Assembly: GCA_902633335.1 (NCBI GenBank)
Contig: CACPFY010000002.1
Location: 1 to 64,000, forward strand
Reading direction: 5' to 3'
DNA: 64,000 bases
DNA from: an uncultured Pelagibacteraceae bacterium
Lineage (GTDB): Bacteria > Pseudomonadota > Alphaproteobacteria > Pelagibacterales > Pelagibacteraceae
Below are positions 1 through 64,000 of this stretch, piece after piece. The notes under the pieces were generated by a model. That model was not told the DNA's origin, searched no databases, and worked only from the letters and a program-made list of their open reading frames with translations. The translations under genes were made by a program, and so were the position numbers. Within the stretch, counting starts at the first letter, position 1, and each line of letters opens with the position of its first letter.

Positions 1-652
1 ACATTATTGGTATAAACTTTTTTTGAGCTTCAGGATCATTTTTTGCATGCCCATTTATGGTTTCTAAAAACCCTTTGATCGATACTAATGGAGTTTTTAA
101 TTCATGACTAACATTTGCTACAAAATCTGATTTGAATTTTTGTGCTTTTACAATTTCAGTATAATCTTTTAAAAAAAGATTTATGGTATCTGGATCATCA
201 GAAAAAATACTTTCGCCGATCATGATATAAACTTTAAAAAATTGAAAGGAAGGCTGACTCAACTCTAAATCCATATTAATAGTTTTTCTTTTATTTACAA
301 CTAAATCAATATTTTGTAGCAGATCAGGAACTCTTAATATTGTAGCAATATGTTTACCAAGACTTTCTTTGCCAAATTTATTTTTAGCGCTTGGATTTAA
401 ATACTTTATATTTTTATATTTATCTAAAATTATTAAATAATCATCTAATTGATTTAATATTGCTCCTTTCTGAGGGTCGTCCTCAATATCTTCGTTGGTA
501 ATATCTTGAACTTCTTGATATAAATTTTCAGTTTGTTTTTGATCTCTAACTTCACTTCTGGCATCAAATCCGGCCTTGATGAATTTTGCAGAAACTAGAA
601 TAACAACGATTGAAATAATTGCAGCTAGCGATAAAAATAATAATGTCATCAT
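1..652 (-). CDS. phoR: Phosphate-regulon sensor histidine kinase PhoR (N-terminal part)
   Basis: The reading frame is open from an ATG at 652 to the window edge, giving the first 217 residues; the catalytic ATPase domain lies outside. A hydrophobic segment at about residues 3-21 anchors it in the inner membrane. A PAS-like region follows (about 65-160), then the phospho-acceptor helix with H-box VSHELKTPL, the histidine being about residue 183. This layout and the H-box context fit PhoR, which phosphorylates PhoB when phosphate is scarce. It lies downstream of and codirectional with agt and plcP, consistent with a phosphate role. A second ATG at 649 is an alternative start. The PhoR name rests on motif and context; another PAS kinase is possible. 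Confidence 0.8.
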   Translation of the reverse strand, partial: MMTLLFLSLAAIISIVVILVSAKFIKAGFDARSEVRDQKQTENLYQEVQDITNEDIEDDPQKGAILNQLDDYLIILDKYKNIKYLNPSAKNKFGKESLGKHIATILRVPDLLQNIDLVVNKRKTINMDLELSQPSFQFFKVYIMIGESIFSDDPDTINLFLKDYTEIVKAQKFKSDFVANVSHELKTPLVSIKGFLETINGHAKNDPEAQKKFIPIM

Positions 653-687
653 TGTTTAAGTTTTCCTAAAACATTTATAAGAATTGC

Positions 688-703
688 TTCATATAAATAT
701 GAA
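688..703. repeat. Perfect inverted repeat between phoR promoter and gene
   Basis: TTCATAT-AA-ATATGAA is a perfect 7+7 base dyad. It sits directly downstream of the candidate -10 box of phoR, where a repressor operator would sit. It could equally be a chance A+T dyad. No regulator is identified. Confidence 0.35.
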
Positions 704-731
704 ATTATAACTTAAACTTTAAATTATGCAA
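704..731 (-). promoter_or_regulatory. Candidate sigma-70-type promoter of phoR
   Basis: On the minus strand a TTGCAT box (731-726) and a perfect TATAAT (709-704) are separated by 16 bases, about 50 bases upstream of the phoR ATG. Immediately downstream of the -10 box lies the inverted repeat at 688-703. In so A+T-rich a genome such matches arise by chance, so this is a candidate only. Confidence 0.4.
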
Positions 732-741
732 AATATAGAGG

Positions 742-1773
742 TCAATTAGGTGCAGTGTTAGCTAAAAATATTTTAGCACAGTTCTCCCAAGTATATTTTT
801 TAGCTATTTCTTTACAATCGTCTCTATTTAATTTTAAAGCTTCTAGAGCGGCTACTTTTAAATCTTTATTTAAAACACCACCATTCGTTCCCTCTAAAAT
901 ATCTTTTGGACCTGTAACTGGATAGGCTGCAACAGGTGTTCCGCATTGTAAACCTTCAATAATAACTATACCAAAAGTATCTGTTAAGCTCGGCATAACA
1001 AAAACATCTGCTGATGCAAAGTAAGATGCTAACTCACCATTTGTTTTCTCGCCTTTAAAAATGACATTAGGAAATTCTTGTTTTAATTTTTTTAAATCTG
1101 GCCCCTTTCCTACTACAATTTTAGTTCCTTCTAGATCAAGATTAAGAAAAGCTCTAATATTTTTCTCAATGGAAACTCTACCTACATATAGCCAAATAGG
1201 TCTTTTATATTCTAAATTAAGGCGCCTGGGGTTTTTAAATGCTCCATGATTGGCCCCTCGTGTCCAAACAGTGAGTTTTTCTGGATCAAAACCAATTTTT
1301 TTTAAATCCTCTTTCATTGATTTTGTAGTTACTAAAGTTTTGTAAGCGGCTGAGTGAAAGTTTTTGAGAAATTTTTGAGGTATTTTAATAGGTATAAAAG
1401 GTGCGTAAAGTTTAATATATTTATCGAAAGACGTGTGGTAACTGGTTGTAAATTTTAAATTATTTTTTAAACAATATCTTCTTGCAAAGTAACCCAGCGT
1501 ATCTTCTGTGGCTATATGGATAACTAACTTTTCTTTATTTTTTTTAGCAAATTCTAACTCTTTTTGAATCATTCTTCCAACTTTAGGCCATACATTTAAA
1601 GCAATTTTAATATCATTATATTTAGGCAACGGAACAGTCAAAAAATTTACTGGAGTTATAAAGTTAACAGTATGCCCAAGTTTTTTTAATTCTTCTTTTA
1701 ATTGTTCAAGGGTTCTCACTACACCATTTATTACCTGTTCTTTGCAAGCTCCTGTGACTATTAATATTCTCAT
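742..1773 (-). CDS. agt: GT4-family glycosyltransferase, probable diacylglycerol glycosyltransferase
   Basis: A 343-residue two-domain GT-B glycosyltransferase. The N-terminus (MRILIVTGAC) and a glycine-rich VNGVVRTL stretch resemble sulfolipid and DAG glycosyltransferases. The C-terminal domain has YVGRVSIEKN and the nucleotide-sugar site DTFGIVIIEGLQCGTPV (about 265-282). It starts 3 bases after plcP stops, so the two are cotranscribed. PlcP-Agt pairs are known from SAR11 and other marine bacteria: PlcP releases diacylglycerol from phospholipids and Agt glycosylates it, making phosphorus-free glycolipids under phosphate starvation. The name rests on this pairing plus the family; the sugar donor cannot be read from sequence. 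Confidence 0.85.
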   Translation of the reverse strand: MRILIVTGACKEQVINGVVRTLEQLKEELKKLGHTVNFITPVNFLTVPLPKYNDIKIALNVWPKVGRMIQKELEFAKKNKEKLVIHIATEDTLGYFARRYCLKNNLKFTTSYHTSFDKYIKLYAPFIPIKIPQKFLKNFHSAAYKTLVTTKSMKEDLKKIGFDPEKLTVWTRGANHGAFKNPRRLNLEYKRPIWLYVGRVSIEKNIRAFLNLDLEGTKIVVGKGPDLKKLKQEFPNVIFKGEKTNGELASYFASADVFVMPSLTDTFGIVIIEGLQCGTPVAAYPVTGPKDILEGTNGGVLNKDLKVAALEALKLNRDDCKEIAKKYTWENCAKIFLANTAPN

Positions 1774-1776
1774 GGA

Positions 1777-2592
1777 TTATTTATTAACGATTTTTAAATA
1801 TGGTTCGTAATTTACAACTTCTTCTCTTATTTTGTCCCAATCTATAACTTCCATTCTACCATCAAAATGCTCAACTAAAAATGTTGCTCCCTCAACCCAG
1901 TCGCCACAGTTTAGGTAATTTATTCCATCAAGATTTTGGTTTGCAGCATGATGTATATGACCACATATAATACCATCAGCTTTTTTCTTCTTTGCGTAAT
2001 TTGCTAAGGTCTTTTCATAGTCACCAATATACTTAACTGCATTTTTAACTTTATGTTTTAGATATTTTGCTAAAGACCAATTTGGCTTTTTGAATAATCT
2101 TCTGATGAAATTTATTACTACATTAAATTCTAACAGAAAGCTGTATGCTACTGCTCCAACTTTTGATAACCAAGGTGCATATTTCATTACACCGTCCCAT
2201 GCATCGCCGTGTATTACTATATATTTTTTATTATCACTTGAAACATGTAAGCAGCGGTTTATAACTTCGATACCACCAAAATGAAGTGGTAAAAATTTTC
2301 TAAAAACGTCATCATGATTACCAATTATATATTTTACTTTTGTTCCGTGTCTTGCTTTTCTTAAGGTTTTTTGAATAACGTCATTATGTTCCTGAGGCCA
2401 ATAAAAATTATTTTTCAAAGCCCATATATCAATAATGTCACCTACGAGATATAAATTTTCTGATTTTGAATGCTTATAAAATTCAAGTAGCTTATTTGCA
2501 GAACTTTTTCTGTGTCCTAAATGAACATCACTTATAAAAATGCTTTTATAATTTAAAATTTTTCCTTTAGATTTTGTTTGAATTGTTTCCAT
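1777..2592 (-). CDS. plcP: Phospholipase C-like metallophosphoesterase PlcP
   Basis: A calcineurin-like phosphoesterase related to UDP-2,3-diacylglucosamine hydrolase. The metal-binding blocks appear in order: DVHLGHR, GDIIDIW, GNHDDVF, IHGDAWD and CGHIHHA. In marine bacteria this family (PlcP) cleaves membrane glycerophospholipids to diacylglycerol during phosphate limitation. The adjoining downstream agt would use that product. The frame is open to an ATG at 2631, but I prefer the ATG at 2592 (271 residues), because the Pho-box-like site and -10-like TATAT lie between the two starts. Neither start has a clear Shine-Dalgarno. LpxH-type activity is the alternative, less likely beside agt and phoR. 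Confidence 0.83.
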   Translation of the reverse strand: METIQTKSKGKILNYKSIFISDVHLGHRKSSANKLLEFYKHSKSENLYLVGDIIDIWALKNNFYWPQEHNDVIQKTLRKARHGTKVKYIIGNHDDVFRKFLPLHFGGIEVINRCLHVSSDNKKYIVIHGDAWDGVMKYAPWLSKVGAVAYSFLLEFNVVINFIRRLFKKPNWSLAKYLKHKVKNAVKYIGDYEKTLANYAKKKKADGIICGHIHHAANQNLDGINYLNCGDWVEGATFLVEHFDGRMEVIDWDKIREEVVNYEPYLKIVNK

Positions 2593-2636
2593 AAATTTAA
2601 TAAAACGAATCTCTAGTAACAGTTGAATCATATAAA

Positions 2637-2655
2637 TGTTACAGAATTGTTAAAA
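2637..2655 (-). promoter_or_regulatory. Pho-box-like site upstream of plcP-agt
   Basis: Read on the minus strand, TTTAACA-ATTC-TGTAACA has the 7-4-7 layout of a PhoB box (CTGTCAT repeats every 11 bases). The second repeat is closer to consensus than the first. A T/A-rich -10-like element (TTTATATGA) follows at about 2636-2628, and the plcP ATG at 2592 is about 45 bases away. The site abuts the ATG of the divergent lipid kinase, so it could affect both genes. Inferred from spacing and context. Confidence 0.4.
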
Positions 2656-2656
2656 A

Positions 2657-3553
2657 ATGATTAAGAAACTAAATTTTGCAGTTATATTCAACGCCAATGC
2701 AGCAGGCGGTAGAAAACTTAAGTTAATTAATAAGGTCATTTATCTTCTAGAGAAAAATCACACTGTAGAACTTTTTAAAACTCAAAGTGAAGAACATGCG
2801 AGAAAAGTGTTTAAAGAATTGTCTAATAAACAATTTGATCGATTAGTATTTGCTGGAGGTGACGGAAGTGTTTGCTTTGGTATCAATGAAATGTTTAAAA
2901 GTGACAATTTAAAAGACAAATTAGTTGGATACATACCTGCAGGTACTGCAAATATTCTGCAAATAGAAACTCAAATTAAGAAAAAGGCTGAGGAGATTTA
3001 CAATGTCCTCGTATCAGATAATCATAAGAAAATTTCATTAGCAAAAATAAATGATAAGTATTTTTTCTTAATGGCTGGTGTAGGTTTTGACTCTAGAATT
3101 GTTGAGTCCATAAATACAAATATTAAAAAGTATCTCGGAAAAGTAATTTTTGCTTTTAAAGGTTTTCAGCATTTTTTATTTTTAAAGAATAATAAAATGG
3201 AGGTTGAGTTAGAAAATGAAAAAATAATGGCTGATTGGATTTTATGTACTAATTCAAAATACTATGCTGGTCCCCATTCTATTACAAACGATACAAATAT
3301 ATTTGAAAACAAGATAGTGGCTTACATATTTAAAGACCTAACCAGAATAAAATTGCTTTACTATGTTTGGTTAATATTGACTAAGGGTGACTTAGGTCCA
3401 GCAAAAAGTGTGATCAAAAAAGAACTGGACAGATTAAAAATAAATGGTGTTAACAATAAAGTTCTATCTCAGGTTGACGGTGAAAATTGTGGTTACGTAA
3501 ACAGTCTTGAAATCCAAAAAACAGACAGGTTCATCAATTTATTAGTTCCGTAA
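2657..3553 (+). CDS. Diacylglycerol/lipid kinase (DAGK catalytic family)
   Basis: A 298-residue member of the DagK/YegS/sphingosine-kinase family. It has an N-terminal nucleotide-binding domain with VIFNANAAGG, the diagnostic FAGGDGSVCFG (about residues 70-80) and PAGTANI, and a beta-rich C-terminal domain with LMAGVGFDS and a late QVDGE. Such enzymes phosphorylate diacylglycerol to phosphatidic acid with ATP. It is divergent from plcP with a very short spacer. Kinase and PlcP would act on the same DAG pool in opposite directions: one feeds glycolipid synthesis, the other returns DAG to phospholipid. The substrate is inferred from context. No Shine-Dalgarno is visible, so a leaderless message is possible. 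Confidence 0.8.
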   Translation: MIKKLNFAVIFNANAAGGRKLKLINKVIYLLEKNHTVELFKTQSEEHARKVFKELSNKQFDRLVFAGGDGSVCFGINEMFKSDNLKDKLVGYIPAGTANILQIETQIKKKAEEIYNVLVSDNHKKISLAKINDKYFFLMAGVGFDSRIVESINTNIKKYLGKVIFAFKGFQHFLFLKNNKMEVELENEKIMADWILCTNSKYYAGPHSITNDTNIFENKIVAYIFKDLTRIKLLYYVWLILTKGDLGPAKSVIKKELDRLKINGVNNKVLSQVDGENCGYVNSLEIQKTDRFINLLVP

Positions 3554-3659
3554 AATTTTCTAAATTTTTTTTCAACTTTTAGTTTAAAAGGTTTTTCTAA
3601 ATTTCATTTGAAAACTTTTTAAAACTGTTCTAAGATTTTTAAGTTTTTGGAGGAACAAT

Positions 3660-3860
3660 ATGAAAAAAAAATTGAAAAAAAACGAAAAAAAGAAAAAGAA
3701 AATACTAAAATCAATCGATAAGCTTAAAAATAAAATAAGCACTAAACAAAAAAAACTATCAAAGGTTGAACTAAAGATAGCTAGTCTCGAGAAAAAAATT
3801 GCTGAAAAAAAAGCTAGCAAAAATAATAAAGAGCCTATCGCAGCATCTTTAAATAATTAG
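3660..3860 (+). CDS. Small lysine-rich coiled-coil protein
   Basis: A 66-residue protein of unknown function. It begins with a run of lysines (MKKKLKKNEKKKKK) and continues as a probable coiled coil (about residues 20-52, heptad-like I/L/V spacing), ending in a short neutral tail. A strong Shine-Dalgarno (GGAGG, 3650-3654) sits six bases before the ATG and a clear terminator follows, so it is very likely expressed as a monocistronic unit. The charge suggests binding to nucleic acid or the ribosome; that is inference. I do not recognise the family. Confidence 0.7.
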   Translation: MKKKLKKNEKKKKKILKSIDKLKNKISTKQKKLSKVELKIASLEKKIAEKKASKNNKEPIAASLNN

Positions 3861-3879
3861 TTTATATAGAAATTAAATG

Positions 3880-3910
3880 CCCCTGATCCTAAAAATCAGG
3901 GGTTTATTTT
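3880..3910 (+). terminator. Rho-independent terminator
   Basis: CCCCTGAT (3880-3887) pairs perfectly with ATCAGGGG (3895-3902) around a 7-base loop and is followed by TTTATTTT. It ends the small lysine-rich gene. The convergent SMR-like gene stops inside its T tract. Confidence 0.85.
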
Positions 3911-4248
3911 AATTCACCAAAAAGGTTTAAAAGTATTACTCCTGAAACAATTAAGATTAATCCAACAGTTCCATAAAGGTTTGGGGTTTGATTATATTTA
4001 AATATTCCAAATAATGTAACTGCGGTTATCGTTAATGCTCCGTAGGTCGCATAAGTAAATCCAACTGGAATTATTGTCATTGCTCTAGATAAACAAAAAA
4101 TACAAACAACAATACTTGAAATACAAAAAAGTGTAGGTGTAAGCTTAGTAAAACTTTCTGTAGTTTTTAAAAAACCGTTAGTGGCAATACCTGTAATGAT
4201 TGCAAGAGTTAAATAAATATATCCTGAAAATAAACTTAAACTTTTCAT
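3904..4248 (-). CDS. SMR/EmrE-like small membrane protein without the conserved glutamate
   Basis: A 114-residue, four-helix membrane protein that aligns without gaps to EmrE over its first helix (YIYL...ESFTKL versus YIYL...EGFTRL) and ends with the family's GxxLIxxGVxLLNL pattern. In EmrE and nearly all relatives, Glu14 in helix 1 binds the proton and the substrate. Here the aligned residue is glycine (AIITGIATNG) and no acidic residue replaces it in helix 1. The Trp63 position is tyrosine. Drug/proton antiport by the usual mechanism therefore looks unlikely. It overlaps the upstream SDR gene by four bases, so the two are translationally coupled. Confidence 0.75.
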   Translation of the reverse strand: MKSLSLFSGYIYLTLAIITGIATNGFLKTTESFTKLTPTLFCISSIVVCIFCLSRAMTIIPVGFTYATYGALTITAVTLFGIFKYNQTPNLYGTVGLILIVSGVILLNLFGELK

Positions 4249-5192
4249 TTTGCTTTTGCGAATTGCCCTCCATCACGATAACGCCATAACCATTTTTCCA
4301 TAGCTTGTTCGACGTCTTTTGGCTTTATATCTAAATCACTAATTGTAAGTTCTTTATTTGAAACAACGTTATCAGCTTCTGATAAAATTTCACATTGATC
4401 TCTTGTTAAAACTGGTGGGATCGGTAATAAACTTAAAATTGAACTTTGAATTTTCGCTATAGCCATAGGCATCTCTATAACAAATCTTTTTTTATTAATA
4501 GTTTTCATTATAGATTTTACCATATCACCAAAACTTATTACTGTAGGACCACCTATCTCGTAAATTTTACCTTCGTTCTTTTTTGCTTGTATGGCTTTAA
4601 TAATAGCATCAGCTACATCCGTTACCATTATCGGTTGAAATTTATAATCTATTCCCACAATTGGAATTACTGGTGAAAAACTTAATTTTGAAAACAAATT
4701 TGTAAAATTATCTTCAGGTCCGCATACAACACTTGGTCTTATAATTACGGTATTTTTAAAGTTCATTAGAGATTTTTGCTCTCCAGCAAATTTTGATCTT
4801 TGATATGCCGATTTTGAATCTTTATTGGCTCCTATTGCAGAAACATGAATATATTTTTTTACTTTATGTTTTTCACATAATCTTGAAATAATATCTGGGA
4901 TATCTGAGTGAATTTTTGTAAATTTTTGCTTTCTATTTTCAAATAATATTCCAATTAAATTAATGACCACATCTGAATTACTGATAGCTTCTTCTATTTT
5001 ATCAAAATTGTTTGAATTGAAATCAATTAACTCTACCGATCCTGGAGGTGCTTGAGTCTTAAGATAACCCTTTTGAAAGGCCTTTCTGGTAGGAATGATG
5101 CATCTGAACTGTTTATTCGTCAAATTTCGAACAAGATATCGTCCTATAAATCCACCACCGCCAAGGATTGTTGCTATTGGGTAATTGTTCAT
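4245..5192 (-). CDS. NDUFA9-like NAD(P)-binding complex I subunit/assembly family protein
   Basis: A 315-residue atypical short-chain dehydrogenase/reductase. The N-terminal nucleotide site is LGGGGFIGRYLV (about residues 9-20), with NLIGIL, HVSAIGA and a YQRSK segment further on. Alphaproteobacteria carry this family as the relative of mitochondrial NDUFA9, a complex I accessory subunit that binds NADPH; proteins of this fold also act as quinone-biosynthesis or assembly factors. It is translated with the SMR-like gene and is divergent from rnd across 14 bases. The electron-transport role is inferred from the family. Confidence 0.75.
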   Translation of the reverse strand: MNNYPIATILGGGGFIGRYLVRNLTNKQFRCIIPTRKAFQKGYLKTQAPPGSVELIDFNSNNFDKIEEAISNSDVVINLIGILFENRKQKFTKIHSDIPDIISRLCEKHKVKKYIHVSAIGANKDSKSAYQRSKFAGEQKSLMNFKNTVIIRPSVVCGPEDNFTNLFSKLSFSPVIPIVGIDYKFQPIMVTDVADAIIKAIQAKKNEGKIYEIGGPTVISFGDMVKSIMKTINKKRFVIEMPMAIAKIQSSILSLLPIPPVLTRDQCEILSEADNVVSNKELTISDLDIKPKDVEQAMEKWLWRYRDGGQFAKAK

Positions 5193-5206
5193 GGTAATTA
5201 GATAAT

Positions 5207-5833
5207 ATGGTAAAAATTCATAGATTAAAAGGCGACATTACTCCCACAATAGCTAGTTCATTTAAAGGAAGTATTGCAATAGATACTGAAGCAACTGGAC
5301 TGAAAATTCCAGAAAGAGATAAATTAAGTTTAATACAAATCTGTGGTGAGGATGGCGAAGTTTATATTATTCAACCTAATCGAAATAATTATAAAGCTCC
5401 AAACTTGGTTTCTTTATTAGAAAATGAAAAAATTTTAAAAATAGGTCATTTCTTAAGATTTGACAAAAATGCTTTAGAATATTTTTTAAAATGTAAGATG
5501 AAGAATATTTTCGACACTAAAATTGCATCTAAAGTTGTAAGAACTTATACCGATCAACATGGTTTAAAAAACTTAGTTTTTGAATTTTGCAATAAAAATT
5601 TGGATAAAAGACAAGGTAGTTCAGACTGGAATAAAGACTTGGATGAGTTAACTGACAAACAATTAGAATATGCAGCAGGTGATGTTATCTACTTGCATAA
5701 AATTAAAGCACAATTAGAAAAGATGCTTGTAAGAGAGAAAAGAATGGATCTATTTAAAAGATGTATAAGTTTTTTAGATACAAGAATCGAATTAGATCAG
5801 AATGGTTTTAAATTTGATATTTTTGAACACTAA
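5207..5833 (+). CDS. rnd: Ribonuclease D-type 3'-5' exonuclease
   Basis: A 208-residue DEDDy exonuclease. ExoI is IAIDTEATGL (Asp and Glu), ExoII is IGHFLRFDKNAL and ExoIII is YAAGDVIYL. It consists of the catalytic domain only and lacks the HRDC domains of E. coli RNase D (about 375 residues), which is common in alphaproteobacteria. It would trim tRNA or other RNA 3' ends. Its TAA overlaps the kdsD ATG (TAATG at 5831-5835), so it heads the plus-strand run. Confidence 0.85.
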   Translation: MVKIHRLKGDITPTIASSFKGSIAIDTEATGLKIPERDKLSLIQICGEDGEVYIIQPNRNNYKAPNLVSLLENEKILKIGHFLRFDKNALEYFLKCKMKNIFDTKIASKVVRTYTDQHGLKNLVFEFCNKNLDKRQGSSDWNKDLDELTDKQLEYAAGDVIYLHKIKAQLEKMLVREKRMDLFKRCISFLDTRIELDQNGFKFDIFEH

Positions 5834-6816
5834 TGAATAAAAATAATTACATAAAATTAGCTAAAAAATCTGCTGCTAAACAAATATCTGAATTAAAAAA
5901 AATAAATAAAGTTTTTAATAGCTCTTTTGTGAAAGCTGTAGAGTCTATATATCAATGCCGCGGAAAAGTAATTTGTGCTGGAATTGGAAAGTCAGGCTTA
6001 ATCGCAAGAAAAGTTTCTGCAACTTTATCCTCGGTTGGAATATCTTCTTTTTTCTTAAGTCCTAGTGAAGCTAATCATGGTGATCTTGGTCAAATAGATA
6101 GAAAAGATTTACTTTTAGTTTTTTCTTATTCAGGAAATACCACAGAACTTACAAGTATTTTAAAATACGCAAATAGATTCAATATTAAAATAATAGGTGT
6201 TGCTTCGAAGCCTGATAGCACTTTGATAAAAGCAAGTGATGTTAAGATACTTATACCAATAGTCAAAGAAGCAGATCCAACGGGAATGGTGCCAACATCT
6301 AGCACAAGTATAACTTTGTTATTTGGGGACTGTTTAGCCGTAGCTTTGATGAATAAAATTAAGTTTTCAAAAGAACGCTTTAAAGTATTTCACCCAGGTG
6401 GAAATATTGGTCAAACACTATTACTTGTAAAAGATATAATGGTAAAAGGCTCAAAAATTCCAAAAATTAAAATTACAAGTAATATTAGTGAGGCGACAAA
6501 ACAAATTACAAAATATAATTTGGGTTTAGCAATCGTTATGAATAAAAATAGAGTCGAAGGAATATTGACTGATGGTGATACTAGAAGAAGTTTAAGATAT
6601 AATTTAAAGTCCCAGAATTTAAAAAAAATTATGAACTCTAACCCGGTTTTTATTTCTGAAAACTCCACAGCTTCCAAAGCATTATCAATCATGAACAAGA
6701 GAAAAATAACAAGTCTTCTAGTTACCTCAGAAAAAAAAATGAACAGTAAAAGTAAGAATAAAATCCTTAAGGGTATTATTCATATTCACTCATTGCTACA
6801 ATCTGGAATAAAATGA
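5833..6816 (+). CDS. kdsD: Arabinose-5-phosphate isomerase (KdsD/KpsF)
   Basis: A 327-residue protein with an N-terminal SIS sugar-isomerase domain (GIGKSGLIARKVSATLSSVG, about residues 50-70; SPSEANHGDLG; FSYSGNT) and two C-terminal CBS domains (about 200-327). It converts ribulose-5-phosphate to arabinose-5-phosphate, the first step of KDO synthesis for lipopolysaccharide. The following lptC and lptB genes are the usual neighbours and support a lipopolysaccharide role. Length is normal for the family. Confidence 0.92.
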   Translation: MNKNNYIKLAKKSAAKQISELKKINKVFNSSFVKAVESIYQCRGKVICAGIGKSGLIARKVSATLSSVGISSFFLSPSEANHGDLGQIDRKDLLLVFSYSGNTTELTSILKYANRFNIKIIGVASKPDSTLIKASDVKILIPIVKEADPTGMVPTSSTSITLLFGDCLAVALMNKIKFSKERFKVFHPGGNIGQTLLLVKDIMVKGSKIPKIKITSNISEATKQITKYNLGLAIVMNKNRVEGILTDGDTRRSLRYNLKSQNLKKIMNSNPVFISENSTASKALSIMNKRKITSLLVTSEKKMNSKSKNKILKGIIHIHSLLQSGIK

Positions 6817-7400
6817 GCTATAGAAAAAAAAGGTTAATTTTCATTCAATCAATACTTTTGATGGTGGCAATATTATTGTTATACATTTTTTACTATTATG
6901 ACGGTAAGAATAATAATTTAGAGAAAGAAGTTAAAATCGAGAAAGAAGAATTTGAAAAATTAGGCGAGGAAAATTATTTCGAGGATGTGGAATATAATGG
7001 AATTGACTCAAATGGTAACAGATACAAATTAAAGTCACAGATTGCTTCTTTTGATGATAAAACTCCAGAACTAGTGAACATGATCGGAATGAATGCTACA
7101 TTTTATTTTAAAAATGGAACCATTCTTAAAATATCTGGTAAAACAGGTAAGTATAACAACAAAACTAACGACATGGAATTTAGAGAAGATGTAAAGGTTT
7201 CTCAAGCAGATAACAAAATATTTGCAGACAATTTGGATTATTTTAATTTAGAAAAATTAATAAAAGTATATGGTAATGTTAAAGGAGAAAGTTTAGATGG
7301 AAATTTTTCTTCAGATATCTTAAACTTAGATATAGATAATCAGTCAGCTGATATTTTAATGAATAGAAATGAACAAGTTAATATAAACTTAAAAAGATGA
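6813..7400 (+). CDS. lptC: Lipopolysaccharide export protein LptC
   Basis: A 195-residue bitopic protein with a membrane anchor at about residues 9-28 and a periplasmic beta-rich domain characteristic of LptC/OstA-type beta-jellyrolls (pairs such as MEFREDVKVSQADNKIFAD). LptC hands lipopolysaccharide from the LptB2FG extractor to the periplasmic bridge. It overlaps kdsD and lptB by four bases each. The usual lptA gene between lptC and lptB is absent here. Confidence 0.82.
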   Translation: MSYRKKRLIFIQSILLMVAILLLYIFYYYDGKNNNLEKEVKIEKEEFEKLGEENYFEDVEYNGIDSNGNRYKLKSQIASFDDKTPELVNMIGMNATFYFKNGTILKISGKTGKYNNKTNDMEFREDVKVSQADNKIFADNLDYFNLEKLIKVYGNVKGESLDGNFSSDILNLDIDNQSADILMNRNEQVNINLKR

Positions 7401-8158
7401 AAAAAGGTTTCAGAATAATTAAATTCAAAAAAAACAAACCAATATTTGAATTAAAAGATATTAGTAAATCTTTTGATGGTAGACCAATCTTAAAAAAGAT
7501 TTCTATGGAGATGCATCCGGGTGAAATCGTAGGATTGTTAGGTCCGAATGGATCAGGTAAGTCCACCTTATACAATATAATCATTGGTCAACATATGGCA
7601 GATAAAGGTAAAATAATAATAAATAATAAAGATATTTCTGAAATTCCTATTCACGAGAGAACTAAAAGAGGTTTAGGATATTTGAGTCAACAAAGAAGTG
7701 TATTTAACATGTCTGTTTATAATAATTTACTTGGTATATGTCAGTTGTCTATAAAAAATACTGATGAACAAAGAAGAATGACAGAAAAATTATTAGATGA
7801 ATTTAATCTTCAACATTTAAGAACTTTAAATAGCAACGTGCTATCTGGGGGTGAAGTAAGAAGGTTGATGATGGCTAGAATTATGATTAATAAACCAAAA
7901 GTAATTTTATTAGATGAACCCATGGCAGCTTTAGATCCAATAGTTGTGCAGGATATTCAAAAATACATCCTTAAAATACAATCTTACGGATGTTCTATTA
8001 TGATAACGGATCACCAGGTTAGAAATCTATTTGATATTGTTGATAGAGCATACGTTCTTGGTGAACAATCAATAATTGCCGAAGGAACACCAGGAGAAAT
8101 ATTAAAATCCTCAAAAGCGATACAATTATATTTTGGTAATCAGTATTCATCAAATTAA
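7397..8158 (+). CDS. lptB: Lipopolysaccharide export ABC ATPase LptB
   Basis: A 253-residue ABC ATPase. Walker A is GPNGSGKST, the Q-loop region contains LSQQRSVF, the signature is LSGGEVRR, Walker B is VILLDEPMAALDP and the H-loop is MITDHQVRN. The LSQQ/DHQVR context and the C-terminal YFG motif are typical of LptB. It powers lipopolysaccharide extraction from the inner membrane with LptF and LptG, which are not in this window. A GTG/TTG in the same start region cannot be excluded. Its stop overlaps the aroA ATG (TAATG). Confidence 0.93.
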   Translation: MKKGFRIIKFKKNKPIFELKDISKSFDGRPILKKISMEMHPGEIVGLLGPNGSGKSTLYNIIIGQHMADKGKIIINNKDISEIPIHERTKRGLGYLSQQRSVFNMSVYNNLLGICQLSIKNTDEQRRMTEKLLDEFNLQHLRTLNSNVLSGGEVRRLMMARIMINKPKVILLDEPMAALDPIVVQDIQKYILKIQSYGCSIMITDHQVRNLFDIVDRAYVLGEQSIIAEGTPGEILKSSKAIQLYFGNQYSSN

Positions 8159-9507
8159 TGAATTCTAAAAAATTTTCTTTGGTAATAAATAAACCTATCA
8201 AGAATTTTAAAAAAAAAATAATAGTAGATAGTGATAAATCGATTTCCATTAGATCTTTTTTGATTGGATCTATTTGCCAAGGTGTGTCTTCAGTAAAAAA
8301 TGTTCTTGAGTCCGAAGATGTTTTTTCAACAATAAGTTGTCTTAGAAAACTAAATATTAAAATTATAAATCATGGTAATAAAAATTATCAAATTTTTGGG
8401 AGGGGATTAGGATCTTATAGTTCAAAAAATATATCGAAACTTTATTTTGGAAATTCTGGTACACTTGCCAGGTTAATAATTGGAATTATTACGTCAACAC
8501 CAAATATAAGCTTAAAAGTCTTTGGAGATAAATCTTTAAACAAAAGAAATATGAAAAAGTTAATAACTCTAATGAGTAAATTTGGAGCTGAATTCCGTCC
8601 AAAAAATAAATTTTTTTTTCCACTACACATTACTTCATCAAATTACCCTATAGGTATTTCCTACGAGTCCGGGGTATCAGCGCAACTTAAAAGTGCTGTT
8701 ATGCTGGCTGGTTTAAATTCTTATGGGAATACAGAAATAAAAGAAAGTTTAAAAAGTAGGGATCATACAGAGAATATGTTAAAAAAAAATAAGAAAGCAA
8801 TAAAGATACAAAATAGAAAAGTAAAAAATATTAAAATATTTGGAAAACAAAATTTAGAAAAGTTTTCTTTAGATGTACCTGGAGATCCATCATCGGCAGC
8901 CTTTTTTACAGCACTAACTTTGCTTAAAGAAAATTCATATTTAAAAATAAAAAATGTAGGATTAAATCCAACTAGAATAGGTTTTTATTCTCTTTTAAAA
9001 AAGAGTGGCGCTAAAATACAATTTACTAATAAAAAGAAAATTAACAACGAGCAAGTTGGTGATATAATTGTAAAGAGCAGTAAATTGAAACCTATTAATG
9101 CCAGTAAAAAATATTATTTAAACACTACTGATGAATATCCAATTTTATTTATTATTTCAGCTTTGACTGAAGGGAAATCTTATTTTTCTGGAATATCGGA
9201 TTTAAAAAACAAAGAGAGTGATAGGGTAAAGGAAATGCAAAAAATTTTAAATCAGATGGATGTATTATCAAAATTTAAAAACGGCCAATTATTAATTAAT
9301 GGTAAAAAGTTAAAAGTTTATAGAAACAGAAAAATTAATGTTTCAAATTTGGGCGATCATAGAATTTGTATGTCAGCAGCTATCCTTGGATTTGTAACTG
9401 GATTTAAAATAAAAATTAAAAATTTTGAAACGGTGAGAACTTCGTCTCCAAGTTTTCTTAAAATTATAAAACAATTAGGTGGGTCGTTTGAAAAAAAGGA
9501 AATATAA
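8158..9507 (+). CDS. aroA: 3-phosphoshikimate 1-carboxyvinyltransferase (EPSP synthase)
   Basis: A 449-residue EPSP synthase, the sixth step of the shikimate pathway. Conserved blocks are DKSISIRS near the N-terminus, GNSGTLARL, SAQLKSAVMLAGL, RDHTENML, VPGDPSSAAF, TTDEYPIL, KESDRVKEM and GDHRICMSAA. The substrate-binding Lys, Arg, Asp and Glu positions are retained although the first loop reads DSDKS rather than the common PGDKS. It supplies chorismate for tryptophan; trp genes follow in the same run. Its 3' end overlaps the start of cmk. Confidence 0.92.
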   Translation: MNSKKFSLVINKPIKNFKKKIIVDSDKSISIRSFLIGSICQGVSSVKNVLESEDVFSTISCLRKLNIKIINHGNKNYQIFGRGLGSYSSKNISKLYFGNSGTLARLIIGIITSTPNISLKVFGDKSLNKRNMKKLITLMSKFGAEFRPKNKFFFPLHITSSNYPIGISYESGVSAQLKSAVMLAGLNSYGNTEIKESLKSRDHTENMLKKNKKAIKIQNRKVKNIKIFGKQNLEKFSLDVPGDPSSAAFFTALTLLKENSYLKIKNVGLNPTRIGFYSLLKKSGAKIQFTNKKKINNEQVGDIIVKSSKLKPINASKKYYLNTTDEYPILFIISALTEGKSYFSGISDLKNKESDRVKEMQKILNQMDVLSKFKNGQLLINGKKLKVYRNRKINVSNLGDHRICMSAAILGFVTGFKIKIKNFETVRTSSPSFLKIIKQLGGSFEKKEI

Positions 9508-10135
9508 AAACTTAATTATTAGTTGTGATGGTGGCGCTGCCAGTGGGAAGACTACAGGGGCAAAATTAATTGCTAAGAAATATAACTTGAAGTTTCTCTC
9601 ATCAGGAATGCTGTATAGATATGCCAGTTATTTAATTATAAAGAAAAAACCTAAAAATCAAATTTCATTACTTCAAAAGGAATTTAAGAAAATTAATCTC
9701 AAAAAATTAAATAGGTTAGAATTAGATACACAGCTAATTTCAGATCACACGTCTAAAATTGCAAAAGTTAAAAAAATTAGAAGTATATTAAAATCTTTTC
9801 AAATTTCCTTTTCGAGGAAATATAATAATTGTATTATCGAAGGACGAGATATATCAACGGAGATAATTCCCTATTCAGATGTAAAATTTTATTTTGTATG
9901 TGATTTAGAAAATGCCTCAAAAAGAAGGTATCAAGACCTTAAAAAGAAAAATCATAAGGTGAAGTTGTCGGAAGTAAAAAAATCAATAAAATTAAGAAAT
10001 TTGAGGGATAAAAATAGAAAACATAGTCCTTTACTCAAACATAGAGATGCGTTAGAAATCCACACCGGAAAACTTAATAGAAAAAAAATGGTAGAAAAAA
10101 TGTCAAAACATATAGAAGACGTGATGAATACTTAA
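9488..10135 (+). CDS. cmk: Cytidylate kinase
   Basis: A P-loop kinase that phosphorylates CMP/dCMP. Motifs are DGGAASGKTTGAK (usual DGPAGSGKGT), SSGMLYRYAS (usual DTGALYR), IEGRDISTEI and a late SPLLKHRDA. A GTG at 9479 extends the frame to 218 residues, but AGGTGG (9477-9482) is well placed as Shine-Dalgarno for the TTG at 9488, which I prefer (215 residues). Either start overlaps aroA. cmk just upstream of rpsA is the usual order in proteobacteria, which supports the call despite the unusual nucleotide-binding motifs. Confidence 0.88.
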   Translation: MKKRKYKNLIISCDGGAASGKTTGAKLIAKKYNLKFLSSGMLYRYASYLIIKKKPKNQISLLQKEFKKINLKKLNRLELDTQLISDHTSKIAKVKKIRSILKSFQISFSRKYNNCIIEGRDISTEIIPYSDVKFYFVCDLENASKRRYQDLKKKNHKVKLSEVKKSIKLRNLRDKNRKHSPLLKHRDALEIHTGKLNRKKMVEKMSKHIEDVMNT

Positions 10136-10136
10136 T

Positions 10137-11861
10137 ATGTCCACAGAGCAAAAGCAAACCTCCTCAAACACTAAACATAAAGAATTTCAATCTTTGCTAG
10201 ACGAAGATTTTAAAGCAAGGAAACTCAAAGAAAACGAAATCATTAAAGCCACAGTAACAGAGATTACAAAAAATTTTATAGTTGTTGACTGTAAGGCAAA
10301 AATGGAGGGGATGATACCAATTGAAGAATTTAAACATGACAAAGAATTCGATAAGTTAAAAGTTGGATCAACAGTTGAAGTTTATTTAGAGAGAATTGAA
10401 AGCTTTAAGGGTGAAATAGTAATTTCCAGGGAGAAAGCTAAAAGAATGGTCGCTTGGAAAAAAATGGAAAAAATTTTTGAAACTCAAGAGGAAGTGACTG
10501 GTTTTGTTACAGGGAAAGTAAAAGGTGGATATGTATGTACTGTAGATGGACTTCCAACCTTCATGCCATCATCTCAAATAGATGTAAGACCTTTAAAAAA
10601 GGTTGATCATTTAATGAATGTCCCAATTAAAGTAGTTGCCACTAGAATTGATAAAAAAAGAGGAAATGTATGTACTAGTAGAAGAGCGGTTTTAGAAAAA
10701 AGTAAAAACGCTGAACTTAAAGAAGCCCTAAAAAATTTAAAAGAAGGAGATGTAGTAGAGAATGCAAAAGTAAAAGCTACTACAGATTGGGGAATATTTT
10801 TAGATATTGATGGTATAGATGCACTATTGCACGTAAGTGATTTATCTTATGGTCGGGTAAAAAAACCATCTGACCTTGTAACAATTGGTCAAAATCTTAA
10901 AGTAAAGATTACAAAAATTGACAAAACTACTAATAGGGTCTCTGCCTCTATTAAAGCGTTAACTGAAGACCCTTACGAAAATTTATCGAAAAAATTTAAA
11001 ATTGGAGAAATCTATGAAGGAACATGCACGAAATTAATGGATTATGGTGTTTTCGTTAAACTAGAAGAGGGAATTGAAGGTTTAATACACAATAGCGAGC
11101 TATCATGGCAGAATAGAAATGTGCAGCCTAGCAAAGTGCTATCGCCATCTCAAAACGTAAAAGTAAAAATAATAAGTATTGATAAAGATGCAAAAAGAAT
11201 TTCTTTATCTTACAAAGAGACTTTAGAAAATCCTTGGACCAAAGTGATGGATTCTGTTGGCCAAAAAGTAAAAATTAAAATAAAAAATATTACGGATAAA
11301 GCCATATTCGGAGAGCTTGATTCCGGTTTGGTAGGAATGCTCCATTATAAAGAGATAAACTTTGATGAAAAACAAGAATATTTAAATAAATATAAAAAGA
11401 ATGATGTTATAGAAGTAAAAATCATAGAGGTAAAAGACGAAAAAATTAGATTTTCTAAGAGAGCACTCGATAAAGATCCTCTTGATTGGTTCAAAGAAAA
11501 TAATAAAAAAGTTGGAGATATCATTACTACTAGAATTCACGAGGTAATGAAAACTGGTGTTAAAGTATCTGTTGATAACGAAAAGAAAATAATTGTGTCT
11601 ATTAGAAAAGCAGATTTAGCAAAATCTTCCGCGGATGCTCGGCCAGAAGTATTTTCTCCAGGAAATGCACTTGATGCAAAAATTACAGAACTTGACTTAT
11701 CAAAAAGAAAAATAAAACTAAGTGTAAAAGCGGCACAAATAGACGAGGAGAAAAGTCTTGTTGCAAAATTCGGGGAAGGTGCAACTAAATCTGGAGCTAC
11801 TTTAAAAGGTATTTTTGAGAAGGCCTTAGGAAGAAAAAGTGCGAAAAAAAAAGATAAGTAA
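10137..11861 (+). CDS. rpsA: 30S ribosomal protein S1
   Basis: A 574-residue protein built of about six S1 (OB-fold) RNA-binding repeats. Typical repeat text includes GWGIFLDIDGIDALLHVSDL-like stretches and KLEEGIEGLIHNSELSW. S1 binds the 5' region of mRNAs and helps unfold them on the ribosome, which matters where genes lack good Shine-Dalgarno sequences. Length is usual for alphaproteobacterial S1. It is followed with no gap by ihfB, the standard rpsA-ihfB order. The C-terminus is very lysine-rich. Confidence 0.96.
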   Translation: MSTEQKQTSSNTKHKEFQSLLDEDFKARKLKENEIIKATVTEITKNFIVVDCKAKMEGMIPIEEFKHDKEFDKLKVGSTVEVYLERIESFKGEIVISREKAKRMVAWKKMEKIFETQEEVTGFVTGKVKGGYVCTVDGLPTFMPSSQIDVRPLKKVDHLMNVPIKVVATRIDKKRGNVCTSRRAVLEKSKNAELKEALKNLKEGDVVENAKVKATTDWGIFLDIDGIDALLHVSDLSYGRVKKPSDLVTIGQNLKVKITKIDKTTNRVSASIKALTEDPYENLSKKFKIGEIYEGTCTKLMDYGVFVKLEEGIEGLIHNSELSWQNRNVQPSKVLSPSQNVKVKIISIDKDAKRISLSYKETLENPWTKVMDSVGQKVKIKIKNITDKAIFGELDSGLVGMLHYKEINFDEKQEYLNKYKKNDVIEVKIIEVKDEKIRFSKRALDKDPLDWFKENNKKVGDIITTRIHEVMKTGVKVSVDNEKKIIVSIRKADLAKSSADARPEVFSPGNALDAKITELDLSKRKIKLSVKAAQIDEEKSLVAKFGEGATKSGATLKGIFEKALGRKSAKKKDK

Positions 11862-12143
11862 TTGTCAAAACCAAAAATAATAAAAAAATTAAAAGAAAAG
11901 TATCCAAATATTAGTAAAAGAAATCTCGAAAGGATTTTTGATCTATTTTTTAGCAATATAGCTGAGTCTCTTTGTAACAAGACATCAGTGGAAATAAGGT
12001 CTCTTGGAACCTTTTTTTTAAAAAAAAAAAAAAAAAAAAAAACGGCCAGAAATCCCAAAACCGGTGAAATTATATACGTACCAAAAAAAAATAAGATAAG
12101 ATTTAGGGCTAGCAAAAGACTTAAAGAAATAATAAATAATTAA
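11862..12143 (+). CDS. ihfB: Integration host factor beta/HU-family DNA-bending protein
   Basis: A 93-residue HU/IHF protein starting at a TTG directly after the rpsA stop. N-terminal helices precede EIRSLGTFFLK, and the DNA-intercalating arm reads ARNPKTGEIIYVP, the family signature. The arm entry, normally arginine-rich, is a run of seven lysines encoded by 23 consecutive A residues (12020-12042), preceded by eight T. The frame stays open across the run. Position after rpsA supports the IHF-beta assignment over HU. Confidence 0.9.
   Translation: MSKPKIIKKLKEKYPNISKRNLERIFDLFFSNIAESLCNKTSVEIRSLGTFFLKKKKKKKTARNPKTGEIIYVPKKNKIRFRASKRLKEIINN
12020..12042 (+). repeat. 23-base poly-A run inside ihfB
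   Basis: An uninterrupted run of 23 A, preceded by eight T, encodes part of a Lys tract in the DNA-binding arm. Such a run is prone to polymerase slippage and to sequencing length error. The exact length given keeps the NPKTGE motif in frame. Confidence 0.9.
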
Positions 12144-12145
12144 AT

Positions 12146-12838
12146 ATGAAAAATATTTTCATTGCCTGCGATACAAACAATATTCAAATTATAAAAAAAA
12201 TTATCAAATACACACAAGTAAAAGCTAAGGGTTATAAAATAGGTTATAAATTTGGTTTGGAATTTTTTTACTCAAAAAATGGAAGAAAATTTATAGAAAA
12301 GTTAAAAATCAAAAATTTATGGTTGGATGTAAAAATATTTGATATTCCAAATACTAGCTATTCGGCTATTAAATCGATTAAAGACTTGAAAAATATTTCT
12401 TACGTCACAGTTCACGTAAGTGGAGGTATTGAAATGCTTAAAGAGGTAAAAAAAGCAGTAAAAAAATATAATAAAAAAATTAAGATTTTAGGCGTGACGG
12501 TTCTTACAAGCTTTTCTAATTTCTCAATTAAAAAGGTGGGTCATACAAAATCCATTAAAGATTTAGTTCGAAAACAGGCTTTGCTCGCTAAAACTGCTAA
12601 GCTTGATGGTATTGTTTGTTCAGCTCATGAAATAAAGTTTATAAAAAAAATTTGTAAAAAAATGGAAATTATTACTCCAGGAATAAGATTAAAAGGTCAA
12701 AATTTTGATGATCAAAAAAGAGTTATATCACCGAAAGAGGCTTTTAAAAATGGCGCAACTTCTATTGTTATGGGAAGAAGTTTAATTAAAGGTAATATCA
12801 AGAGCAACATCCAAAAATTATTTAAAACTTTAAACTAA
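12146..12838 (+). CDS. pyrF: Orotidine 5'-phosphate decarboxylase
   Basis: A 230-residue TIM-barrel enzyme for the last step of UMP synthesis. Motifs are IACDTNN, YKIGYKFGLEFF, the catalytic block LDVKIFDIPNT (Asp, Lys and Asp kept; the usual His before the second Asp is Phe), TVHVSGG, GVTVLTS, TPGIRL and MGRSLIKG. It sits between ihfB and trpF, a common alphaproteobacterial order (pyrF-trpF). Confidence 0.92.
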   Translation: MKNIFIACDTNNIQIIKKIIKYTQVKAKGYKIGYKFGLEFFYSKNGRKFIEKLKIKNLWLDVKIFDIPNTSYSAIKSIKDLKNISYVTVHVSGGIEMLKEVKKAVKKYNKKIKILGVTVLTSFSNFSIKKVGHTKSIKDLVRKQALLAKTAKLDGIVCSAHEIKFIKKICKKMEIITPGIRLKGQNFDDQKRVISPKEAFKNGATSIVMGRSLIKGNIKSNIQKLFKTLN

Positions 12839-12841
12839 AAA

Positions 12842-13447
12842 ATGAAATTAAAAATTTGCGGGCTTTCAAAGCCTGTCGAGGTCGAAGCTTGTATAAAAAA
12901 TGGTGTTAATTTTTGTGGTTTTATTCTTAATTATCCTAAAAGTCACAGAAATATTTCTTACGAAAAAGCAAAAGAACTTACAGGTATAGATAAAAAGGCA
13001 ACTAAATATGTAGGTGTTTTAGTCGAGCCAAGCTTTAAAGAATTAGAAAAGTTTTCTCAACTTAATTTTGATTATTTTCAGCTATATGGTCAATACAATA
13101 ACAAATTATTAATCGAAATTAAAAACAAGTTTCAAAAAAAAATAATATCAACAATACAAGTAAAAGTTAAGAGTGATATCGAAGCTTATAAAAAATTGGA
13201 AGATGGGTCAGATATTATTTTATGGGATAGTGCTGGCTATGAAAAAAGTTTAGGTTGGAAGCATATTTGGATTAAGGATATCAAAATTAAAGGGGAAAAA
13301 ATGATAGCAGGAAATATAACAAAAGATAAACTTGGTTATTTATCGAAATTAGCTGATATCATTGATGTCTCTGGTGCTTTGGAAACAAATAAAGTAAAAG
13401 ATATTAATAAAATTGAAGAATTAGCAACAAATATAAAAAAAATATAA
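12842..13447 (+). CDS. trpF: Phosphoribosylanthranilate isomerase (divergent)
   Basis: A 201-residue TIM-barrel protein in the trpF position of a trpF-trpB-trpA run. The start MKLKICGLSKP holds the catalytic Cys, followed by VGVLVEPS, FDYFQLYGQ, the Asp-bearing ILWDSAG and IIDVSGALETNKVKD. The glycine-rich phosphate-binding segment before FDW (normally GGTG or GGSG) is replaced by KSLGW, and AGGL reads AGNI. The fold and two catalytic residues are kept but phosphate binding looks altered. TrpF activity is inferred mainly from position. Confidence 0.8.
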   Translation: MKLKICGLSKPVEVEACIKNGVNFCGFILNYPKSHRNISYEKAKELTGIDKKATKYVGVLVEPSFKELEKFSQLNFDYFQLYGQYNNKLLIEIKNKFQKKIISTIQVKVKSDIEAYKKLEDGSDIILWDSAGYEKSLGWKHIWIKDIKIKGEKMIAGNITKDKLGYLSKLADIIDVSGALETNKVKDINKIEELATNIKKI

Positions 13448-14674
13448 ATGAAAATTAAAAGAGGAATACAATTAATAGACCAGCATGATAGAAATTTTAT
13501 GTATGGTGGAAAATTTGGTGGTAATTTTATACCTGAAACACTTAAAAAACCTATTGAGGATTTAACCAAATTATTTGCTAAGTTAAGAAAAGATAGAAGA
13601 TTTTTAAAAGAACGTGATCATTATTTTAAATCGTACGTTGGTTCGCCAACTCCATTCATAAAACTGGAAAATTTGACAGATCATTTAGGTGGAGCTCAAA
13701 TATATGCAAAGGTAGTATCTGAAGCTAATGGTGGAGCTCATAAAATATATAATGCGACTGTGCACTGCCTGATAGCAAAAAGAGCAGGAAAAAAATTTAT
13801 TGTAGGAGACACCGGAGCTGGTTATGCGGGTAAAATGCTCTCAATGGCTGCGAAAAAATTTGGTCTTAAATGTAAAATATTTATGGGTGCAAAAGATATT
13901 CAGAGACAAAGACCTAACGTGTTAGCGATGAAAAAAAATGGAGCTACAATTGTACCTGTAAAAACAGGCAGTCAAACATTAGTCGACGCTGTTAGCGAAT
14001 GTATGAGGTACTGGGTTTCAAATTGTGATACTACGCATATGTGCGTAGGATCAACTGTTGGTCCGAATATTTTCATAAAGATATGCGCTTGGAGCACAGC
14101 ACAGATCTCCAGAGAACTTTATAAACAAGTCAAAGAAGAATTTGGAAGAATACCAAAAAAAATGAAATTACTTAATTGTGTAGGTGGAGGAAGTTCTGCA
14201 ATGGGATTTTGGAATGAATTTATGGATACTGATGTTGAATTTGTAGGTATAGAAGCTGGAGGTCCAAAAAATAGCAAACTTCATGCGGCTCCATTAACTA
14301 ATGGATCTAAAGTAGGTATTTTACATGGAGCAGCTCAATATGTCATTCAAGACAAAGAGGGTCAAATAGGTTCAACTGAGTCTATTTCAGCTGGTTTAGA
14401 TTATCCAGGTATTTCACCATTACACTGTTTTTTAAAAGATGCAAAGAGAGCCAGATACACTTCTGTAAATGACGAGGATGCATTGAAAGCATATCAATTG
14501 GTATCAAAATTAGAAAATATATCACCTTCGCTTGAGCCTTCTCATGCATTCTATGAAGCAATTCGTCTTGCTCCAAAATTAAAACCGTCTGAGGTTATAA
14601 TTGTTAACTCGTGCGGAGATAGTATTAAAGACAAAGATATTATAAAACAAAAATTGGGCACATATATAAGATGA
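13448..14674 (+). CDS. trpB: Tryptophan synthase beta-like PLP enzyme (divergent TrpB)
   Basis: A 408-residue fold-type II PLP enzyme of normal TrpB length. Retained features are GGKFGGNFIPETL, the PLP lysine in GGAHKIYNA, the phosphate cup VGGGSSAMG, SISAGLDYPG and SPSLEPSHA. Several hallmark residues differ: the REDLNHTGAHK context reads SEANGGAHK, ETGAGQHG reads DTGAGYAG (catalytic Glu109 to Asp, His115 lost), and the C-terminal LSGRGDKD reads SCGDSIKDKD. It starts directly after trpF and overlaps trpA by four bases. By position it is TrpB, but its reaction should not be assumed. Confidence 0.82.
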   Translation: MKIKRGIQLIDQHDRNFMYGGKFGGNFIPETLKKPIEDLTKLFAKLRKDRRFLKERDHYFKSYVGSPTPFIKLENLTDHLGGAQIYAKVVSEANGGAHKIYNATVHCLIAKRAGKKFIVGDTGAGYAGKMLSMAAKKFGLKCKIFMGAKDIQRQRPNVLAMKKNGATIVPVKTGSQTLVDAVSECMRYWVSNCDTTHMCVGSTVGPNIFIKICAWSTAQISRELYKQVKEEFGRIPKKMKLLNCVGGGSSAMGFWNEFMDTDVEFVGIEAGGPKNSKLHAAPLTNGSKVGILHGAAQYVIQDKEGQIGSTESISAGLDYPGISPLHCFLKDAKRARYTSVNDEDALKAYQLVSKLENISPSLEPSHAFYEAIRLAPKLKPSEVIIVNSCGDSIKDKDIIKQKLGTYIR

Positions 14675-15471
14675 GATCGAAAATAGGTATTGCTTTTGAA
14701 AAATGTAAAAAAGAAAAAAGAGCAGCTTTGATCACATATACAGTAGCTGGTGACAATACAAAAAACAATTCTTTAAAAATATTAAATGCTATTTCAAAGC
14801 ACGCAGATATTCTTGAACTTGGTTTTCCGCACAATACACCAATTGCTGATGGTGGGCAAATTCAAGGAAGTTCATATCGCGCACTAAAAAATGGAATTAA
14901 ACTGACAGATGTTTTTCAAATTGTAAAAAAATTTAAAAGGTTAAATCCCAATAAACCTTTAATAATGATGGGATATTTCAATTTGATTTTCCAAAGTGGT
15001 GAAAATAGATTTTTAAGAAACTGTAAGGCTTCCGGGGTAGACGGGCTTATAATTGTTGACTTGCCATACCCAGAAAATAAGAAATTTGCAAGAAAATGTA
15101 AAAAAAAATCTATTGAATTTGTTCAGTTGTTGTCTCCTACTACATCTAACATAAGAATGAAGAAAATCATCAAAGACTCTCATGAAATGATTTACTATAT
15201 ATCGATGCTATCTACTACAGGAGGAAAGCTTAAAGTTTCTCCAAAAAAAATCATTCAAAATTACGAAAAGATTAAAAGAATCAATAATAAAAAAAATATA
15301 GTAATAGGCTTTGGTATTACTAATAAAACTATATCATCGCTTAAAAAAGCTGATGGACTTGTGGTTGGAAGCCAATTGTGTAAAAAAATTGCCAATTCAT
15401 TAAAAAATCGCCTAAATGCTGCCAAAGTGCTAGATAAAGTGGTATATAATTTAAAAAGAAAAATTATATGA
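14671..15471 (+). CDS. trpA: Tryptophan synthase alpha chain
   Basis: A 266-residue TIM barrel that cleaves indole-3-glycerol phosphate. The catalytic Glu (ELGFPHNTP) and Asp (IADGGQIQGSS) are both present. Other blocks are MMGYFNLI, VDGLIIVDLP, LLSPTTSN and IGFGITNK. The usual FSDP segment reads HNTP and the VTGARG-like loop reads STTGGKL. It overlaps trpB and accD by four bases each, so the three are translationally coupled. Confidence 0.87.
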   Translation: MRSKIGIAFEKCKKEKRAALITYTVAGDNTKNNSLKILNAISKHADILELGFPHNTPIADGGQIQGSSYRALKNGIKLTDVFQIVKKFKRLNPNKPLIMMGYFNLIFQSGENRFLRNCKASGVDGLIIVDLPYPENKKFARKCKKKSIEFVQLLSPTTSNIRMKKIIKDSHEMIYYISMLSTTGGKLKVSPKKIIQNYEKIKRINNKKNIVIGFGITNKTISSLKKADGLVVGSQLCKKIANSLKNRLNAAKVLDKVVYNLKRKII

Positions 15472-16388
15472 ATTGGATTACAAAATTTATAAAACCAAAA
15501 ATTAAATCTTTATTTAAAAAGAAAACATCTTCTTCTGATGAAACACTTTGGATTTCTTGTGAATGCAAAAATTTAATCTACAAAGAAGATTTTAGAAAAA
15601 ATTTTTATTGTTGTACAAAATGTGGAGCTCATCATAAACTTTCGTGCAAAGATAGATTTAAATTATTTTTTGATGACGGTGAATATGAGATTATAGATGC
15701 TCCACTACCTATAGATGATCCTTTAAACTTTGTAGATAATAAAAAGTACAAGGATAGATTACGAGATGCGAGGAAAAAAACTGGTCAAGATGATGCTGTT
15801 TTAATAGCAAAAGGTAAAGTTAAGAATATCGATATAACAGTAGGTGCTCAAGATTTTAGATTTATTGGAGGATCATTTGGCGCTGCGTCTGGAGAGGCTT
15901 TTATAACTGGTGTTCAACATGCAATAAATAATAAAACTCCTTTTGTTTTTTTTAGTTGCAGTGGAGGTCAAAGAATGATGGAGTCTTCGATAGCTCTAAT
16001 GCAAATGACAAGAACCACTCTTGCCATTAACGAATTAAAAAAAAATAACCTTCCTTATATTGTTGTACTTACTGATCCAACCACTGGAGGTGTAACAGCT
16101 TCTTGGGGTATGCTGGGTGATATTTTAATTGCAGAACCAAAAGCAACAATAGGTTTTGCTGGCAGAAGGGTAATACAGGATACTGTTAGGGAAACTTTGC
16201 CAGAGGAGTTTCAAACAGCAGAATATGTCAAAGAGCATGGTGGAATAGATTTAGTTATCGAGAGAAAATATCTAAATTCAACAATAGGGACTTTGTTAAG
16301 TGTTATGTTGAAAAAATCAGAGACTCAGGCTAAAAAAGAGACTACAGATGTCATCACAATCGATAAGTCTCTACAATCTGCTAGCTAA
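15468..16388 (+). CDS. accD: Acetyl-CoA carboxylase carboxyltransferase beta subunit (divergent)
   Basis: A 306-residue crotonase-fold subunit with an N-terminal zinc ribbon. The ribbon reads CEC...CCTKC, so the first pair is C-x-C instead of C-x2-C. The core has FIGGSFGAASGEAF, SGGQRMMES (family consensus SGGARMQE), LTDPTTGGVTASWGMLGD and GFAGRRVIQDTVRE (usual GPRVI). With AccA it transfers carboxyl from carboxybiotin to acetyl-CoA, making malonyl-CoA. accD followed by folC downstream of trpA is the standard alphaproteobacterial order. Its 3' end overlaps folC by 41 bases. Confidence 0.88.
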   Translation: MNWITKFIKPKIKSLFKKKTSSSDETLWISCECKNLIYKEDFRKNFYCCTKCGAHHKLSCKDRFKLFFDDGEYEIIDAPLPIDDPLNFVDNKKYKDRLRDARKKTGQDDAVLIAKGKVKNIDITVGAQDFRFIGGSFGAASGEAFITGVQHAINNKTPFVFFSCSGGQRMMESSIALMQMTRTTLAINELKKNNLPYIVVLTDPTTGGVTASWGMLGDILIAEPKATIGFAGRRVIQDTVRETLPEEFQTAEYVKEHGGIDLVIERKYLNSTIGTLLSVMLKKSETQAKKETTDVITIDKSLQSAS

Positions 16389-17613
16389 AAAAAAATTATT
16401 TACAAAAACTGTAAACTTTGACCTTAAAAGAATTAAGCTAGCTTTAACTAAACTTGATAATCCAGAAAAAAAACTTAAAAATGTAATCAATGTTATTGGC
16501 TCTGACGGAAAATATTCAGTTTTAAATTCATTAAAATATTTTATTGAAGAAAATAATCAAACTACTTCAGCATATATTTCTCCAAGTTTAAAAGATATTA
16601 GAGAGAGATTTTGGATGGGCTCTGATTATCTTTCGTATAAAGATATAAAAAGATCAATTAGAAAAATAGAGAATTTAAAGATAAAATTGACAATATTTGA
16701 AGTCCTCACACTAATTTATATTATCAATGCATCAGAACATAATAATGATTATAATCTTGTAGAAGCTGGAGCTCTATTTGCAAAAGACTCTACCAACATT
16801 TTTGACTGGCCTTTAATTCAGGTTGTTGTTAACATTAATAAACAACATTTAAATTTTGTTAAGAAAAAAACAATTACTGAGATAATTTTCCAAAAAGTTG
16901 GGTTTTTAAGTAATTTTACCAAAATTTACATTGGAAAACAAAACCCAGCTAATGAAAAAAAAATTAAATTTTTTTTAAGAAAAAATTTAAGCAGAAAAAT
17001 ATATTCCAATAATTGGAAATTAATTAAAAAAAAGAAAAACTATTTTTTTAAAGATAATAAGAATTTCATCCCAATTAAAACTAAAAATGTTAAGTCTGAA
17101 GGATTATTAAATAATATTGCAATGGCTACTAAAATTGCATTGGACATGGGAATTAACAAAAGGATAATTTCTAGAGCTTTACCAAAATTAAAATTTGAGG
17201 GAAGAATTCAATATATTACATCTGGAAAATTAATAAAAAAACTTTATCCTAAAGAGAGGCTTTTAATTGACGGATGTCACTCTACAGTAAGTGGAAAAAA
17301 TTTATCAGATTATTTAAAAACAGTTAAATCACCAAAATATGGAATTTGGTCAATGATGAAGAATAAAGACCCGTCTAATTTTATTAAACAATTTAAAGGA
17401 ATATTTGAAAAAATTTACACTGTGCCAATTCAGGGAGAAAAAAATTCAATGCCACCAAAAATTTTAGCGAAGATAGCTAGAAAAAATAAAATAAATGCAT
17501 TTTCTTTTAATGATATTAATACTGCTTTCAAAAAAATTTCAAATAAAGAAAAAAAAACTATTTGTATATTTGGATCTCTATATCAATGTGGAAATATTTT
17601 GAATAAAAATTAA
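16348..17613 (+). CDS. folC: FolC-like folylpolyglutamate/dihydrofolate synthase (divergent)
   Basis: A 421-residue Mur-ligase-type ATP-dependent ligase in the folC position. The start region (SLYNLLAKKKL...FDLKRIKLALTKLDNP) matches FolC. The ATP loop, normally GTNGKGS, reads GSDGKYS; the GGRLDATN region reads LFAKDSTN; EKAGI reads QKVGF; DGAHNP reads DGCHST. FEGRIQ and the final domain's IFGSLYQCG are retained. It should add glutamate to folates, but several nucleotide and metal residues are off-consensus. The ATG at 16348 lies inside accD; no later Met fits the domain start. Confidence 0.78.
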   Translation: MSSQSISLYNLLAKKKLFTKTVNFDLKRIKLALTKLDNPEKKLKNVINVIGSDGKYSVLNSLKYFIEENNQTTSAYISPSLKDIRERFWMGSDYLSYKDIKRSIRKIENLKIKLTIFEVLTLIYIINASEHNNDYNLVEAGALFAKDSTNIFDWPLIQVVVNINKQHLNFVKKKTITEIIFQKVGFLSNFTKIYIGKQNPANEKKIKFFLRKNLSRKIYSNNWKLIKKKKNYFFKDNKNFIPIKTKNVKSEGLLNNIAMATKIALDMGINKRIISRALPKLKFEGRIQYITSGKLIKKLYPKERLLIDGCHSTVSGKNLSDYLKTVKSPKYGIWSMMKNKDPSNFIKQFKGIFEKIYTVPIQGEKNSMPPKILAKIARKNKINAFSFNDINTAFKKISNKEKKTICIFGSLYQCGNILNKN

Positions 17614-17930
17614 ATATTTTCTTTTATCCAATCTAGTATATTGCTTTTCGTTGTTGCTCCCACTTTAGTCGCTTTTAGCTCTCCACCATTAAATAATAAC
17701 ATTGTAGGAATTCCTCTAATACCATACTTTGTTGGTGTGTTAGGTTCTTGGTCTATGTTATGTTTTGCAATAATTACTTTGTCTTTCATTTCATCTGAGA
17801 TTTCTTCCAAAGCGGGACCTATTTGTTTACAAGGCCCGCACCATTCTGCCCAAAAATCAACCACTATTGGTTTATCAGATTTTATGACATCGGTTTCGAA
17901 AGAATTATCTGTTACTGGTTTTGTTGGCAT
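17610..17930 (-). CDS. trxA: Thioredoxin 1
   Basis: A 106-residue classical thioredoxin with VDFWAEWCGPCKQIGP containing the redox CGPC site, the cis-Pro segment RGIPTMLLF and the final helix. It reduces protein disulfides in the cytoplasm. Convergent with folC with a four-base overlap. In many alphaproteobacteria trxA lies between addA and folC; here sbcB lies on the other side instead. Confidence 0.96.
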   Translation of the reverse strand: MPTKPVTDNSFETDVIKSDKPIVVDFWAEWCGPCKQIGPALEEISDEMKDKVIIAKHNIDQEPNTPTKYGIRGIPTMLLFNGGELKATKVGATTKSNILDWIKENI

Positions 17931-17964
17931 ATATTCTAATTAATTATTTTTTTTTTAAAGTCAA

Positions 17965-19386
17965 CTAAACTTTTGAATATGTTTTTTCTAATTCTTCAAC
18001 GTATGCGTTAATTTCATCTAAAATAACTAATTTATCTTGGTGATTTTCTTTCTCAAATTTAGCGCGTAAAGTGTCAATTTCAGCATAGGTTCGTGGTATT
18101 GTATTCCACTTTTCATTGTTAGTGCTGAGTAATTTCTTAGATATATCTTTGTGAATTAAATTATAATCCTCTTTTGATAGTAACTCTGGTTTTTCCATAT
18201 ATAAAAGTTTTTTTCCAAAATATTTTAGCCTCTCGTCCTTGAATTTAGATACAATTGATAATTTTTTATCCCAATTTACACTATGAAATTCTGGCATTAT
18301 TTTATTATCTTCTGCAGTTGTAAATTTTGTATAAATACTCTCTTCTTCGTATAAATCGTCTTGTGACTTTGATTGTTCTTTTTCTTCAGACTCTAAACGT
18401 TTAATTGTTGAAATTTTTTCTGAAAATTCATTGTTTTCTCTAATTAGTTTTGCTCTTTCTTTGAGTTTAGAAGAACCAATAATTTTATATTCATCAAATT
18501 TTTCCCCATACTGAGGATTCATAATTACTGGATGTTTATTATGTCTTACTGTCCTTATGAATTTTGGTTGTTTTTTCATAACGGTTGTCAAATCCTGGAT
18601 TGGCATTTTTAAATATATGTTGGGATCGTGTCTTAAATCAAAACATAATGGCCATTGATATAGCGGATGTTGACAAACAAATGTTTGAACATAGGGTCTA
18701 CTTTTCCCGTAAAAATATTCATTAGTGCAAAAATAAGCTTCTTTTTTTATAAGCTCTAAAGTTTGGTTTTTATCTAATGTCATTAAACTTGCTTTCCATA
18801 CATTAGGAGCTTTTTTGGCTATAAGCTTAGCTATACCCAAAGTTGCGATAACATCACCTATTGCACTGTGAGCATCACCGTGATCAATTCCGTTAAGTGG
18901 TGCCATTTGGTCTAACTTATAAACATCGTTTCCTTTTTCATTTTTAGAATTTTTTAGTGTATTCGGATAATAAAGATTAGCTGCTCTTGCCAAACTCAAT
19001 ATGTCACCTCTAGTATTACCGTTTGTGCTTGTAATATAAGGATATTCAAGAGTTTGAAAAAGAGTGCTTCTTAAAAATTCTTCATCAAATTCAATACTAT
19101 TAAATCCAATATAGGTTGCTTTTCCCCATTTTTTTAAAGTCTCAACAAATTGTCTTATCATTTCATAGTGGGAGAGATTTGATTTTTTTAACATTGTAGG
19201 GGATGTTTTATTAACAATGAGAGCCATCGCTTCTGGAATTATTCCAGGACTTAATCGACATCTAACATCAAAACGATCTAGTTCGTCTAGATTATCATTT
19301 GTTAAAATAGCTCCAATTTGAATTATTTGGCCCCAGTGTTTATTAGATGAGCTGGTCTCAAAATCATAAAAGACAAAGTTAGACAT
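17965..19386 (-). CDS. sbcB: Exodeoxyribonuclease I
   Basis: A 473-residue protein with an N-terminal DEDDh exonuclease domain (FYDFETSSSNKHWGQIIQIGA; FNSIEFDEEFLRS; GDAHSAIGDVIAT) followed by the ExoI-specific region and a helical C-terminus. It degrades single-stranded DNA 3' to 5' and acts in recombination and mismatch repair. It follows rmuC by nine bases on the same strand, so both probably belong to one repair operon. Confidence 0.9.
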   Translation of the reverse strand: MSNFVFYDFETSSSNKHWGQIIQIGAILTNDNLDELDRFDVRCRLSPGIIPEAMALIVNKTSPTMLKKSNLSHYEMIRQFVETLKKWGKATYIGFNSIEFDEEFLRSTLFQTLEYPYITSTNGNTRGDILSLARAANLYYPNTLKNSKNEKGNDVYKLDQMAPLNGIDHGDAHSAIGDVIATLGIAKLIAKKAPNVWKASLMTLDKNQTLELIKKEAYFCTNEYFYGKSRPYVQTFVCQHPLYQWPLCFDLRHDPNIYLKMPIQDLTTVMKKQPKFIRTVRHNKHPVIMNPQYGEKFDEYKIIGSSKLKERAKLIRENNEFSEKISTIKRLESEEKEQSKSQDDLYEEESIYTKFTTAEDNKIMPEFHSVNWDKKLSIVSKFKDERLKYFGKKLLYMEKPELLSKEDYNLIHKDISKKLLSTNNEKWNTIPRTYAEIDTLRAKFEKENHQDKLVILDEINAYVEELEKTYSKV

Positions 19387-19395
19387 ATTTCTTTT

Positions 19396-20424
19396 TTACT
19401 TAAGTACTTTTATCTTTTCTGAATTTTCTTTCAAGGAGTCTGTTAATTGTTGTGGATCTTTAATATTTCCAAGTGTATTCATGATAGATCTAGCATCTCT
19501 ACCAAAACCATCAGTTACTGTGAGTGCTTGCTCTAATTTCTTTCTTAGATCTTTAATTCCATCAAAATGCTTTTCAAACCTTGAGCTTATATTTCTTAAA
19601 TCACTGTAGATTTGAGTAGCGTGTTGTTGAACTTTTAATGTCTGAAATCCTAAATAATAAGATTGTAGCAAGGCAGATAAAGTGTTTGGCCCAGAAATCG
19701 TAACTTTGTATTTTGTTCTAAGTTCTTGCAATAAGAGTTCTTTTGTTTTGGGATCTCTGTAGCTTGAGAGTTCAGAAAATAGTCCTTCGGTCGGAACATA
19801 AATAATTGCAAAATCTGTACTTTTAGGTGGAGCTATATATTTTGCATTGACTGTTTTAGCTTTTAGTCTAAAAGCAGCAGCTAAATCTTTCCTAGCCTCA
19901 GCTTGTGCTTCTTTGTTATTAGCATTGTAAGCATCATCAATTGCTTTATATTTTTCAACTGGCCAATGACTGTCAATTGGTAGCAACACATCTTTAAGTT
20001 TAATAGCAAATTCGACTGTCTCAGATGTATCATCTTTCATTTTTGCGTTAGCAATAAATTGAGATGCTGGAAGCAAGTCTTTAAGAAGAGCTCCTAATCC
20101 AAATTCCGCCAAAGTCCCATATGTTTTAACACCACTTAGAATCCTACTAAAATTGTCCTGGCTTTTATTAAGTTCACTTACCTGCTGATTAAAAACTGAG
20201 ACTTTTTCATCAACTTTAGTTAAAGCTCCTGTCATATCTTTTGCAATTTCTTTACTCATATTTCCAAAAGATTGACCAAAACTCTCTTTAAAAGAATTAA
20301 ATTCATCTTTAAAAGTTTGTTCTGAATTTATAGGTTTTTCAGACTTGCTTTTGATTAAAAAAATGACAACACCAATATTTAAAATTACTAATAATACAAT
20401 TAATATTATAATTAACGAATCCAT
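19396..20424 (-). CDS. rmuC: DNA recombination protein RmuC
   Basis: A 342-residue protein with an N-terminal membrane helix (about residues 3-23), a coiled-coil stretch and the RmuC core containing PIDSHWPVEKYKAIDDA and FAIIYVPTEGLFSEL. RmuC proteins limit rearrangements at inverted repeats and resemble nucleases. Length is typical of the shorter alphaproteobacterial forms. It lies directly upstream of sbcB. Confidence 0.9.
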   Translation of the reverse strand: MDSLIIILIVLLVILNIGVVIFLIKSKSEKPINSEQTFKDEFNSFKESFGQSFGNMSKEIAKDMTGALTKVDEKVSVFNQQVSELNKSQDNFSRILSGVKTYGTLAEFGLGALLKDLLPASQFIANAKMKDDTSETVEFAIKLKDVLLPIDSHWPVEKYKAIDDAYNANNKEAQAEARKDLAAAFRLKAKTVNAKYIAPPKSTDFAIIYVPTEGLFSELSSYRDPKTKELLLQELRTKYKVTISGPNTLSALLQSYYLGFQTLKVQQHATQIYSDLRNISSRFEKHFDGIKDLRKKLEQALTVTDGFGRDARSIMNTLGNIKDPQQLTDSLKENSEKIKVLK

Positions 20425-20452
20425 GTTTAAATATACATTAATATGATTGTGA

Positions 20453-20472
20453 GGGGTAGCTAGAGCTACCCC
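20453..20472 (-). repeat. GC-rich hairpin between small ORF and rmuC
   Basis: GGGGTAGC-TAGA-GCTACCCC is a perfect 8-base stem with a four-base loop, much more GC-rich than its surroundings. It lies just after the stop of the minus-strand small gene and 29 bases before the rmuC start. No T tract follows on the minus strand, so it may be an attenuator, processing site or weak terminator. Confidence 0.6.
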
Positions 20473-20480
20473 TACAGGAG

Positions 20481-20672
20481 TTAAATATTATCTGAAGTCT
20501 TTTTTAAATGTTTTATAACTTTTCCAGAATTGACGCCTTCTTTTAATCTATAGCCAAAAGTTCCTGAGTTACCAGTATTTATGGCTTTTCTGGATTTACT
20601 TAATTTATTTAAAAGTTCAGCCTGTGTTTTACTTCGGCTGAATTCTTTTAACAATTTTGTATGTCTATCCAT
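20481..20672 (-). CDS. Small basic protein of unknown function
   Basis: A 63-residue basic protein. A consensus Shine-Dalgarno (AAGGAGG) lies six bases upstream of the ATG, one of the best in the window. The sequence starts MDRHTKLLKEF, has a Leu-rich helical first half and a GTFGYRLKEGVNSGK segment. No family recognised. It precedes rmuC and is separated from it by a hairpin. A plus-strand frame across the same DNA is rejected. Confidence 0.65.
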   Translation of the reverse strand: MDRHTKLLKEFSRSKTQAELLNKLSKSRKAINTGNSGTFGYRLKEGVNSGKVIKHLKKTSDNI

Positions 20673-20710
20673 ACATCCTCCTTGTTAGTTTATTCAACCT
20701 ACTTTTAACT

Positions 20711-20744
20711 CATGTAGATGAGCCACTTTCTGACCATGTGGATG
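20711..20744. repeat. Tandem CATGTRGATG direct repeat
   Basis: CATGTAGATG (20711-20720) and CATGTGGATG (20735-20744) match at nine of ten positions with a 24-base period. They sit in the divergent spacer between the small basic-protein gene and the small membrane-protein gene. They could be a tandem regulator site; there is no independent support. Confidence 0.3.
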
Positions 20745-20792
20745 GTATGTTAATTCTATTGTATAACATTATTACATGTCAATATAGGATTT

Positions 20793-20954
20793 ATGATGAA
20801 AAACAGACATTTAGGCATACTTTTAGTTCTAGCAGGTGTGATTACAATATTTGTGAAACACGAATCAGCTTGGATAATATCGGCCATTTTAATCGGTGGT
20901 GGAACTGGTATATTTTTTTGGAAGGATAAAGTTGAAAGTGAAGAAGATAAATAA
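20793..20954 (+). CDS. Very small two-helix membrane protein
   Basis: A 53-residue ORF beginning MMKNRHLGILL, with two hydrophobic helices (about residues 7-21 and 26-43) joined by KHESA and an acidic tail (KVESEEDK). A TAGGA Shine-Dalgarno precedes the ATG. The next small membrane gene overlaps its 3' end, as in a coupled pair. Function unknown. The other-frame ORF over the same DNA lacks these features. Confidence 0.6.
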   Translation: MMKNRHLGILLVLAGVITIFVKHESAWIISAILIGGGTGIFFWKDKVESEEDK

Positions 20955-21153
20955 ATTTTTTTTTATTAATGGAATAATTGGTTCTTTGATTTTCTATTAT
21001 TTTGTAAGAAAAATTCAAACTTATTATGAGGTTGATATAAGTATTGATGGATATGGTTTAGCTGGAGCTGTTTGGTATGGTGTTGGTTTAGGATTTGTCT
21101 TTGGTGTAAAATTTATTAGAATACAAGAGATAATCAATTATTTTAGAAGGTAG
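20938..21153 (+). CDS. Small membrane protein of unknown function
   Basis: About 71 residues from a GTG at 20938, inside the 3' end of the preceding gene (17-base overlap), with AAGGA at 20922-20926 as a distant Shine-Dalgarno. It has a basic N-terminus (KKINKFF), a hydrophobic segment (about 8-25), and a glycine-rich second segment (GLAGAVWYGVGLGFVFG). Upstream ATGs in frame would give up to 85 residues but start within the previous gene's core. No family recognised; possibly a two-component partner of the preceding protein. Confidence 0.5.
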   Translation: MKKINKFFFINGIIGSLIFYYFVRKIQTYYEVDISIDGYGLAGAVWYGVGLGFVFGVKFIRIQEIINYFRR

Positions 21154-21164
21154 AAAAGTGTTAT

Positions 21165-21740
21165 ATGAGTAAAATATTTGTTGTATATGGTCATCATAAT
21201 ATAGATAAAAGTTTTAATCAGGAAATAAGAGATACATTTTGTTTAGAAGCCAAAAAGTTAGGTCACGAGATTGATCTCATAAATTTGCATGCAGAAAAAC
21301 CAATCCCTTTTTACGACGGATCTGAACCCAGTGAGCAAATTTTAGATTATAGGAAAAGATTAGAGCAAAGTGATGTGCTCTTTATGATTTCTCCTTGTTA
21401 TAATTTAAGAGCGACAGCAATCTTAGAAAACTGGATTGATCTTGTGCTTGCTCCTAAGTGGTTTTTTTCTTTCAAAAGATTAGTAGGAAACTGGGGATAT
21501 CCTGTTGCAGGTGCTATGAAAAATAAGAGAGCAATTATGAGTATGAGTTATGGCGGGAATTGGTTTAGTATTCAAACTTGGTTTCAAAATATTCCTTTTA
21601 GAAGAATCAAAGCTGGCGTTTTAAAGCTTGGAGGTATGAAAACAAGCTATATAAGATTTTATGAAGTTTTGCCTGGAATGTCGCAGGAAAAATTTGAAAA
21701 GCATATGAACAGGGTAAGAAATTTGGTAAAGAAATTATAA
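21165..21740 (+). CDS. Flavodoxin-fold NAD(P)H:quinone oxidoreductase family protein
   Basis: A 191-residue flavodoxin-like FMN protein of the KefF/MdaB/NQO1 type. It has the N-terminal KIFVVYGHHNIDKSFNQEI, DVLFMISPCYN, a tryptophan-rich NWIDLVLAPKWFFSF and AIMSMSYGG, placed as in that family. Members reduce quinones with NAD(P)H by two electrons. Substrate cannot be deduced. It starts 11 bases after the small membrane protein and may share its message. Confidence 0.78.
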   Translation: MSKIFVVYGHHNIDKSFNQEIRDTFCLEAKKLGHEIDLINLHAEKPIPFYDGSEPSEQILDYRKRLEQSDVLFMISPCYNLRATAILENWIDLVLAPKWFFSFKRLVGNWGYPVAGAMKNKRAIMSMSYGGNWFSIQTWFQNIPFRRIKAGVLKLGGMKTSYIRFYEVLPGMSQEKFEKHMNRVRNLVKKL

Positions 21741-21776
21741 ATTTTATTTTCAATACAAAAAGTATATAAGTCAATT

Positions 21777-22224
21777 ATGGAAAATTTAAAAAATTGGATG
21801 GTAGAAACAGCAAACATAATGTTTGATGATAGTAAGAATGATTTAAGATCACTTCCAAAAACTGTCAGACTTCAAATTTTAATAGTATTATCTTTTGTAT
21901 GGTCAACTGTTTTTAGTTTATATGTATTTAGCTTAACAAGTTTTATTTGGGGGTGGGCCAGGTGTTGTACTTGCGCACATAGGTTTAATAATTGCGGTTT
22001 ATATTACTTTTAAATTTTTCCACAAGGCAAATGTCGAAAAAAAAAGTGTTTTTGAAACAGGAAACTATAATCCTGCAAAAATATTCGTAGTATTTTTTAT
22101 AATATTTTTTATCTTTATATTTACTAAAGGCGTTGAAGTTTTAACAACCTCAAATTCATATTCAATTAAATATGATGGTCCCAAAAAAAGTACGATAGAA
22201 CGTATTAAAGAATTCGTAAAATAA
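21777..22224 (+). pseudogene. Frameshifted small membrane-protein gene
   Basis: The frame opening at 21777 (MENLKNWMVETANIMF...) has a good membrane segment, then goes out of frame at a GGGGG run (21949-21953) and ends in an unlikely Cys-rich tail. Deleting one G joins it to an intact frame running to a TAA at 22222-22224, reading FIWGGPGVVLAHIGL and then a second membrane segment. The restored protein is 148 residues. Either the gene is broken, the run is misread, or it is expressed through slippage. No family recognised. Confidence 0.75.
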
Positions 22225-22231
22225 ATTTCTA

Positions 22232-22867
22232 ATGTGTGGAAGATTTGCACAAACCAGTATAATAAAAGCAACATCGGATATAGTCAAAACTGTAATCGGA
22301 AAAGTAGACAGCATAGATAATTTTAATATAAGTCCAGGACAAGAAGCTGCTGTTATAAAAAAATACAGTAATGGACGTGCTTTAGAGCTTGGTCATTGGA
22401 GTATTTTTCCAAGCTGGGCAAAAGACAAAGAAGGGTTTAGACCTTTACATAACACTAGATTAGAAAGTTTGGTTAAACCTTATTTTAAAAAATTAATTTC
22501 AAAAAACAGATTATTGGTGCCTTGTAGTTATTTTTATGAGTGGTCAAAATCTGAGAAAAATAAAAAAATTCCTTATTGTTTTAAATTAAAAGATAATAAC
22601 GATTTAATGTATTTTGCTGGAGTATTTGAAAATAATCAGTTTAGTATAATTACGAGAGAGGCCGATGGTGAAAATTCTAAAATTCACCATCGCCAACCAT
22701 TGATAATTAATAAATCAAAGATTAATGATTATTTAAATCTTAAAAATAACGCCCAAGAAATTTTACAATCTATAAAACCTCCAGATCTTAATTTTTATCA
22801 AATTGGGCTAGAAATTAATAATCCAAAAAATAATTTTAAAGAACTAATTAACCCATTGCCAAATTGA
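22232..22867 (+). CDS. SRAP-domain protein (YedK/HMCES family)
   Basis: A 211-residue SOS response-associated peptidase family protein. The catalytic Cys is residue 2 (MCGRFAQ). Further motifs are HNTRLESL, RLLVPCSYFYEW with the conserved Glu, and IHHRQPLII with the conserved His. SRAP proteins crosslink to abasic sites in single-stranded DNA through Cys2 and protect them. Cys2 requires removal of the initiator Met, which the GRF context allows. It follows the frameshifted gene by seven bases. Confidence 0.92.
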   Translation: MCGRFAQTSIIKATSDIVKTVIGKVDSIDNFNISPGQEAAVIKKYSNGRALELGHWSIFPSWAKDKEGFRPLHNTRLESLVKPYFKKLISKNRLLVPCSYFYEWSKSEKNKKIPYCFKLKDNNDLMYFAGVFENNQFSIITREADGENSKIHHRQPLIINKSKINDYLNLKNNAQEILQSIKPPDLNFYQIGLEINNPKNNFKELINPLPN

Positions 22868-22890
22868 TATAAATTAGTTTACAATTTTAC

Positions 22891-23688
22891 ATGTCAAAAA
22901 TAGAATTTAAACCAACAGACAATAAAGTAGGATGTTTTATCTACACTGATTTACAAGAAGTAAAAAAAGACCAAATAGTTGAAATAAAAAAGTTGCTTGA
23001 TAAATACGGAGTGCTTTTTTTTAAAAACCAAGACTTGAAACCAGACCAATATGTAAATTTTTCATCACATTTTGGAACCCCAGCAAAATACCCTATGCTC
23101 AAACCGCACAAAAGCTTCAAAGATATATATGTAATTGAAAGAAAAAAAACTGATACTGGAAAAAGTTTTGGTGAAGGTCCTCACACAGATTCTTCCTATT
23201 TAGAAAAACCCCCAAGGTTTACTTTTTTACAAGCAATTGATGTGCCTGAAGAAGGAAAGGGAAATACTTTGTTTTATAATCAATTTCTTGCATATGAGGC
23301 ATTACCTAAAGATATAAAACAAAAAATTGAAAATTTAAAAGGTGTTTTTTCCTCTCAGGGAAAAATAGCTCAAACGAGAAAATTAAGAATGGCAGATCAT
23401 GGGACTAGCGGAACAAAAGAGATTAGGTCTGAACATAACTTAGTTCAATTAATTAACGGTAGAAAAACTATTTATTGTTCCCCAGGTCACGTTGTAGGAA
23501 TAGTTAATTTTAGCTCTGAACAAGAAAAATTAATAAATTTTTTGTCCTCCCACCAAATAAAAGAAAAATTTTCTTATAGTTTTAGTTGGAAAAAGGGTGA
23601 TATTGCACTTTGGTCAAATCGCTCTATGCTTCATGCGGCAACAGCTTTTAATGGGGACAGAAAAATGTTCAGGATAACAATTCAATGA
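22891..23688 (+). CDS. TauD/TfdA-family Fe(II)/2-oxoglutarate dioxygenase
   Basis: A 265-residue protein of normal TauD length. The iron ligands are visible as HTD in GEGPHTDSSYLEKPP and a distal His in SMLHAATAF; the 2-oxoglutarate-binding Arg is in MFRITIQ at the end. Such enzymes hydroxylate taurine, other sulfonates, carnitine precursors or related small molecules. No transporter or partner gene lies next to it, so the substrate is open. Its stop abuts the purK stop. Confidence 0.85.
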   Translation: MSKIEFKPTDNKVGCFIYTDLQEVKKDQIVEIKKLLDKYGVLFFKNQDLKPDQYVNFSSHFGTPAKYPMLKPHKSFKDIYVIERKKTDTGKSFGEGPHTDSSYLEKPPRFTFLQAIDVPEEGKGNTLFYNQFLAYEALPKDIKQKIENLKGVFSSQGKIAQTRKLRMADHGTSGTKEIRSEHNLVQLINGRKTIYCSPGHVVGIVNFSSEQEKLINFLSSHQIKEKFSYSFSWKKGDIALWSNRSMLHAATAFNGDRKMFRITIQ

Positions 23689-24735
23689 TTAGTTTTTTAG
23701 AATTGTAAGATGACCCATTTTTCTTCCTTCTCTTGGTTCTTTTTTAAAATAGTCATGAAAAAATTCGTTCTTTTTAAAAGTTTTTTTTTTATAATTTTGA
23801 ATTTCAAAACCTAAAATATTGTACATTTCTGCATTAGAAATTTTTTCAATCGGCTTTGACTTTAAACTGCAGACAGCTCTTACATGATTTTCAAATTGAG
23901 AGATATTAAAAGCTTCAATAGTAAGATGGCCTGAATTATGGAAACGTGGAGCAAGTTCGTTTAACAATAGTTCATCGTTCTCAGTAACAAAGTATTCAAT
24001 AGTTAATACACCCACATATGAAAAATTTTCTGCAATTTTCTTTGCATTGTTAATGGACCTTTTAAATATTTTTTCACTTATATCAGCGGGTATTTTCGAT
24101 TTATATAAAATTTGATTTTTATGGACATTTTCAATCGGCTCATAAATTGTCATTGTCCCATCTCCATATCTGGCAATAATGACCGAAATTTCTTTTTTTA
24201 AGTCTACTTTTTTTTCAAGAATATAGTCATTTGAAAAAGACCAATCTTGTTTAACATCATTTAAGGAGTTTAAAACAAACTGACCTTTTCCATCATAGCC
24301 TAAAGTATTAGATTTAAGTATTCCGGGTAAAAGGTGTTGATTTTTCTTTATATCTTCTGCTGATTTAATAAAAACCCAGTCTGTAGTATTGATTCCTAGT
24401 TCATTTACAAAAGTCTTCTCAAGTTTTCTGTTTTGAGCAATTTTATTTATTTTAGGAGAAGGTAACACTTTTTTCTCTTTCTGAATAAGATTTAAAAAAT
24501 CTACTGGTATGTTTTCAAACTCATAAGTTACAACGTCAACTTTGCTTATAAACTCTTTCACTTTTGCATTATCATCATACTTGCTGTAAATAAATTCATC
24601 ACAAAAATTTTGTGCTGGTCCATCTTTATCATCTGAGAGTACAACGGTTTTTACTTTTAATTTTTTTGCTGCAGAGCACAAAAGTGATCCTAATTGACCT
24701 CCACCAATCACTCCTAAACAAATAGATTTAGACAT
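23689..24735 (-). CDS. purK: 5-(carboxyamino)imidazole ribonucleotide synthase
   Basis: A 348-residue ATP-grasp enzyme with N-terminal LGVIGGGQLGSLL, the ATP-binding block LKSNTLGYDGKGQ, YILEKKVDLKKEISVIIAR and NELAPRFHNSGH. It carboxylates AIR using ATP and bicarbonate in purine synthesis. Its ATG follows the purE stop directly, so purE and purK form one unit, as the pathway order predicts. Confidence 0.96.
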   Translation of the reverse strand: MSKSICLGVIGGGQLGSLLCSAAKKLKVKTVVLSDDKDGPAQNFCDEFIYSKYDDNAKVKEFISKVDVVTYEFENIPVDFLNLIQKEKKVLPSPKINKIAQNRKLEKTFVNELGINTTDWVFIKSAEDIKKNQHLLPGILKSNTLGYDGKGQFVLNSLNDVKQDWSFSNDYILEKKVDLKKEISVIIARYGDGTMTIYEPIENVHKNQILYKSKIPADISEKIFKRSINNAKKIAENFSYVGVLTIEYFVTENDELLLNELAPRFHNSGHLTIEAFNISQFENHVRAVCSLKSKPIEKISNAEMYNILGFEIQNYKKKTFKKNEFFHDYFKKEPREGRKMGHLTILKN

Positions 24736-25218
24736 TTACCTTGGTCTTTTTTTTACCGATTTAGTTTGTCTTGCTCTGTAATTTTCAAGTTTAATTCTCA
24801 CTTTTTTATCTTGCAGAGCAATAATTGAAATTGCTAAAAGCCCGGCATTGAGAGCTCCATTTATAGCAGTTGTGGCAACGGGAATCCCGTTTGGCATTTC
24901 TGCTACTGAAAACAAAGCAGAAATTCCATCTGTTTTTTTGTCTTTTATTGGAACACCTATTACCGGAATTTTAGTTAAAGACGCACACATTCCTGCTAGA
25001 TGGGCAGCTCGTCCTGCACCCGCGCAAATGACCGAATAATTTTTGTGCGCATTTTTTGCAAATTTAAAAAGTCTGTCGGGAGTTCTGTGAGCGCTTACTA
25101 TTAAAACATCATTTTTTACTTTAAACTTTTTTAAAATTAGCTCACATTTTTTCATGACTGGATAGTCGTTTCTACTACCCATAATTATTGCTACTTTATT
25201 TGGAGAATTTGCTTTCAC
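24736..25218 (-). CDS. purE: N5-carboxyaminoimidazole ribonucleotide mutase
   Basis: A 160-residue class I PurE with VAIIMGSRNDYPVM, VSAHRTPDR, CAGAGRAAHLAGM and GVPIKDK. It isomerises the PurK product to CAIR. Length and motifs are canonical. The basic C-terminal tail (RQTKSVKKRPR) is longer than necessary for the fold. Confidence 0.96.
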   Translation of the reverse strand: MKANSPNKVAIIMGSRNDYPVMKKCELILKKFKVKNDVLIVSAHRTPDRLFKFAKNAHKNYSVICAGAGRAAHLAGMCASLTKIPVIGVPIKDKKTDGISALFSVAEMPNGIPVATTAINGALNAGLLAISIIALQDKKVRIKLENYRARQTKSVKKRPR

Positions 25219-25268
25219 AGAACATTTTTAACAATTTTTAAGAAAAATACAATAGAGCATTTAAAAAA

Positions 25269-25658
25269 TTAAATTAATGACAGAAGTTGATCTGGTAACT
25301 TCGTAATTTTACCTTTTGAAGAAACTACAGCTAATTCAATTTTGGATGTAAAAATCAATTTATTGCCTTTTTCGATATTTTGTTCAAGAACTAGTCTAAC
25401 TGGGCTTTTTTCTACAATCTTTGAAACGACAATTAAATCATCCTCAAACTTAGCCGGTGCTATATATTTTGATGAAAGCGACTTTACCACAAAAATGACA
25501 TCAAATTTATCTTTCAGCTCAAGATGTTTAAGTTTTAATTTTTCGTAAATAAGTTCTGTTCTAGCCCTTTCAGTAAATTTAAAATAATTCGCATAAAACA
25601 CTACCCCCCCTGCGTCTGTGTCCTCGTAATATATTCTCACTTTATATTTATGATCCAT
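25269..25658 (-). CDS. ybgC: YbgC/FadM-type acyl-CoA thioesterase
   Basis: A 129-residue hotdog-fold protein with RIYYEDTDAGGVVFYANYFKF, the YbgC active-site segment with catalytic Asp. YbgC thioesterases hydrolyse short- or long-chain acyl-CoAs and associate with the Tol-Pal region in many proteobacteria, although no tol genes are here. It is upstream of purE on the same strand with a 50-base gap. Confidence 0.88.
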   Translation of the reverse strand: MDHKYKVRIYYEDTDAGGVVFYANYFKFTERARTELIYEKLKLKHLELKDKFDVIFVVKSLSSKYIAPAKFEDDLIVVSKIVEKSPVRLVLEQNIEKGNKLIFTSKIELAVVSSKGKITKLPDQLLSLI

Positions 25659-25769
25659 TTAATGAATATATGATCTTATTTGTACAACTTCAACTTGCTT
25701 AAATTTCTTTCTTATTTTGAACAATATTATGACAACCAATCTACCAAATCTAACTTTAAATAATTAATT

Positions 25770-25973
25770 ATGAAAATATTATCAATTGCAGCTTTACTTC
25801 TTATGTTGACAAACTGTGCCGGTGGTAACGTAGCAAAAATCAAATTAGGCAAAAAATGTACAGTTGCTGACTCAAAGCAAATTCAAGAGTCCTCACTTAT
25901 CTGGTTCGTGTCTAAAGAGGCACTTGATGACTTCGATAAAAGGATAAATAAAAAACATTGTTTAAATAGTTAA
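25770..25973 (+). CDS. Small lipoprotein of unknown function
   Basis: A 67-residue protein with a type II signal: MKILSIAALLLMLTNC, lipobox LTNC with the modified Cys at about residue 16. The mature part of about 50 residues has two further Cys (KKCTV and KKHCLN), which could pair in the periplasm. Function unknown. It is followed by the 26001-26031 inverted repeat and another small gene. Confidence 0.7.
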   Translation: MKILSIAALLLMLTNCAGGNVAKIKLGKKCTVADSKQIQESSLIWFVSKEALDDFDKRINKKHCLNS

Positions 25974-26000
25974 TTTATTTAAAAAAAAACAAAAATGTGC

Positions 26001-26031
26001 TAATAAGGGATAATGACATTATCCCTTATTA
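26001..26031 (+). promoter_or_regulatory. Perfect inverted repeat enclosing the RBS and start codon of the next gene
   Basis: A 15-base perfect inverted repeat is centred on A26016. As RNA it folds into a 12-base stem (TAATAAGGGATA, 26001-26012, with TATCCCTTATTA, 26020-26031) and a seven-base loop, ATGACAT, holding the start codon of the 56-residue gene. The Shine-Dalgarno (AAGGGA) is in the stem. It may control translation, be a protein operator, or terminate the lipoprotein message. Confidence 0.6.
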
Positions 26032-26183
26032 TTGCTTTAATAATCTTGTTCATATTATTAGTTATGGTGCCATTAATAATAAGTAGAAAAGCCGAAAACA
26101 ATTCAAAAAGTTTAAGTGAGTGGGATAAAATTAAGGAATATGGAAAAAAAATAAATGATAAAACTAGAAATAAAAAAAATTAA
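26013..26183 (+). CDS. Very small single-pass membrane protein
   Basis: A 56-residue ORF with an N-terminal membrane helix (MTLSLIIALIILFILLVMVP) and a charged, Lys-rich cytoplasmic tail (SEWDKIKEYGKK). The Shine-Dalgarno AAGGGA lies close before the ATG. Its TAA overlaps the ATG of the metallo-hydrolase gene (TAATG), indicating coupled translation. The start codon is in the loop of a strong hairpin. Function unknown. Confidence 0.6.
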   Translation: MTLSLIIALIILFILLVMVPLIISRKAENNSKSLSEWDKIKEYGKKINDKTRNKKN

Positions 26184-27232
26184 TGAAGTTGTGTTTCATA
26201 TGCTTTTTAGTTTTAAATATGTTAATTTCGGTTAATGTTATGGCCGAAAAACCATATCATCATCTAGAAAACGGAAACTTTAGAAATCCTGAAGGATCGC
26301 CCAAAAGGGATCCAAATGTAAAATGGTCTTATAAAATTTTCAATGATGAAAGAAAAAAAATAAAAATCAATTTTCCCGAGGATCATGTTGTTCCAAGAAG
26401 TAAGGTTCTTAAAGACCTTAATGATAATTTAAAAAATGATTATATTGCTTGGATAGGGCATGCTACATTTTTAATTAAACTTGGAAATACAACAATTATT
26501 ACTGACCCGTTATTTTCAAAAAATACAGGACCTTTAATTTTTGGTCCAAAAAGGTATGTCAAGCCAGCTATAAATATAAACGAGGTCCCCAAAACGGATA
26601 TTTTTTTACTAACACATAACCATTATGACCATCTAGATGTTAATGCTGTTAGGAACTTTCCGCACAAGGATGCAAAGGTAATTACTCCATTAAAATTATC
26701 AAAATATTTTAATCGTTACAAAGATGTTAATGAATTAGACTGGTACGAAAAAATTATAATCAATGAAGAATTACAAATTACACTTTTACCTGCTGTTCAT
26801 TGGTCGAAAAGAAGTTTATTTGATACTAACAAAACTTTATGGGGAAACTATCTAATTGAGTATAAAGATAAAAAAATTTTGTTTGCCTGTGATACTGGTG
26901 TAGGAGATATTTACAAAGAACTTGGAGACAAATATGGGCCAATAGATATTACTTTTATAAATATTGGTGCTTATAATTTTTTTCCTATAATGCCTGAAAA
27001 AGACAAATCAGTTTATCACACAAATCCAGAAGAGGCTTTAGGTTTAGCTAAAGATCTGCAAAGTAAAAAAGTTATAGGAATGCATTGGGGAACAGTAATT
27101 CTCTCATTGGAGCCGATCATGGAGCCGCCAGAAAGATTTAAAAAAAATGCAAAAAAATTTGGTTTTAAGGATAATGATGCAATAATTTTTAAAATAGGGC
27201 AAGTTACAAAATTATCTGAGATTTTAAATTAA
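26183..27232 (+). CDS. Secreted metallo-beta-lactamase-fold hydrolase (NAPE-PLD/RomA-like)
   Basis: A 349-residue protein with a signal peptide (about residues 1-21, cut near VMA) and a metallo-beta-lactamase core: LTHNHYDHLD (HxHxDH), LPAVHWS, FACDTGVG and GMHWGT. The sequence YIAWIGHATFLIKLG and the DPLFSKNTGP segment match the NAPE-hydrolysing phospholipase D/outer-membrane RomA group. The physiological substrate in bacteria is unknown; lipids or lactones are possible. It is coupled to the upstream small membrane protein and convergent with the Lys-rich gene. Confidence 0.8.
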   Translation: MKLCFICFLVLNMLISVNVMAEKPYHHLENGNFRNPEGSPKRDPNVKWSYKIFNDERKKIKINFPEDHVVPRSKVLKDLNDNLKNDYIAWIGHATFLIKLGNTTIITDPLFSKNTGPLIFGPKRYVKPAININEVPKTDIFLLTHNHYDHLDVNAVRNFPHKDAKVITPLKLSKYFNRYKDVNELDWYEKIIINEELQITLLPAVHWSKRSLFDTNKTLWGNYLIEYKDKKILFACDTGVGDIYKELGDKYGPIDITFINIGAYNFFPIMPEKDKSVYHTNPEEALGLAKDLQSKKVIGMHWGTVILSLEPIMEPPERFKKNAKKFGFKDNDAIIFKIGQVTKLSEILN

Positions 27233-28410
27233 TTTAATTTTTTTTTATATTCTCTGTCTATCATAGAGGTAAGAGAGTCGACAAGAGCATCTGAAAATTT
27301 AAATATCTCATTTGACTTGTATTCATTTGAAACATTTTTAACCGGGTTAGTTTTGTCTTCTACTACTATGTTAGAACTTGGATCATTGTCTTTTAAATAT
27401 ACTAGCATAATCCAGTTTTCATCGTGCTCCTCATCTAATTTAATAAATATTTCTGAAGTTTCGTATCTTCTATCAATTACTCTGAGTAATGACATCTTTT
27501 TTGGCAACCATCTTCTATTAAGTTGAAAAATACAAGAAGCCATACTTCTATAAAAGCTCTCTAGATTATTTTCTATTTTTTCTCTAGCGATATTAAATTG
27601 TCTCTCTTTTTCTAACAGATCCGATCTTGTGTCATCATCTGAAACTTCTATGCCTAGTTGTTCAATTCTTTCTCTTATTTTTTGATCTCTTATTGCTTGA
27701 TACTTTAATTTTATTTTTTCTATTCTTGCTTGAACTTCTTCATAATTTTCTCTTTCCTGGTTTAAAACAAACTTCTCTAAATTTTTAATTTCTAACGACT
27801 CTCTTTTTCTAAATTGTTCAATTTTCTTCTCAAGTTTGATTTTTTCGTAAAATAATCTTTGTTTTTCAGCTTGTTCTTTCCTTACCTGAGCTTGTTCTTC
27901 TCTTATAAATTTTCTTAATTCAATTTTTCTTTCTTTATTTAATTTAATTTCTTCTCGAACTTCTTCTTGTTTGAGTTTTAACTCCTCTTGTTTTAATAAT
28001 TTATTTTTTCTAATAATATCTTCTTTTTCCTTTTTCATTTTTTTTACTTCATCTAATTTTTTCTTTTCTCTTTCTTCTTCAACAACCTGTTTAAAAGCGT
28101 TTATTTTATCTGATATTCCCTGAAAAAAATTTTGAAGAGCTCTATCAATATTAAAGTTAAATTTTATATTAAATCTAAATCGATCTCCAAATCTTACAAT
28201 TTTTCTAAAAGTTTCCTTAGAGCTTCTGGTTTTTTTTTGAATTTTTTTTTTTATTTTAAATTTTTTTTTTCGTTTAAAAGTCTTTTTAATTTTTCGGGTT
28301 TTTTTTTTAAATGAACGTTTTAATCTACTCTTACGTTTAATTGGTTTTTTTATTTTTCTTCTAGTCTTCGACTTTCTCTTAATTTTTTTCTTTTTCTTTT
28401 TCTTTTTCAT
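27229..28410 (-). CDS. Large lysine/arginine-rich coiled-coil protein of unknown function
   Basis: A 393-residue protein in three parts. Residues 1-65 are mostly Lys/Arg (starting MKKKKKKKKIKRKSK). After a short hydrophobic/aromatic linker (RFRFNIKFNFNID), about 105-290 form a long, charged Glu/Lys coiled coil. About 295-393 are a compact mixed domain (FQLNRRWLPKKMSLLRV, ENWIMLVYLKDND). No membrane helix or known catalytic motif is seen. The basic head suggests binding to DNA, RNA or acidic surfaces; this is inference. I do not recognise the family. Coding is supported by the conserved-looking C-terminal domain; the start within the Lys run is uncertain. Confidence 0.7.
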   Translation of the reverse strand: MKKKKKKKKIKRKSKTRRKIKKPIKRKSRLKRSFKKKTRKIKKTFKRKKKFKIKKKIQKKTRSSKETFRKIVRFGDRFRFNIKFNFNIDRALQNFFQGISDKINAFKQVVEEEREKKKLDEVKKMKKEKEDIIRKNKLLKQEELKLKQEEVREEIKLNKERKIELRKFIREEQAQVRKEQAEKQRLFYEKIKLEKKIEQFRKRESLEIKNLEKFVLNQERENYEEVQARIEKIKLKYQAIRDQKIRERIEQLGIEVSDDDTRSDLLEKERQFNIAREKIENNLESFYRSMASCIFQLNRRWLPKKMSLLRVIDRRYETSEIFIKLDEEHDENWIMLVYLKDNDPSSNIVVEDKTNPVKNVSNEYKSNEIFKFSDALVDSLTSMIDREYKKKLN

Positions 28411-28436
28411 AGCTGATATTAATTAAATATCAGTTT

Positions 28437-29642
28437 TTAAGAATATATATAGTCTCTTGTAGGGTGTGCGGAGTCGAAGTTTTTCACAATTTGTAATTGA
28501 AATACCACTAGGTCTCTATATCTAAACGCTGCTGCGCAGCTGGCCAAATAAAAAGACCACATTTTCACAAATTTTTCATCAAACATGTCCTTTACTAAAT
28601 CCTTTTTAGCGATAAATCTCTCTAACCAGCTCAAGAGGGTTTTGTCGTAATGCCGTATCAATGTTTCAGTGTCCGAAACTATTAGTCCAGTTTTTTCTAT
28701 AGATTTTGTAATTTGACTTAAGGATGGACAGATTCCACCAGGAAAAATGTAGCGATTTATGAATTTATTGGGAGGAGTAGGCTTATCTACAACTCCGATG
28801 GTATGTAGTAAGAATGAACCATCTTTTTTAAGCAGTTTATTTATAGATTTAAAAAATTTATTGTAAAATTTTCTGCCAACATGCTCGAACATACCTACCG
28901 AATATATCTTGTCATATTCTCCGTTGATCTCACGGTAGTCAGCTAGCTCAAAAGAAACTTGATTGTCTAAACCAAGCTCTTTTGCTTTTTTTTTACAATA
29001 GTTAATTTGATTTTTGCTTAAAGATATTCCGGTTACTTCACATCCTTTTTGTTTTGCAAGTTCCAAAGCCATGCCTCCCCATCCGCAACCAACATCTAAA
29101 ACTTTTTCACCATTTTTTATATCAAGTTTTTTTATTATATGATCGATTTTATTCTGCTGGGCATCTTCCAAAGACTTAGTATCTTTTTTCCAATAACCGC
29201 AAGAATATTGTCTATGTTTTTTGTCAAGAAAGATGTCATATAATTTTTCACCTTTTTCACCTCCAATATCATAGTGATGTTCAACATTTTTTCTAGACTT
29301 CCCAGGTAAATTAAAATTTGAAACTAATCTTGCAATTTCAAATATTTTTTTTGAAAAATAACTCGCTGTAGTAATCTCTTCTCTTCCAAGATTTTTTACT
29401 AATGACATTAAGAACTGTTCAAGGGAGCCATTTATAATCTCGATTTCATTTCGCATGTAAGCCTCGGGAAATTCTATTTCGGGATCCAGCACTAGCTTCC
29501 ATTTAAGATTATCTTTGAATAATTTTAAAATTAAAGGTTTATCTTTTTTAGGATTACCAATAATATATTTTTGGCCAGATGGATCCTCTAGAATTATGCC
29601 ATCCTCTTTATAAATTTTATTAAGTACTTTTGCTAATATCAT
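28437..29642 (-). CDS. cfa: Cyclopropane-fatty-acyl-phospholipid synthase family methyltransferase
   Basis: A 401-residue protein. The N-terminal lipid-binding region is followed by HHYDIGG, QYSCGYW, the SAM site VLDVGCGWGGMALELA, GMFEHVG and IFPGG, in the order seen in Cfa. It transfers methylene from SAM to unsaturated acyl chains of membrane phospholipids. Length fits the family. It is downstream of the DapA-like gene by three bases, with no evident pathway link. Confidence 0.9.
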   Translation of the reverse strand: MILAKVLNKIYKEDGIILEDPSGQKYIIGNPKKDKPLILKLFKDNLKWKLVLDPEIEFPEAYMRNEIEIINGSLEQFLMSLVKNLGREEITTASYFSKKIFEIARLVSNFNLPGKSRKNVEHHYDIGGEKGEKLYDIFLDKKHRQYSCGYWKKDTKSLEDAQQNKIDHIIKKLDIKNGEKVLDVGCGWGGMALELAKQKGCEVTGISLSKNQINYCKKKAKELGLDNQVSFELADYREINGEYDKIYSVGMFEHVGRKFYNKFFKSINKLLKKDGSFLLHTIGVVDKPTPPNKFINRYIFPGGICPSLSQITKSIEKTGLIVSDTETLIRHYDKTLLSWLERFIAKKDLVKDMFDEKFVKMWSFYLASCAAAFRYRDLVVFQLQIVKNFDSAHPTRDYIYS

Positions 29643-29645
29643 ATT

Positions 29646-30530
29646 CTAAGCTGCAATATTTTTATTCAAATTAAATTTTAAACTTTCAAGTTTTTTTAAT
29701 AAATCTTTTTGATCATTTGAGTTTAATAATGTTAATGGAGGTAATAAATTTTTAAATTTTGAATTTTGAAGAGACATATAACTATGTAAACCAGAAATTA
29801 AATTATATTTATCAAAAGTATGTCTAACATTTATCAGCTTCTCATTTGACTTTTGAGTTTTATTTTTTTGAAAGTCATCAAAAACTTCTCTAGCTAATTT
29901 ATGTGTCACGTTAGCTATAGCAGATATACATCCTGAACACCCGATCTCTAGCCCTTTAAGTAATTTGGACTCATCTCCAGGGAACATTAGAAAGTCTTTT
30001 ATCTTAATTTTATCGTATAAATTATAAGTGGAATCTTTGCATCCTATTATATTTTTTGGGTAAGAAGATACTAATTTTTTTACAAAGTTTGGTTCGAACT
30101 TAAATCCACTTAGTTTTTCAAAATTATATAAAATAATTTTTACTTTAGGAATATTATTTATAATTTTTGTATAAAACTTAAATACCCCTTCTTCTGTGTT
30201 TCCCTTATAATAAGCAGGTGGCATTATAAGAAAAGTATTAAATTCATATTCCATAGAATATTTTATAAATTCTAAGTTATCATTTAGAGAGTTAAATCCG
30301 GTTCCTAAAAAAAAATTTTTTTTAAGTTTGCTTAAGGGAAGCTTTGAAACTAATTCTTTTTTTTCAGCCATGGAAATTAATTGGCTTTGCCCTGTGGAGC
30401 CAAAAAAGAATACACCATGTAATCCTTGATTAATTATATCTTCAGCATGGGCTATTGTCTCTTCAACATTTAAATTGCTGTTTTCGTCCAAAACGCTTAA
30501 CGTAGCAGCATATACCCCCATTTTAATCAT
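29646..30530 (-). CDS. DapA/NanA-family aldolase or lyase
   Basis: A 294-residue TIM-barrel protein of the dihydrodipicolinate synthase superfamily. GVFFFGSTGQSQLIS corresponds to the GTTGE loop, ILYNF holds the conserved Tyr and GCKDST the Schiff-base Lys; GCSGCISAIAN matches the late GxxGxIS segment. The substrate-specificity loop does not match DapA closely (GSTGQS instead of GTTGES). A keto-sugar-acid aldolase role is likely but unproven. There is a possible second start at the Met in MIKMG. Confidence 0.78.
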   Translation of the reverse strand: MIKMGVYAATLSVLDENSNLNVEETIAHAEDIINQGLHGVFFFGSTGQSQLISMAEKKELVSKLPLSKLKKNFFLGTGFNSLNDNLEFIKYSMEYEFNTFLIMPPAYYKGNTEEGVFKFYTKIINNIPKVKIILYNFEKLSGFKFEPNFVKKLVSSYPKNIIGCKDSTYNLYDKIKIKDFLMFPGDESKLLKGLEIGCSGCISAIANVTHKLAREVFDDFQKNKTQKSNEKLINVRHTFDKYNLISGLHSYMSLQNSKFKNLLPPLTLLNSNDQKDLLKKLESLKFNLNKNIAA

Positions 30531-30577
30531 AATCTTACCTAAATTATTATGTCTAAGTTATAATATAAAATTTCAAA

Positions 30578-31525
30578 ATGAAAGTTCTTGTTATACAAAC
30601 TAGGTACGGCATAGGTGATATGCTTATATTTCTACCCTACCTAAAGGCTATTTCCCAGAAAACTGGAGTTAAAGTGTCAATACTCGCTAAGGAAACCTCT
30701 AGAGCTAGTCAATTATTTAAAGATGAAAATTTTTTAGATGAAGTAATAAAATTAGATGGCACCAATGATAAAATTTTAGGTTTTTCAAAACTTGCAAAAG
30801 AAATTAAAAATAAAAATTTTGATAAAGTATTTATTTTTAATGGTTCAATTAGATACAGACTTTTAGCTTTTTTTTCAGGAATAAAAGAAATTTATCAGTA
30901 TCCCTTTTTTATTTCAAAAGATGTCATATTTCAAACTGCAAAAGTTTTTACTGAAAATTATGTTAATAAAATTTTATCAACTGAACCTAAATTAAATTTA
31001 AACCCCAAGTCTATTGAAGATGCAAAAAAAAAATATAATTTAACAAATAATGTCAAAAATGTTGTACTTGGAATTTCTGCTTCAGGACCAACAAAAAGGT
31101 GGGATATAGAAAATTTTATCAATCTAGCAATTAAATTAAATAAAATTCAAAATTGTAAATTTATTATTGCTGCTAGCAAAAAAGATCAAAAAATAATCGA
31201 TAAAATTAAAAATTCTGAGATAGGTAAAAATTGTTTTTCATTAGAAAATCTTTCAATTCAAGAAATACTTCCTATAATTAAAAATTGTGACCTTTATATT
31301 GGTAATGATACAGGTTTCATGCATATAAGCTCAGCTCTAGGGATAAAATCATTAGGTATATTTGTTGACTCACCTGCTTACTCCTACAGCGGGTACTCTG
31401 ACAATATCACAGCTATTGTACCAGTGGGTGAAACTCTTGAAAGCACAACTCACGACACTTTAGGTAAAGACAAAATTTCTTTTGAGGAAGTATTTGAAAA
31501 AACAAAAAAATATTTGATCAACTGA
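30578..31525 (+). CDS. Glycosyltransferase family 9 (heptosyltransferase-like)
   Basis: A 315-residue GT-B enzyme. N-terminal IQTRYGIGDMLIFLPYLKA and C-terminal GNDTGFMHISSALGIKSLGIF are the GT9 signatures. Family members add heptose or related sugars to the inner lipopolysaccharide core using ADP-sugar donors. It is divergent from the DapA-like gene and isolated from other lipopolysaccharide genes except kdsD/lptBC elsewhere in the window. Confidence 0.85.
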   Translation: MKVLVIQTRYGIGDMLIFLPYLKAISQKTGVKVSILAKETSRASQLFKDENFLDEVIKLDGTNDKILGFSKLAKEIKNKNFDKVFIFNGSIRYRLLAFFSGIKEIYQYPFFISKDVIFQTAKVFTENYVNKILSTEPKLNLNPKSIEDAKKKYNLTNNVKNVVLGISASGPTKRWDIENFINLAIKLNKIQNCKFIIAASKKDQKIIDKIKNSEIGKNCFSLENLSIQEILPIIKNCDLYIGNDTGFMHISSALGIKSLGIFVDSPAYSYSGYSDNITAIVPVGETLESTTHDTLGKDKISFEEVFEKTKKYLIN

Positions 31526-32018
31526 AGTCGGACTTGATAATTTTTTCTTTAGCCTCATTAACTAATTGGCTTAATCTTTCACTATTTACGTCTCGATTCA
31601 TATCGGGATGTATTTTTTTTTGTAATTTCGCAGCAGTTTTTAAAACATCCTCTTTTGAGCATCCTTTTTTTAAACCTAAAATTTTGTAGCTTTCTTCAGT
31701 AGATATACTTGTGGTTGCTTGTGAACTTTTATTACCAAATCTTCCTGAGCTCCTAAGAACTTGTATTAGTCTCCATAATTGAAATAGTTGTAAGGCCGTA
31801 AAACCTTTTACTTTTAAACCACTTAATAGAATTAATAAAAAGGGGAGTGAAAATATATATTTACCTCCAATTGCTAAAATTGCTGCCAAAAAGATAGATA
31901 TTACTATGGCTAATCTTTTTAAAAATTGGGCAATTTTTTTAGTGCTAGTTTTGGCAAACCAATTAAGAAATAAATAAACAATGACAAATATGATAATTCC
32001 AATTAAAAACCAGTTCAT
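31518..32018 (-). CDS. Membrane-anchored J-domain protein
   Basis: A 166-residue protein with two N-terminal hydrophobic helices (about residues 3-20 and 35-65) and a C-terminal J domain (about 110-165) containing YKILGLKKGCSKEDV and the HPD motif in KKIHPDMNRD. It resembles the Tim14/Pam18-like proteins of alphaproteobacteria. It would recruit DnaK at the membrane. It overlaps the GT9 gene by eight bases tail to tail. Confidence 0.85.
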   Translation of the reverse strand: MNWFLIGIIIFVIVYLFLNWFAKTSTKKIAQFLKRLAIVISIFLAAILAIGGKYIFSLPFLLILLSGLKVKGFTALQLFQLWRLIQVLRSSGRFGNKSSQATTSISTEESYKILGLKKGCSKEDVLKTAAKLQKKIHPDMNRDVNSERLSQLVNEAKEKIIKSDFS

Positions 32019-32032
32019 ATAATTATATTATA

Positions 32033-34111
32033 ATGAGTATACCAGAATTAAAAAAAATAAAGAGCGAGAAAAAGTATCACAATACTACTCTAAAAGATGA
32101 TTATTCTTGGGTCGATCAGCCTGATATTTTAGACGTTTTAAAAAATCCAAATAAATTACATCCTGAAGTAAGAAAGTACATTGAAGAAAATAATTCATTA
32201 ACCGAAAAATACTTTAGTGATGTTAAGGATCTTCAAAAAAAACTTTTCGATGAAATTAAATCTAAAATTAAACTTGATGACACTTCATTAAAATTTAAAG
32301 ATCGAAAATACTTTTATTGGAGTAAAACTGAAGCTAAGGGAAACTATGGAAAAAGATTAAGACAAATAATCGATAAATCGAAACCAGAAGAAATTTATTT
32401 TGATGGAGACTTAGAAAAGAAAAAATCTGGATCTGAGTATTTTGGCCTAGGTAGTGTAAGTGTTTCTCATAATGATGACTGTATGGCATATTCTTTAGAT
32501 TTAAAAGGATCAGAGTACTACACTATTTATTTAAGAAATTTAACTAACAACAAAAATTTACCTGATCAAATTGAAAATACTAGTGGAAGTATTACTTGGT
32601 CTTTAGATAGTAAAAGTTTTTTCTACTCTAAGCTAGATAAATTTCATAGACCTAGAAAAATTTATCAACATTTTTTAGGCAAGCCAGTTGAAAGTGATAA
32701 GCTTATTTTTGAGGAAAGAGATGAGACTTTTACATGCAGTATTAGTTTAACATCAGATGAAAAATATTTCCTAATTTCTACTTCAGATCATATTACCACT
32801 GAAGAGCATTTCTTTGATTCGACTAGTGATGACATTAAACCAAAATTATTTAGAAAAAGAAAAAAAGACGTACGTTATTCTTTAGACTCCTGGAAAGATT
32901 ATTTCTACGTTCATACCAATGAAGATGCAAGGGATTACAAAATTTTAAGATGTAAAAAAGACGATATTGAAAATTTGGAAGAATTTGTTCAACCAAAAAA
33001 AGAGACAGTGATCGGTGGTTTAGATTTTTTAGACGATTATATTATTAGAGCAGAGAAATCTGATGCGATACCAAAATTATATGTACGAAACATTAATACA
33101 AATGAGGAGGAAGAAATAAAAATTTCTAATGAACCTATCGGTGTCCCAGGTGCAAGCTTAATGCAAAAGGACACTAACACTTCAAAAATCAGAATTAGTT
33201 GGGAGAGTATGGCGACGCCAGGTAAAATATTTGAATACGATATTAAAACAAAAGAAAAAAAACTAGTTAAAGAAGTTGAAATTCCCTCTGGTCATGATCC
33301 CAATAAATATGTTGTTGAAAGAATAAAAGCTAAGTCACATGATGGACGTATGATACCCATAAGTTTGGTAAGACTTAAAAATTCAAAACAAGACGGAATG
33401 TCAAAAATATTGTTATATGCTTACGGAGCATATAAGCATAGTGTGTCCCCATCTTTTAGTGCATCAAGATTTTGCCTAGTTGATAGAGGTATCACATTTG
33501 CTATCGCACATATAAGAGGTGGAGGAGATTTAGGAGACAATTGGCACACGGAGGGGAAAAAGAAACTTAAGAAAAATACTTTTCACGATTATATCGCATG
33601 TGCTAATCATTTGATTGAACAAAGGTATACACATAAAGGTGGATTATGTTTCTACGGAGGTAGCGCTGGTGGACTTACAGGAGGCAGTGTAGCAAATATG
33701 GCTCCTGAATTATTTTTCGCAATGCTATTGCTAGTGCCTTTCGTAGACACAATGACAACGATGCTAAATGAGAAACTTCCACTTACACCCGCCGAATGGG
33801 AGCTTTGGGGAAATCCAATTAAAAGTAAAGAGTACTTTGATTACATACTATCTTATTCTCCCTATAATAATTTGAGTAAAAAAAAATACCCACCGATGTT
33901 AATCACTTCATCAATATTTGATAATAGAGTTTTATATTCTGAACCTGTAAAATATATCGCTAAGTTAAGAGATGTTAAAGAGGACAACAATGAACAATTA
34001 TTAAAATGCAAAATGGAAGCAGCCGGTCACGGAGGTATGAGTGGTAGAGATAATGCAATTAAAGAACTTGCTGAGGAATATAGTTTTATTTTAAAGAACG
34101 CTAAAGTTTAA
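32033..34111 (+). CDS. ptrB: Oligopeptidase B (S9 prolyl-oligopeptidase family)
   Basis: A 692-residue serine peptidase. An N-terminal beta-propeller domain (about 75-400) is followed by an alpha/beta hydrolase domain with IRGGGDLGDNWH, the nucleophile in CFYGGSAGG, the Asp region TSSIFDNRV and His in AAGHGGMSGR. These match oligopeptidase B, which cleaves short peptides after basic residues in the cytoplasm. There is no signal peptide. It is divergent from the J-domain gene with a 14-base spacer. Confidence 0.9.
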   Translation: MSIPELKKIKSEKKYHNTTLKDDYSWVDQPDILDVLKNPNKLHPEVRKYIEENNSLTEKYFSDVKDLQKKLFDEIKSKIKLDDTSLKFKDRKYFYWSKTEAKGNYGKRLRQIIDKSKPEEIYFDGDLEKKKSGSEYFGLGSVSVSHNDDCMAYSLDLKGSEYYTIYLRNLTNNKNLPDQIENTSGSITWSLDSKSFFYSKLDKFHRPRKIYQHFLGKPVESDKLIFEERDETFTCSISLTSDEKYFLISTSDHITTEEHFFDSTSDDIKPKLFRKRKKDVRYSLDSWKDYFYVHTNEDARDYKILRCKKDDIENLEEFVQPKKETVIGGLDFLDDYIIRAEKSDAIPKLYVRNINTNEEEEIKISNEPIGVPGASLMQKDTNTSKIRISWESMATPGKIFEYDIKTKEKKLVKEVEIPSGHDPNKYVVERIKAKSHDGRMIPISLVRLKNSKQDGMSKILLYAYGAYKHSVSPSFSASRFCLVDRGITFAIAHIRGGGDLGDNWHTEGKKKLKKNTFHDYIACANHLIEQRYTHKGGLCFYGGSAGGLTGGSVANMAPELFFAMLLLVPFVDTMTTMLNEKLPLTPAEWELWGNPIKSKEYFDYILSYSPYNNLSKKKYPPMLITSSIFDNRVLYSEPVKYIAKLRDVKEDNNEQLLKCKMEAAGHGGMSGRDNAIKELAEEYSFILKNAKV

Positions 34112-34118
34112 ATACCAT

Positions 34119-34147
34119 CTTGAAAATTTAAAAAAAGATACCATATA
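34119..34147 (+). promoter_or_regulatory. Sigma-32-type heat-shock promoter of hsp20
   Basis: CTTGAA at 34119-34124 and a CCCCATNT-like box TACCATAT at 34139-34146 are separated by 14 bases, matching the RpoH consensus in sequence and spacing. Start of transcription would be near 34153, giving a leader of about 50 bases. Confidence 0.7.
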
Positions 34148-34152
34148 AATCT

Positions 34153-34203
34153 TGTTGATTGCCGAATGGGATCAACATTAACCTTGCTAACAAAGGAGGA
34201 AAT
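34153..34203 (+). promoter_or_regulatory. ROSE-like RNA thermometer in the hsp20 leader
   Basis: Two hairpins fill the predicted leader. The first pairs TGTTGAT (34153-34159) with ATCAACA (34171-34177). The second pairs CCTTGCT (34182-34188) with the Shine-Dalgarno AGGAGG (34194-34199) around loop AACAA, leaving G34186 bulged. The TTGCT segment opposite the Shine-Dalgarno with a bulged G is the signature of ROSE elements, which melt at raised temperature. Found by eye; not folded by program. Confidence 0.65.
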
Positions 34204-34647
34204 ATGACAAGTAAGGATCTATCAATCTTTAATTCACTAAGACCTTTAAGCATTGGATTCGATGATATGTTTGATCAGTTCGAGTCTATGTTAGGAAATG
34301 GCAGTCTTGCTGTACAAGGCAATTACCCGCCATATAACATCAGAAAAGCAGGCAAAGATAAATATGCTATTGAAGTAGCAGTTGCTGGCTTTAACAAAAA
34401 TGATGTTGAAGTAGAATATGAAGATAATCTTTTAACTGTGAAAACTAAACAAGTTAAAAGCACTGAGAAAAAAGATGGTGAAGAAATAATTCACAGAGGT
34501 ATTTCTCAAAGATCTTTTGCTAGATCGTTTACAATTGCAGATGATGTAAAAGTAGGTGACGCTGAGTTAAAAGATGGACTTTTGACAATTTCTTGTGAAA
34601 AAATTGTACCAGAAGCAAAGAAAAAAAGACTTATTGAGATAAAATAA
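34204..34647 (+). CDS. Small heat-shock protein Hsp20/IbpA family
   Basis: A 147-residue alpha-crystallin-domain chaperone. The start at 34204 has AGGAGG four bases upstream; an earlier in-frame ATG at 34159 lies inside the leader hairpin and is rejected. The N-terminal DDMFDQFESML resembles IbpA. The core shows YAIEVAVAGFNKNDVEVEYEDN and ends with GLLTISC. It holds unfolded proteins during heat stress. The heat-shock promoter and the thermometer-like leader support this. Confidence 0.95.
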   Translation: MTSKDLSIFNSLRPLSIGFDDMFDQFESMLGNGSLAVQGNYPPYNIRKAGKDKYAIEVAVAGFNKNDVEVEYEDNLLTVKTKQVKSTEKKDGEEIIHRGISQRSFARSFTIADDVKVGDAELKDGLLTISCEKIVPEAKKKRLIEIK

Positions 34648-34656
34648 GTTTGCCTT

Positions 34657-34687
34657 ACTTGCGGAGTAAGCTCCGCAAGTAAATTTT
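34657..34687 (+). terminator. Rho-independent terminator after hsp20
   Basis: ACTTGCGGAG (34657-34666) pairs perfectly with CTCCGCAAGT (34671-34680) around TAAG, followed by AAATTTTTT. This 10-base stem is the strongest terminator in the window and makes hsp20 monocistronic. Confidence 0.9.
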
Positions 34688-34693
34688 TTAATT

Positions 34694-35134
34694 ATGGAGA
34701 TAACAGAAAAATTTGATTGGTTTTGTAAGTCTACTTGGTCTAAAAGTGCTTATAATACCTTATGGTGTCTTATTGGATGCTCTATAGGAGATTTTGGAAC
34801 TATTTATTATTTTCAGGTAACTCCTCACTCTTTATCAGTATTTTTAGTTATGTTAATTGCTATAATTAATGGAATAATTACTTCTATAATTCTTGAGACT
34901 ATAATTTTATTTAGACAAAAATTTAAGTTAATAGAAGCGTTTAAAATCGCTTGTGGGATGTCACTAATCAGTATGATTTCTATGGAAGTGGCGATGAATT
35001 TGACAGACTTCTTAATTGTAGGTTCAGCAAAATTAGTGTGGTGGGTCGTACCTATAATGTTACTAGTTGGATTTTTAACACCTTGGCCTTATAATTATTG
35101 GAGGCTTAAAAAATTTAATAAAGCTTGTCACTAA
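34694..35134 (+). CDS. DUF4396-like membrane protein
   Basis: A 146-residue protein with about four membrane helices. The early WCLIGCSIGDFGTI and the late PIMLLVGFLTPWPYNYWRL resemble the DUF4396 family, sometimes found fused or adjacent to metal-related genes. No function is established from the sequence. It starts just after the hsp20 terminator, so it needs its own promoter, which I cannot point to. Confidence 0.65.
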   Translation: MEITEKFDWFCKSTWSKSAYNTLWCLIGCSIGDFGTIYYFQVTPHSLSVFLVMLIAIINGIITSIILETIILFRQKFKLIEAFKIACGMSLISMISMEVAMNLTDFLIVGSAKLVWWVVPIMLLVGFLTPWPYNYWRLKKFNKACH

Positions 35135-35436
35135 AAACAGTTTTTACTTGTAAAACCAACAACTTTATTACTATTATTAATTTCAAAAATTCGCTCACAT
35201 TTAATTTTTAATTTTTCTTTTGTATAAACATAAAATCTATTTCTGGAATTATCTTTAAAATTAACTTTGTCAGGTTTTCCAAACTCTATTTTGAGTTCTT
35301 CCTCTGATCTATTTAGCCAACTACTTAATTGCTTTTCCTCTTCTGAAACTTTTTTGTCAATTTTGTTAGAAACAGTTTGACACGAAGCTAAATTAGTAAA
35401 TAGTAAAATCAATATTAGAATAAATTTCATTTTCAA
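35131..35436 (-). CDS. Small lipoprotein, BamE/SmpA-like fold possible
   Basis: A 101-residue protein with a type II signal (lipobox LASC, Cys about residue 19). The mature region has NRSEEELKIEFGKPDKV and a following beta-hairpin ending in GFTSKNCF, a pattern (helix with FGxP, then strands) seen in BamE/SmpA-like lipoproteins. Two further Cys (IKCERI, KNCF) could form a disulfide. Function not assigned. Confidence 0.65.
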   Translation of the reverse strand: MKMKFILILILLFTNLASCQTVSNKIDKKVSEEEKQLSSWLNRSEEELKIEFGKPDKVNFKDNSRNRFYVYTKEKLKIKCERIFEINNSNKVVGFTSKNCF

Positions 35437-35485
35437 CCAAGTGTAGAATATACATCAATTTTATAAACAGAAATATTTATCGTAG

Positions 35486-35559
35486 GTTGTAATTATAAGT
35501 TTACTGAGATTTTTAAAAGATTTATTTAGAGAATCATTGTAATCACAACTTATAGGAGG
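35486..35559 (+). promoter_or_regulatory. Structured leader of the purine permease gene, candidate
   Basis: TATAAGTT (35494-35501) can pair with AACTTATA (35547-35554), which touches the Shine-Dalgarno AGGAGG (35554-35559). GTTGT (35486-35490) can alternatively pair with ACAAC (35545-35549), excluding the first stem. Mutually exclusive pairings next to the ribosome site suggest a regulatory leader. It lacks the conserved loops of the purine riboswitch. Confidence 0.3.
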
Positions 35560-35564
35560 CTTTT

Positions 35565-36875
35565 ATGCTTGAAAAATATTTTGAATACAAAAAACACAAA
35601 ACAAATTTTAGAACAGAAGTAATAGCTGGTGTAACTACGTTTCTTACAATGGCCTATATAATGTTCTTAAATCCTTTTATTTTATCTGGAGAATTTGCAG
35701 GACCCGATAAAGGATTTTTTGATTTTGGTGCTGTCTTCACTGCAACGATAATAGCTACCGCCATAGCTTGTTTTATAATGGCTTTTTACGGAAAAACTTG
35801 GCCAATTGGTTTAGCTCCTGGAATGGGAATAAACGCATTTGTTGCTTTTGGAGTTGTAGCAGGAATGGGTTACACACCGCAGGAAGCTTTAGGTGCTGTG
35901 TTAGTTGCTGGAGTATTGTTCTTATTAATTTCTTTAACTCCAATAAGAGCTTGGTTAATCAATTCTATCCCAAAAAGTTTGAAGTTAGGAATTGGGGCTG
36001 GAATAGGTGGTTTTCTTGCAATTATAGGATTGGAAATTATGGGAGTAGTAGGAGATCACCCCGTTACCTTAGTCACTTTAGGTGACATCAAAAATCCACT
36101 TGTCTTACTTGGATGTTTGGCATTTGTATCCATGGTTGTAATGGAAAAAATGAATATACGTGGAAACATAATAATTGGAATACTTGTTTTCAGTGTTATA
36201 GCATGGGTAACTGGTCTTGCTAAATTTAATGGAGTGGTGAGCACTCCACCACCAATGACTTACCTTTTTGCATTTGATTTAGGAGCAGCTTTTACAGCAG
36301 GAATGTCAACAGTAATATTTACATTATTATTTATCGACTTTTTTGATACAGCTGGGACCTTAACCTCCGTTGCAAATGTTGCAGGTAAAGTCGGCAAAGA
36401 TGGAAAAGTACAAGACATAAATAAAGCCATGCTTTCTGATAGCGTTGGTACAGTTGCTGGAGCGTTTATGGGAACAACAACTGTGACAAGTTATGTAGAG
36501 TCTGGTGCTGGTGTAAAAGCTGGTGGACGAACTGGAATGACTTCACTTGTTATAGGAATATTATTCTTAGCGTGTTTATTCTTTTCCCCTCTAGCTACTT
36601 CATTACCAAAAGAAATAGACGGGGCCGCTTTGCTATATGTTGCTGTATTATTTGTAAGAAACTTAACAGATATAGAGTGGAATGATATAGCTGAGTCAGC
36701 GCCTGCAGTGGTTGCTTTTATTGCTATGCCTTTAACTTATTCAATTAGTCACGGAATCGCTTTAAGTTTTATAGCGTATGCATTAATTAAAATTTTTACA
36801 GGGAAATTTAACACTACCTCACCAGCTATTTGGTTGATAGCTGTGTTAAGTGTTGCAAGTTTTGCTGTAGCATAA
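35565..36875 (+). CDS. NCS2-family purine permease (AzgA-like)
   Basis: A 436-residue transporter with about 12-14 membrane helices. FRTEVIAGVTTFLTMAY, GLAPGMGINAF and the FDTAGTL segment are typical of the AzgA/PbuG adenine-guanine-hypoxanthine branch. It imports purine bases with protons. A strong AGGAGG Shine-Dalgarno precedes it. It is convergent with a purine phosphoribosyltransferase gene across a shared terminator, consistent with purine salvage. Confidence 0.9.
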   Translation: MLEKYFEYKKHKTNFRTEVIAGVTTFLTMAYIMFLNPFILSGEFAGPDKGFFDFGAVFTATIIATAIACFIMAFYGKTWPIGLAPGMGINAFVAFGVVAGMGYTPQEALGAVLVAGVLFLLISLTPIRAWLINSIPKSLKLGIGAGIGGFLAIIGLEIMGVVGDHPVTLVTLGDIKNPLVLLGCLAFVSMVVMEKMNIRGNIIIGILVFSVIAWVTGLAKFNGVVSTPPPMTYLFAFDLGAAFTAGMSTVIFTLLFIDFFDTAGTLTSVANVAGKVGKDGKVQDINKAMLSDSVGTVAGAFMGTTTVTSYVESGAGVKAGGRTGMTSLVIGILFLACLFFSPLATSLPKEIDGAALLYVAVLFVRNLTDIEWNDIAESAPAVVAFIAMPLTYSISHGIALSFIAYALIKIFTGKFNTTSPAIWLIAVLSVASFAVA

Positions 36876-36885
36876 ATAATTAATT

Positions 36886-36912
36886 AAAGGGCTGGGAAAC
36901 TGGCCCTTTTTA
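36886..36912. terminator. Terminator shared by convergent purine genes
   Basis: AAAGGGC (36886-36892) pairs with GCCCTTT (36903-36909) around a ten-base loop. The plus strand continues with T residues, and the minus strand gains them from the complement of the A-rich left flank. It can serve the permease on the plus strand and the phosphoribosyltransferase on the minus strand. Confidence 0.75.
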
Positions 36913-37431
36913 CTTCTGACTCTTTTTAAGATCCTCAATTCTAATTTCTTCATATTTTTCAAAAGGTTGCACTATCCAAGGATTATCTTTTAGTTTTTGA
37001 GCACAAAAATCTGGTTCGAAAGTAGAGTCAGCTTTTTTCCAAAGCACTGCAGTTTTAATAGATTTGATTTTACCTTTCAATGGTGGGTATTTTTTTAACC
37101 AATCAATACTTTTGTTTAACGTGACCCCAGTATCTGATAAATCATCACAAAGTAAAATATTACCACTCATTTCTTGAACTGTAGAACTCAACTCTCTTGA
37201 AAAAATTAATTCTCCTTGTTTGTCTTCAATATTTTCACCTGAGTAAGACTCTACCGCTAAATATGCGCATTTAAGCTTAAAAACTCTACTTAGAACATCT
37301 ATTATTGGTGCTCCACCTCTCATTATTCCTATTAATAAATTAGGTTTAAAGCCGCTATCATAAATCTGTATTGCAAGCTTCTCTACTATTTGATTGTATT
37401 CTTTCCAGTCTATGATTAATTTCTTAGCCAT
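36910..37431 (-). CDS. Purine phosphoribosyltransferase (Gpt/xanthine-guanine type)
   Basis: A 173-residue PRTase. The PRPP loop is LLCDDLSDTGVTL, and IGIMRGGAPIID forms the hood/base region. The frame extends upstream to 37560, but the domain starts at MAKKLIIDW (ATG at 37431); the extension is hydrophobic and overlaps the divergent gene. It converts guanine, xanthine or hypoxanthine plus PRPP to the nucleotide. Convergent placement with a purine permease supports purine over pyrimidine substrate. Confidence 0.85.
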   Translation of the reverse strand: MAKKLIIDWKEYNQIVEKLAIQIYDSGFKPNLLIGIMRGGAPIIDVLSRVFKLKCAYLAVESYSGENIEDKQGELIFSRELSSTVQEMSGNILLCDDLSDTGVTLNKSIDWLKKYPPLKGKIKSIKTAVLWKKADSTFEPDFCAQKLKDNPWIVQPFEKYEEIRIEDLKKSQK

Positions 37432-37464
37432 AGAAAAAATTAATTTATTTTGAAGGAGTTGTAA

Positions 37465-37752
37465 ATGAAAGGTTATGTAGTTTGTGTTTATAAAAATATA
37501 AATAATGAGGACAAATTGAAAGAATATGCTGTTAAAGCTAGAGCAGCAGTTGAAAATCATAAGGGGAAGTTTTTAATTAGAGGAGGAAGATCAAAAATAA
37601 AAGAGGGAGAAAGTTCTCCACGTACAGTGGTGATTGAATTTCCATCATATAATGAAGCTAATGATTTTTATCAGTCAAAAGAATATCAAGAAGCCCATAC
37701 TATTTTAAAAGACCATGTATTACGTCAGTTTCAAATAATAGAGGGTGTTTAG
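37465..37752 (+). CDS. DUF1330-family protein
   Basis: A 95-residue ferredoxin-like alpha/beta-barrel protein. The start MKGYVVCVYKNI, FLIRGGRSKIKEGE and RTVVIEFPSYNEANDFYQS are typical of DUF1330. GGAG lies upstream of the ATG. The family is dimeric and of unknown function, possibly binding small molecules. It is divergent from the phosphoribosyltransferase. Confidence 0.88.
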   Translation: MKGYVVCVYKNINNEDKLKEYAVKARAAVENHKGKFLIRGGRSKIKEGESSPRTVVIEFPSYNEANDFYQSKEYQEAHTILKDHVLRQFQIIEGV

Positions 37753-38375
37753 TATTGTATTGGTTCATCATCAATCGATCTCCATAAATACCAAGTTGCA
37801 ACAGAGCAATAAGGACTAAATTTTTTATAAAGCTTTTTTAAAAATATTTTTGGTGGAAAATATTTTTTTTTATAATTATTTGATATTGCTCTTAAAAGAC
37901 CAATATCTTGTAGTGGCCAAATATTTGATCTGTTAAATGTAAATAATAATATCATCTCTGCTGACCACCTTCCTATTTGTCTCAACTTAGATAAATATTC
38001 AATAGCTTCTTCATCATTCATATCTTTGATTAAATTTGGATTAAATTCTTTGCTTAAAGTTTTTTTTGCCAGCTCTTTAATTCCCTTGGCTTTTTGTCTA
38101 CTTAACCCACAGCTTTTTAGACTTGAGATTGCTAATTTGCTTACAATTTTAGGGTTTATTTTTCCGCTACATTTTTTTTTGAACTTCAAAAAGACTGAAT
38201 TTGCTGCAGTTACACTAATTTGTTGACCAATAATGCTTTTGCATAAAGAAAAAAAAACATCATTCCTTGTAATCAAAGACCCATCTTTATAATTTAAAAT
38301 TAATCTAGCCATTACTTTATCTCTTTTTGATAAAATTTTTTTTGCTTTAAACCAATATCTTGGTGGTTTACTCAT
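37749..38375 (-). CDS. DNA-3-methyladenine glycosylase II (AlkA-like, HhH-GPD)
   Basis: A 208-residue HhH-GPD glycosylase. The motif LRQIGRWSAEMILLF is the helix-hairpin-helix, and the catalytic Asp follows in PLQDIGLLRA. No iron-sulfur Cys cluster is present, which fits AlkA/Mag1 rather than endonuclease III. It removes alkylated bases. It overlaps the downstream end of the EamA gene by four bases, so it is transcribed after it. Confidence 0.88.
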   Translation of the reverse strand: MSKPPRYWFKAKKILSKRDKVMARLILNYKDGSLITRNDVFFSLCKSIIGQQISVTAANSVFLKFKKKCSGKINPKIVSKLAISSLKSCGLSRQKAKGIKELAKKTLSKEFNPNLIKDMNDEEAIEYLSKLRQIGRWSAEMILLFTFNRSNIWPLQDIGLLRAISNNYKKKYFPPKIFLKKLYKKFSPYCSVATWYLWRSIDDEPIQY

Positions 38376-39253
38376 GGTCTTGGGTTAACAATTTGCTTTT
38401 TAAGTTTATTTTCTCTCATAAAAATTATTAGAGAGCTGGTAATTACTAAAAGTGCACCGAAAAGTGTTAATAATTTCGGTATTTCACTCCAAATTAAGAA
38501 CCCAAAAACAATTGCAAAAACTAAACTCAAATATTTTATAGGAGTTACTAAGGATGCTTCTGCCAATCTATAGCTTTGGGTAAGTAATAAATTAGCTATA
38601 CTGCCACATAAGCCCATTATAATAAAAATTAAAAAGTCTATTTTAGTTGGTAAAACCCAATCACCTTTAAAGATGGTTACAATACCAAGTACTGAACAAA
38701 GAAAAGTAAAATAAAAAGCGATTCTATAATTTGGTTCTGTTTTAGATAAAGATCTTACACTTATAGCAACACAAGCAAAGAAAATACAAAAAACAATTGG
38801 GGTAATGTAGTAAAAATTTAAATCAATAAAAGCTGGTTGAACTATTAATAACATTCCAATAAAGCCCAAAAATACCGCTGACCATCTTTTTATTCCAACT
38901 TTCTCAGATAAAAAGAAAATTGAGGCAACAGTAACAAATATTGGTCCACCAAAAGTAAGGGAGACTACATCAGCTAAAGGCAATTCTCTTAAACCAATAA
39001 ATAATGCAATTATTGCTGCTGCACCGGTAAAAGCGCGAAATGCATGAAGACCTGGTCTGGTTGTTTTGTAAAAACTTAGCAATTTTTCTTTAGGAATAAT
39101 AAAAAAAATTGGAATAAAGCCAATGAAAAATCTTAGAAATAAAACTTGCCCAACAGGATAATAATCAAGCCATTTTACGCAGATATCCATTATAGAAAAG
39201 CAAATAACACTTCCTACCATGTACAATACGCCTATTTGATTTTTAGTAAGCAA
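38372..39253 (-). CDS. EamA/DMT-superfamily transporter
   Basis: A 293-residue membrane protein with about ten helices in two EamA repeats; the first repeat ends near LADVVSLTFGGPIFV and the second near LAEASLVTPIKYLSL, both standard. These transporters export metabolites such as amino acids or import nucleosides. The substrate is unknown. It is divergent from msrA with a 39-base spacer. Confidence 0.88.
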   Translation of the reverse strand: MLTKNQIGVLYMVGSVICFSIMDICVKWLDYYPVGQVLFLRFFIGFIPIFFIIPKEKLLSFYKTTRPGLHAFRAFTGAAAIIALFIGLRELPLADVVSLTFGGPIFVTVASIFFLSEKVGIKRWSAVFLGFIGMLLIVQPAFIDLNFYYITPIVFCIFFACVAISVRSLSKTEPNYRIAFYFTFLCSVLGIVTIFKGDWVLPTKIDFLIFIIMGLCGSIANLLLTQSYRLAEASLVTPIKYLSLVFAIVFGFLIWSEIPKLLTLFGALLVITSSLIIFMRENKLKKQIVNPRP

Positions 39254-39292
39254 TTTATTATCCTTTACACTTCATAACATATAAAATTACTT

Positions 39293-39742
39293 ATGCAAAA
39301 ATGTTACTTAGCAATGGGCTGTTTTTGGAAACCAGAGGAAAAATTTAAAAGTCAAAAAGGCATAATAGATACAGAAGTTGGATATGCTGGAGGATATAAA
39401 TCTAAAGTCACATATGAAGAAGTTTGCCAAGGAAACACGGGTCATGCAGAAATTGTTAAGCTATCTTTTGATGAAACTATAATATCCTTTGAAAAAATTT
39501 TAGAGCTCTTTTTTAAGTTACACGATCCAACGCAAAAAGATATGCAATTTCCAGATATCGGGACTCAATATAGAAGTGAAATATTTTACGAAAATGAACA
39601 GCAAAAAGTAATAGCAATAAAAGTCAAAGAAAAATTTAATAAGGTATTTAATAATAAAATTGAAACAAATATTTCTCCAATTAAGAATTATTGCAAAGCA
39701 GAGGAATATCATCAAAAATATATTGAAAAAACCCGAAGATGA
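39293..39742 (+). CDS. msrA: Peptide methionine sulfoxide reductase MsrA
   Basis: A 149-residue MsrA with catalytic Cys in MGCFWKPEEKF, YAGGYKSKVTYEEV, HDPTQKD and DIGTQYRSEIF. The C-terminal YCKAEEYHQKY includes a second Cys. It reduces methionine-S-sulfoxide in proteins. It overlaps sseA by four bases, pairing two thiol/sulfur enzymes in one unit. Confidence 0.95.
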   Translation: MQKCYLAMGCFWKPEEKFKSQKGIIDTEVGYAGGYKSKVTYEEVCQGNTGHAEIVKLSFDETIISFEKILELFFKLHDPTQKDMQFPDIGTQYRSEIFYENEQQKVIAIKVKEKFNKVFNNKIETNISPIKNYCKAEEYHQKYIEKTRR

Positions 39743-40554
39743 ATCCTTTAAAATCTACCAGCTGGCTTTTTGAAAATATTGGTAGAGTAAAAATATTAGA
39801 CGCGTCTTGGCACATGCCTAATTCAAATCGTAACGCATTAGTAGAATTTAACGAAAATCATATTGAAAGTTCAATTTTTTTTGATTTAGATAAAAATTCC
39901 AATCAAAAAGTTTCTTTACCACATATGTTACCAGAATTAGAAGAATGGGAAAAAATAGTTTCTAAATTAGGAATTAAAAATAATGATCATATTGTCGTTT
40001 ATGATAATTCTGATGTTTTAAGTGCAAGTAGATGTTGGTTCACATTTCTATATTTTGGACACGACATGAATTTAATTTCAGTCTTAGACGGTGGATTAAA
40101 AAAATGGAAATTAGAAAATAGACCACTATCGAATGAAAAAGTAAATTTTCCAGAAACAAACTACAAAGCATCTATTAAGGAAAATTTAGTTATAAATTTA
40201 GATCAAGTCGAAAAAAATATTGAAAAAAGAGAATTTTGTTTAATTGATGCTAGAGGAGAAAAAAGATTTAAAGGTTTAGTAGAAGAACCAAGAAAAAATT
40301 TAAGAAAAGGAAACGTTGAAGGATCAAAAAACCTTCCGTTTTCAAAAATTATTAACTCTGAGGATAATACTTTTAAAAAAAAAGAAGAATTAGAGAATAT
40401 ATTCTTAAACCACGACATAAAAGTTAATGAAAAATTAGCATTTAGCTGCGGAAGTGGTATAACAGCCTGTGTCTTAGGTCTGGCTAGTACTATTATAAAT
40501 AACAAATTACCGGTTATATATGATGGTTCTTGGGCAGAGTATGGGCTTAAATAA
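39739..40554 (+). CDS. sseA: 3-mercaptopyruvate/thiosulfate sulfurtransferase
   Basis: A 271-residue protein with two rhodanese domains. The active-site Cys is in FSCGSGITACV, matching the CGSGVTA signature of mercaptopyruvate sulfurtransferases. Earlier motifs are LDASWHMPNSNRN and CLIDARGEKRFKG. It transfers sulfur to thiols or cyanide. Coupled to msrA. Confidence 0.93.
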   Translation: MNPLKSTSWLFENIGRVKILDASWHMPNSNRNALVEFNENHIESSIFFDLDKNSNQKVSLPHMLPELEEWEKIVSKLGIKNNDHIVVYDNSDVLSASRCWFTFLYFGHDMNLISVLDGGLKKWKLENRPLSNEKVNFPETNYKASIKENLVINLDQVEKNIEKREFCLIDARGEKRFKGLVEEPRKNLRKGNVEGSKNLPFSKIINSEDNTFKKKEELENIFLNHDIKVNEKLAFSCGSGITACVLGLASTIINNKLPVIYDGSWAEYGLK

Positions 40555-40556
40555 AA

Positions 40557-41429
40557 ATGAAAACATCAACAAAAATAAAAACTATTATAATAATATTTTT
40601 TATTGCAATTGCGGTTATAATTACAGCAAGACATTTTGTAGGCTTACATTTTAAAAAAAAATTCAGTGTTAGACCGGCACCTGGTGTAATAGTTAAAGAG
40701 GTACAAAAATCACAGTTTTATAAAAGTATTGAAACATTCGGTACCGCAATAGCTCAAAATTCAAAAACTTATAGAATTAAAAAAGATGATGTGATTGGGA
40801 ACTTGAGAATAGAAAATAGATTCGTAAAAAAAGGGGAGATCATAGCTGCTTTAAAGAATAGTAGTAATATTATAGCAGATTTTTCAGGTAAGCTTGGTAA
40901 AAGAGAAATTGCTCAAGGGGTTTTAGGATCCGATAGTTTGATCATAACTCTTGATGATTTAAAAAAGATTGTAATAGACATTAAAATTCCCGAAAGTTAT
41001 GTTGGGATATTAAAACCAGGATTAAAGGCAGAAATAACTAGCTCTGCACTTTCAGAAAAAAATTTTAAAGGCAAAGTATCTTCTATTAGCTCAAGAATAG
41101 ATCCTTCAACAAGATCAATTTTAGCAAGAATTTCTGTAAATAATAAAAATTTTGAAATAATTCCAGGACAATTAATGACTGTAAAAATAATATATGATGA
41201 AATAAATCAGATAGGCGTCCCGGAAAGTGCGGTAACAATTCAAGGAAGTACTTCTTTCGTTTATATAGTAAAAAATAATACTGCTGAAAAAAGAAATATC
41301 AAAATCGGAAATAGAAATTTTGGTAAGATTTCTGTCGAGTCAGGAATAGAAGAAGGAGATATTGTAATTTCTGAGGGTGTTTCCAAAGTAAGAAATAAAT
41401 CAAAAGTAAAAATTATCAATACTAAATAA
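40557..41429 (+). CDS. RND efflux periplasmic adaptor (membrane fusion protein)
   Basis: A 290-residue protein with an N-terminal membrane anchor (about residues 7-27) and the lipoyl/beta-barrel domains, including PASSVTIQ-like VPESAVTIQGSTSFVYIV. It is shorter than AcrA (about 400) because the alpha-helical hairpin is minimal or missing. It would link the following RND pump to an outer-membrane channel. No TolC gene is adjacent. Confidence 0.87.
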   Translation: MKTSTKIKTIIIIFFIAIAVIITARHFVGLHFKKKFSVRPAPGVIVKEVQKSQFYKSIETFGTAIAQNSKTYRIKKDDVIGNLRIENRFVKKGEIIAALKNSSNIIADFSGKLGKREIAQGVLGSDSLIITLDDLKKIVIDIKIPESYVGILKPGLKAEITSSALSEKNFKGKVSSISSRIDPSTRSILARISVNNKNFEIIPGQLMTVKIIYDEINQIGVPESAVTIQGSTSFVYIVKNNTAEKRNIKIGNRNFGKISVESGIEEGDIVISEGVSKVRNKSKVKIINTK

Positions 41430-41433
41430 TAAA

Positions 41434-44400
41434 ATGTTTTTAACCGATTTATCAATTAAAAGACCTGTAGTTGCCTCTGTAATGAGCTTGGTTTTAGTTA
41501 TTTTTGGTTTATTTACTTTTAATGAAATACCTACAGATGAATTGCCAGATGTTCAACCTCCTGTGGTCACTATACAGACTGAGTACAAAGGTGCTTCTGC
41601 AGAAATCATTGATACTCAGATAACTCAAAGAATAGAAGATTTTGTTGGGGGAACACCTGGATTAGAAACTATAGATTCTTTTAGTGAAGATGAAAGTTCA
41701 AGAATAACTCTTACTTTTGAAAACAATTTAGACTTAGACGATGTAGCTAATGACGTAAGAAGTTCTGTTGCAAGAGTCCTGGATAATCTTCCAGATGGAG
41801 CTGAACAGCCTGAGATTTTCAAGCAAAGCGCCGGTATGAGAACAACAATGTGGTTATCTTTCAATTCAGATACTATGACAGACTTAGAACTTACTGATTA
41901 TGCTGACAGATATCTTACTGATTTATTTTCAACTGTAGAAGGAGTTGGAAGAGTTCGTTTAGGAGGCGAGAGAGAGCTTTCTCTAAGAGTATGGCTTGAT
42001 CCCCTCGCCCTTGCGGCAAGAGATTTAACTACACAAGAAGTGGAGTCTGTCTTAAGAAAAGAAAATGTTGAATTTCCTGCTGGAAGAATAGAGTCTAAAG
42101 ATGTTGATTTAACTATTAAGTTAGATAAAGCCTATAAAAATTTTGAAAGCTATAAAAAATTACCACTTAAAAGAGCGAGAGACGGTTCAATTATTACACT
42201 TTCAGATGTCGCTAGAGTTGAGCTTGGAGCGGAGTCAACAAGAACCTTATTTAAGGGAAATGGAAAACAAGTTGTCGGTATTGGTATTTATCAGCAGTCT
42301 GACGCGAATACTATTAAAGTGGCAAATGGAATAAAGAACAAGATTAAAGAAATTAGACCTGGATTACCTCCTGAAACATCTTTAGAGGTTTCTTTTGATA
42401 GAAGTAATTACATAAAGGCTGCAATAAAAGAAGTTTATAAAACTTTATTCATAGCTCTAATATTGGTGACAATAATAATCTATCTCTTTTTAGGTAATAT
42501 CAGGGCGTTAGTTGTGCCCCTTATAGCTTTACCAGTATCTTTAATATCTACTTTTTTATCAATATACTTTTTTAATTTTTCAATAAATCTATTCACATTA
42601 ATGGCATTGGTATTGGCCATAGGGATCGTTGTTGATGACGCAATAGTAATGCTCGAGAATATCGTGAGAAGAATAGAGTTAGGAGATACACCTCTAGTTG
42701 CTGCATACAAAGGGGCAAAACAAGTTTCCTTTGCGATTATAGCTACTACAGTTGTCTTAGTTGCGGTATTTGTTCCTCTTGTATTTATAGAGGGTATCAC
42801 TGGTGTTTTATTTACTCAAACTGCAATCACTTTAGCTTCAGCAGTTGTTATATCAAGTTTTGTTGCACTTTCTTTAAGTCCAATGATAGGTAGCAAGGTT
42901 CTAAAGAAAAATATGAATAAGTCAAAAATAGTAATTAAATTTGAAAAATTTTTAAAAAATATAACGTCAGTTTACAAACAATCTTTGATAACTTGGATAA
43001 GGAAAAGAAAAATTATAATTTCATTCTTAGGAATTGTGTTATCTTTAACTGTTTTTTTATTTAACTATGCTCCAAAAGAATTAATTGCTCCAGAAGATAG
43101 GGGTGCTTTTTTTGTAATAGTAAAAGCTCCACAGGGATCAGGTTTCAATTTCACAAAATCTAAAGCTGAAGATATTGAGAACCTTTTATTGCCTAGTGTT
43201 GGTAATGGAGAATACAGAAAATTAATATTGCGAGTCCCTGGATTTGGGAAATCAGCAAAACAAGTAAACAGTGGTTTTATAATAGTTCTTTTAGAACCAT
43301 GGGCTAAAAGAGATCGTCATGGTGTAAAGATAATGAGAGAGTCTTTTGGAAAAATTTCTCAAGTACCAGGTGTATTAGCGTTTCCAATAATGCCTCAAGG
43401 TATAAGAACAGGCGGAGTAGAAAGCCCAGTTCAATTTGTGATTTTAGGAAATACGTATGATCAATTAATAGAGTGGAAAAATATTATTAAAAAAGAAGCT
43501 AGAAAGAATCCAGGACTAACGTCAATACAGGATGACTTTGATTTAAACAAACCACAACTTAATGTTCAGATAGACCAAAAAAAGGCTGCTGATCTAGGTG
43601 TTTCAACAGAGGATATAGGAAGAACAATTGAAACTATTTTTGGCTCTAAACGTGTTACAAATTTTACTAAGGATGGGAAAGAGTATTCAATCATCCTTCA
43701 AGGCGACATTAAAGATAGACAAGAACCGGACAGTATTAGTAAGGTTTTTGTTAGATCTAATAATAATGGTAAACTTGTGTCAGTCTCAAATCTAATTCGA
43801 TACGATGAGGAAGGTCAGTCACCTTTTTTAGCAAGATATAATAGGCAAAAAGCCGTAACAATTTCAGCGAGATTGGTTGGTGATTACTCTTTAGACGAAG
43901 CTTTAAATTTTTTAGTTAAAGTTGTTGAAAATAATACTCCAGAGGCAAAAATTGCTTATAAAGGAGAAAGCGAAGAGTACAAAAAAACTAACACAGAATT
44001 ATATATTATATTTATATTGGCTTTAGTCACAGCATATTTAGCAATGTGCGCGCAATTCGAAAGCTGGAGACATCCACTAACTATAATGCTAACAGTCCCC
44101 CTTGCAATATTAGGAGGTTTATTAGGAATATTAGTAGTAGGCTCATCCTTAAATATTTATAGCCAAATAGCTCTGATTATATTGATTGGTTTGTCAGCTA
44201 AAAATGGAATTTTAATTGTAGAATTTGCAAATCAGCTAAGAAAAGAGGGAAAAAATTTAGAGACATCAATAATAGAAGCCGCATCCATTAGATTTAGACC
44301 TATTTTAATGACAAGTCTTTCAACTATTATAGGAGTCCTTCCTCTAATACTAGGCTCAGGGCCAGGAGCTGCAAGTAGACTTACTGTAGGGATAACCATA

Positions 44401-44529
44401 TTTGGTGGAATGCTTTTTTCAACTTTTTTTACTTTATATGTAATTCCAACGATTTATTCTATTATCGGAAAGAATACTCAAAGAATCGATGCTGTTGAAA
44501 TAGAATTAAATAGGCAGCTTAAAAAATAA
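41434..44529 (+). CDS. RND multidrug efflux permease (AcrB/MexB-like)
   Basis: A 1031-residue inner-membrane pump with 12 helices and two large periplasmic loops. The proton-relay Asp pair is in GIVVDDAIVMLENI and the conserved Lys in LSAKNGILIVEF. N-terminal SIKRPVVASVMSL is typical of the HAE1 branch. It exports amphiphilic compounds with proton influx. It follows the adaptor by four bases. Confidence 0.94.
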   Translation: MFLTDLSIKRPVVASVMSLVLVIFGLFTFNEIPTDELPDVQPPVVTIQTEYKGASAEIIDTQITQRIEDFVGGTPGLETIDSFSEDESSRITLTFENNLDLDDVANDVRSSVARVLDNLPDGAEQPEIFKQSAGMRTTMWLSFNSDTMTDLELTDYADRYLTDLFSTVEGVGRVRLGGERELSLRVWLDPLALAARDLTTQEVESVLRKENVEFPAGRIESKDVDLTIKLDKAYKNFESYKKLPLKRARDGSIITLSDVARVELGAESTRTLFKGNGKQVVGIGIYQQSDANTIKVANGIKNKIKEIRPGLPPETSLEVSFDRSNYIKAAIKEVYKTLFIALILVTIIIYLFLGNIRALVVPLIALPVSLISTFLSIYFFNFSINLFTLMALVLAIGIVVDDAIVMLENIVRRIELGDTPLVAAYKGAKQVSFAIIATTVVLVAVFVPLVFIEGITGVLFTQTAITLASAVVISSFVALSLSPMIGSKVLKKNMNKSKIVIKFEKFLKNITSVYKQSLITWIRKRKIIISFLGIVLSLTVFLFNYAPKELIAPEDRGAFFVIVKAPQGSGFNFTKSKAEDIENLLLPSVGNGEYRKLILRVPGFGKSAKQVNSGFIIVLLEPWAKRDRHGVKIMRESFGKISQVPGVLAFPIMPQGIRTGGVESPVQFVILGNTYDQLIEWKNIIKKEARKNPGLTSIQDDFDLNKPQLNVQIDQKKAADLGVSTEDIGRTIETIFGSKRVTNFTKDGKEYSIILQGDIKDRQEPDSISKVFVRSNNNGKLVSVSNLIRYDEEGQSPFLARYNRQKAVTISARLVGDYSLDEALNFLVKVVENNTPEAKIAYKGESEEYKKTNTELYIIFILALVTAYLAMCAQFESWRHPLTIMLTVPLAILGGLLGILVVGSSLNIYSQIALIILIGLSAKNGILIVEFANQLRKEGKNLETSIIEAASIRFRPILMTSLSTIIGVLPLILGSGPGAASRLTVGITIFGGMLFSTFFTLYVIPTIYSIIGKNTQRIDAVEIELNRQLKK

Positions 44530-45118
44530 TATACTTATTTTTATCTAAGTTTTTTTTACAAGTAGTTAATTGCTTCCTATATTTTGAAGCCATATCTTTT
44601 ACAGACCTAGCGTAGATGATGGCTTTTTTATCTTTAGAATAATTTTTATAATCACCCCAACCCTTGTAATAAGCTAAGTATTGTTTGTAAGCATCTTTTT
44701 TTGAAATTCTTAAAATCTTATTAGTTTTATTTATGTACCAGCCGATAAAATCAACCGAGTCTTTAAATCTCGCCCTCGTTGCCAGAGGATTTTTAGTCTC
44801 TCTTTTATATTGTTCCCAAGTTCCCTTTACAGCTTGTGAATAACCAAATGATGAAGAAGGTCTTTTAAAAGGGATAACCTTGAAGAGCTTTTTTCTTGGT
44901 GGTTTAGCTAACCAATTAAAGTCGCTTTCTTTTTTCACAAAAGCTAATTGTAAATGTATTGGGGCCCCCCATTTTTCATAAGAGGCTTTAGCATGTTTAT
45001 ACCATAGATATCTTTCTTCAAATATTGCACAGCTATTCTGAGTATTTTTTGGAATTGAAGAGCATGATGATAAAATTAAAAAAATAAATATAATTAATTT
45101 TTTTCTATAAAGAATCAC
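44519..45118 (-). CDS. Lytic-transglycosylase-like (SLT fold) lipoprotein
   Basis: A 199-residue protein with a lipoprotein signal (lipobox LSSCSS, Cys about residue 19). QLAFVKKESDF carries the presumed catalytic Glu, and SSSFGYSQAVKGTWEQYK matches the GSF/YGLMQ-type substrate motif of goose-type lysozyme-like transglycosylases, followed by SVDFIGWYI and AYYKGWG. It probably trims peptidoglycan at the outer membrane. Its end overlaps the pump gene tail to tail. Confidence 0.78.
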   Translation of the reverse strand: MILYRKKLIIFIFLILSSCSSIPKNTQNSCAIFEERYLWYKHAKASYEKWGAPIHLQLAFVKKESDFNWLAKPPRKKLFKVIPFKRPSSSFGYSQAVKGTWEQYKRETKNPLATRARFKDSVDFIGWYINKTNKILRISKKDAYKQYLAYYKGWGDYKNYSKDKKAIIYARSVKDMASKYRKQLTTCKKNLDKNKYIIF

Positions 45119-45138
45119 TTATCAATTTATACTAAAAA

Positions 45139-45630
45139 TTAATTAAGCTTTCTCCATTTTTCTGGTTTTAAAAATTTACCTTGCCACAAACCTAGCTTAT
45201 TTTGCTTCGCAAAATCTTCATCAGGTATATATTCTTTTGAATATCGTCTATAAGCAACAGCATGACCATTTCTAACCATCCAGCGGTTAAGGTTTATTTC
45301 ACCTTTGAAACACTTAGCTAAGTATCTTTTATATCTGTCTTTAGTGAAAGAAATGCATTTAATGTTTGATCCTTTAACCTTGGCTTCTAAATTTTCTTTT
45401 GAATGCTCTCCACAATAATAATCTTCATAAAATGTATAGCCTATAATTGATGAAATTTTGAGTTTTTCTTTTTTACATTTTTGTTTCATTTCCGGAGCGT
45501 CTATACCTTCGAGTCTTATTTTATAATTATTAATATATACAGTATCGCCATCCACAATTTTGGGAATTCCAATTATCTCTTCGGCTAAAAGATTAGTGGA
45601 AAATATTAAAAATATTATTATTGTTCGCAT
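45139..45630 (-). CDS. Secreted thermonuclease-family nuclease
   Basis: A 163-residue protein with a signal peptide (about residues 1-16) and an SNase (OB-fold) domain. IVDGDTVYI, RLEGIDAPEMKQ and DRYKRYLAKCF contain the catalytic Arg, Glu and Arg positions, and NGHAVAYRRYSKEY follows. It would degrade extracellular or periplasmic DNA/RNA using Ca2+. In an oligotroph this may scavenge phosphorus; that is inference. Confidence 0.9.
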   Translation of the reverse strand: MRTIIIFLIFSTNLLAEEIIGIPKIVDGDTVYINNYKIRLEGIDAPEMKQKCKKEKLKISSIIGYTFYEDYYCGEHSKENLEAKVKGSNIKCISFTKDRYKRYLAKCFKGEINLNRWMVRNGHAVAYRRYSKEYIPDEDFAKQNKLGLWQGKFLKPEKWRKLN

Positions 45631-45633
45631 AAT

Positions 45634-46047
45634 TTAATTTTTTAGCTTTTTAATAAAAATTAGTGTAAAAAAAGCAGATAAAACTCCCACACTATTAGCA
45701 AATAGATCATTAAGTTCAAAAGCTCTATTAGGAATTATTAAATGCAGCAATTCAAATAGGACCGAAACGCAAATTAAAAAAGGGAAACTATAAATTATTT
45801 TTTTATGCTTGATGTGTATAATAAAACTTAGAACACTCAAATAGAAAAAAAATATCAAATGGTTAATTGAGGTGCCGATTGGATTAGAAATTAAATTAGG
45901 TTGTTTTCCAAGATCACCATATAACAAAAAACCGATTAGACTACCTGGAAACAAGTATAAAATTAGTAACACTGTTAAAGATAAATAGTAAGTATATTTT
46001 AATACTTTAAATATATTATTTTTCATTTTGATATTATTATAGTACAA
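45634..46047 (-). CDS. VanZ-like membrane protein
   Basis: A 137-residue protein with four predicted helices and a conserved Glu-Leu motif (FELLHLIIPNRAFELNDLFANSVG) like the VanZ family, in which the E..Q/H and D..N residues near the third helix recur. Function in Gram-negatives is unknown. It lies four bases upstream of the nuclease gene on the same strand. Confidence 0.78.
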   Translation of the reverse strand: MYYNNIKMKNNIFKVLKYTYYLSLTVLLILYLFPGSLIGFLLYGDLGKQPNLISNPIGTSINHLIFFFYLSVLSFIIHIKHKKIIYSFPFLICVSVLFELLHLIIPNRAFELNDLFANSVGVLSAFFTLIFIKKLKN

Positions 46048-46066
46048 AATAATTAAATTAACTATT

Positions 46067-46786
46067 ATGAGTAAATTAATCCTTACTAGACATGGTCAAA
46101 GTACCTGGAATGCAGAAAATAGATTTACAGGATGGGTGGACGTAGATCTTTCAAAAAAAGGAGTTGAAGAGGCAGAAAAATCAGGAGAGTTGATAAAAAA
46201 ACTTAATATCAAAATTGATATTTCTTATACCTCTTTTTTAAAAAGAGCGATTAAAACTTTGACAACTATACTAAAAAAAAACAATCTTGAACTTAAATTT
46301 AATACTGCTTGGCAGTTAAATGAGAGACATTACGGATCATTAACTGGTCTTAATAAAGATGAAACTAAAAAGAAAATTGGTGAGGAACAGTTTAAAAAAT
46401 ATAGAAGATCGTGGGATATCCCTCCTCCTCCAATGCAAGAAGATAGTAAATATCTATCAAATTTCAGTCCACTAAATGGGAATATTCCGATTGGTATGAC
46501 TCCATTTACTGAGTCTTTAAAAAATACCTATGAGAGAGTAATGCCTTTTTATGAAAACGAGATTAAAAAAAATCTCTCTGAGGGCAAAAATATTCTTATC
46601 TCAGCTCATGGAAACTCCTTAAGAGCGCTATGTAAATTTTTATTTAAAATTTCAGACGATAAAATCAACGAATTAGAGATTCCGACTGGTAACCCTTTAG
46701 TGATTGAGTTTGAAAAAAATTTAAAGATAAAAAAATATTTCTATTTGGATGAGACTAGATCTAAAAATATAATTTTTAATCAATAA
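46067..46786 (+). CDS. gpmA: 2,3-bisphosphoglycerate-dependent phosphoglycerate mutase
   Basis: A 239-residue enzyme of glycolysis/gluconeogenesis. The catalytic LTRHGQSTWNAENRFTGW, WQLNERHYGSLTG and SAHGNSLRAL are canonical. Length fits GpmA (about 230-250). It overlaps the murU gene tail to tail by 11 bases. Confidence 0.95.
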   Translation: MSKLILTRHGQSTWNAENRFTGWVDVDLSKKGVEEAEKSGELIKKLNIKIDISYTSFLKRAIKTLTTILKKNNLELKFNTAWQLNERHYGSLTGLNKDETKKKIGEEQFKKYRRSWDIPPPPMQEDSKYLSNFSPLNGNIPIGMTPFTESLKNTYERVMPFYENEIKKNLSEGKNILISAHGNSLRALCKFLFKISDDKINELEIPTGNPLVIEFEKNLKIKKYFYLDETRSKNIIFNQ

Positions 46787-47474
46787 TACCAAGCTTCGAA
46801 ATTTTTTTATACATCTCTTCAGTATTAAGATGATAAAATTTTTGGTTACTTTCTACACCGCAAAGCTTATTCTCGCTTATTAAATTGTTCCAAACCTCGT
46901 TCATTGAAAAAACCTTTTTGTCGATAAAATCAATATAATTTCTATCCGTTAATTGAAGACCAGTAAAAATGAAATTATTTTTTATATCTCTAGATACAAT
47001 ATTATTTTTTAAATTAAAATCTCCTTTAAAAGATGTATCCAAAGATAGTTTTTTGTGAACTAATAACAGGCAAGGTTTTTTTCTTTCAAAATAAATTTTT
47101 TCTAATGACTTCATCTCCTCAGAATAATTTCTTGACCATAAAGTATCTGGATTAACTACAAAAAAAGGTTTTCTTTCAAAAATTTTTGTCCCTTTCTCCA
47201 CTCCACCACCGGTATCCAGAAGTAAATCTTTTTCGTTAGAAATAGTTATTTTTACCTTTGTTTCAAAATTTGAAATAAATTTTATAATTTGATCTGCTAG
47301 GTGATGAACATTTATAATTATTTGCTCTACTCCATGATTTTCTAAAAGATTTAAAGATCTTTCTAGTAAATTTTTACTACCTACTTTTATTAATGGTTTA
47401 GGTGTTGTTAAGGTTAATGGTTTCATTCGTGTTCCAAGTCCTGCAGCTAATACCATTGCTTGTTTGATGCTCAT
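46776..47474 (-). CDS. murU: N-acetylmuramate 1-phosphate uridylyltransferase (MurU-like)
   Basis: A 232-residue nucleotidyltransferase. The signature LAAGLGTRMKPLTLTTPKPL binds the nucleotide, and DTGGGVEKG and NPDTLW follow. Next to an AmgK-like kinase and tsaE it fits MurU, which makes UDP-MurNAc from recycled MurNAc-1-phosphate. A sugar-phosphate nucleotidyltransferase of another specificity is possible. It overlaps amgK by four bases. Confidence 0.83.
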   Translation of the reverse strand: MSIKQAMVLAAGLGTRMKPLTLTTPKPLIKVGSKNLLERSLNLLENHGVEQIIINVHHLADQIIKFISNFETKVKITISNEKDLLLDTGGGVEKGTKIFERKPFFVVNPDTLWSRNYSEEMKSLEKIYFERKKPCLLLVHKKLSLDTSFKGDFNLKNNIVSRDIKNNFIFTGLQLTDRNYIDFIDKKVFSMNEVWNNLISENKLCGVESNQKFYHLNTEEMYKKISKLGIID

Positions 47475-48433
47475 AATTTATCAATTTTTTTTAATTTTTT
47501 TATCTTAATGTATTTATTTAATAGTATTTGGAAATTTTTAAAAATAGGATTTTTAAGTCGCCTGTTAATTAAACTCCAAGTATACGGTAAATATTTTAAA
47601 TAAGTCGATTTATTATCCCTTTTACTTAATCTAACGAATATTCCTAAAATTTTAAAATTTCTTTGAACTGATAAAATATCGTAATCATTCTTCAAATTCT
47701 GAAAGTTTTCACTTTTTAACTTTGATTTTGAGTGGTAAAATTTAAGTAACTTTTTTTGTAAATTAACAGGCAATTTAATTCTAACGTCATCAATTAATGA
47801 GACTACATCATAAAGAGGATTGCCAATTATTGCGTCCTGACTATCAACTAAACCAAGTACTTTTTTATTTATTATTATATTTGATGCATGAAAATCTCTG
47901 TGAACAAAAGTATCATTTTTGAAATAAAGTCTTTTATAAATTTTATTTAGTTCTTTTTTTAATATTCTTTTAACTTTACTAATTTTTAAATTTTTTGAAC
48001 TAAATTTGAGATACCAGTCAAAAAATAAGTCAGACTCTCTATGAAGATTTTGCAAAGAATATTTTTGAAGTTTTAATTTGTACTTACCTAATCGATAATT
48101 CTTTTTAATTTTTATTTTTTGTAATTTAAAAATAATTTTTATCAAATCTTTATAATAGTAGAGTTTATAATTTTTTTTTAATATTTTATTGTAAAATGAT
48201 TTTTCTCCCAAATCTGAGATTTCAATCATATTGTGTTGAAAATGATTACTAATAAGTTTAGGCGCATTTATCTTATTTTTCTTAAGAATTTTATTAATTA
48301 TTGCATAAGCAATTAAATTTTTAAATTTTTGTTTATTAGCTTGCACTATAATTGAGGTTTTATTCCCTTTTTTTAATCTATAAAATTCTCTAAAAGAAGC
48401 ATCTCCAGAAATTTTTTTTAATTTATAGTTCAT
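47471..48433 (-). CDS. amgK: Anomeric MurNAc/GlcNAc kinase (AmgK-like phosphotransferase)
   Basis: A 320-residue aminoglycoside-phosphotransferase-fold protein. Catalytic loop FVHRDFHASNIIINK and metal Asp in GLVDSQDAIIGNPLYD are clear. In proteobacteria this gene beside murU phosphorylates MurNAc in peptidoglycan recycling. It is very Lys-rich and overlaps tsaE by four bases. The name rests on the cluster tsaE-amgK-murU. Confidence 0.83.
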   Translation of the reverse strand: MNYKLKKISGDASFREFYRLKKGNKTSIIVQANKQKFKNLIAYAIINKILKKNKINAPKLISNHFQHNMIEISDLGEKSFYNKILKKNYKLYYYKDLIKIIFKLQKIKIKKNYRLGKYKLKLQKYSLQNLHRESDLFFDWYLKFSSKNLKISKVKRILKKELNKIYKRLYFKNDTFVHRDFHASNIIINKKVLGLVDSQDAIIGNPLYDVVSLIDDVRIKLPVNLQKKLLKFYHSKSKLKSENFQNLKNDYDILSVQRNFKILGIFVRLSKRDNKSTYLKYLPYTWSLINRRLKNPIFKNFQILLNKYIKIKKLKKIDKL

Positions 48434-48873
48434 TCAAAATTTTTCCATTTACCTGTCCCAAATAATCTTAGTTTTCTCTCACTGCCTTTTTTAGTATATT
48501 CTAAATTAATTTCTAATTTATTAGATATATGAATTTTTATTATCTTCGGCCATTCAATAATTTTTATTGCGTTCTCGTTTTCTTTTAATATACCTAAATT
48601 ATTCAGTTCTTCTTCATTATTAAGTCTGTAGAGATCGTAGTGCATGATTTTATATTTTTTCAAATCATACTCATATAACAAGTTAAAAGTCGGGCTCAAT
48701 ACTTCTGAAACTTTAAGTCCCTCCTTTTTTTGTAAATAATTAATCAAAAATCTTGTAAATGTAGTTTTTCCAACTCCAATTTCTCCAACTAAGAAAATGA
48801 AGTCTTTTTCTTTTAGGCGATTTGCTACTTTTTTTGAAAAGGAATTTAATTGTTCTAAGGATTTTATAATCAT
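48430..48873 (-). CDS. tsaE: tRNA threonylcarbamoyladenosine biosynthesis ATPase TsaE
   Basis: A 147-residue P-loop protein with VGEIGVGKTTFTRFLI, SPTFNLLYEY and the HYDLYRL motif. It works with TsaB and TsaD to form t6A at tRNA position 37. It starts the tsaE-amgK-murU unit, 11 bases after ahcY. Confidence 0.94.
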   Translation of the reverse strand: MIIKSLEQLNSFSKKVANRLKEKDFIFLVGEIGVGKTTFTRFLINYLQKKEGLKVSEVLSPTFNLLYEYDLKKYKIMHYDLYRLNNEEELNNLGILKENENAIKIIEWPKIIKIHISNKLEINLEYTKKGSERKLRLFGTGKWKNFE

Positions 48874-48884
48874 TAGCTACTAGT

Positions 48885-50174
48885 TTAGTAGCGATAAGTA
48901 TCTGGTTTAAATGGCCCTGATTGTTTAACGCTAATATAATCTGCTTGATCTTTTGACATTTTTGTTAATTTAGCACCTACTTTTTCAAGATGCAGCATTG
49001 CTACCTTTTCGTCTAAATGTTTTGGTAATACATAAACTTTATTTTTATACTTGTCTGAATTATTCCATAATTCTATTTGAGCAATTACTTGATTTGTAAA
49101 GGAAGCACTCATAACAAAACTTGGGTGCCCAGTAGCACATCCTAAATTTACGAGCCTTCCCTCTGCAAGTAAAATTATTCTTTTTTTGCTTGGAAGTTCT
49201 ATCTCATGAACTTGAGGTTTTATTTCATCCCATTTATAATTTTTAAGAGCTTCTACTTGAATTTCGTTATCAAAGTGACCTATGTTGCAAAGTATAGCTC
49301 TATCTTTCATATTTCTCATATGATCTGCGGTTACAATATCTTTATTTCCTGTTGCAGTTACGACAATATCTGCATCTTTTATTGCATCGTCCATAACGAC
49401 TACTTCATAACCTTCCATAGCAGCTTGTAACGCACAAATAGGATCAGTCTCAGTTACTAATACTCTTGCTCCAGCCTGTCTTAAAGAAGCTGCACTCCCT
49501 TTACCTACGTCACCGTATCCAGCCACTATAGCTACCTTTCCTGACATCATCACGTCAGTTGCTCTTTTAATTCCATCAACTAAGCTTTCTCTGCATCCAT
49601 AAAGATTGTCAAACTTTGATTTGGTTACTGAGTCATTTACATTGATAGCAGGAATTAAAAGTTGTTTGTTTGCCTCCATTTTTTTTAGTGCTAACACACC
49701 AGTTGTTGTTTCTTCTGAAACACCTTTGACATTTTTCAATAAATTTTTATATTCTTTGTGCATAAGTGCTGTAAGATCTCCACCATCATCTAAAATCATA
49801 TTTGGCACCCAATCTTTTTTTCCTTCTATTGTTTGTTTCACGCACCACCAGTATTCCTCTTCTGTCTCACCCTTCCAAGCAAAAACTGGGACACCTGCTT
49901 TTGCAATAGCTGCGGCAGCGTGATCTTGCGTTGAAAAAATATTACAAGATGACCATCTACATTCGGCACCCAATTTTGTAAGAGTTTCAATTAATACTGC
50001 GGTTTGAATGGTCATGTGCAAACAACCCAATATGCGAGCTCCTTTAAGCGGTTTTTTATTTCCGTATTCTTTCCTTAGAGCCATTAAACCTGGCATTTCT
50101 GTTTCCGCTAAAGAAATTTCTTTTCTTCCAAATTCAGCTAGTGAAATATCTTTTACTTTAAAATCTTTTGACAT
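48885..50174 (-). CDS. ahcY: S-adenosylhomocysteine hydrolase
   Basis: A 429-residue enzyme that splits SAH to homocysteine and adenosine and so keeps methylation going. [36 protein letters not shown] (the NAD fold), NIGHFDNEI and the C-terminal KPDTYRY end are canonical. It supports the SAM-using Cfa and other methyltransferases. The upstream gap is under 50 bases, leaving no room for a long SAH riboswitch. Confidence 0.96.
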
Positions 50175-50220
50175 AATTCAAGGGTTTTTAACAATATAAG
50201 CTTTCCTAATCAAGTCTCAA

Positions 50221-51741
50221 CTAAGATAATATTTTTGGCAGCAAAACTTCTACTTGTGCTCCCTTTTGATTAATTCTGTTTGACGCTGCTATAGCGCCTT
50301 TATGGAGTTCTACAATGTTTTTAGCAATATTTAAACCCAAGCCTGAGTGCTCACCAAACTTAGACGGTCTATTACTATAAAATCTTTTAAAAATTTTTTG
50401 CGGTGATGCTTCATTAAAACCAGGTCCTTGATCTTTGATGGTCATTACAAAATTATTTGATGTTTCCGTAAGATCAATTTCAATTTTTTGTTTATCATTA
50501 CTAAAGGAAATAGCATTATCAAGTAGATTAGCTATAACTTGCTCTAGTCTATTTTCTATTCCAATAATGGAATATTTTTTTTCATCTTTACTTGAAAAAT
50601 TAGTCAAAATTTCAATTTTTTTATTTTGATTAATAAGATCTTGTTTAAAATCTTCAACCACATTTACTATAATTTTCATCAAATTTACTTTTGACATTTT
50701 TTCTCGAGATAATGAGGCTTCATCTTTAAGCATTTGAGAATAATCAGTTATTAATCTTTCAATTCTTTCTACATCGTGATTAATTATTTCAAATAGCTTA
50801 TTTCTATCTTTCTGATTTTCTGTCTTATCCAAAAGTTCTGATGCGCCTTTTAAGGATGCTAGTGGATTTCTAATTTCATGAGCTAAATCTGTAGAGAAAG
50901 TCTCTGCCCTAGTAGTTCTTTTTTGAAGTTCTTTTGTCATTTCGTCAATTGATTTAGTGAGTTTTCCTACCTCATCTTCCCTTACGAAAAATTTTTGTAT
51001 ATCAATATTTTGATCTGACTTATTTTTAATAGCTTCAGTAAATGAAACCAAAAACCCAATAGGTTTTAAGATATATTTATTAAGGAATAATGAGAAAATC
51101 AAAATAACTAAAGCTATTGCTAAAACAGTTCTTATTATAAAATTTTTTCTTTCTGCGACTGCTATCAAAATATCATTTGCTTCATTAGTTACCACAACAT
51201 AACCAACCACAACGTTTTTTAACTTTAAGTCACTAATAGTACTTACAAAAAAAGTATTATTAATTTCGTTTTCAATAGTTATCGGTTGATCTTTATACTT
51301 GCTTTTAATTATGTTGGTTATTGAATTTTTTTCAGAGCCTTTATTCGATAATGGTTTTATTTTAGTATCTTTTTTTTCCACTCCTTCCTCTATGACTTCA
51401 TCCGACTTTTCAAAAACGCTGGTATCTAAATCCAATATATTTGTGTCTCCTATTAGCTTACCATTCTTAGAAAAAAATTGAACTCTATCTAGGCCCTGAA
51501 AAAGAAATCTTGTAGATAGCAAAAATTGGTTTATACCTTTTTTGTTAAACTCTACTCCTAGTCTTTCAATATGATCTGAAGTATTGTTTATTATTATGAA
51601 ATGACTTGCTGAAACTTTTTTAACTAAATTTGGCTGTATTGCGTTAAGGTAAAGTATTGTGAATAAACCTAAAACAGAAAAAATAGATAAGTTAAATAGT
51701 AAAAATTTCCTTAAAATTGAAGATGTTTTTTTCTTTTTCAT
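50221..51741 (-). CDS. chvG: Sensor histidine kinase ChvG
   Basis: A 506-residue membrane kinase. There are helices near residues 15-32 and about 200-220 around a periplasmic sensing domain, then a HAMP domain. The H-box is TDLAHEIRNPLASLKGASE, followed by N-box NLLDNAISFS, DQGPGF and GLGLNIAK. Its order with chvI and the stimulus-sensing periplasmic region match ChvG/ExoS, which senses acidity or envelope stress. It abuts chvI. Confidence 0.88.
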   Translation of the reverse strand: MKKKKTSSILRKFLLFNLSIFSVLGLFTILYLNAIQPNLVKKVSASHFIIINNTSDHIERLGVEFNKKGINQFLLSTRFLFQGLDRVQFFSKNGKLIGDTNILDLDTSVFEKSDEVIEEGVEKKDTKIKPLSNKGSEKNSITNIIKSKYKDQPITIENEINNTFFVSTISDLKLKNVVVGYVVVTNEANDILIAVAERKNFIIRTVLAIALVILIFSLFLNKYILKPIGFLVSFTEAIKNKSDQNIDIQKFFVREDEVGKLTKSIDEMTKELQKRTTRAETFSTDLAHEIRNPLASLKGASELLDKTENQKDRNKLFEIINHDVERIERLITDYSQMLKDEASLSREKMSKVNLMKIIVNVVEDFKQDLINQNKKIEILTNFSSKDEKKYSIIGIENRLEQVIANLLDNAISFSNDKQKIEIDLTETSNNFVMTIKDQGPGFNEASPQKIFKRFYSNRPSKFGEHSGLGLNIAKNIVELHKGAIAASNRINQKGAQVEVLLPKILS

Positions 51742-52439
51742 TAACTAACATTCCATCTATATCCACTTCCGTATCTTGTTTCAATTGCTGAAAATTTTTC
51801 ATCTACTCTTTTAAATTTCTTACGAATTCTTTTAACATGGCTATCGATAGTCCTATCTTCGATTTCAGTGTTTTCTTTGTAAGCAATATCCATTAAATGA
51901 GCTCTTTCTTTAATTACACCTGGTCTTTTAGCTAATTCTTTGACTATTAAAAATTCTGTTGTAGTAAGCTTATCTGGGAGTGCTTTGCCGTTCCATTCAC
52001 ATTCTAGTTGAGAAGGATCCAACTTCAATTTTCCGTGAGTTATAATATTTTTGGTATCTTCCACATTATCTATTTTTTTTCTTAACTGAACTCTAATTCT
52101 TTCGACCAAAACTTTCATTGAAAAACCGCCAGACTTTTTTACAAAATCGTCTGCTCCAAGTTTTAAGCCAAGTAACTCATCTACCTCTTCATCTTTTGAA
52201 GTTAAAAAAATTATAGGTATAGACATTTTTTTCCTTACCTTTTTTAGTAATTCTTCCCCATCCATTCTGGGCATTTTTATATCTAAAATCGCTAAATCAG
52301 GAGGATTTCTTGTAAGACCTATTAATGCAGACTCTCCATCGATGTAAGTCTGGACTTTAAAACCTTCTCTCTCTAAAGCAATGCTGATACTAGTTAAAAG
52401 ATTTCTATCGTCATCTACTAAAGCAATTGTATGGCTCAT
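51741..52439 (-). CDS. chvI: Response regulator ChvI (OmpR family)
   Basis: A 232-residue regulator with an N-terminal receiver (ALVDDDRNLL, phospho-Asp in LAILDIKMPRMDG, LTSKDEE) and a C-terminal winged-helix DNA-binding domain ending RYGSGYRWNVS. The receiver's usual Lys-Pro motif after GADDF is replaced by KKSGGFS, which adds two residues and removes the cis-Pro. Its text is otherwise very close to alphaproteobacterial ChvI. Confidence 0.92.
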   Translation of the reverse strand: MSHTIALVDDDRNLLTSISIALEREGFKVQTYIDGESALIGLTRNPPDLAILDIKMPRMDGEELLKKVRKKMSIPIIFLTSKDEEVDELLGLKLGADDFVKKSGGFSMKVLVERIRVQLRKKIDNVEDTKNIITHGKLKLDPSQLECEWNGKALPDKLTTTEFLIVKELAKRPGVIKERAHLMDIAYKENTEIEDRTIDSHVKRIRKKFKRVDEKFSAIETRYGSGYRWNVS

Positions 52440-52489
52440 ATTTAACTTTTCATAATTAAATTGTCAAAATTTAGGCGACAACATATTTA

Positions 52490-55273
52490 TTAGTGGGCTT
52501 CACCCCAGTTATATCCTGAATTCACACTTACTTCCAATGGAATAGAAAACATATGATGTTCAGAAGTTGATACTGAGGTCATAACCTTTTTTATAAATTT
52601 CTCATTGTTTATTTGATCTTTTATTGGACTTTCAAAAACAAGCTCGTCATGGATCTGAAGCAACATTTTAGAACTTATTTTTTTTTCTTTTTCTGTAACC
52701 CTATCAATTTCGATCATCGCTAACCTAATAATGTCTGCAGCAGATCCTTGGATTGGAGCATTTATTGCAGCCCTTTCCTGAAATGATCTTATACTAAAAT
52801 TTCTATCATTTATACTTCTCAAATGAATTCTTCTTCCAAAAATATTGTTTACGTATCCGTTTTTTCTACAAAAATTTATTGTACTGTTCATATAGTCTTT
52901 GATTTCTGGAAATTTTTTAAAGTATTGATTTATAAAATCTTGTGCTTCTTGGTTTGAAACTGAAATTTGTTTTGCTAAGCCATATTGAGTAATTCCATAT
53001 ATAATACCAAAATTTATTGCCTTTGCTTTTCTTCTTAAATCTTCATTAACTTTGTTAATGGGAACACCAAAAACTTGGCTGGCTGTTAGAGAGTGAATAT
53101 CCTCGTTATTCTTAAAGGCTTTTTTTAGTTCCTTTACATCTGCCATATCAGCAAGTATTCGCATTTCAATTTGATTGTAATCAGCCGAAATAAGTATATT
53201 ACCTTTGTCTGCAATGAACGCTTTTCTAATTTCTTTGCCGTCCGCTGACTTAATTGGAATATTCTGTAAATTAGGGTCACTTGATGCAAGTCTACCAGTA
53301 TTTGTAGCTGCTAACAAAAATGAAGTGTGAACTCTTTTAGTTTTTTTATTTATGTGGTCTTGTAATGCATCAGTATAAGTGCTTTTTAATTTAGAGTCTT
53401 GTCTCCATTCCATGATAAGTTTTGGAAATTTGTGGCCTGTTAATGCGAGGTCCTCAAGTACTTTAGCGCTAGTTGCGAGGCTACCTTTTTTTGTTTTTTT
53501 GAGTTTAGCAATTTTTAAATCATTATAAATTATCTCTCCCAATTGTTTAGGAGAACCTATGTTGAATTTTTTTTTTGAAATTTTATAAATTTCTTTTTCT
53601 TTTTCAATTAATCTTTCTTGAAATTTTTTAGATAATTTTTTCAAATAAAGATCATCGATTTTGATTCCACTCATTTCCAATTTAGATAATAATTTAATCA
53701 TTGGTTTTTCAAATACCTCGTATATTTTATTGAGTTTTTCGCTGTCCAACCTATCTTTTAAAATGTTATAAAGACGTAAAGTAATGTCGGCGTCTTCGGC
53801 AGCATATTTTGTAGCATCTTTAAGATTAACATCAGAAAAATTTAATTGTTTTTTTCCAGAACCAACAACTTCTTTATACGAAATTGTTTTATGACCCAGG
53901 TGTATTTCAGACAGAGTATCCATATTATGTCTATTGTTTCCAGCATCTAAGGTATACGAAAGAAGCATTGTATCCTCTATCGGCTCAATATTAATTCCGT
54001 ATTTTTTAAAAATCATAAAGTCATATTTTATATTTTGACCAATTTTTTTTATACTTGGGTCTTCAAGAATATTTTTTAATTTTTTAATTACAAATTCTTT
54101 GCTTAAACTTTTTACTTTCTTATGTGCAACAGGTATGTAATAAGCTTTATTGTCATCATAACTAAAAGATATGCCTACGAGCTCAGCATCTATAGGATTG
54201 AGAGAAGTAGTCTCACAGTCGACTGATATCAATGATTTTTCGTTTAATTTTTTTATTAATTCATCTAAATCAATTTCTTTAAGTATATTTTTATAATTAT
54301 TAGCGTCGATTTTTGATATTTTGTTTTTAATTTTATTTTCATTTTCATTTTCATTTTTTAGGCTTTCAGTAGTTTTACCATAGAAACTTATTGCTTGGCT
54401 TAACAATCTATTAAATTCCATTTCTCTTAAGAAATTAAACAGAGTATCTTTGTTTACATCTTTTAAAATAAAACTGCTTAATTCATCTTTTACTGGAACA
54501 TCAGATTTTAAAGTTACTAATTCTCTACTCAATAAAGCCTTGTCTTTATTTTCTAATAGTGTTTCTCTCCTTTTGTTTTGTTTAATCTCAGAAGCTTTGT
54601 TTAATAAAATATCTAGGTTTTTATATTTTGTTATCAACTCTGCAGCAGTTTTTATTCCAATTCCAGGGACGCCTGGAATATTATCGGAAGAGTCCCCAGC
54701 TAAAGATTGAACGTCTATAACTTGACTCGGCTTCACTCCAAACTTTTCTATAACTTCTTTTTCGCCAATAACTTTACTTTTCATTGGATCATATAATCTT
54801 ATATCCTTTGAAACGAGTTGCATTAAATCTTTATCTGATGAAATGACTGTAACTTTTGCTCCTAATTTTGTAATCTGTTTCGCATAAGTAGCTATTAAAT
54901 CATCAGCCTCATAATTTAAAAGCTCAATTGATGGTAAGTTAAAAGCTTTTACAGATTTTCTTATATATTCAAATTGAGGTGCTAAGTCCTCTGGTGCTTC
55001 ACTTCTATTTGCCTTATAATCTTTATAAATCTGATTTCTAAAATTTTTTCTTGCTGAATCGAAAATTACAGCAAAGTGAGTAGGTTTCTCTTCACTGTCA
55101 TCTGCTCTTGCGTCTTCTAAAAGTTTGAAAAGCATAGAGCAGAATCCGCTGACTGCTCCAGTTGGCAAACCATCACTTTTTCTTGAAAGAGGTGGCAAAG
55201 CGTAATAAGCTCTAAAAATATAACCTGAGCCATCAATTAAATAAAAATGATCTGACTTTTTAATTTTGCTCAT
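52490..55273 (-). CDS. polA: DNA polymerase I
   Basis: A 927-residue three-domain protein. A 5'-nuclease domain (about 1-290, YLIDGSGYIFRAYYALPP, SLAGDSSDNIPGVPGIG), a 3'-5' exonuclease domain (about 330-510, VDCETTSLNP) and a family A polymerase (ADYNQIEMRILADM, KAINFGIIYG, LQIHDELVFE). All catalytic Asp/Glu residues are in place. It fills gaps and removes RNA primers. Confidence 0.97.
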   Translation of the reverse strand: MSKIKKSDHFYLIDGSGYIFRAYYALPPLSRKSDGLPTGAVSGFCSMLFKLLEDARADDSEEKPTHFAVIFDSARKNFRNQIYKDYKANRSEAPEDLAPQFEYIRKSVKAFNLPSIELLNYEADDLIATYAKQITKLGAKVTVISSDKDLMQLVSKDIRLYDPMKSKVIGEKEVIEKFGVKPSQVIDVQSLAGDSSDNIPGVPGIGIKTAAELITKYKNLDILLNKASEIKQNKRRETLLENKDKALLSRELVTLKSDVPVKDELSSFILKDVNKDTLFNFLREMEFNRLLSQAISFYGKTTESLKNENENENKIKNKISKIDANNYKNILKEIDLDELIKKLNEKSLISVDCETTSLNPIDAELVGISFSYDDNKAYYIPVAHKKVKSLSKEFVIKKLKNILEDPSIKKIGQNIKYDFMIFKKYGINIEPIEDTMLLSYTLDAGNNRHNMDTLSEIHLGHKTISYKEVVGSGKKQLNFSDVNLKDATKYAAEDADITLRLYNILKDRLDSEKLNKIYEVFEKPMIKLLSKLEMSGIKIDDLYLKKLSKKFQERLIEKEKEIYKISKKKFNIGSPKQLGEIIYNDLKIAKLKKTKKGSLATSAKVLEDLALTGHKFPKLIMEWRQDSKLKSTYTDALQDHINKKTKRVHTSFLLAATNTGRLASSDPNLQNIPIKSADGKEIRKAFIADKGNILISADYNQIEMRILADMADVKELKKAFKNNEDIHSLTASQVFGVPINKVNEDLRRKAKAINFGIIYGITQYGLAKQISVSNQEAQDFINQYFKKFPEIKDYMNSTINFCRKNGYVNNIFGRRIHLRSINDRNFSIRSFQERAAINAPIQGSAADIIRLAMIEIDRVTEKEKKISSKMLLQIHDELVFESPIKDQINNEKFIKKVMTSVSTSEHHMFSIPLEVSVNSGYNWGEAH

Positions 55274-55312
55274 AATTTATAATACCTAAATTTAATGTTA
55301 TATTAAAATTTT

Positions 55313-56245
55313 ATGATGAAAACTGCTTTATCTGTTGAAAACCTTTCAAAAGTATATTTACGAGATAAAAAAAAGGGTCCTGGGATAAATGCGTTGAATA
55401 ATATTACTCTTGAAGTGAAGCAAGGTGAGATTTTTGGTTTATTAGGACCTAACGGAGCGGGCAAAACAACATTTTTAAGTATTTTAGCTGGCACAGTTGT
55501 CAAAACTAAAGGCAAGGTAAATGTTTGGGGATTCGATCTTGATAAAAATCCAAGACAAGTAAGAGCTTCAATTGGAATAGTGCCTCAAGAAGTGAATTTA
55601 GATGCTTTTTTTAGTCCAAAAAAATTACTTGATTTGCAGGCAGGTCTTTATGGAATTAAAAATAGTCAAAAAATAACTGAGACGATTTTAAATCTAGTTT
55701 CATTAAATGAACAAGCTAACAGTTACTCTAGAAATTTGTCGGGAGGTATGAAAAGAAGATTATTAATTGCCAAGGCAATGGTTCACCAGCCGCCAATTCT
55801 TGTTTTGGATGAGCCAACTGCAGGGGTTGATGTTGAGTTAAGAAAAAACTTATGGGAAAATGTAAAACAACTTAACAAGATAGGTGTTACAATAATTTTA
55901 ACTACTCACTACTTATTCGAGGCTCAAGAAATGTGTAATCGAATAGCAATTATAAATAAAGGTAATTTGGTGGCCTTAGATACAACAAAGAAACTTTTAG
56001 AAAGAATAAAAACGAAAAAAATTACATTTAAACTTAAAGAATTTGACTCAAATCTTGTTCTCAAATTACCGCATGTAAAGTTTTCAATTGAGTCAAAAGA
56101 CTCGATTTCGGTAAATTACGAAAAAGAGACAATTGACTTTGAACAATTAATAAATTATTTAAAAGAAAAAAACTTGAAAATACTTGATATTTCAATAGAC
56201 GAGGGTAACCTAGAAGATGTTTTTATTCAGTTAACAAAAAACTAG
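55313..56245 (+). CDS. ABC-2-type ABC transporter ATP-binding protein, no adjacent permease
   Basis: A 310-residue ATPase with Walker A LLGPNGAGKTTF, signature LSGGMKRR, Walker B ILVLDEPTAGVD and H-loop TTHYLFEAQ. The C-terminal extension (about 225-310) is the one seen with drug/polysaccharide ABC-2 exporters. It is divergent from polA and the next gene is bioY, so its permease is not here. Start MMKTALSVENLSK at 55313 or the next Met (55316). Confidence 0.87.
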   Translation: MMKTALSVENLSKVYLRDKKKGPGINALNNITLEVKQGEIFGLLGPNGAGKTTFLSILAGTVVKTKGKVNVWGFDLDKNPRQVRASIGIVPQEVNLDAFFSPKKLLDLQAGLYGIKNSQKITETILNLVSLNEQANSYSRNLSGGMKRRLLIAKAMVHQPPILVLDEPTAGVDVELRKNLWENVKQLNKIGVTIILTTHYLFEAQEMCNRIAIINKGNLVALDTTKKLLERIKTKKITFKLKEFDSNLVLKLPHVKFSIESKDSISVNYEKETIDFEQLINYLKEKNLKILDISIDEGNLEDVFIQLTKN

Positions 56246-56276
56246 ATAATTTCTTTAAATAAAGGTAAATTATATA

Positions 56277-56840
56277 ATGGAGTCGGTAAAAAATTTAAAA
56301 CATGTTAAAATTTTAAAATATTTTTTAATTATTTTAGTTAGTTCAACTCTTCTAGCTATTTCAGCAAAATTAAAAATACCCTTTTATCCTGTTCCAATGA
56401 CTATGCAGACATTTATAGTTCTTTTAATTGGTGTATGCTTTGGTTGGAAATTAGGAGGCACAATTATCACTTTTTATTTATTGGAAGGTATAATTGGATT
56501 ACCTGTTTTTTCAGGAACGCCAGAAAAAGGTTTAGGTATAGTATACTTTGTTGGGCCGACAATGGGATACCTATTAGGATTTGTATTTGCAGGGATGCTT
56601 AGCGGCATTTTTAAATTTAATAAAAATATTATTTTGAATTTCTTAAAGTTAGTTTGTAGCGTAAGTATTATTTATATTTTGGGAATAGTATGGCTTGGAA
56701 CTCTAATAGGTTGGGATAAACCTATAATTAATTTAGGAGTAACACCCTTTTTATTAGCGGAGCTTTTTAAAATAAGTTTACTTACTGTTATTATAACTTT
56801 ATTTAGTGACAAATTATCTAATCTTAAAAATTGGTTTTAG
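56277..56840 (+). CDS. bioY: Biotin transporter BioY
   Basis: A 187-residue membrane protein with about six helices, beginning after a short basic segment. KIPFYPVPMTMQTFIVLLIG is the BioY substrate-binding region, and GWDKPIINLGVTPFLLAELFK is the conserved C-terminal part. It is the S component of ECF biotin importers and can work alone. No bioMN partners lie nearby, in line with reliance on imported biotin. Confidence 0.92.
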   Translation: MESVKNLKHVKILKYFLIILVSSTLLAISAKLKIPFYPVPMTMQTFIVLLIGVCFGWKLGGTIITFYLLEGIIGLPVFSGTPEKGLGIVYFVGPTMGYLLGFVFAGMLSGIFKFNKNIILNFLKLVCSVSIIYILGIVWLGTLIGWDKPIINLGVTPFLLAELFKISLLTVIITLFSDKLSNLKNWF

Positions 56841-56842
56841 TT

Positions 56843-57415
56843 TTATCTCGGCGATCTTTTAGATAAAATTCTTTGCAATGTTCTTCTGTGCATCTTTAGG
56901 CGTCTAGCTGTTTCAGAAACATTTCTGTTACATAACTCAAAAACTCTATGAATATGTTCCCATTTCACTCTATCGGCTGACATTGGATTTTCGGGTGGTT
57001 TAGCTTTCGACTCTGGTGCAGCTAGTAAAGCTGATTCGACATCATCTGCATCAACTGGTTTTGCAATATAATCAATGGCGCCGGCTTTCACGGCGGCTAC
57101 CGCCGTCGGCAAATTTCCATATCCTGTAAGCATTACAATACGTGCGTCTGACTTGTTCTTAGAAAGCTCTTTAATAACGTCCAGGCCATTGCCATCTTCT
57201 AACCTTAAGTCAACTACAGCGAAATTTGGAGGCGATTTTCTCACTATTTCAAGGCCTTCTGACACTGTTTTGGCTTCCTTCACCATAAAACCCTTTTTCT
57301 CCATAGCTCTGGATAATCTACCCCTAAGAGGATCGTCATCATCGAGGATTAACAAGGATTTATCTTGAAAATCACTAAGATTTAGCTGTGGAGTTTGTAA
57401 ATTAGTCTTTCTCAT
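56843..57415 (-). CDS. regA: Response regulator RegA (PrrA/ActR)
   Basis: A 190-residue regulator: receiver domain with LILDDDDPLRGRL, phospho-Asp in AVVDLRLEDGNG, TGYGNLPTAVAAVKAGAIDYIAKP, a proline linker and a C-terminal Fis-type helix-turn-helix (SETARRLKMHRRTLQRILSK). It is near-canonical for the redox regulator RegA. Its sensor RegB is 3.3 kb away beyond the polyamine genes. Convergent with bioY. Confidence 0.95.
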   Translation of the reverse strand: MRKTNLQTPQLNLSDFQDKSLLILDDDDPLRGRLSRAMEKKGFMVKEAKTVSEGLEIVRKSPPNFAVVDLRLEDGNGLDVIKELSKNKSDARIVMLTGYGNLPTAVAAVKAGAIDYIAKPVDADDVESALLAAPESKAKPPENPMSADRVKWEHIHRVFELCNRNVSETARRLKMHRRTLQRILSKRSPR

Positions 57416-57443
57416 GAGTATCTATATGGGCACTCTAAGGGTA

Positions 57444-57461
57444 TTTTCAACCAGTTGAAAA
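57444..57461. repeat. Inverted repeat in the regA-decarboxylase spacer
   Basis: TTTTCAAC-CA-GTTGAAAA is a perfect eight-base dyad in the 177-base divergent spacer, 28 bases upstream of the regA start. It could be an operator for either gene or part of a leader RNA. The rest of the spacer is A/T-rich; I see no clear riboswitch, and a Shine-Dalgarno-like GGGGGA lies just before the decarboxylase start. Confidence 0.4.
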
Positions 57462-57592
57462 AAGATTCTAACATGTCAGCTATGCATTTTTTTCTTTACA
57501 TAAGGTGAAAAAACACTAAATACAGAACAAATAAGAGTTTTTTATAAATTTTTTGAAAGCTCTTTTGTGTTAATTAATGGGGGACACATGAA

Positions 57593-58771
57593 ATGGAAAA
57601 ATTTAGTAACGTTAACGAATTAGTTAACACACTTAAACCAGTAAATCCTGTATACTGTATACGTCCAGATACCATTAAAAATTCAATAAAAATCTTTAAA
57701 GAAAAGTTTCCGGGCAAAATTCTATATGCCGTTAAAACTAATCCAAATGAATATGTGCTTAAACAAATTATTAAAAATGGTGTGGATAGATTTGATGTTG
57801 CATCAATTAATGAGGTTAAGCTTATAAGAAAAATTAGCCCTAAATCTAAATTATACTTTATGCATCCAATTAAAAGTAGAGAAGATATTGCGTCTGCATA
57901 TTTTGATTATAACGTAAAAGATTTTTCTTTGGACACAAAGGAAGAATTAATGAAAATTTTAGACTCTACAAGAAATGCAAAAGATTTGAATTTATTTGTA
58001 AGAGTTGCAGTCTCTAATGAACATGCGGAATTAGATCTGTCAAGAAAATTTGGTGCTTTAACAAGTGAGGCTTTAGGTCTAGTGAGACTTTGTAAACAAC
58101 ATGCAAAAAAATTAGGAGTAAGCTTTCATGTAGGCTCTCAATGTATGCATAAAATTTCTTTTTCAAAAGGATTAAAAGAAATTTCAAATATTATAAGAAA
58201 AACAAAAATTATTCCCGATACTATTAACGTTGGTGGAGGTTTTCCTTCTATATATCCAGATTTAAAACCTGAACCCTTAGAAAATTACTTTGATGAGATT
58301 AATCAAGGTTTAAAAAACTTGAAACTTGAAAAAATGCCAGAAGTAATTTGTGAGCCTGGAAGAGCTTTAGTGGCTGAGAGTGGTTCTACTATAGTAAGAG
58401 TAAATCTAAGAAAAAAAGATAAATTATATATAAATGATGGAACATATGGATCTCTATTTGATGCAGGCGTGCCTAATTTTATATTACCTGCAAGATTGAT
58501 TACCAATGGAAGAGTTCAATCAAAAAAGATAACTGCTTTTCAATTCTATGGTCCTACATGTGATAGTCTAGATTATATGAAAGGACCTTTTTTATTACCC
58601 AACAATATTAAGGAAGGTGACTATATTGAGCTTGGACAATTAGGAGCTTATGGACTAACCTTTAGGACTAAGTTTAATGGTTTTTATTCAGATACTATTG
58701 TTGAGCTAAAAGACAAACCTATAATGTCATTATACAATGATACTGGTAAATTTAATTACTTAGTAGCTTAA
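57593..58771 (+). CDS. Ornithine/lysine decarboxylase (fold-type III PLP)
   Basis: A 392-residue alanine-racemase-fold decarboxylase. PLP Lys in KILYAVKTNPNEYVLKQI, SFHVGSQC, GGGFPS, CEPGRALVAESG and the active-site YGPTCDSLD match eukaryote-type ornithine decarboxylases. It makes putrescine (or cadaverine). It heads a three-gene operon with a one-base overlap to the next gene. The GGGGG at 57579-57583 is its Shine-Dalgarno. Confidence 0.88.
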   Translation: MEKFSNVNELVNTLKPVNPVYCIRPDTIKNSIKIFKEKFPGKILYAVKTNPNEYVLKQIIKNGVDRFDVASINEVKLIRKISPKSKLYFMHPIKSREDIASAYFDYNVKDFSLDTKEELMKILDSTRNAKDLNLFVRVAVSNEHAELDLSRKFGALTSEALGLVRLCKQHAKKLGVSFHVGSQCMHKISFSKGLKEISNIIRKTKIIPDTINVGGGFPSIYPDLKPEPLENYFDEINQGLKNLKLEKMPEVICEPGRALVAESGSTIVRVNLRKKDKLYINDGTYGSLFDAGVPNFILPARLITNGRVQSKKITAFQFYGPTCDSLDYMKGPFLLPNNIKEGDYIELGQLGAYGLTFRTKFNGFYSDTIVELKDKPIMSLYNDTGKFNYLVA

Positions 58772-59817
58772 TGAATAAAAAGAATAGTCCTGCTGCGGGG
58801 CATAATAAAAAATCTTTTCTTGATAAACCTGTTGAGCACATAGACATTACAAAGTTTGACGCTAGAGATATAATTGAGTCAATGAGTAAAATGTCTTTTA
58901 CCTCAAGAGATACTGCTAAAGCTTCAAAAATATTTAATGAAATGATTGAAGATAAATCATGTTCAATTTTTTTGACATTAGCGGGCTCAACCTCAGCTGG
59001 TGGTTGTATGAAATTGTATTCAGATTTAGTTAAATACAATATGGTTGATGCTATTGTCGCAACAGGAGCTTCCATTGTAGATATGGACTTTTTTGAAGCC
59101 CTTGGTTTCAAGCACTATCAAGGTTCACAGTTTGAAGATGATACTAAATTAAGGGAAAATTACGTTGATAGAATATACGACACTTATATTGATGAAGAAG
59201 AGTTGCAGGCGTGTGATCAAAAAATATGCGATATTGCAAACTCCTTAGAACCTAGAACCTATACTTCAAGAGAATTTATACATGAAATGGGAAAATATTT
59301 AAAAAAAAATTCAAAAAAAAAAGACTCTTTAATCGAGATCGCCTACGATAATAATGTCCCAATTTTTTGCCCAGCTTTTACAGATAGTTCAGCAGGTTTT
59401 GGATTGGTGATGCACCAGGAGCAAAATCCAAAAAAACACCTAACAATTGACTCTATACGAGAATTTAGAGAATTAACTGAAATTAAACTTAGATCAAAAC
59501 AATCTGGTTTACTGATGATTGGAGGTGGAGTTCCAAAGAATTTTATACAGGACACAGTTGTATGCGCTGAGCTGTTAGGTAAAAAAGTTGATATGCATAA
59601 ATATGCTGTTCAAATAACAGTCGCCGATACAAGAGATGGTGCTTGTAGTAGTTCAACTCTTAAAGAGGCAAGTTCATGGGGTAAAGTTGATGTATCCAAG
59701 GAACAAATGGTTTTTGCCGAGGCGACTAGTGTTTTGCCGTTAATTGCTAGTGATGCTTTTCATCGGCAAAATTGGAAAAAAAGAGACAAAAGAGAATTTT
59801 CTAAAATTTTCAAATAG
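58771..59817 (+). CDS. Deoxyhypusine-synthase-like protein (probable polyamine enzyme)
   Basis: A 348-residue protein of the deoxyhypusine synthase family. LTLAGSTSAGGCMKL, VATGASIVDMDFFEAL, MIGGGVPKNFIQD and SSWGKVDVS, with the active-site Lys, are visible. Bacteria lack eIF5A, the eukaryotic substrate; bacterial homologues are tied to polyamine synthesis, such as homospermidine from putrescine. Lying between a decarboxylase and a ureohydrolase fits that role. It is long for the family at both ends. Confidence 0.85.
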   Translation: MNKKNSPAAGHNKKSFLDKPVEHIDITKFDARDIIESMSKMSFTSRDTAKASKIFNEMIEDKSCSIFLTLAGSTSAGGCMKLYSDLVKYNMVDAIVATGASIVDMDFFEALGFKHYQGSQFEDDTKLRENYVDRIYDTYIDEEELQACDQKICDIANSLEPRTYTSREFIHEMGKYLKKNSKKKDSLIEIAYDNNVPIFCPAFTDSSAGFGLVMHQEQNPKKHLTIDSIREFRELTEIKLRSKQSGLLMIGGGVPKNFIQDTVVCAELLGKKVDMHKYAVQITVADTRDGACSSSTLKEASSWGKVDVSKEQMVFAEATSVLPLIASDAFHRQNWKKRDKREFSKIFK

Positions 59818-59818
59818 A

Positions 59819-60715
59819 ATGAAATTTCTTAATCAAAAAGATGGTTTCTTAGGTTACGATGCTAATACAAAAATCAAAAGCAAAGTTGTTGTTGTGCCTT
59901 TTGGGCTAGAAAGGACTGTTTCATACGGTGGTGGAACTAAAAACGCACCAAAAGAAATTATTAAAGCCTCTCATCAGGTTGAATTATTTGATGAAGAATT
60001 AAATAAAGAGACTTTTAGGTATATCGGCATTAAAACTTTAAAACCTTTTAAAATTAAGAGACAAATTAAATCTGCAATGTCTCAAATAGCAGATATAAAT
60101 AAACAAATTATTTCAAAAAAACTATTTCCATTAGTGCTTGGAGGTGAGCATTCCATCACGAGCGGTTCGATTAGACCATTTGTAAAAAAATTCAAAAGTC
60201 TTTATATTCTTCATTTTGATGCTCACGCAGATTTAAGAGAGCAGTATGATGGAGAAAAGTATTCTCATGCAACAGCTTTAAGAAGATGTTTAGATTTTAA
60301 GAACGTAAAGGTAATATCATTTGGCATTAGAAATTTATCTGAAGAAGAAATGAACTTTTATAATAAAAATAAGAAAAGAGTTAAAATTTTTTGGGGAAAC
60401 AAAAAAAATAAATGGAAGATATCTGAAATTCGTAAAATATTTAAAAATAAGAATGTTTATATTACATTTGATGTTGATGGTTTCGACTCTAGTTTAATGC
60501 CGGCCACTGGAACACCAGAGCCAGGTGGAATGTTTTGGGATGATGTAATGCCTATTTTAAAAAATGTATGCTCTGTTTCTAATGTGGTTGGCGCAGACAT
60601 AAATGAGCTTGCGCCAATAAAAAATTTTAATTCCTGCAATTTTTTGACAGCGAAACTTGCGTATAAAATAATATCCTACGTATTTGAATTTAAGTCTAAA
60701 TACTTAAATCGTTAA
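59819..60715 (+). CDS. Agmatinase/arginase-family ureohydrolase
   Basis: A 298-residue metalloenzyme from the ATG at 59819 (an earlier in-frame ATG at 59744 lies inside the preceding gene). Metal ligands are in GGEHSITSGS, HFDAHADLRE and FDVDGFDSSLMPATG; TPEPGG is typical of agmatinases. It would release urea from agmatine or an aminopropyl-agmatine-like intermediate. Last gene of the operon, convergent with regB. Confidence 0.85.
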   Translation: MKFLNQKDGFLGYDANTKIKSKVVVVPFGLERTVSYGGGTKNAPKEIIKASHQVELFDEELNKETFRYIGIKTLKPFKIKRQIKSAMSQIADINKQIISKKLFPLVLGGEHSITSGSIRPFVKKFKSLYILHFDAHADLREQYDGEKYSHATALRRCLDFKNVKVISFGIRNLSEEEMNFYNKNKKRVKIFWGNKKNKWKISEIRKIFKNKNVYITFDVDGFDSSLMPATGTPEPGGMFWDDVMPILKNVCSVSNVVGADINELAPIKNFNSCNFLTAKLAYKIISYVFEFKSKYLNR

Positions 60716-61988
60716 TTCTCCATTTTATTTTAACTTTAGCTCCATTTAAGGAACTATTGTTTTCAAAATGTATAATTGCTGATTGTCTTTCTAATAAAGT
60801 TTTACCTAAGAAAGTTCCTAATCCTAATCCTGCATTGTTTTGAGACAAGCTTGATCTTGATTTAATGTAAGGTTCTCCTAAAGCTTTTATAATATCTTCA
60901 GGAAAACCTGGGCCATCATCTTCAATTAAAATATACAAATTAATGTTATCGCTTACTATTGATATTAGTATATCTTGATTTGCAAATTTTACTGCGTTTC
61001 CAATAAAATTCCTTAGGCCATACACAAGTTCAGGATTTTTCTTGATGTCTATTTTATTGATATCTTTATCTGTGTTTAAACTAATATTTTTTTCTGAAGA
61101 CTCTTTGAAAGATTTTATTATTTCTTCTAATAAATCTTCAAAACTCATAGAGCTCAAAAATTCGTCATTAATTATTTTTTTTTGCGAAATATTTTTCAAA
61201 ATTTCACTGCACCTCTTAGTCTGGCTTATTAGTAAGTCTATATCTTTGGTAAGTTTTGAATTATCTCCAACTTCTTTTCTCATCTCTTTAGAAACTACTG
61301 ATATTGTGGCTAGTGGTGTGCCCAAAGAATGAGCTGCAGCAGCTGCCTGCCCTCCCAACGACTCTAATTCGTACTCTTTTGCTAATATTTGTTGAAGTTT
61401 ATTAAGTGCATCTGATCTTTTTTTTGTTTCGCCTGAAAATCGAATACCAAAATAACTTAAAAAGATAAGACCAATAATCAAAGAAATTAAAATTCCTGTT
61501 ACATAATAGTTTGGAAATGATAATACATATTCTTCCATTCCGGGTAACGGCAAGTTGAAAAAAGTTAAAACAAAAAGTAAAAATATCGTAGATGATCCAA
61601 GTATAATTGTGCTTCCCATACTTAAAAAAGTTGATGATACAATTGTTGGAACAATTAGTAGAATAGCGAATGGATTAAATATTCCGCCCGTTAAAAATAG
61701 TAGAATACTTAATTGAATTATATCGTACATTAAAAAAGAGCTTGAATAAAAATCTTTCAGCAGGTGAGCTTTAAGTCCAAATTGTAAATAAATATTAGTT
61801 AACAAACCTATCAGAATGACAACATGACATAGCATTATTGGAAAGTTTAAGTCTAAAAAAAAAAATACTAGATTCACTGAAAATAGTTGCCCAAATATTG
61901 CGATCCATCTTAAAAAAACTAATGTTTTTTTATCTAAATTGAGGTTTTCGTCTAACCTGAAAATAGTAGCAAAATCCATGAGTATCAA
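60696..61988 (-). CDS. regB: Redox sensor histidine kinase RegB (PrrB/ActS)
   Basis: A 430-residue kinase with six N-terminal helices (about 25-190). The quinone-binding heptapeptide region GGIFNPFA lies between helices. The H-box AAAHSLGTPLATI and the redox-active Cys in TKRCSEIL match RegB. Nucleotide-binding motifs are YGLRNFIGNAVKFA, DDGPGFPED and GLGLGTFLGK. It senses the quinone redox state and phosphorylates RegA. It overlaps the gyrB end by four bases. Confidence 0.93.
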   Translation of the reverse strand: MILMDFATIFRLDENLNLDKKTLVFLRWIAIFGQLFSVNLVFFFLDLNFPIMLCHVVILIGLLTNIYLQFGLKAHLLKDFYSSSFLMYDIIQLSILLFLTGGIFNPFAILLIVPTIVSSTFLSMGSTIILGSSTIFLLFVLTFFNLPLPGMEEYVLSFPNYYVTGILISLIIGLIFLSYFGIRFSGETKKRSDALNKLQQILAKEYELESLGGQAAAAAHSLGTPLATISVVSKEMRKEVGDNSKLTKDIDLLISQTKRCSEILKNISQKKIINDEFLSSMSFEDLLEEIIKSFKESSEKNISLNTDKDINKIDIKKNPELVYGLRNFIGNAVKFANQDILISIVSDNINLYILIEDDGPGFPEDIIKALGEPYIKSRSSLSQNNAGLGLGTFLGKTLLERQSAIIHFENNSSLNGAKVKIKWRINDLSI

Positions 61989-64000
61989 ATATCTAAATTA
62001 GCTACATCCAATGCGTTGCTAGTGATAAATTCTCTTCTTGGAGCAACTTCGTCGCCCATTAAAATACTAATTATTTTTTGATCTTCTTTTGACTTTTCTT
62101 TTGTTCCGTTAGAATATTGGACCTTTAGTAAGTTTCTATTATCAGGATTCAAAGTAGTTTGCCACAATTCTTCAGGGTTCATCTCACCTAGTCCTTTAAA
62201 TCTTTGGATTGAAAGTTTTTGTTTTTCTTCTTCGACAATCTTATTTAATTCTTTTTTTGACAACTTTCCCTTCTTATCTTTAGCATTTGAATTTTTAATA
62301 ATGAAATTTTCTAAATCCTTTTCGTCTTTCATATAATAGCTTTTATTATTTTTTGTTATTTTGAATAAAGGTGGTTGAGCTAAATATAAATTTCCATTTT
62401 CAATTAAGCTGTTAAATGGATGGTTATTAAAGAAAGTCAACAACAAGGTCCTAATGTGAGAACCATCTACATCAGCATCAGTCATAATAACTATCTTTTC
62501 ATAACGTAGATTATCAATATTAAAATCTTTAGACCCTGTTCCCAATGCGTTAATTAATGTTACTATTTCGCTTGATGACATCATTTTAGAGAGAGCTTTA
62601 GTCTCATTTTCAGATGTTTTACCAGCATTCCTTCCATTCATATTAACGTAAGTATTTAGAATTTTTCCTCTAAGGGGCAAAACTGCCTGAAATTCTCTGT
62701 TTCTTCCTTGTTTTGCTGACCCACCAGCAGAATCTCCCTCTACAATATAAAGTTCAGTCCCTTCTTTTTTGGATATCTGGCAGTCAGCTAGTTTTCCAGG
62801 TAAGCCTGTTATTTCAAAGCTACCTTTTCTTCGTATATTATCTCTCGCTTTTCTTGCGACATCTCTAGCGACTGCAGCTTGAGTGATTTTTTCTAAGACA
62901 TTTCTTATAATAGAAGGATTTTGATCAAACCACATCGAAATTTTATCATTAATTATACTCTCAACAATTAATCTTATTTCTGATGAAACAAGTTTATCTT
63001 TTGTTTGAGAAGAAAATTTCGGATCTGGCATTTTAATTGATAGAACAACGGTTAGTCCCTCTTTTATATCCTCTCCTGTAAGAGATAATTTATTTTTTTT
63101 ATTATGTTCGTTAGAATATTTATTAATAACTCTCGTCAACGCACTTCTAAAACCTAGCAGGTGTGTTCCACCATCTTTTTGATGAATATTATTTGTAAAT
63201 GCTAACACCTCTTCTGAATAACCAGCATTCCACTCTAATGAGCATTCTACATCAACATTATTTTTGCTTGAGGAAATGTATATAGGTTTTTTAAAAACTG
63301 CCTTCTCGTTTTTATTAGATAAAATAGGTTTTTTTTGGTTAATAAATTGAACAAATTCTAATATACCGCCCTCATATTTATTTTCATATTTTTTAATTTT
63401 TGAAGAAGTTTTATCAATTAATGTTAGGCTAATTCCTTTGTTTAAAAATGCTAACTCTTTCATTCTTTTTTGCAAGATAGATGAGCTAAATTTAACGGAT
63501 GAAAATATCTCTTTTGACGGTAAAAATGTTATATTTGTTCCTCTCTTTGTAGATTTTCCAATTTTTTTTAAAGGTTTTAAAGATTTTCCATTTTCAAATT
63601 CTATAAAATATTCCATACCTTCTCTAAATATTCTTAATTCAAGTCTTTCAGATAATGCATTTACAACAGAAACTCCGACACCGTGTAATCCCCCTGAAAC
63701 CTTATAAGAGTCATGATCAAATTTTCCCCCTGCATGTAATTGGGTCATAATTACTTCTGCAGCTGACATTTTTTCACTTTTATGCATATCTATAGGTATG
63801 CCTCTACCATCGTCTTCAACAGTAACAGTGTTGTCATTATTTATGAAAACTGAAATATTTTTACAGTATCCTCCTAATGCCTCGTCTATTGAATTATCTA
63901 ATACTTCAAATACCATATGGTGCAAACCTGTACCATCATCAGTATCACCGATGTACATTCCTGGTCTTTTTCTTACTGCATCAAGTCCTTTAAGAACTTT
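61985..64000 (-). CDS. gyrB: DNA gyrase subunit B (5' end outside window)
   Basis: The frame runs from a stop at 61985 to the window end; the internal ATG at 63958 is not the start because codons before it read KVLKGLDAVRKRPGMYIG, the true GyrB N-terminal text. GHKL ATPase motifs EDDGRGIP and GGLHGVGVSVVNALS, transducer, TOPRIM EGDSAGGSAKQGR and DADVDGSHIRTLLL, and the QRFKGLGEMNPEELW tail are present. Only a few N-terminal residues are missing. It supercoils DNA with GyrA. Confidence 0.97.
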   Translation of the reverse strand, partial: KVLKGLDAVRKRPGMYIGDTDDGTGLHHMVFEVLDNSIDEALGGYCKNISVFINNDNTVTVEDDGRGIPIDMHKSEKMSAAEVIMTQLHAGGKFDHDSYKVSGGLHGVGVSVVNALSERLELRIFREGMEYFIEFENGKSLKPLKKIGKSTKRGTNITFLPSKEIFSSVKFSSSILQKRMKELAFLNKGISLTLIDKTSSKIKKYENKYEGGILEFVQFINQKKPILSNKNEKAVFKKPIYISSSKNNVDVECSLEWNAGYSEEVLAFTNNIHQKDGGTHLLGFRSALTRVINKYSNEHNKKNKLSLTGEDIKEGLTVVLSIKMPDPKFSSQTKDKLVSSEIRLIVESIINDKISMWFDQNPSIIRNVLEKITQAAVARDVARKARDNIRRKGSFEITGLPGKLADCQISKKEGTELYIVEGDSAGGSAKQGRNREFQAVLPLRGKILNTYVNMNGRNAGKTSENETKALSKMMSSSEIVTLINALGTGSKDFNIDNLRYEKIVIMTDADVDGSHIRTLLLTFFNNHPFNSLIENGNLYLAQPPLFKITKNNKSYYMKDEKDLENFIIKNSNAKDKKGKLSKKELNKIVEEEKQKLSIQRFKGLGEMNPEELWQTTLNPDNRNLLKVQYSNGTKEKSKEDQKIISILMGDEVAPRREFITSNALDVANLDI

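Follow-up and report, generated by a model that had tools for sequence, protein, structure and literature searches.

The hsp20 locus

In the window, by which the whole analysed stretch of 64,000 nucleotides is meant, a gene for an IbpA-like small heat-shock protein lies downstream of a prolyl oligopeptidase gene whose open reading frame ends at 34111, and its promoter begins just beyond that stop codon. The start codon of hsp20, read directly from the sequence, is the ATG at 34204-34206. The closest named match of its product is the Hsp20 of the uncultured Pelagibacteraceae isolate AG-910-C03 (99% identity), and the host is a SAR11 relative. On the forward strand the promoter is followed by GTTGATTGCCGAATGGGATCAAC (34154-34176), ATTAA, CCTTGCTAACAAAGGAGG (34182-34199) and then the ATG. 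A sequence-only reading of this DNA had described a leader of about 50 bases filled by two hairpins, and this description holds: the leader is 50 bases long and both hairpins occupy it where they had been placed. The features of the locus are as follows.

34119-34124, forward strand: -35 element CTTGAA of the RpoH (sigma32) type, recognised from sequence and conservation
34142-34147, forward strand: -10 element CATATA with the core CCATAT, recognised from sequence (column conservation of CCATAT 0.77-0.99 in 137 leaders)
34154-34176, forward strand: hairpin 1, 7 base pairs with a bulged G at 34161, CC/GG and the loop GAAU, recognised from covariation, fold, ROSE layout and the fixed distance to the -35 element
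34182-34199, forward strand: hairpin 2, with the anti-Shine-Dalgarno arm CCUU[G]CU (34182-34188), the loop AACAA (34189-34193) and the Shine-Dalgarno arm AGGAGG, recognised from sequence, conservation and class-wide evidence
34194-34199, forward strand: Shine-Dalgarno (SD) sequence AGGAGG, recognised from sequence, 4 bases before the ATG
34204-34647, forward strand: hsp20, encoding the IbpA-like small heat-shock protein of 147 amino acids (PF00011, 69.5 bits; 40% identity to Escherichia coli IbpA in alignment A3)
34655-34682, forward strand: stem-loop with a T tail resembling an intrinsic terminator (1 found, 0.2 expected in shuffles)

The terminator-like stem 3' of the gene suggests that hsp20 is a single-gene unit. 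Two genes away, the reverse strand (31518-32018) encodes a small J-domain protein (PF00226, 32.3 bits) in which hydrophobic segments can be seen by eye. Across the genus, hsp20 was not found in 41 of 101 genomes, many of which are incomplete, and it is absent also from one of the seven genomes that are at least 90% complete.

A heat-shock-type promoter at a fixed distance from hairpin 1

Judged by the consensus of RpoH promoters and the usual geometry of promoters, CTTGAA and CATATA, separated by a spacer of 17 bases (34119-34147 overall), form a promoter of the heat-shock type, as had been proposed from the sequence. In support of the proposal, rpoH was detected in the same genome (360 bits), and 137 of the 139 distinct leaders from Pelagibacteraceae carry a [CA]TTGAA element; the full pattern CTTGAA-N12-18-CHHAT occurs in 102 of these 139, against 0.36 in shuffles. 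The -35 element stands 29 bases from the base of hairpin 1 in 116 of 131 family leaders and 28-30 bases from it in 128, unlike the linker between the two hairpins, which varies from 4 to 14 bases. From the promoter spacing, the mRNA is predicted to start at the base of hairpin 1 or within one or two bases of it.

Genome-wide, the strict promoter pattern is found at 6 sites, against 1 for the reversed control. A second match (G000:C6:67844-67871, locus L230) directly precedes a gene whose product, to judge by the start of its translation, resembles Lon protease. According to passages of a published account, SAR11 cells possess two sigma factors only, sigma32 and a sigma70 (PMC13198564).

Hairpin 1 is conserved by compensatory change

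The leaders examined from SAR11 derive from 80 named loci and further genomes and amount to 179, of which 150 are distinct over 75 bases. In the window, hairpin 1 (34154-34179) folds with -8.6 kcal/mol (z -3.04), a value equalled by none of 200 shuffles, and the whole leader has a z of -2.31, with 2 of 200 shuffles as good. Over 135 distinct family leaders, 99.1% of the 1212 cells of hairpin 1 are paired, and changes on both sides of a pair are seen in 108 cells, distributed over five of the nine pairs; the covariation score was reached by none of 500 shuffles, and controls with slid partners never exceed 49.1% of paired cells. The compensatory changes that had been suggested as a check of the leader among other SAR11 strains are thus present in its first hairpin. 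Over the whole order, 130 of 150 distinct leaders have a stem of at least five contiguous pairs below the bulge, and 3 have one of three to four pairs. The strict apex pattern is missing in 17 of the 150, namely L144, L145, L147, L180 and all 13 from the sister family f115 (L157 included), in which the first hairpin has a different apex.

Hairpin 2 as a probable ROSE-type cover of the ribosome-binding site

The hallmark of ROSE elements, as given in passages of Krajewski et al. (2013, PMC3669281), is the pairing of U(U/C)GCU with the SD, and non-canonical pairs in the sensor core are described there for ROSE-like elements. In the window this signature stands at 34184-34188, opposite the SD at 34194-34199, with one bulged G (34186). 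Of the 150 distinct leaders of the SAR11 order, 149 have it immediately before the SD, the only miss being L157, which is truncated by a contig end. Both U and C are found at its variable position across the order; f115 has UCGCU, as do L146 and L147 of genus g117. Of 135 family leaders, 133 can form the four core pairs of hairpin 2 in the ROSE register, and all 135 can form the pair that follows. The outermost pair is present in 101 leaders and missing in 34, which belong mostly to the ACUUGCU group and mostly have A opposite G.

Within the family, the near-invariance of this hairpin leaves little for comparative analysis to work on. In the 49 rows of alignment A2, four of six pairs are invariant and none shows a double-sided change, so that covariation in A2 is uninformative for want of variation, and support for the core has to be drawn from outside the family. 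The loop AACAA is likewise nearly invariant in the A2 rows, for which pairing gives no reason. A competing register, in which CCUU pairs with AAGG, is preferred energetically (-2.9 vs -1.3 kcal/mol at 37 C). The register of the sequence-only reading is therefore adopted on comparative evidence, that is, the U or C opposite G and the covarying flanks described below, and not on energy. The ROSE geometry that had been claimed for hairpin 2 is accordingly upheld by the signature, the bulged G and the flanks across the class, but folding energy favours the other register. A match to the 16S rRNA tail was not obtained in the host's own incomplete genome assembly.

The leader is common across SAR11 and related forms precede many hsp20 genes of the class

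A covariance model, R1, was built exclusively from SAR11 family leaders, using 49 of the 96 rows of alignment A1 that carry CUUGCUAA(C/U)A; at hairpin 2 the remaining 39 of the 135 rows are displaced by one base in A1 or have a different sequence. On the 64 kb window R1 scores 81 bits at the leader, the next best place reaching 10.1 bits. Within the genus, every one of the 60 genomes in which hsp20 was detected has a strong match (at least 68 bits) and none of the 41 without hsp20 has one; 12 of 20 further genomes also match strongly. Among 240 genomes of the class, 20 have a match at E <=0.1; setting aside three genomes of the own family, 18 rows from 17 genomes are left, and 7 of these rows are followed by an HSP20-like gene. 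The five best matches outside the family are all upstream of hsp20 genes, and the other 11 rows are most likely due to chance. When applied to 20 chosen loci, the model found the first hairpin of a known ROSE match, L112 (20 bits, E 0.0009), and did not find L113 or L114.

In the sister family f115, R1 matched 5 of 12 leaders, with an E value of 0.014 for one and of 0.2-0.7 for the other four, and all 12 complete leaders have a match to [CA]TTGA[ACT] in the 150 bases searched. By eye, the f115 leaders (L148-L160) contain hairpin 1, a middle hairpin and AAUC[G]CU/AGGAUU, with the flanks changed to A-U pairs. Set against these three hairpins, the two of the window's own family (f1) represent a form without the middle hairpin, which suggests that the middle hairpin was lost in Pelagibacteraceae.

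The wider sample of alphaproteobacterial hsp20 leaders was drawn by protein family among the matches listed, as 30 loci and the 100 next places, skipping the SAR11 rows G000 and G198; four of these 130 loci (L232, L236, L254 and L259), in which the domain could not be placed, were dropped to give 126 usable leaders. Among the matches listed, the signature with a following SD is present in 66 of the 126, from 50 of 71 genomes (examples are L256, L264, L283, L289, L300, L302 and L330), and the 59 other permutations of the motif occur in the same leaders with a mean of 8.5, the next best, an overlapping shift, reaching 37. A hairpin 1 of the ROSE plan is seen in 51 of the 66 signature-bearing leaders and in 9 of the 60 others, against about 0.7 of 66 in shuffles. 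This hairpin is separated from the motif by 7-14 bases at 13 loci, compact as in SAR11, and by 28-74 bases at the other 38. Of the 51 leaders with hairpin 1, 37 have [CA]TTGA[ACT] within 55 bases upstream of it, 31 of them at 35-42 bases.

Pairing beyond the core of the SD hairpin was assessed in 67 leaders, including six representatives of the SAR11 order, with the best AGGA register allowed and the same freedom granted to the shuffles; these flank statistics ignore relatedness, and several genomes contribute more than one locus. The helix extends beyond the core by a mean of 2.69 base pairs, against 1.29 +/- 0.14 with the arms shuffled (0 of 2000 as high), and at least three flank pairs are formed in 33 of the 67 leaders against 11.4 expected. 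The pair types at flank position -2 comprise U-A, C-G, U-G, A-U and G-C. With the first AGGA register held fixed, pairs are found at -1 in 33 of 58 leaders (22.9 in shuffles) and at -2 in 44 of 58 (33.8), and no excess over shuffles is seen at -3 to -6. Covariation in hairpin 2, none of which appears in the A2 rows of the family, is thus present in its flanks across the class. On these counts the promoter, hairpin 1 and the SD hairpin look like one conserved module.

Relation to known thermometers

A fourU thermometer has a run of four U opposite the SD; the anti-SD arm here is CCUUGCU, with no such run, and the fourU reading was rejected, as was a CIRCE/HrcA reading, the latter on general background. 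The window leader, compared with Rfam at strict thresholds and with all 4227 families at E <=10, matched no thermometer family and no ROSE model, RF00435, RF01832 (ROSE_2) and RF02523 (ROSE_3) included. The lax matches obtained (mir-787, SQ2397, LSU_trypano_mito and sroH) lie far below the gathering scores and are regarded as chance. ROSE_2 does recognise the positive control, the leader of E. coli ibpA, at 100.4 bits. With the gathering score of 45 bits for RF00435 not reached, the element is not filed under that family. That score is, however, reached by none of 20 signature-bearing alphaproteobacterial hsp20 leaders tested, and it was missed in all 115 class genomes searched, three of which match below the threshold. 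The ROSE-model comparison suggested by the sequence-only reading thus returned no Rfam match, but since leaders with the full signature fail equally, the result does not refute a ROSE reading. The RF00435 model looks too narrow, and the class sample indicates, at the level of sequence, that leaders of putative ROSE type on alphaproteobacterial hsp20 genes are far commoner than the current Rfam model finds.

The likeness to described elements is nevertheless considerable. The RF00435 ROSE shares with SAR11 a first hairpin composed of a stem, a bulged G, CC-4 nt-GG and a further stem, together with a terminal UUGCU/AGGA hairpin; unlike the window leader, it includes a hairpin between these two, and its terminal stem is longer. 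RF01832 ROSE_2 of E. coli ibpA has a bulged-G hairpin followed by CUCGCU...AGGAG, where SAR11 has CUUGCU...AGGAG, although the overall layout differs. Closest in plan are the short ROSE-like leaders of Pseudomonas ibpA described in passages of PMC3669281, which comprise a stable first hairpin and a short second one that pairs U(U/C)GCU with the SD, in a leader of 61-62 nt (50 nt in SAR11) on a sigma32-dependent hsp20/ibpA gene. Those thermometers are proven by experiment and have a GC-rich first hairpin, whereas the SAR11 element is predicted; their sensor hairpins range from -4.1 to -7.6 kcal/mol, and hairpin 2 of SAR11 is weaker, at -2.9 kcal/mol for its best fold at 37 C, although program settings may differ (PMC3669281). 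The features common to the ROSE-like class, namely the signature at the SD with a bulged G, the position in the 5' UTR of a small heat-shock gene, an extra 5' hairpin and a promoter of the sigma32 type, were all found at this locus.

With respect to earlier reports, Stav et al. (2019, PMC6429828) mention one 'possible RNA thermometer' in strain HIMB5 of SAR11; it comes from the same clade and could be the same element, although the passages on it name no gene and the words 'heat shock' are absent from the main text. The words 'thermometer', 'hsp' and 'heat shock' are absent from the main text of a 2009 scan of Pelagibacter ubique (PMC2704228), and an element on the SAR11 hsp20 leader is not described in the available passages of PMC9111926, PMC2864753, PMC6429828, PMC2965389 and PMC11109978. 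SAR11 may already be listed in a survey of ROSE elements from 2005 to which PMC4166951 refers.

Predicted folding and the response to temperature

Folding over a range of temperatures gives a gradual opening with no clear switch, and the outcome shifts with the amount of coding sequence included: with 9 coding bases the SD is predicted to be unpaired to an extent of 0.25 at 10 C and 0.31 at 37 C, and with 30 coding bases to an extent of 0.27 at 4 C rising to 0.49 at 37 C. The melting profiles of relatives vary, those of L006, L012 and L146 being nearly flat, those of L145 and L161 mostly open, and that of L079 closing with warming. The E. coli ibpA leader, which a passage of PMC3669281 counts among the ROSE-like thermometers that have been studied, is mis-folded by the same folding model. 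Because the model fails on this control, no melting temperature is drawn from it. At 37 C the mean ensemble energy of hairpin 2 is -4.0 and -3.5 kcal/mol in two sequence groups of the family (43 and 21 distinct leaders), against -8.7 kcal/mol in 66 other alphaproteobacterial leaders, and the lower stability of hairpin 2 in SAR11 may be an effect of low G+C.

In silico, the energy of hairpin 2 at 37 C changes from -2.9 kcal/mol to -5.1 upon removal of the bulged G, to -4.2 upon conversion of the G-U pair to G-C and to -8.0 kcal/mol with both changes. In Pseudomonas putida, as reported in passages of PMC3669281, the double change shut the element, removal of the G alone left it responsive to heat (6.8-fold) and U-to-C alone abolished most of the response. 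The modelled stabilisation by bulge removal or a G-C pair would agree with the ROSE mechanism. It had further been proposed that the melting point would have to suit cool seawater, and this part of the proposal is not sustained: hairpin 2 is identical in the window, in HIMB058 (L029) and in PRT-SC02 (L070), the last of which we take to be a deep-trench strain, giving no sign of tuning to habitat, and the predicted melting is gradual and uninformative.

Interpretation and alternatives

The hsp20 leader of SAR11 is thus, very probably, a compact two-hairpin ROSE-like RNA thermometer under a heat-shock promoter. The promoter sequence, the two hairpins, their conservation across SAR11, the covariation and the relation to the ROSE layout are properties of the sequences themselves, and in these respects the sequence-only reading stands; the exception is the tuning to cool seawater, which finds no support. 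The start site, the melting and the temperature control of the leader are inferred. RNA polymerase carrying RpoH would transcribe from the first base of hairpin 1 or the adjoining base, and hairpin 1 would fold into a stable structure that caps the 5' end of the transcript and remains closed. Hairpin 2 would sequester AGGAGG with CCUU[G]CU, holding it weakly owing to the bulged G and a G-U pair, such that warmth could open it, allow the ribosome to bind and lead to the synthesis of Hsp20. Heat would then act at two levels, with RpoH mediating its effect on transcription and hairpin 2 its effect on translation.

A different sensor is conceivable, in which the leader serves mainly as a landing site for Hsp20 itself: free Hsp20 would block its own translation, aggregates would relieve the block, and protein aggregation would be what is sensed. 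Such feedback, which could act alongside a thermometer, seems unlikely as the main function. It draws on E. coli IbpA, which represses its own translation via the 5' UTR and, according to passages of PMC10474464, needs Arg93 and an aromatic residue at position 34 for this. The equivalent of Arg93 is kept in all 136 distinct Hsp20 proteins of the SAR11 order and that of Tyr34 in 135, so that feedback of Hsp20 on the leader would be possible; E. coli IbpB has Gln at the Arg93 position and Phe at the Tyr34 position. Hairpin 2, together with its loop, also varies less among the A2 rows than pairing alone would require, as might be expected of a site for a protein. Among the same 136 proteins, the equivalent of Arg97 is conserved in 132 and replaced by Lys in 4. 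However, Lys98, which passages of the same study describe as needed in E. coli (PMC10474464), is replaced by Ser or Thr in 123 of the 136 and is Lys in 13, and the ROSE signature is tied to thermometers in the papers cited.

It might also be argued that the leader does not regulate by temperature at all, with hairpin 1 as a stabilising 5' cap, hairpin 2 a weak fold surrounding a very strong ribosome-binding site and RpoH alone in control. The fixed distance of hairpin 1 from the promoter is as would be expected of a cap; hairpin 2 is weak in comparison with the rest of the class (-4.0 and -3.5 vs -8.7 kcal/mol), opens gradually and lacks its outermost pair in the 34 leaders noted above. Control by RpoH alone nonetheless offers no account of U(U/C)GCU upstream of the SD in 149 of 150 leaders of the order and 66 of 126 of the class, and it leaves the covarying flanks of hairpin 2 unexplained, which makes it very unlikely. 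Operators typically sit at transcription start sites, and the inverted repeat of hairpin 1, positioned at the predicted start, could be a DNA operator for a repressor, but this is barely credible given that its stem changes freely with compensation, that its apex and layout match an RNA family and that about 239 of its 1212 cells, around a fifth, are G-U pairs, a proportion that points to RNA and would not be favoured in a DNA palindrome.

The thermometer reading can be extended to a combined sensor at seawater temperatures in cells with few regulators, in which hairpin 2 would open gradually over about 10-30 C instead of switching at heat shock, and Hsp20, through its Arg93 and Tyr34 equivalents, would bind and close the leader. 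A single minimal element would then report both RNA melting and protein aggregation, and the middle hairpin would have been lost in the course of genome streamlining; this broader scheme is doubtful.

Significance for SAR11 and the Alphaproteobacteria

If the thermometer reading is true, it would place a heat-sensing RNA in SAR11, in cells with two sigma factors only, and SAR11 bacteria are called the most abundant heterotrophs of the marine plankton in passages of PMC13198564. Its wider value may lie in a ROSE module that would be common on alphaproteobacterial hsp20 genes and that was missed at Rfam thresholds in the 20 leaders tested. The leader is short, and it should provide a readily tested construct for the temperature at which a marine oligotroph switches on its chaperones.
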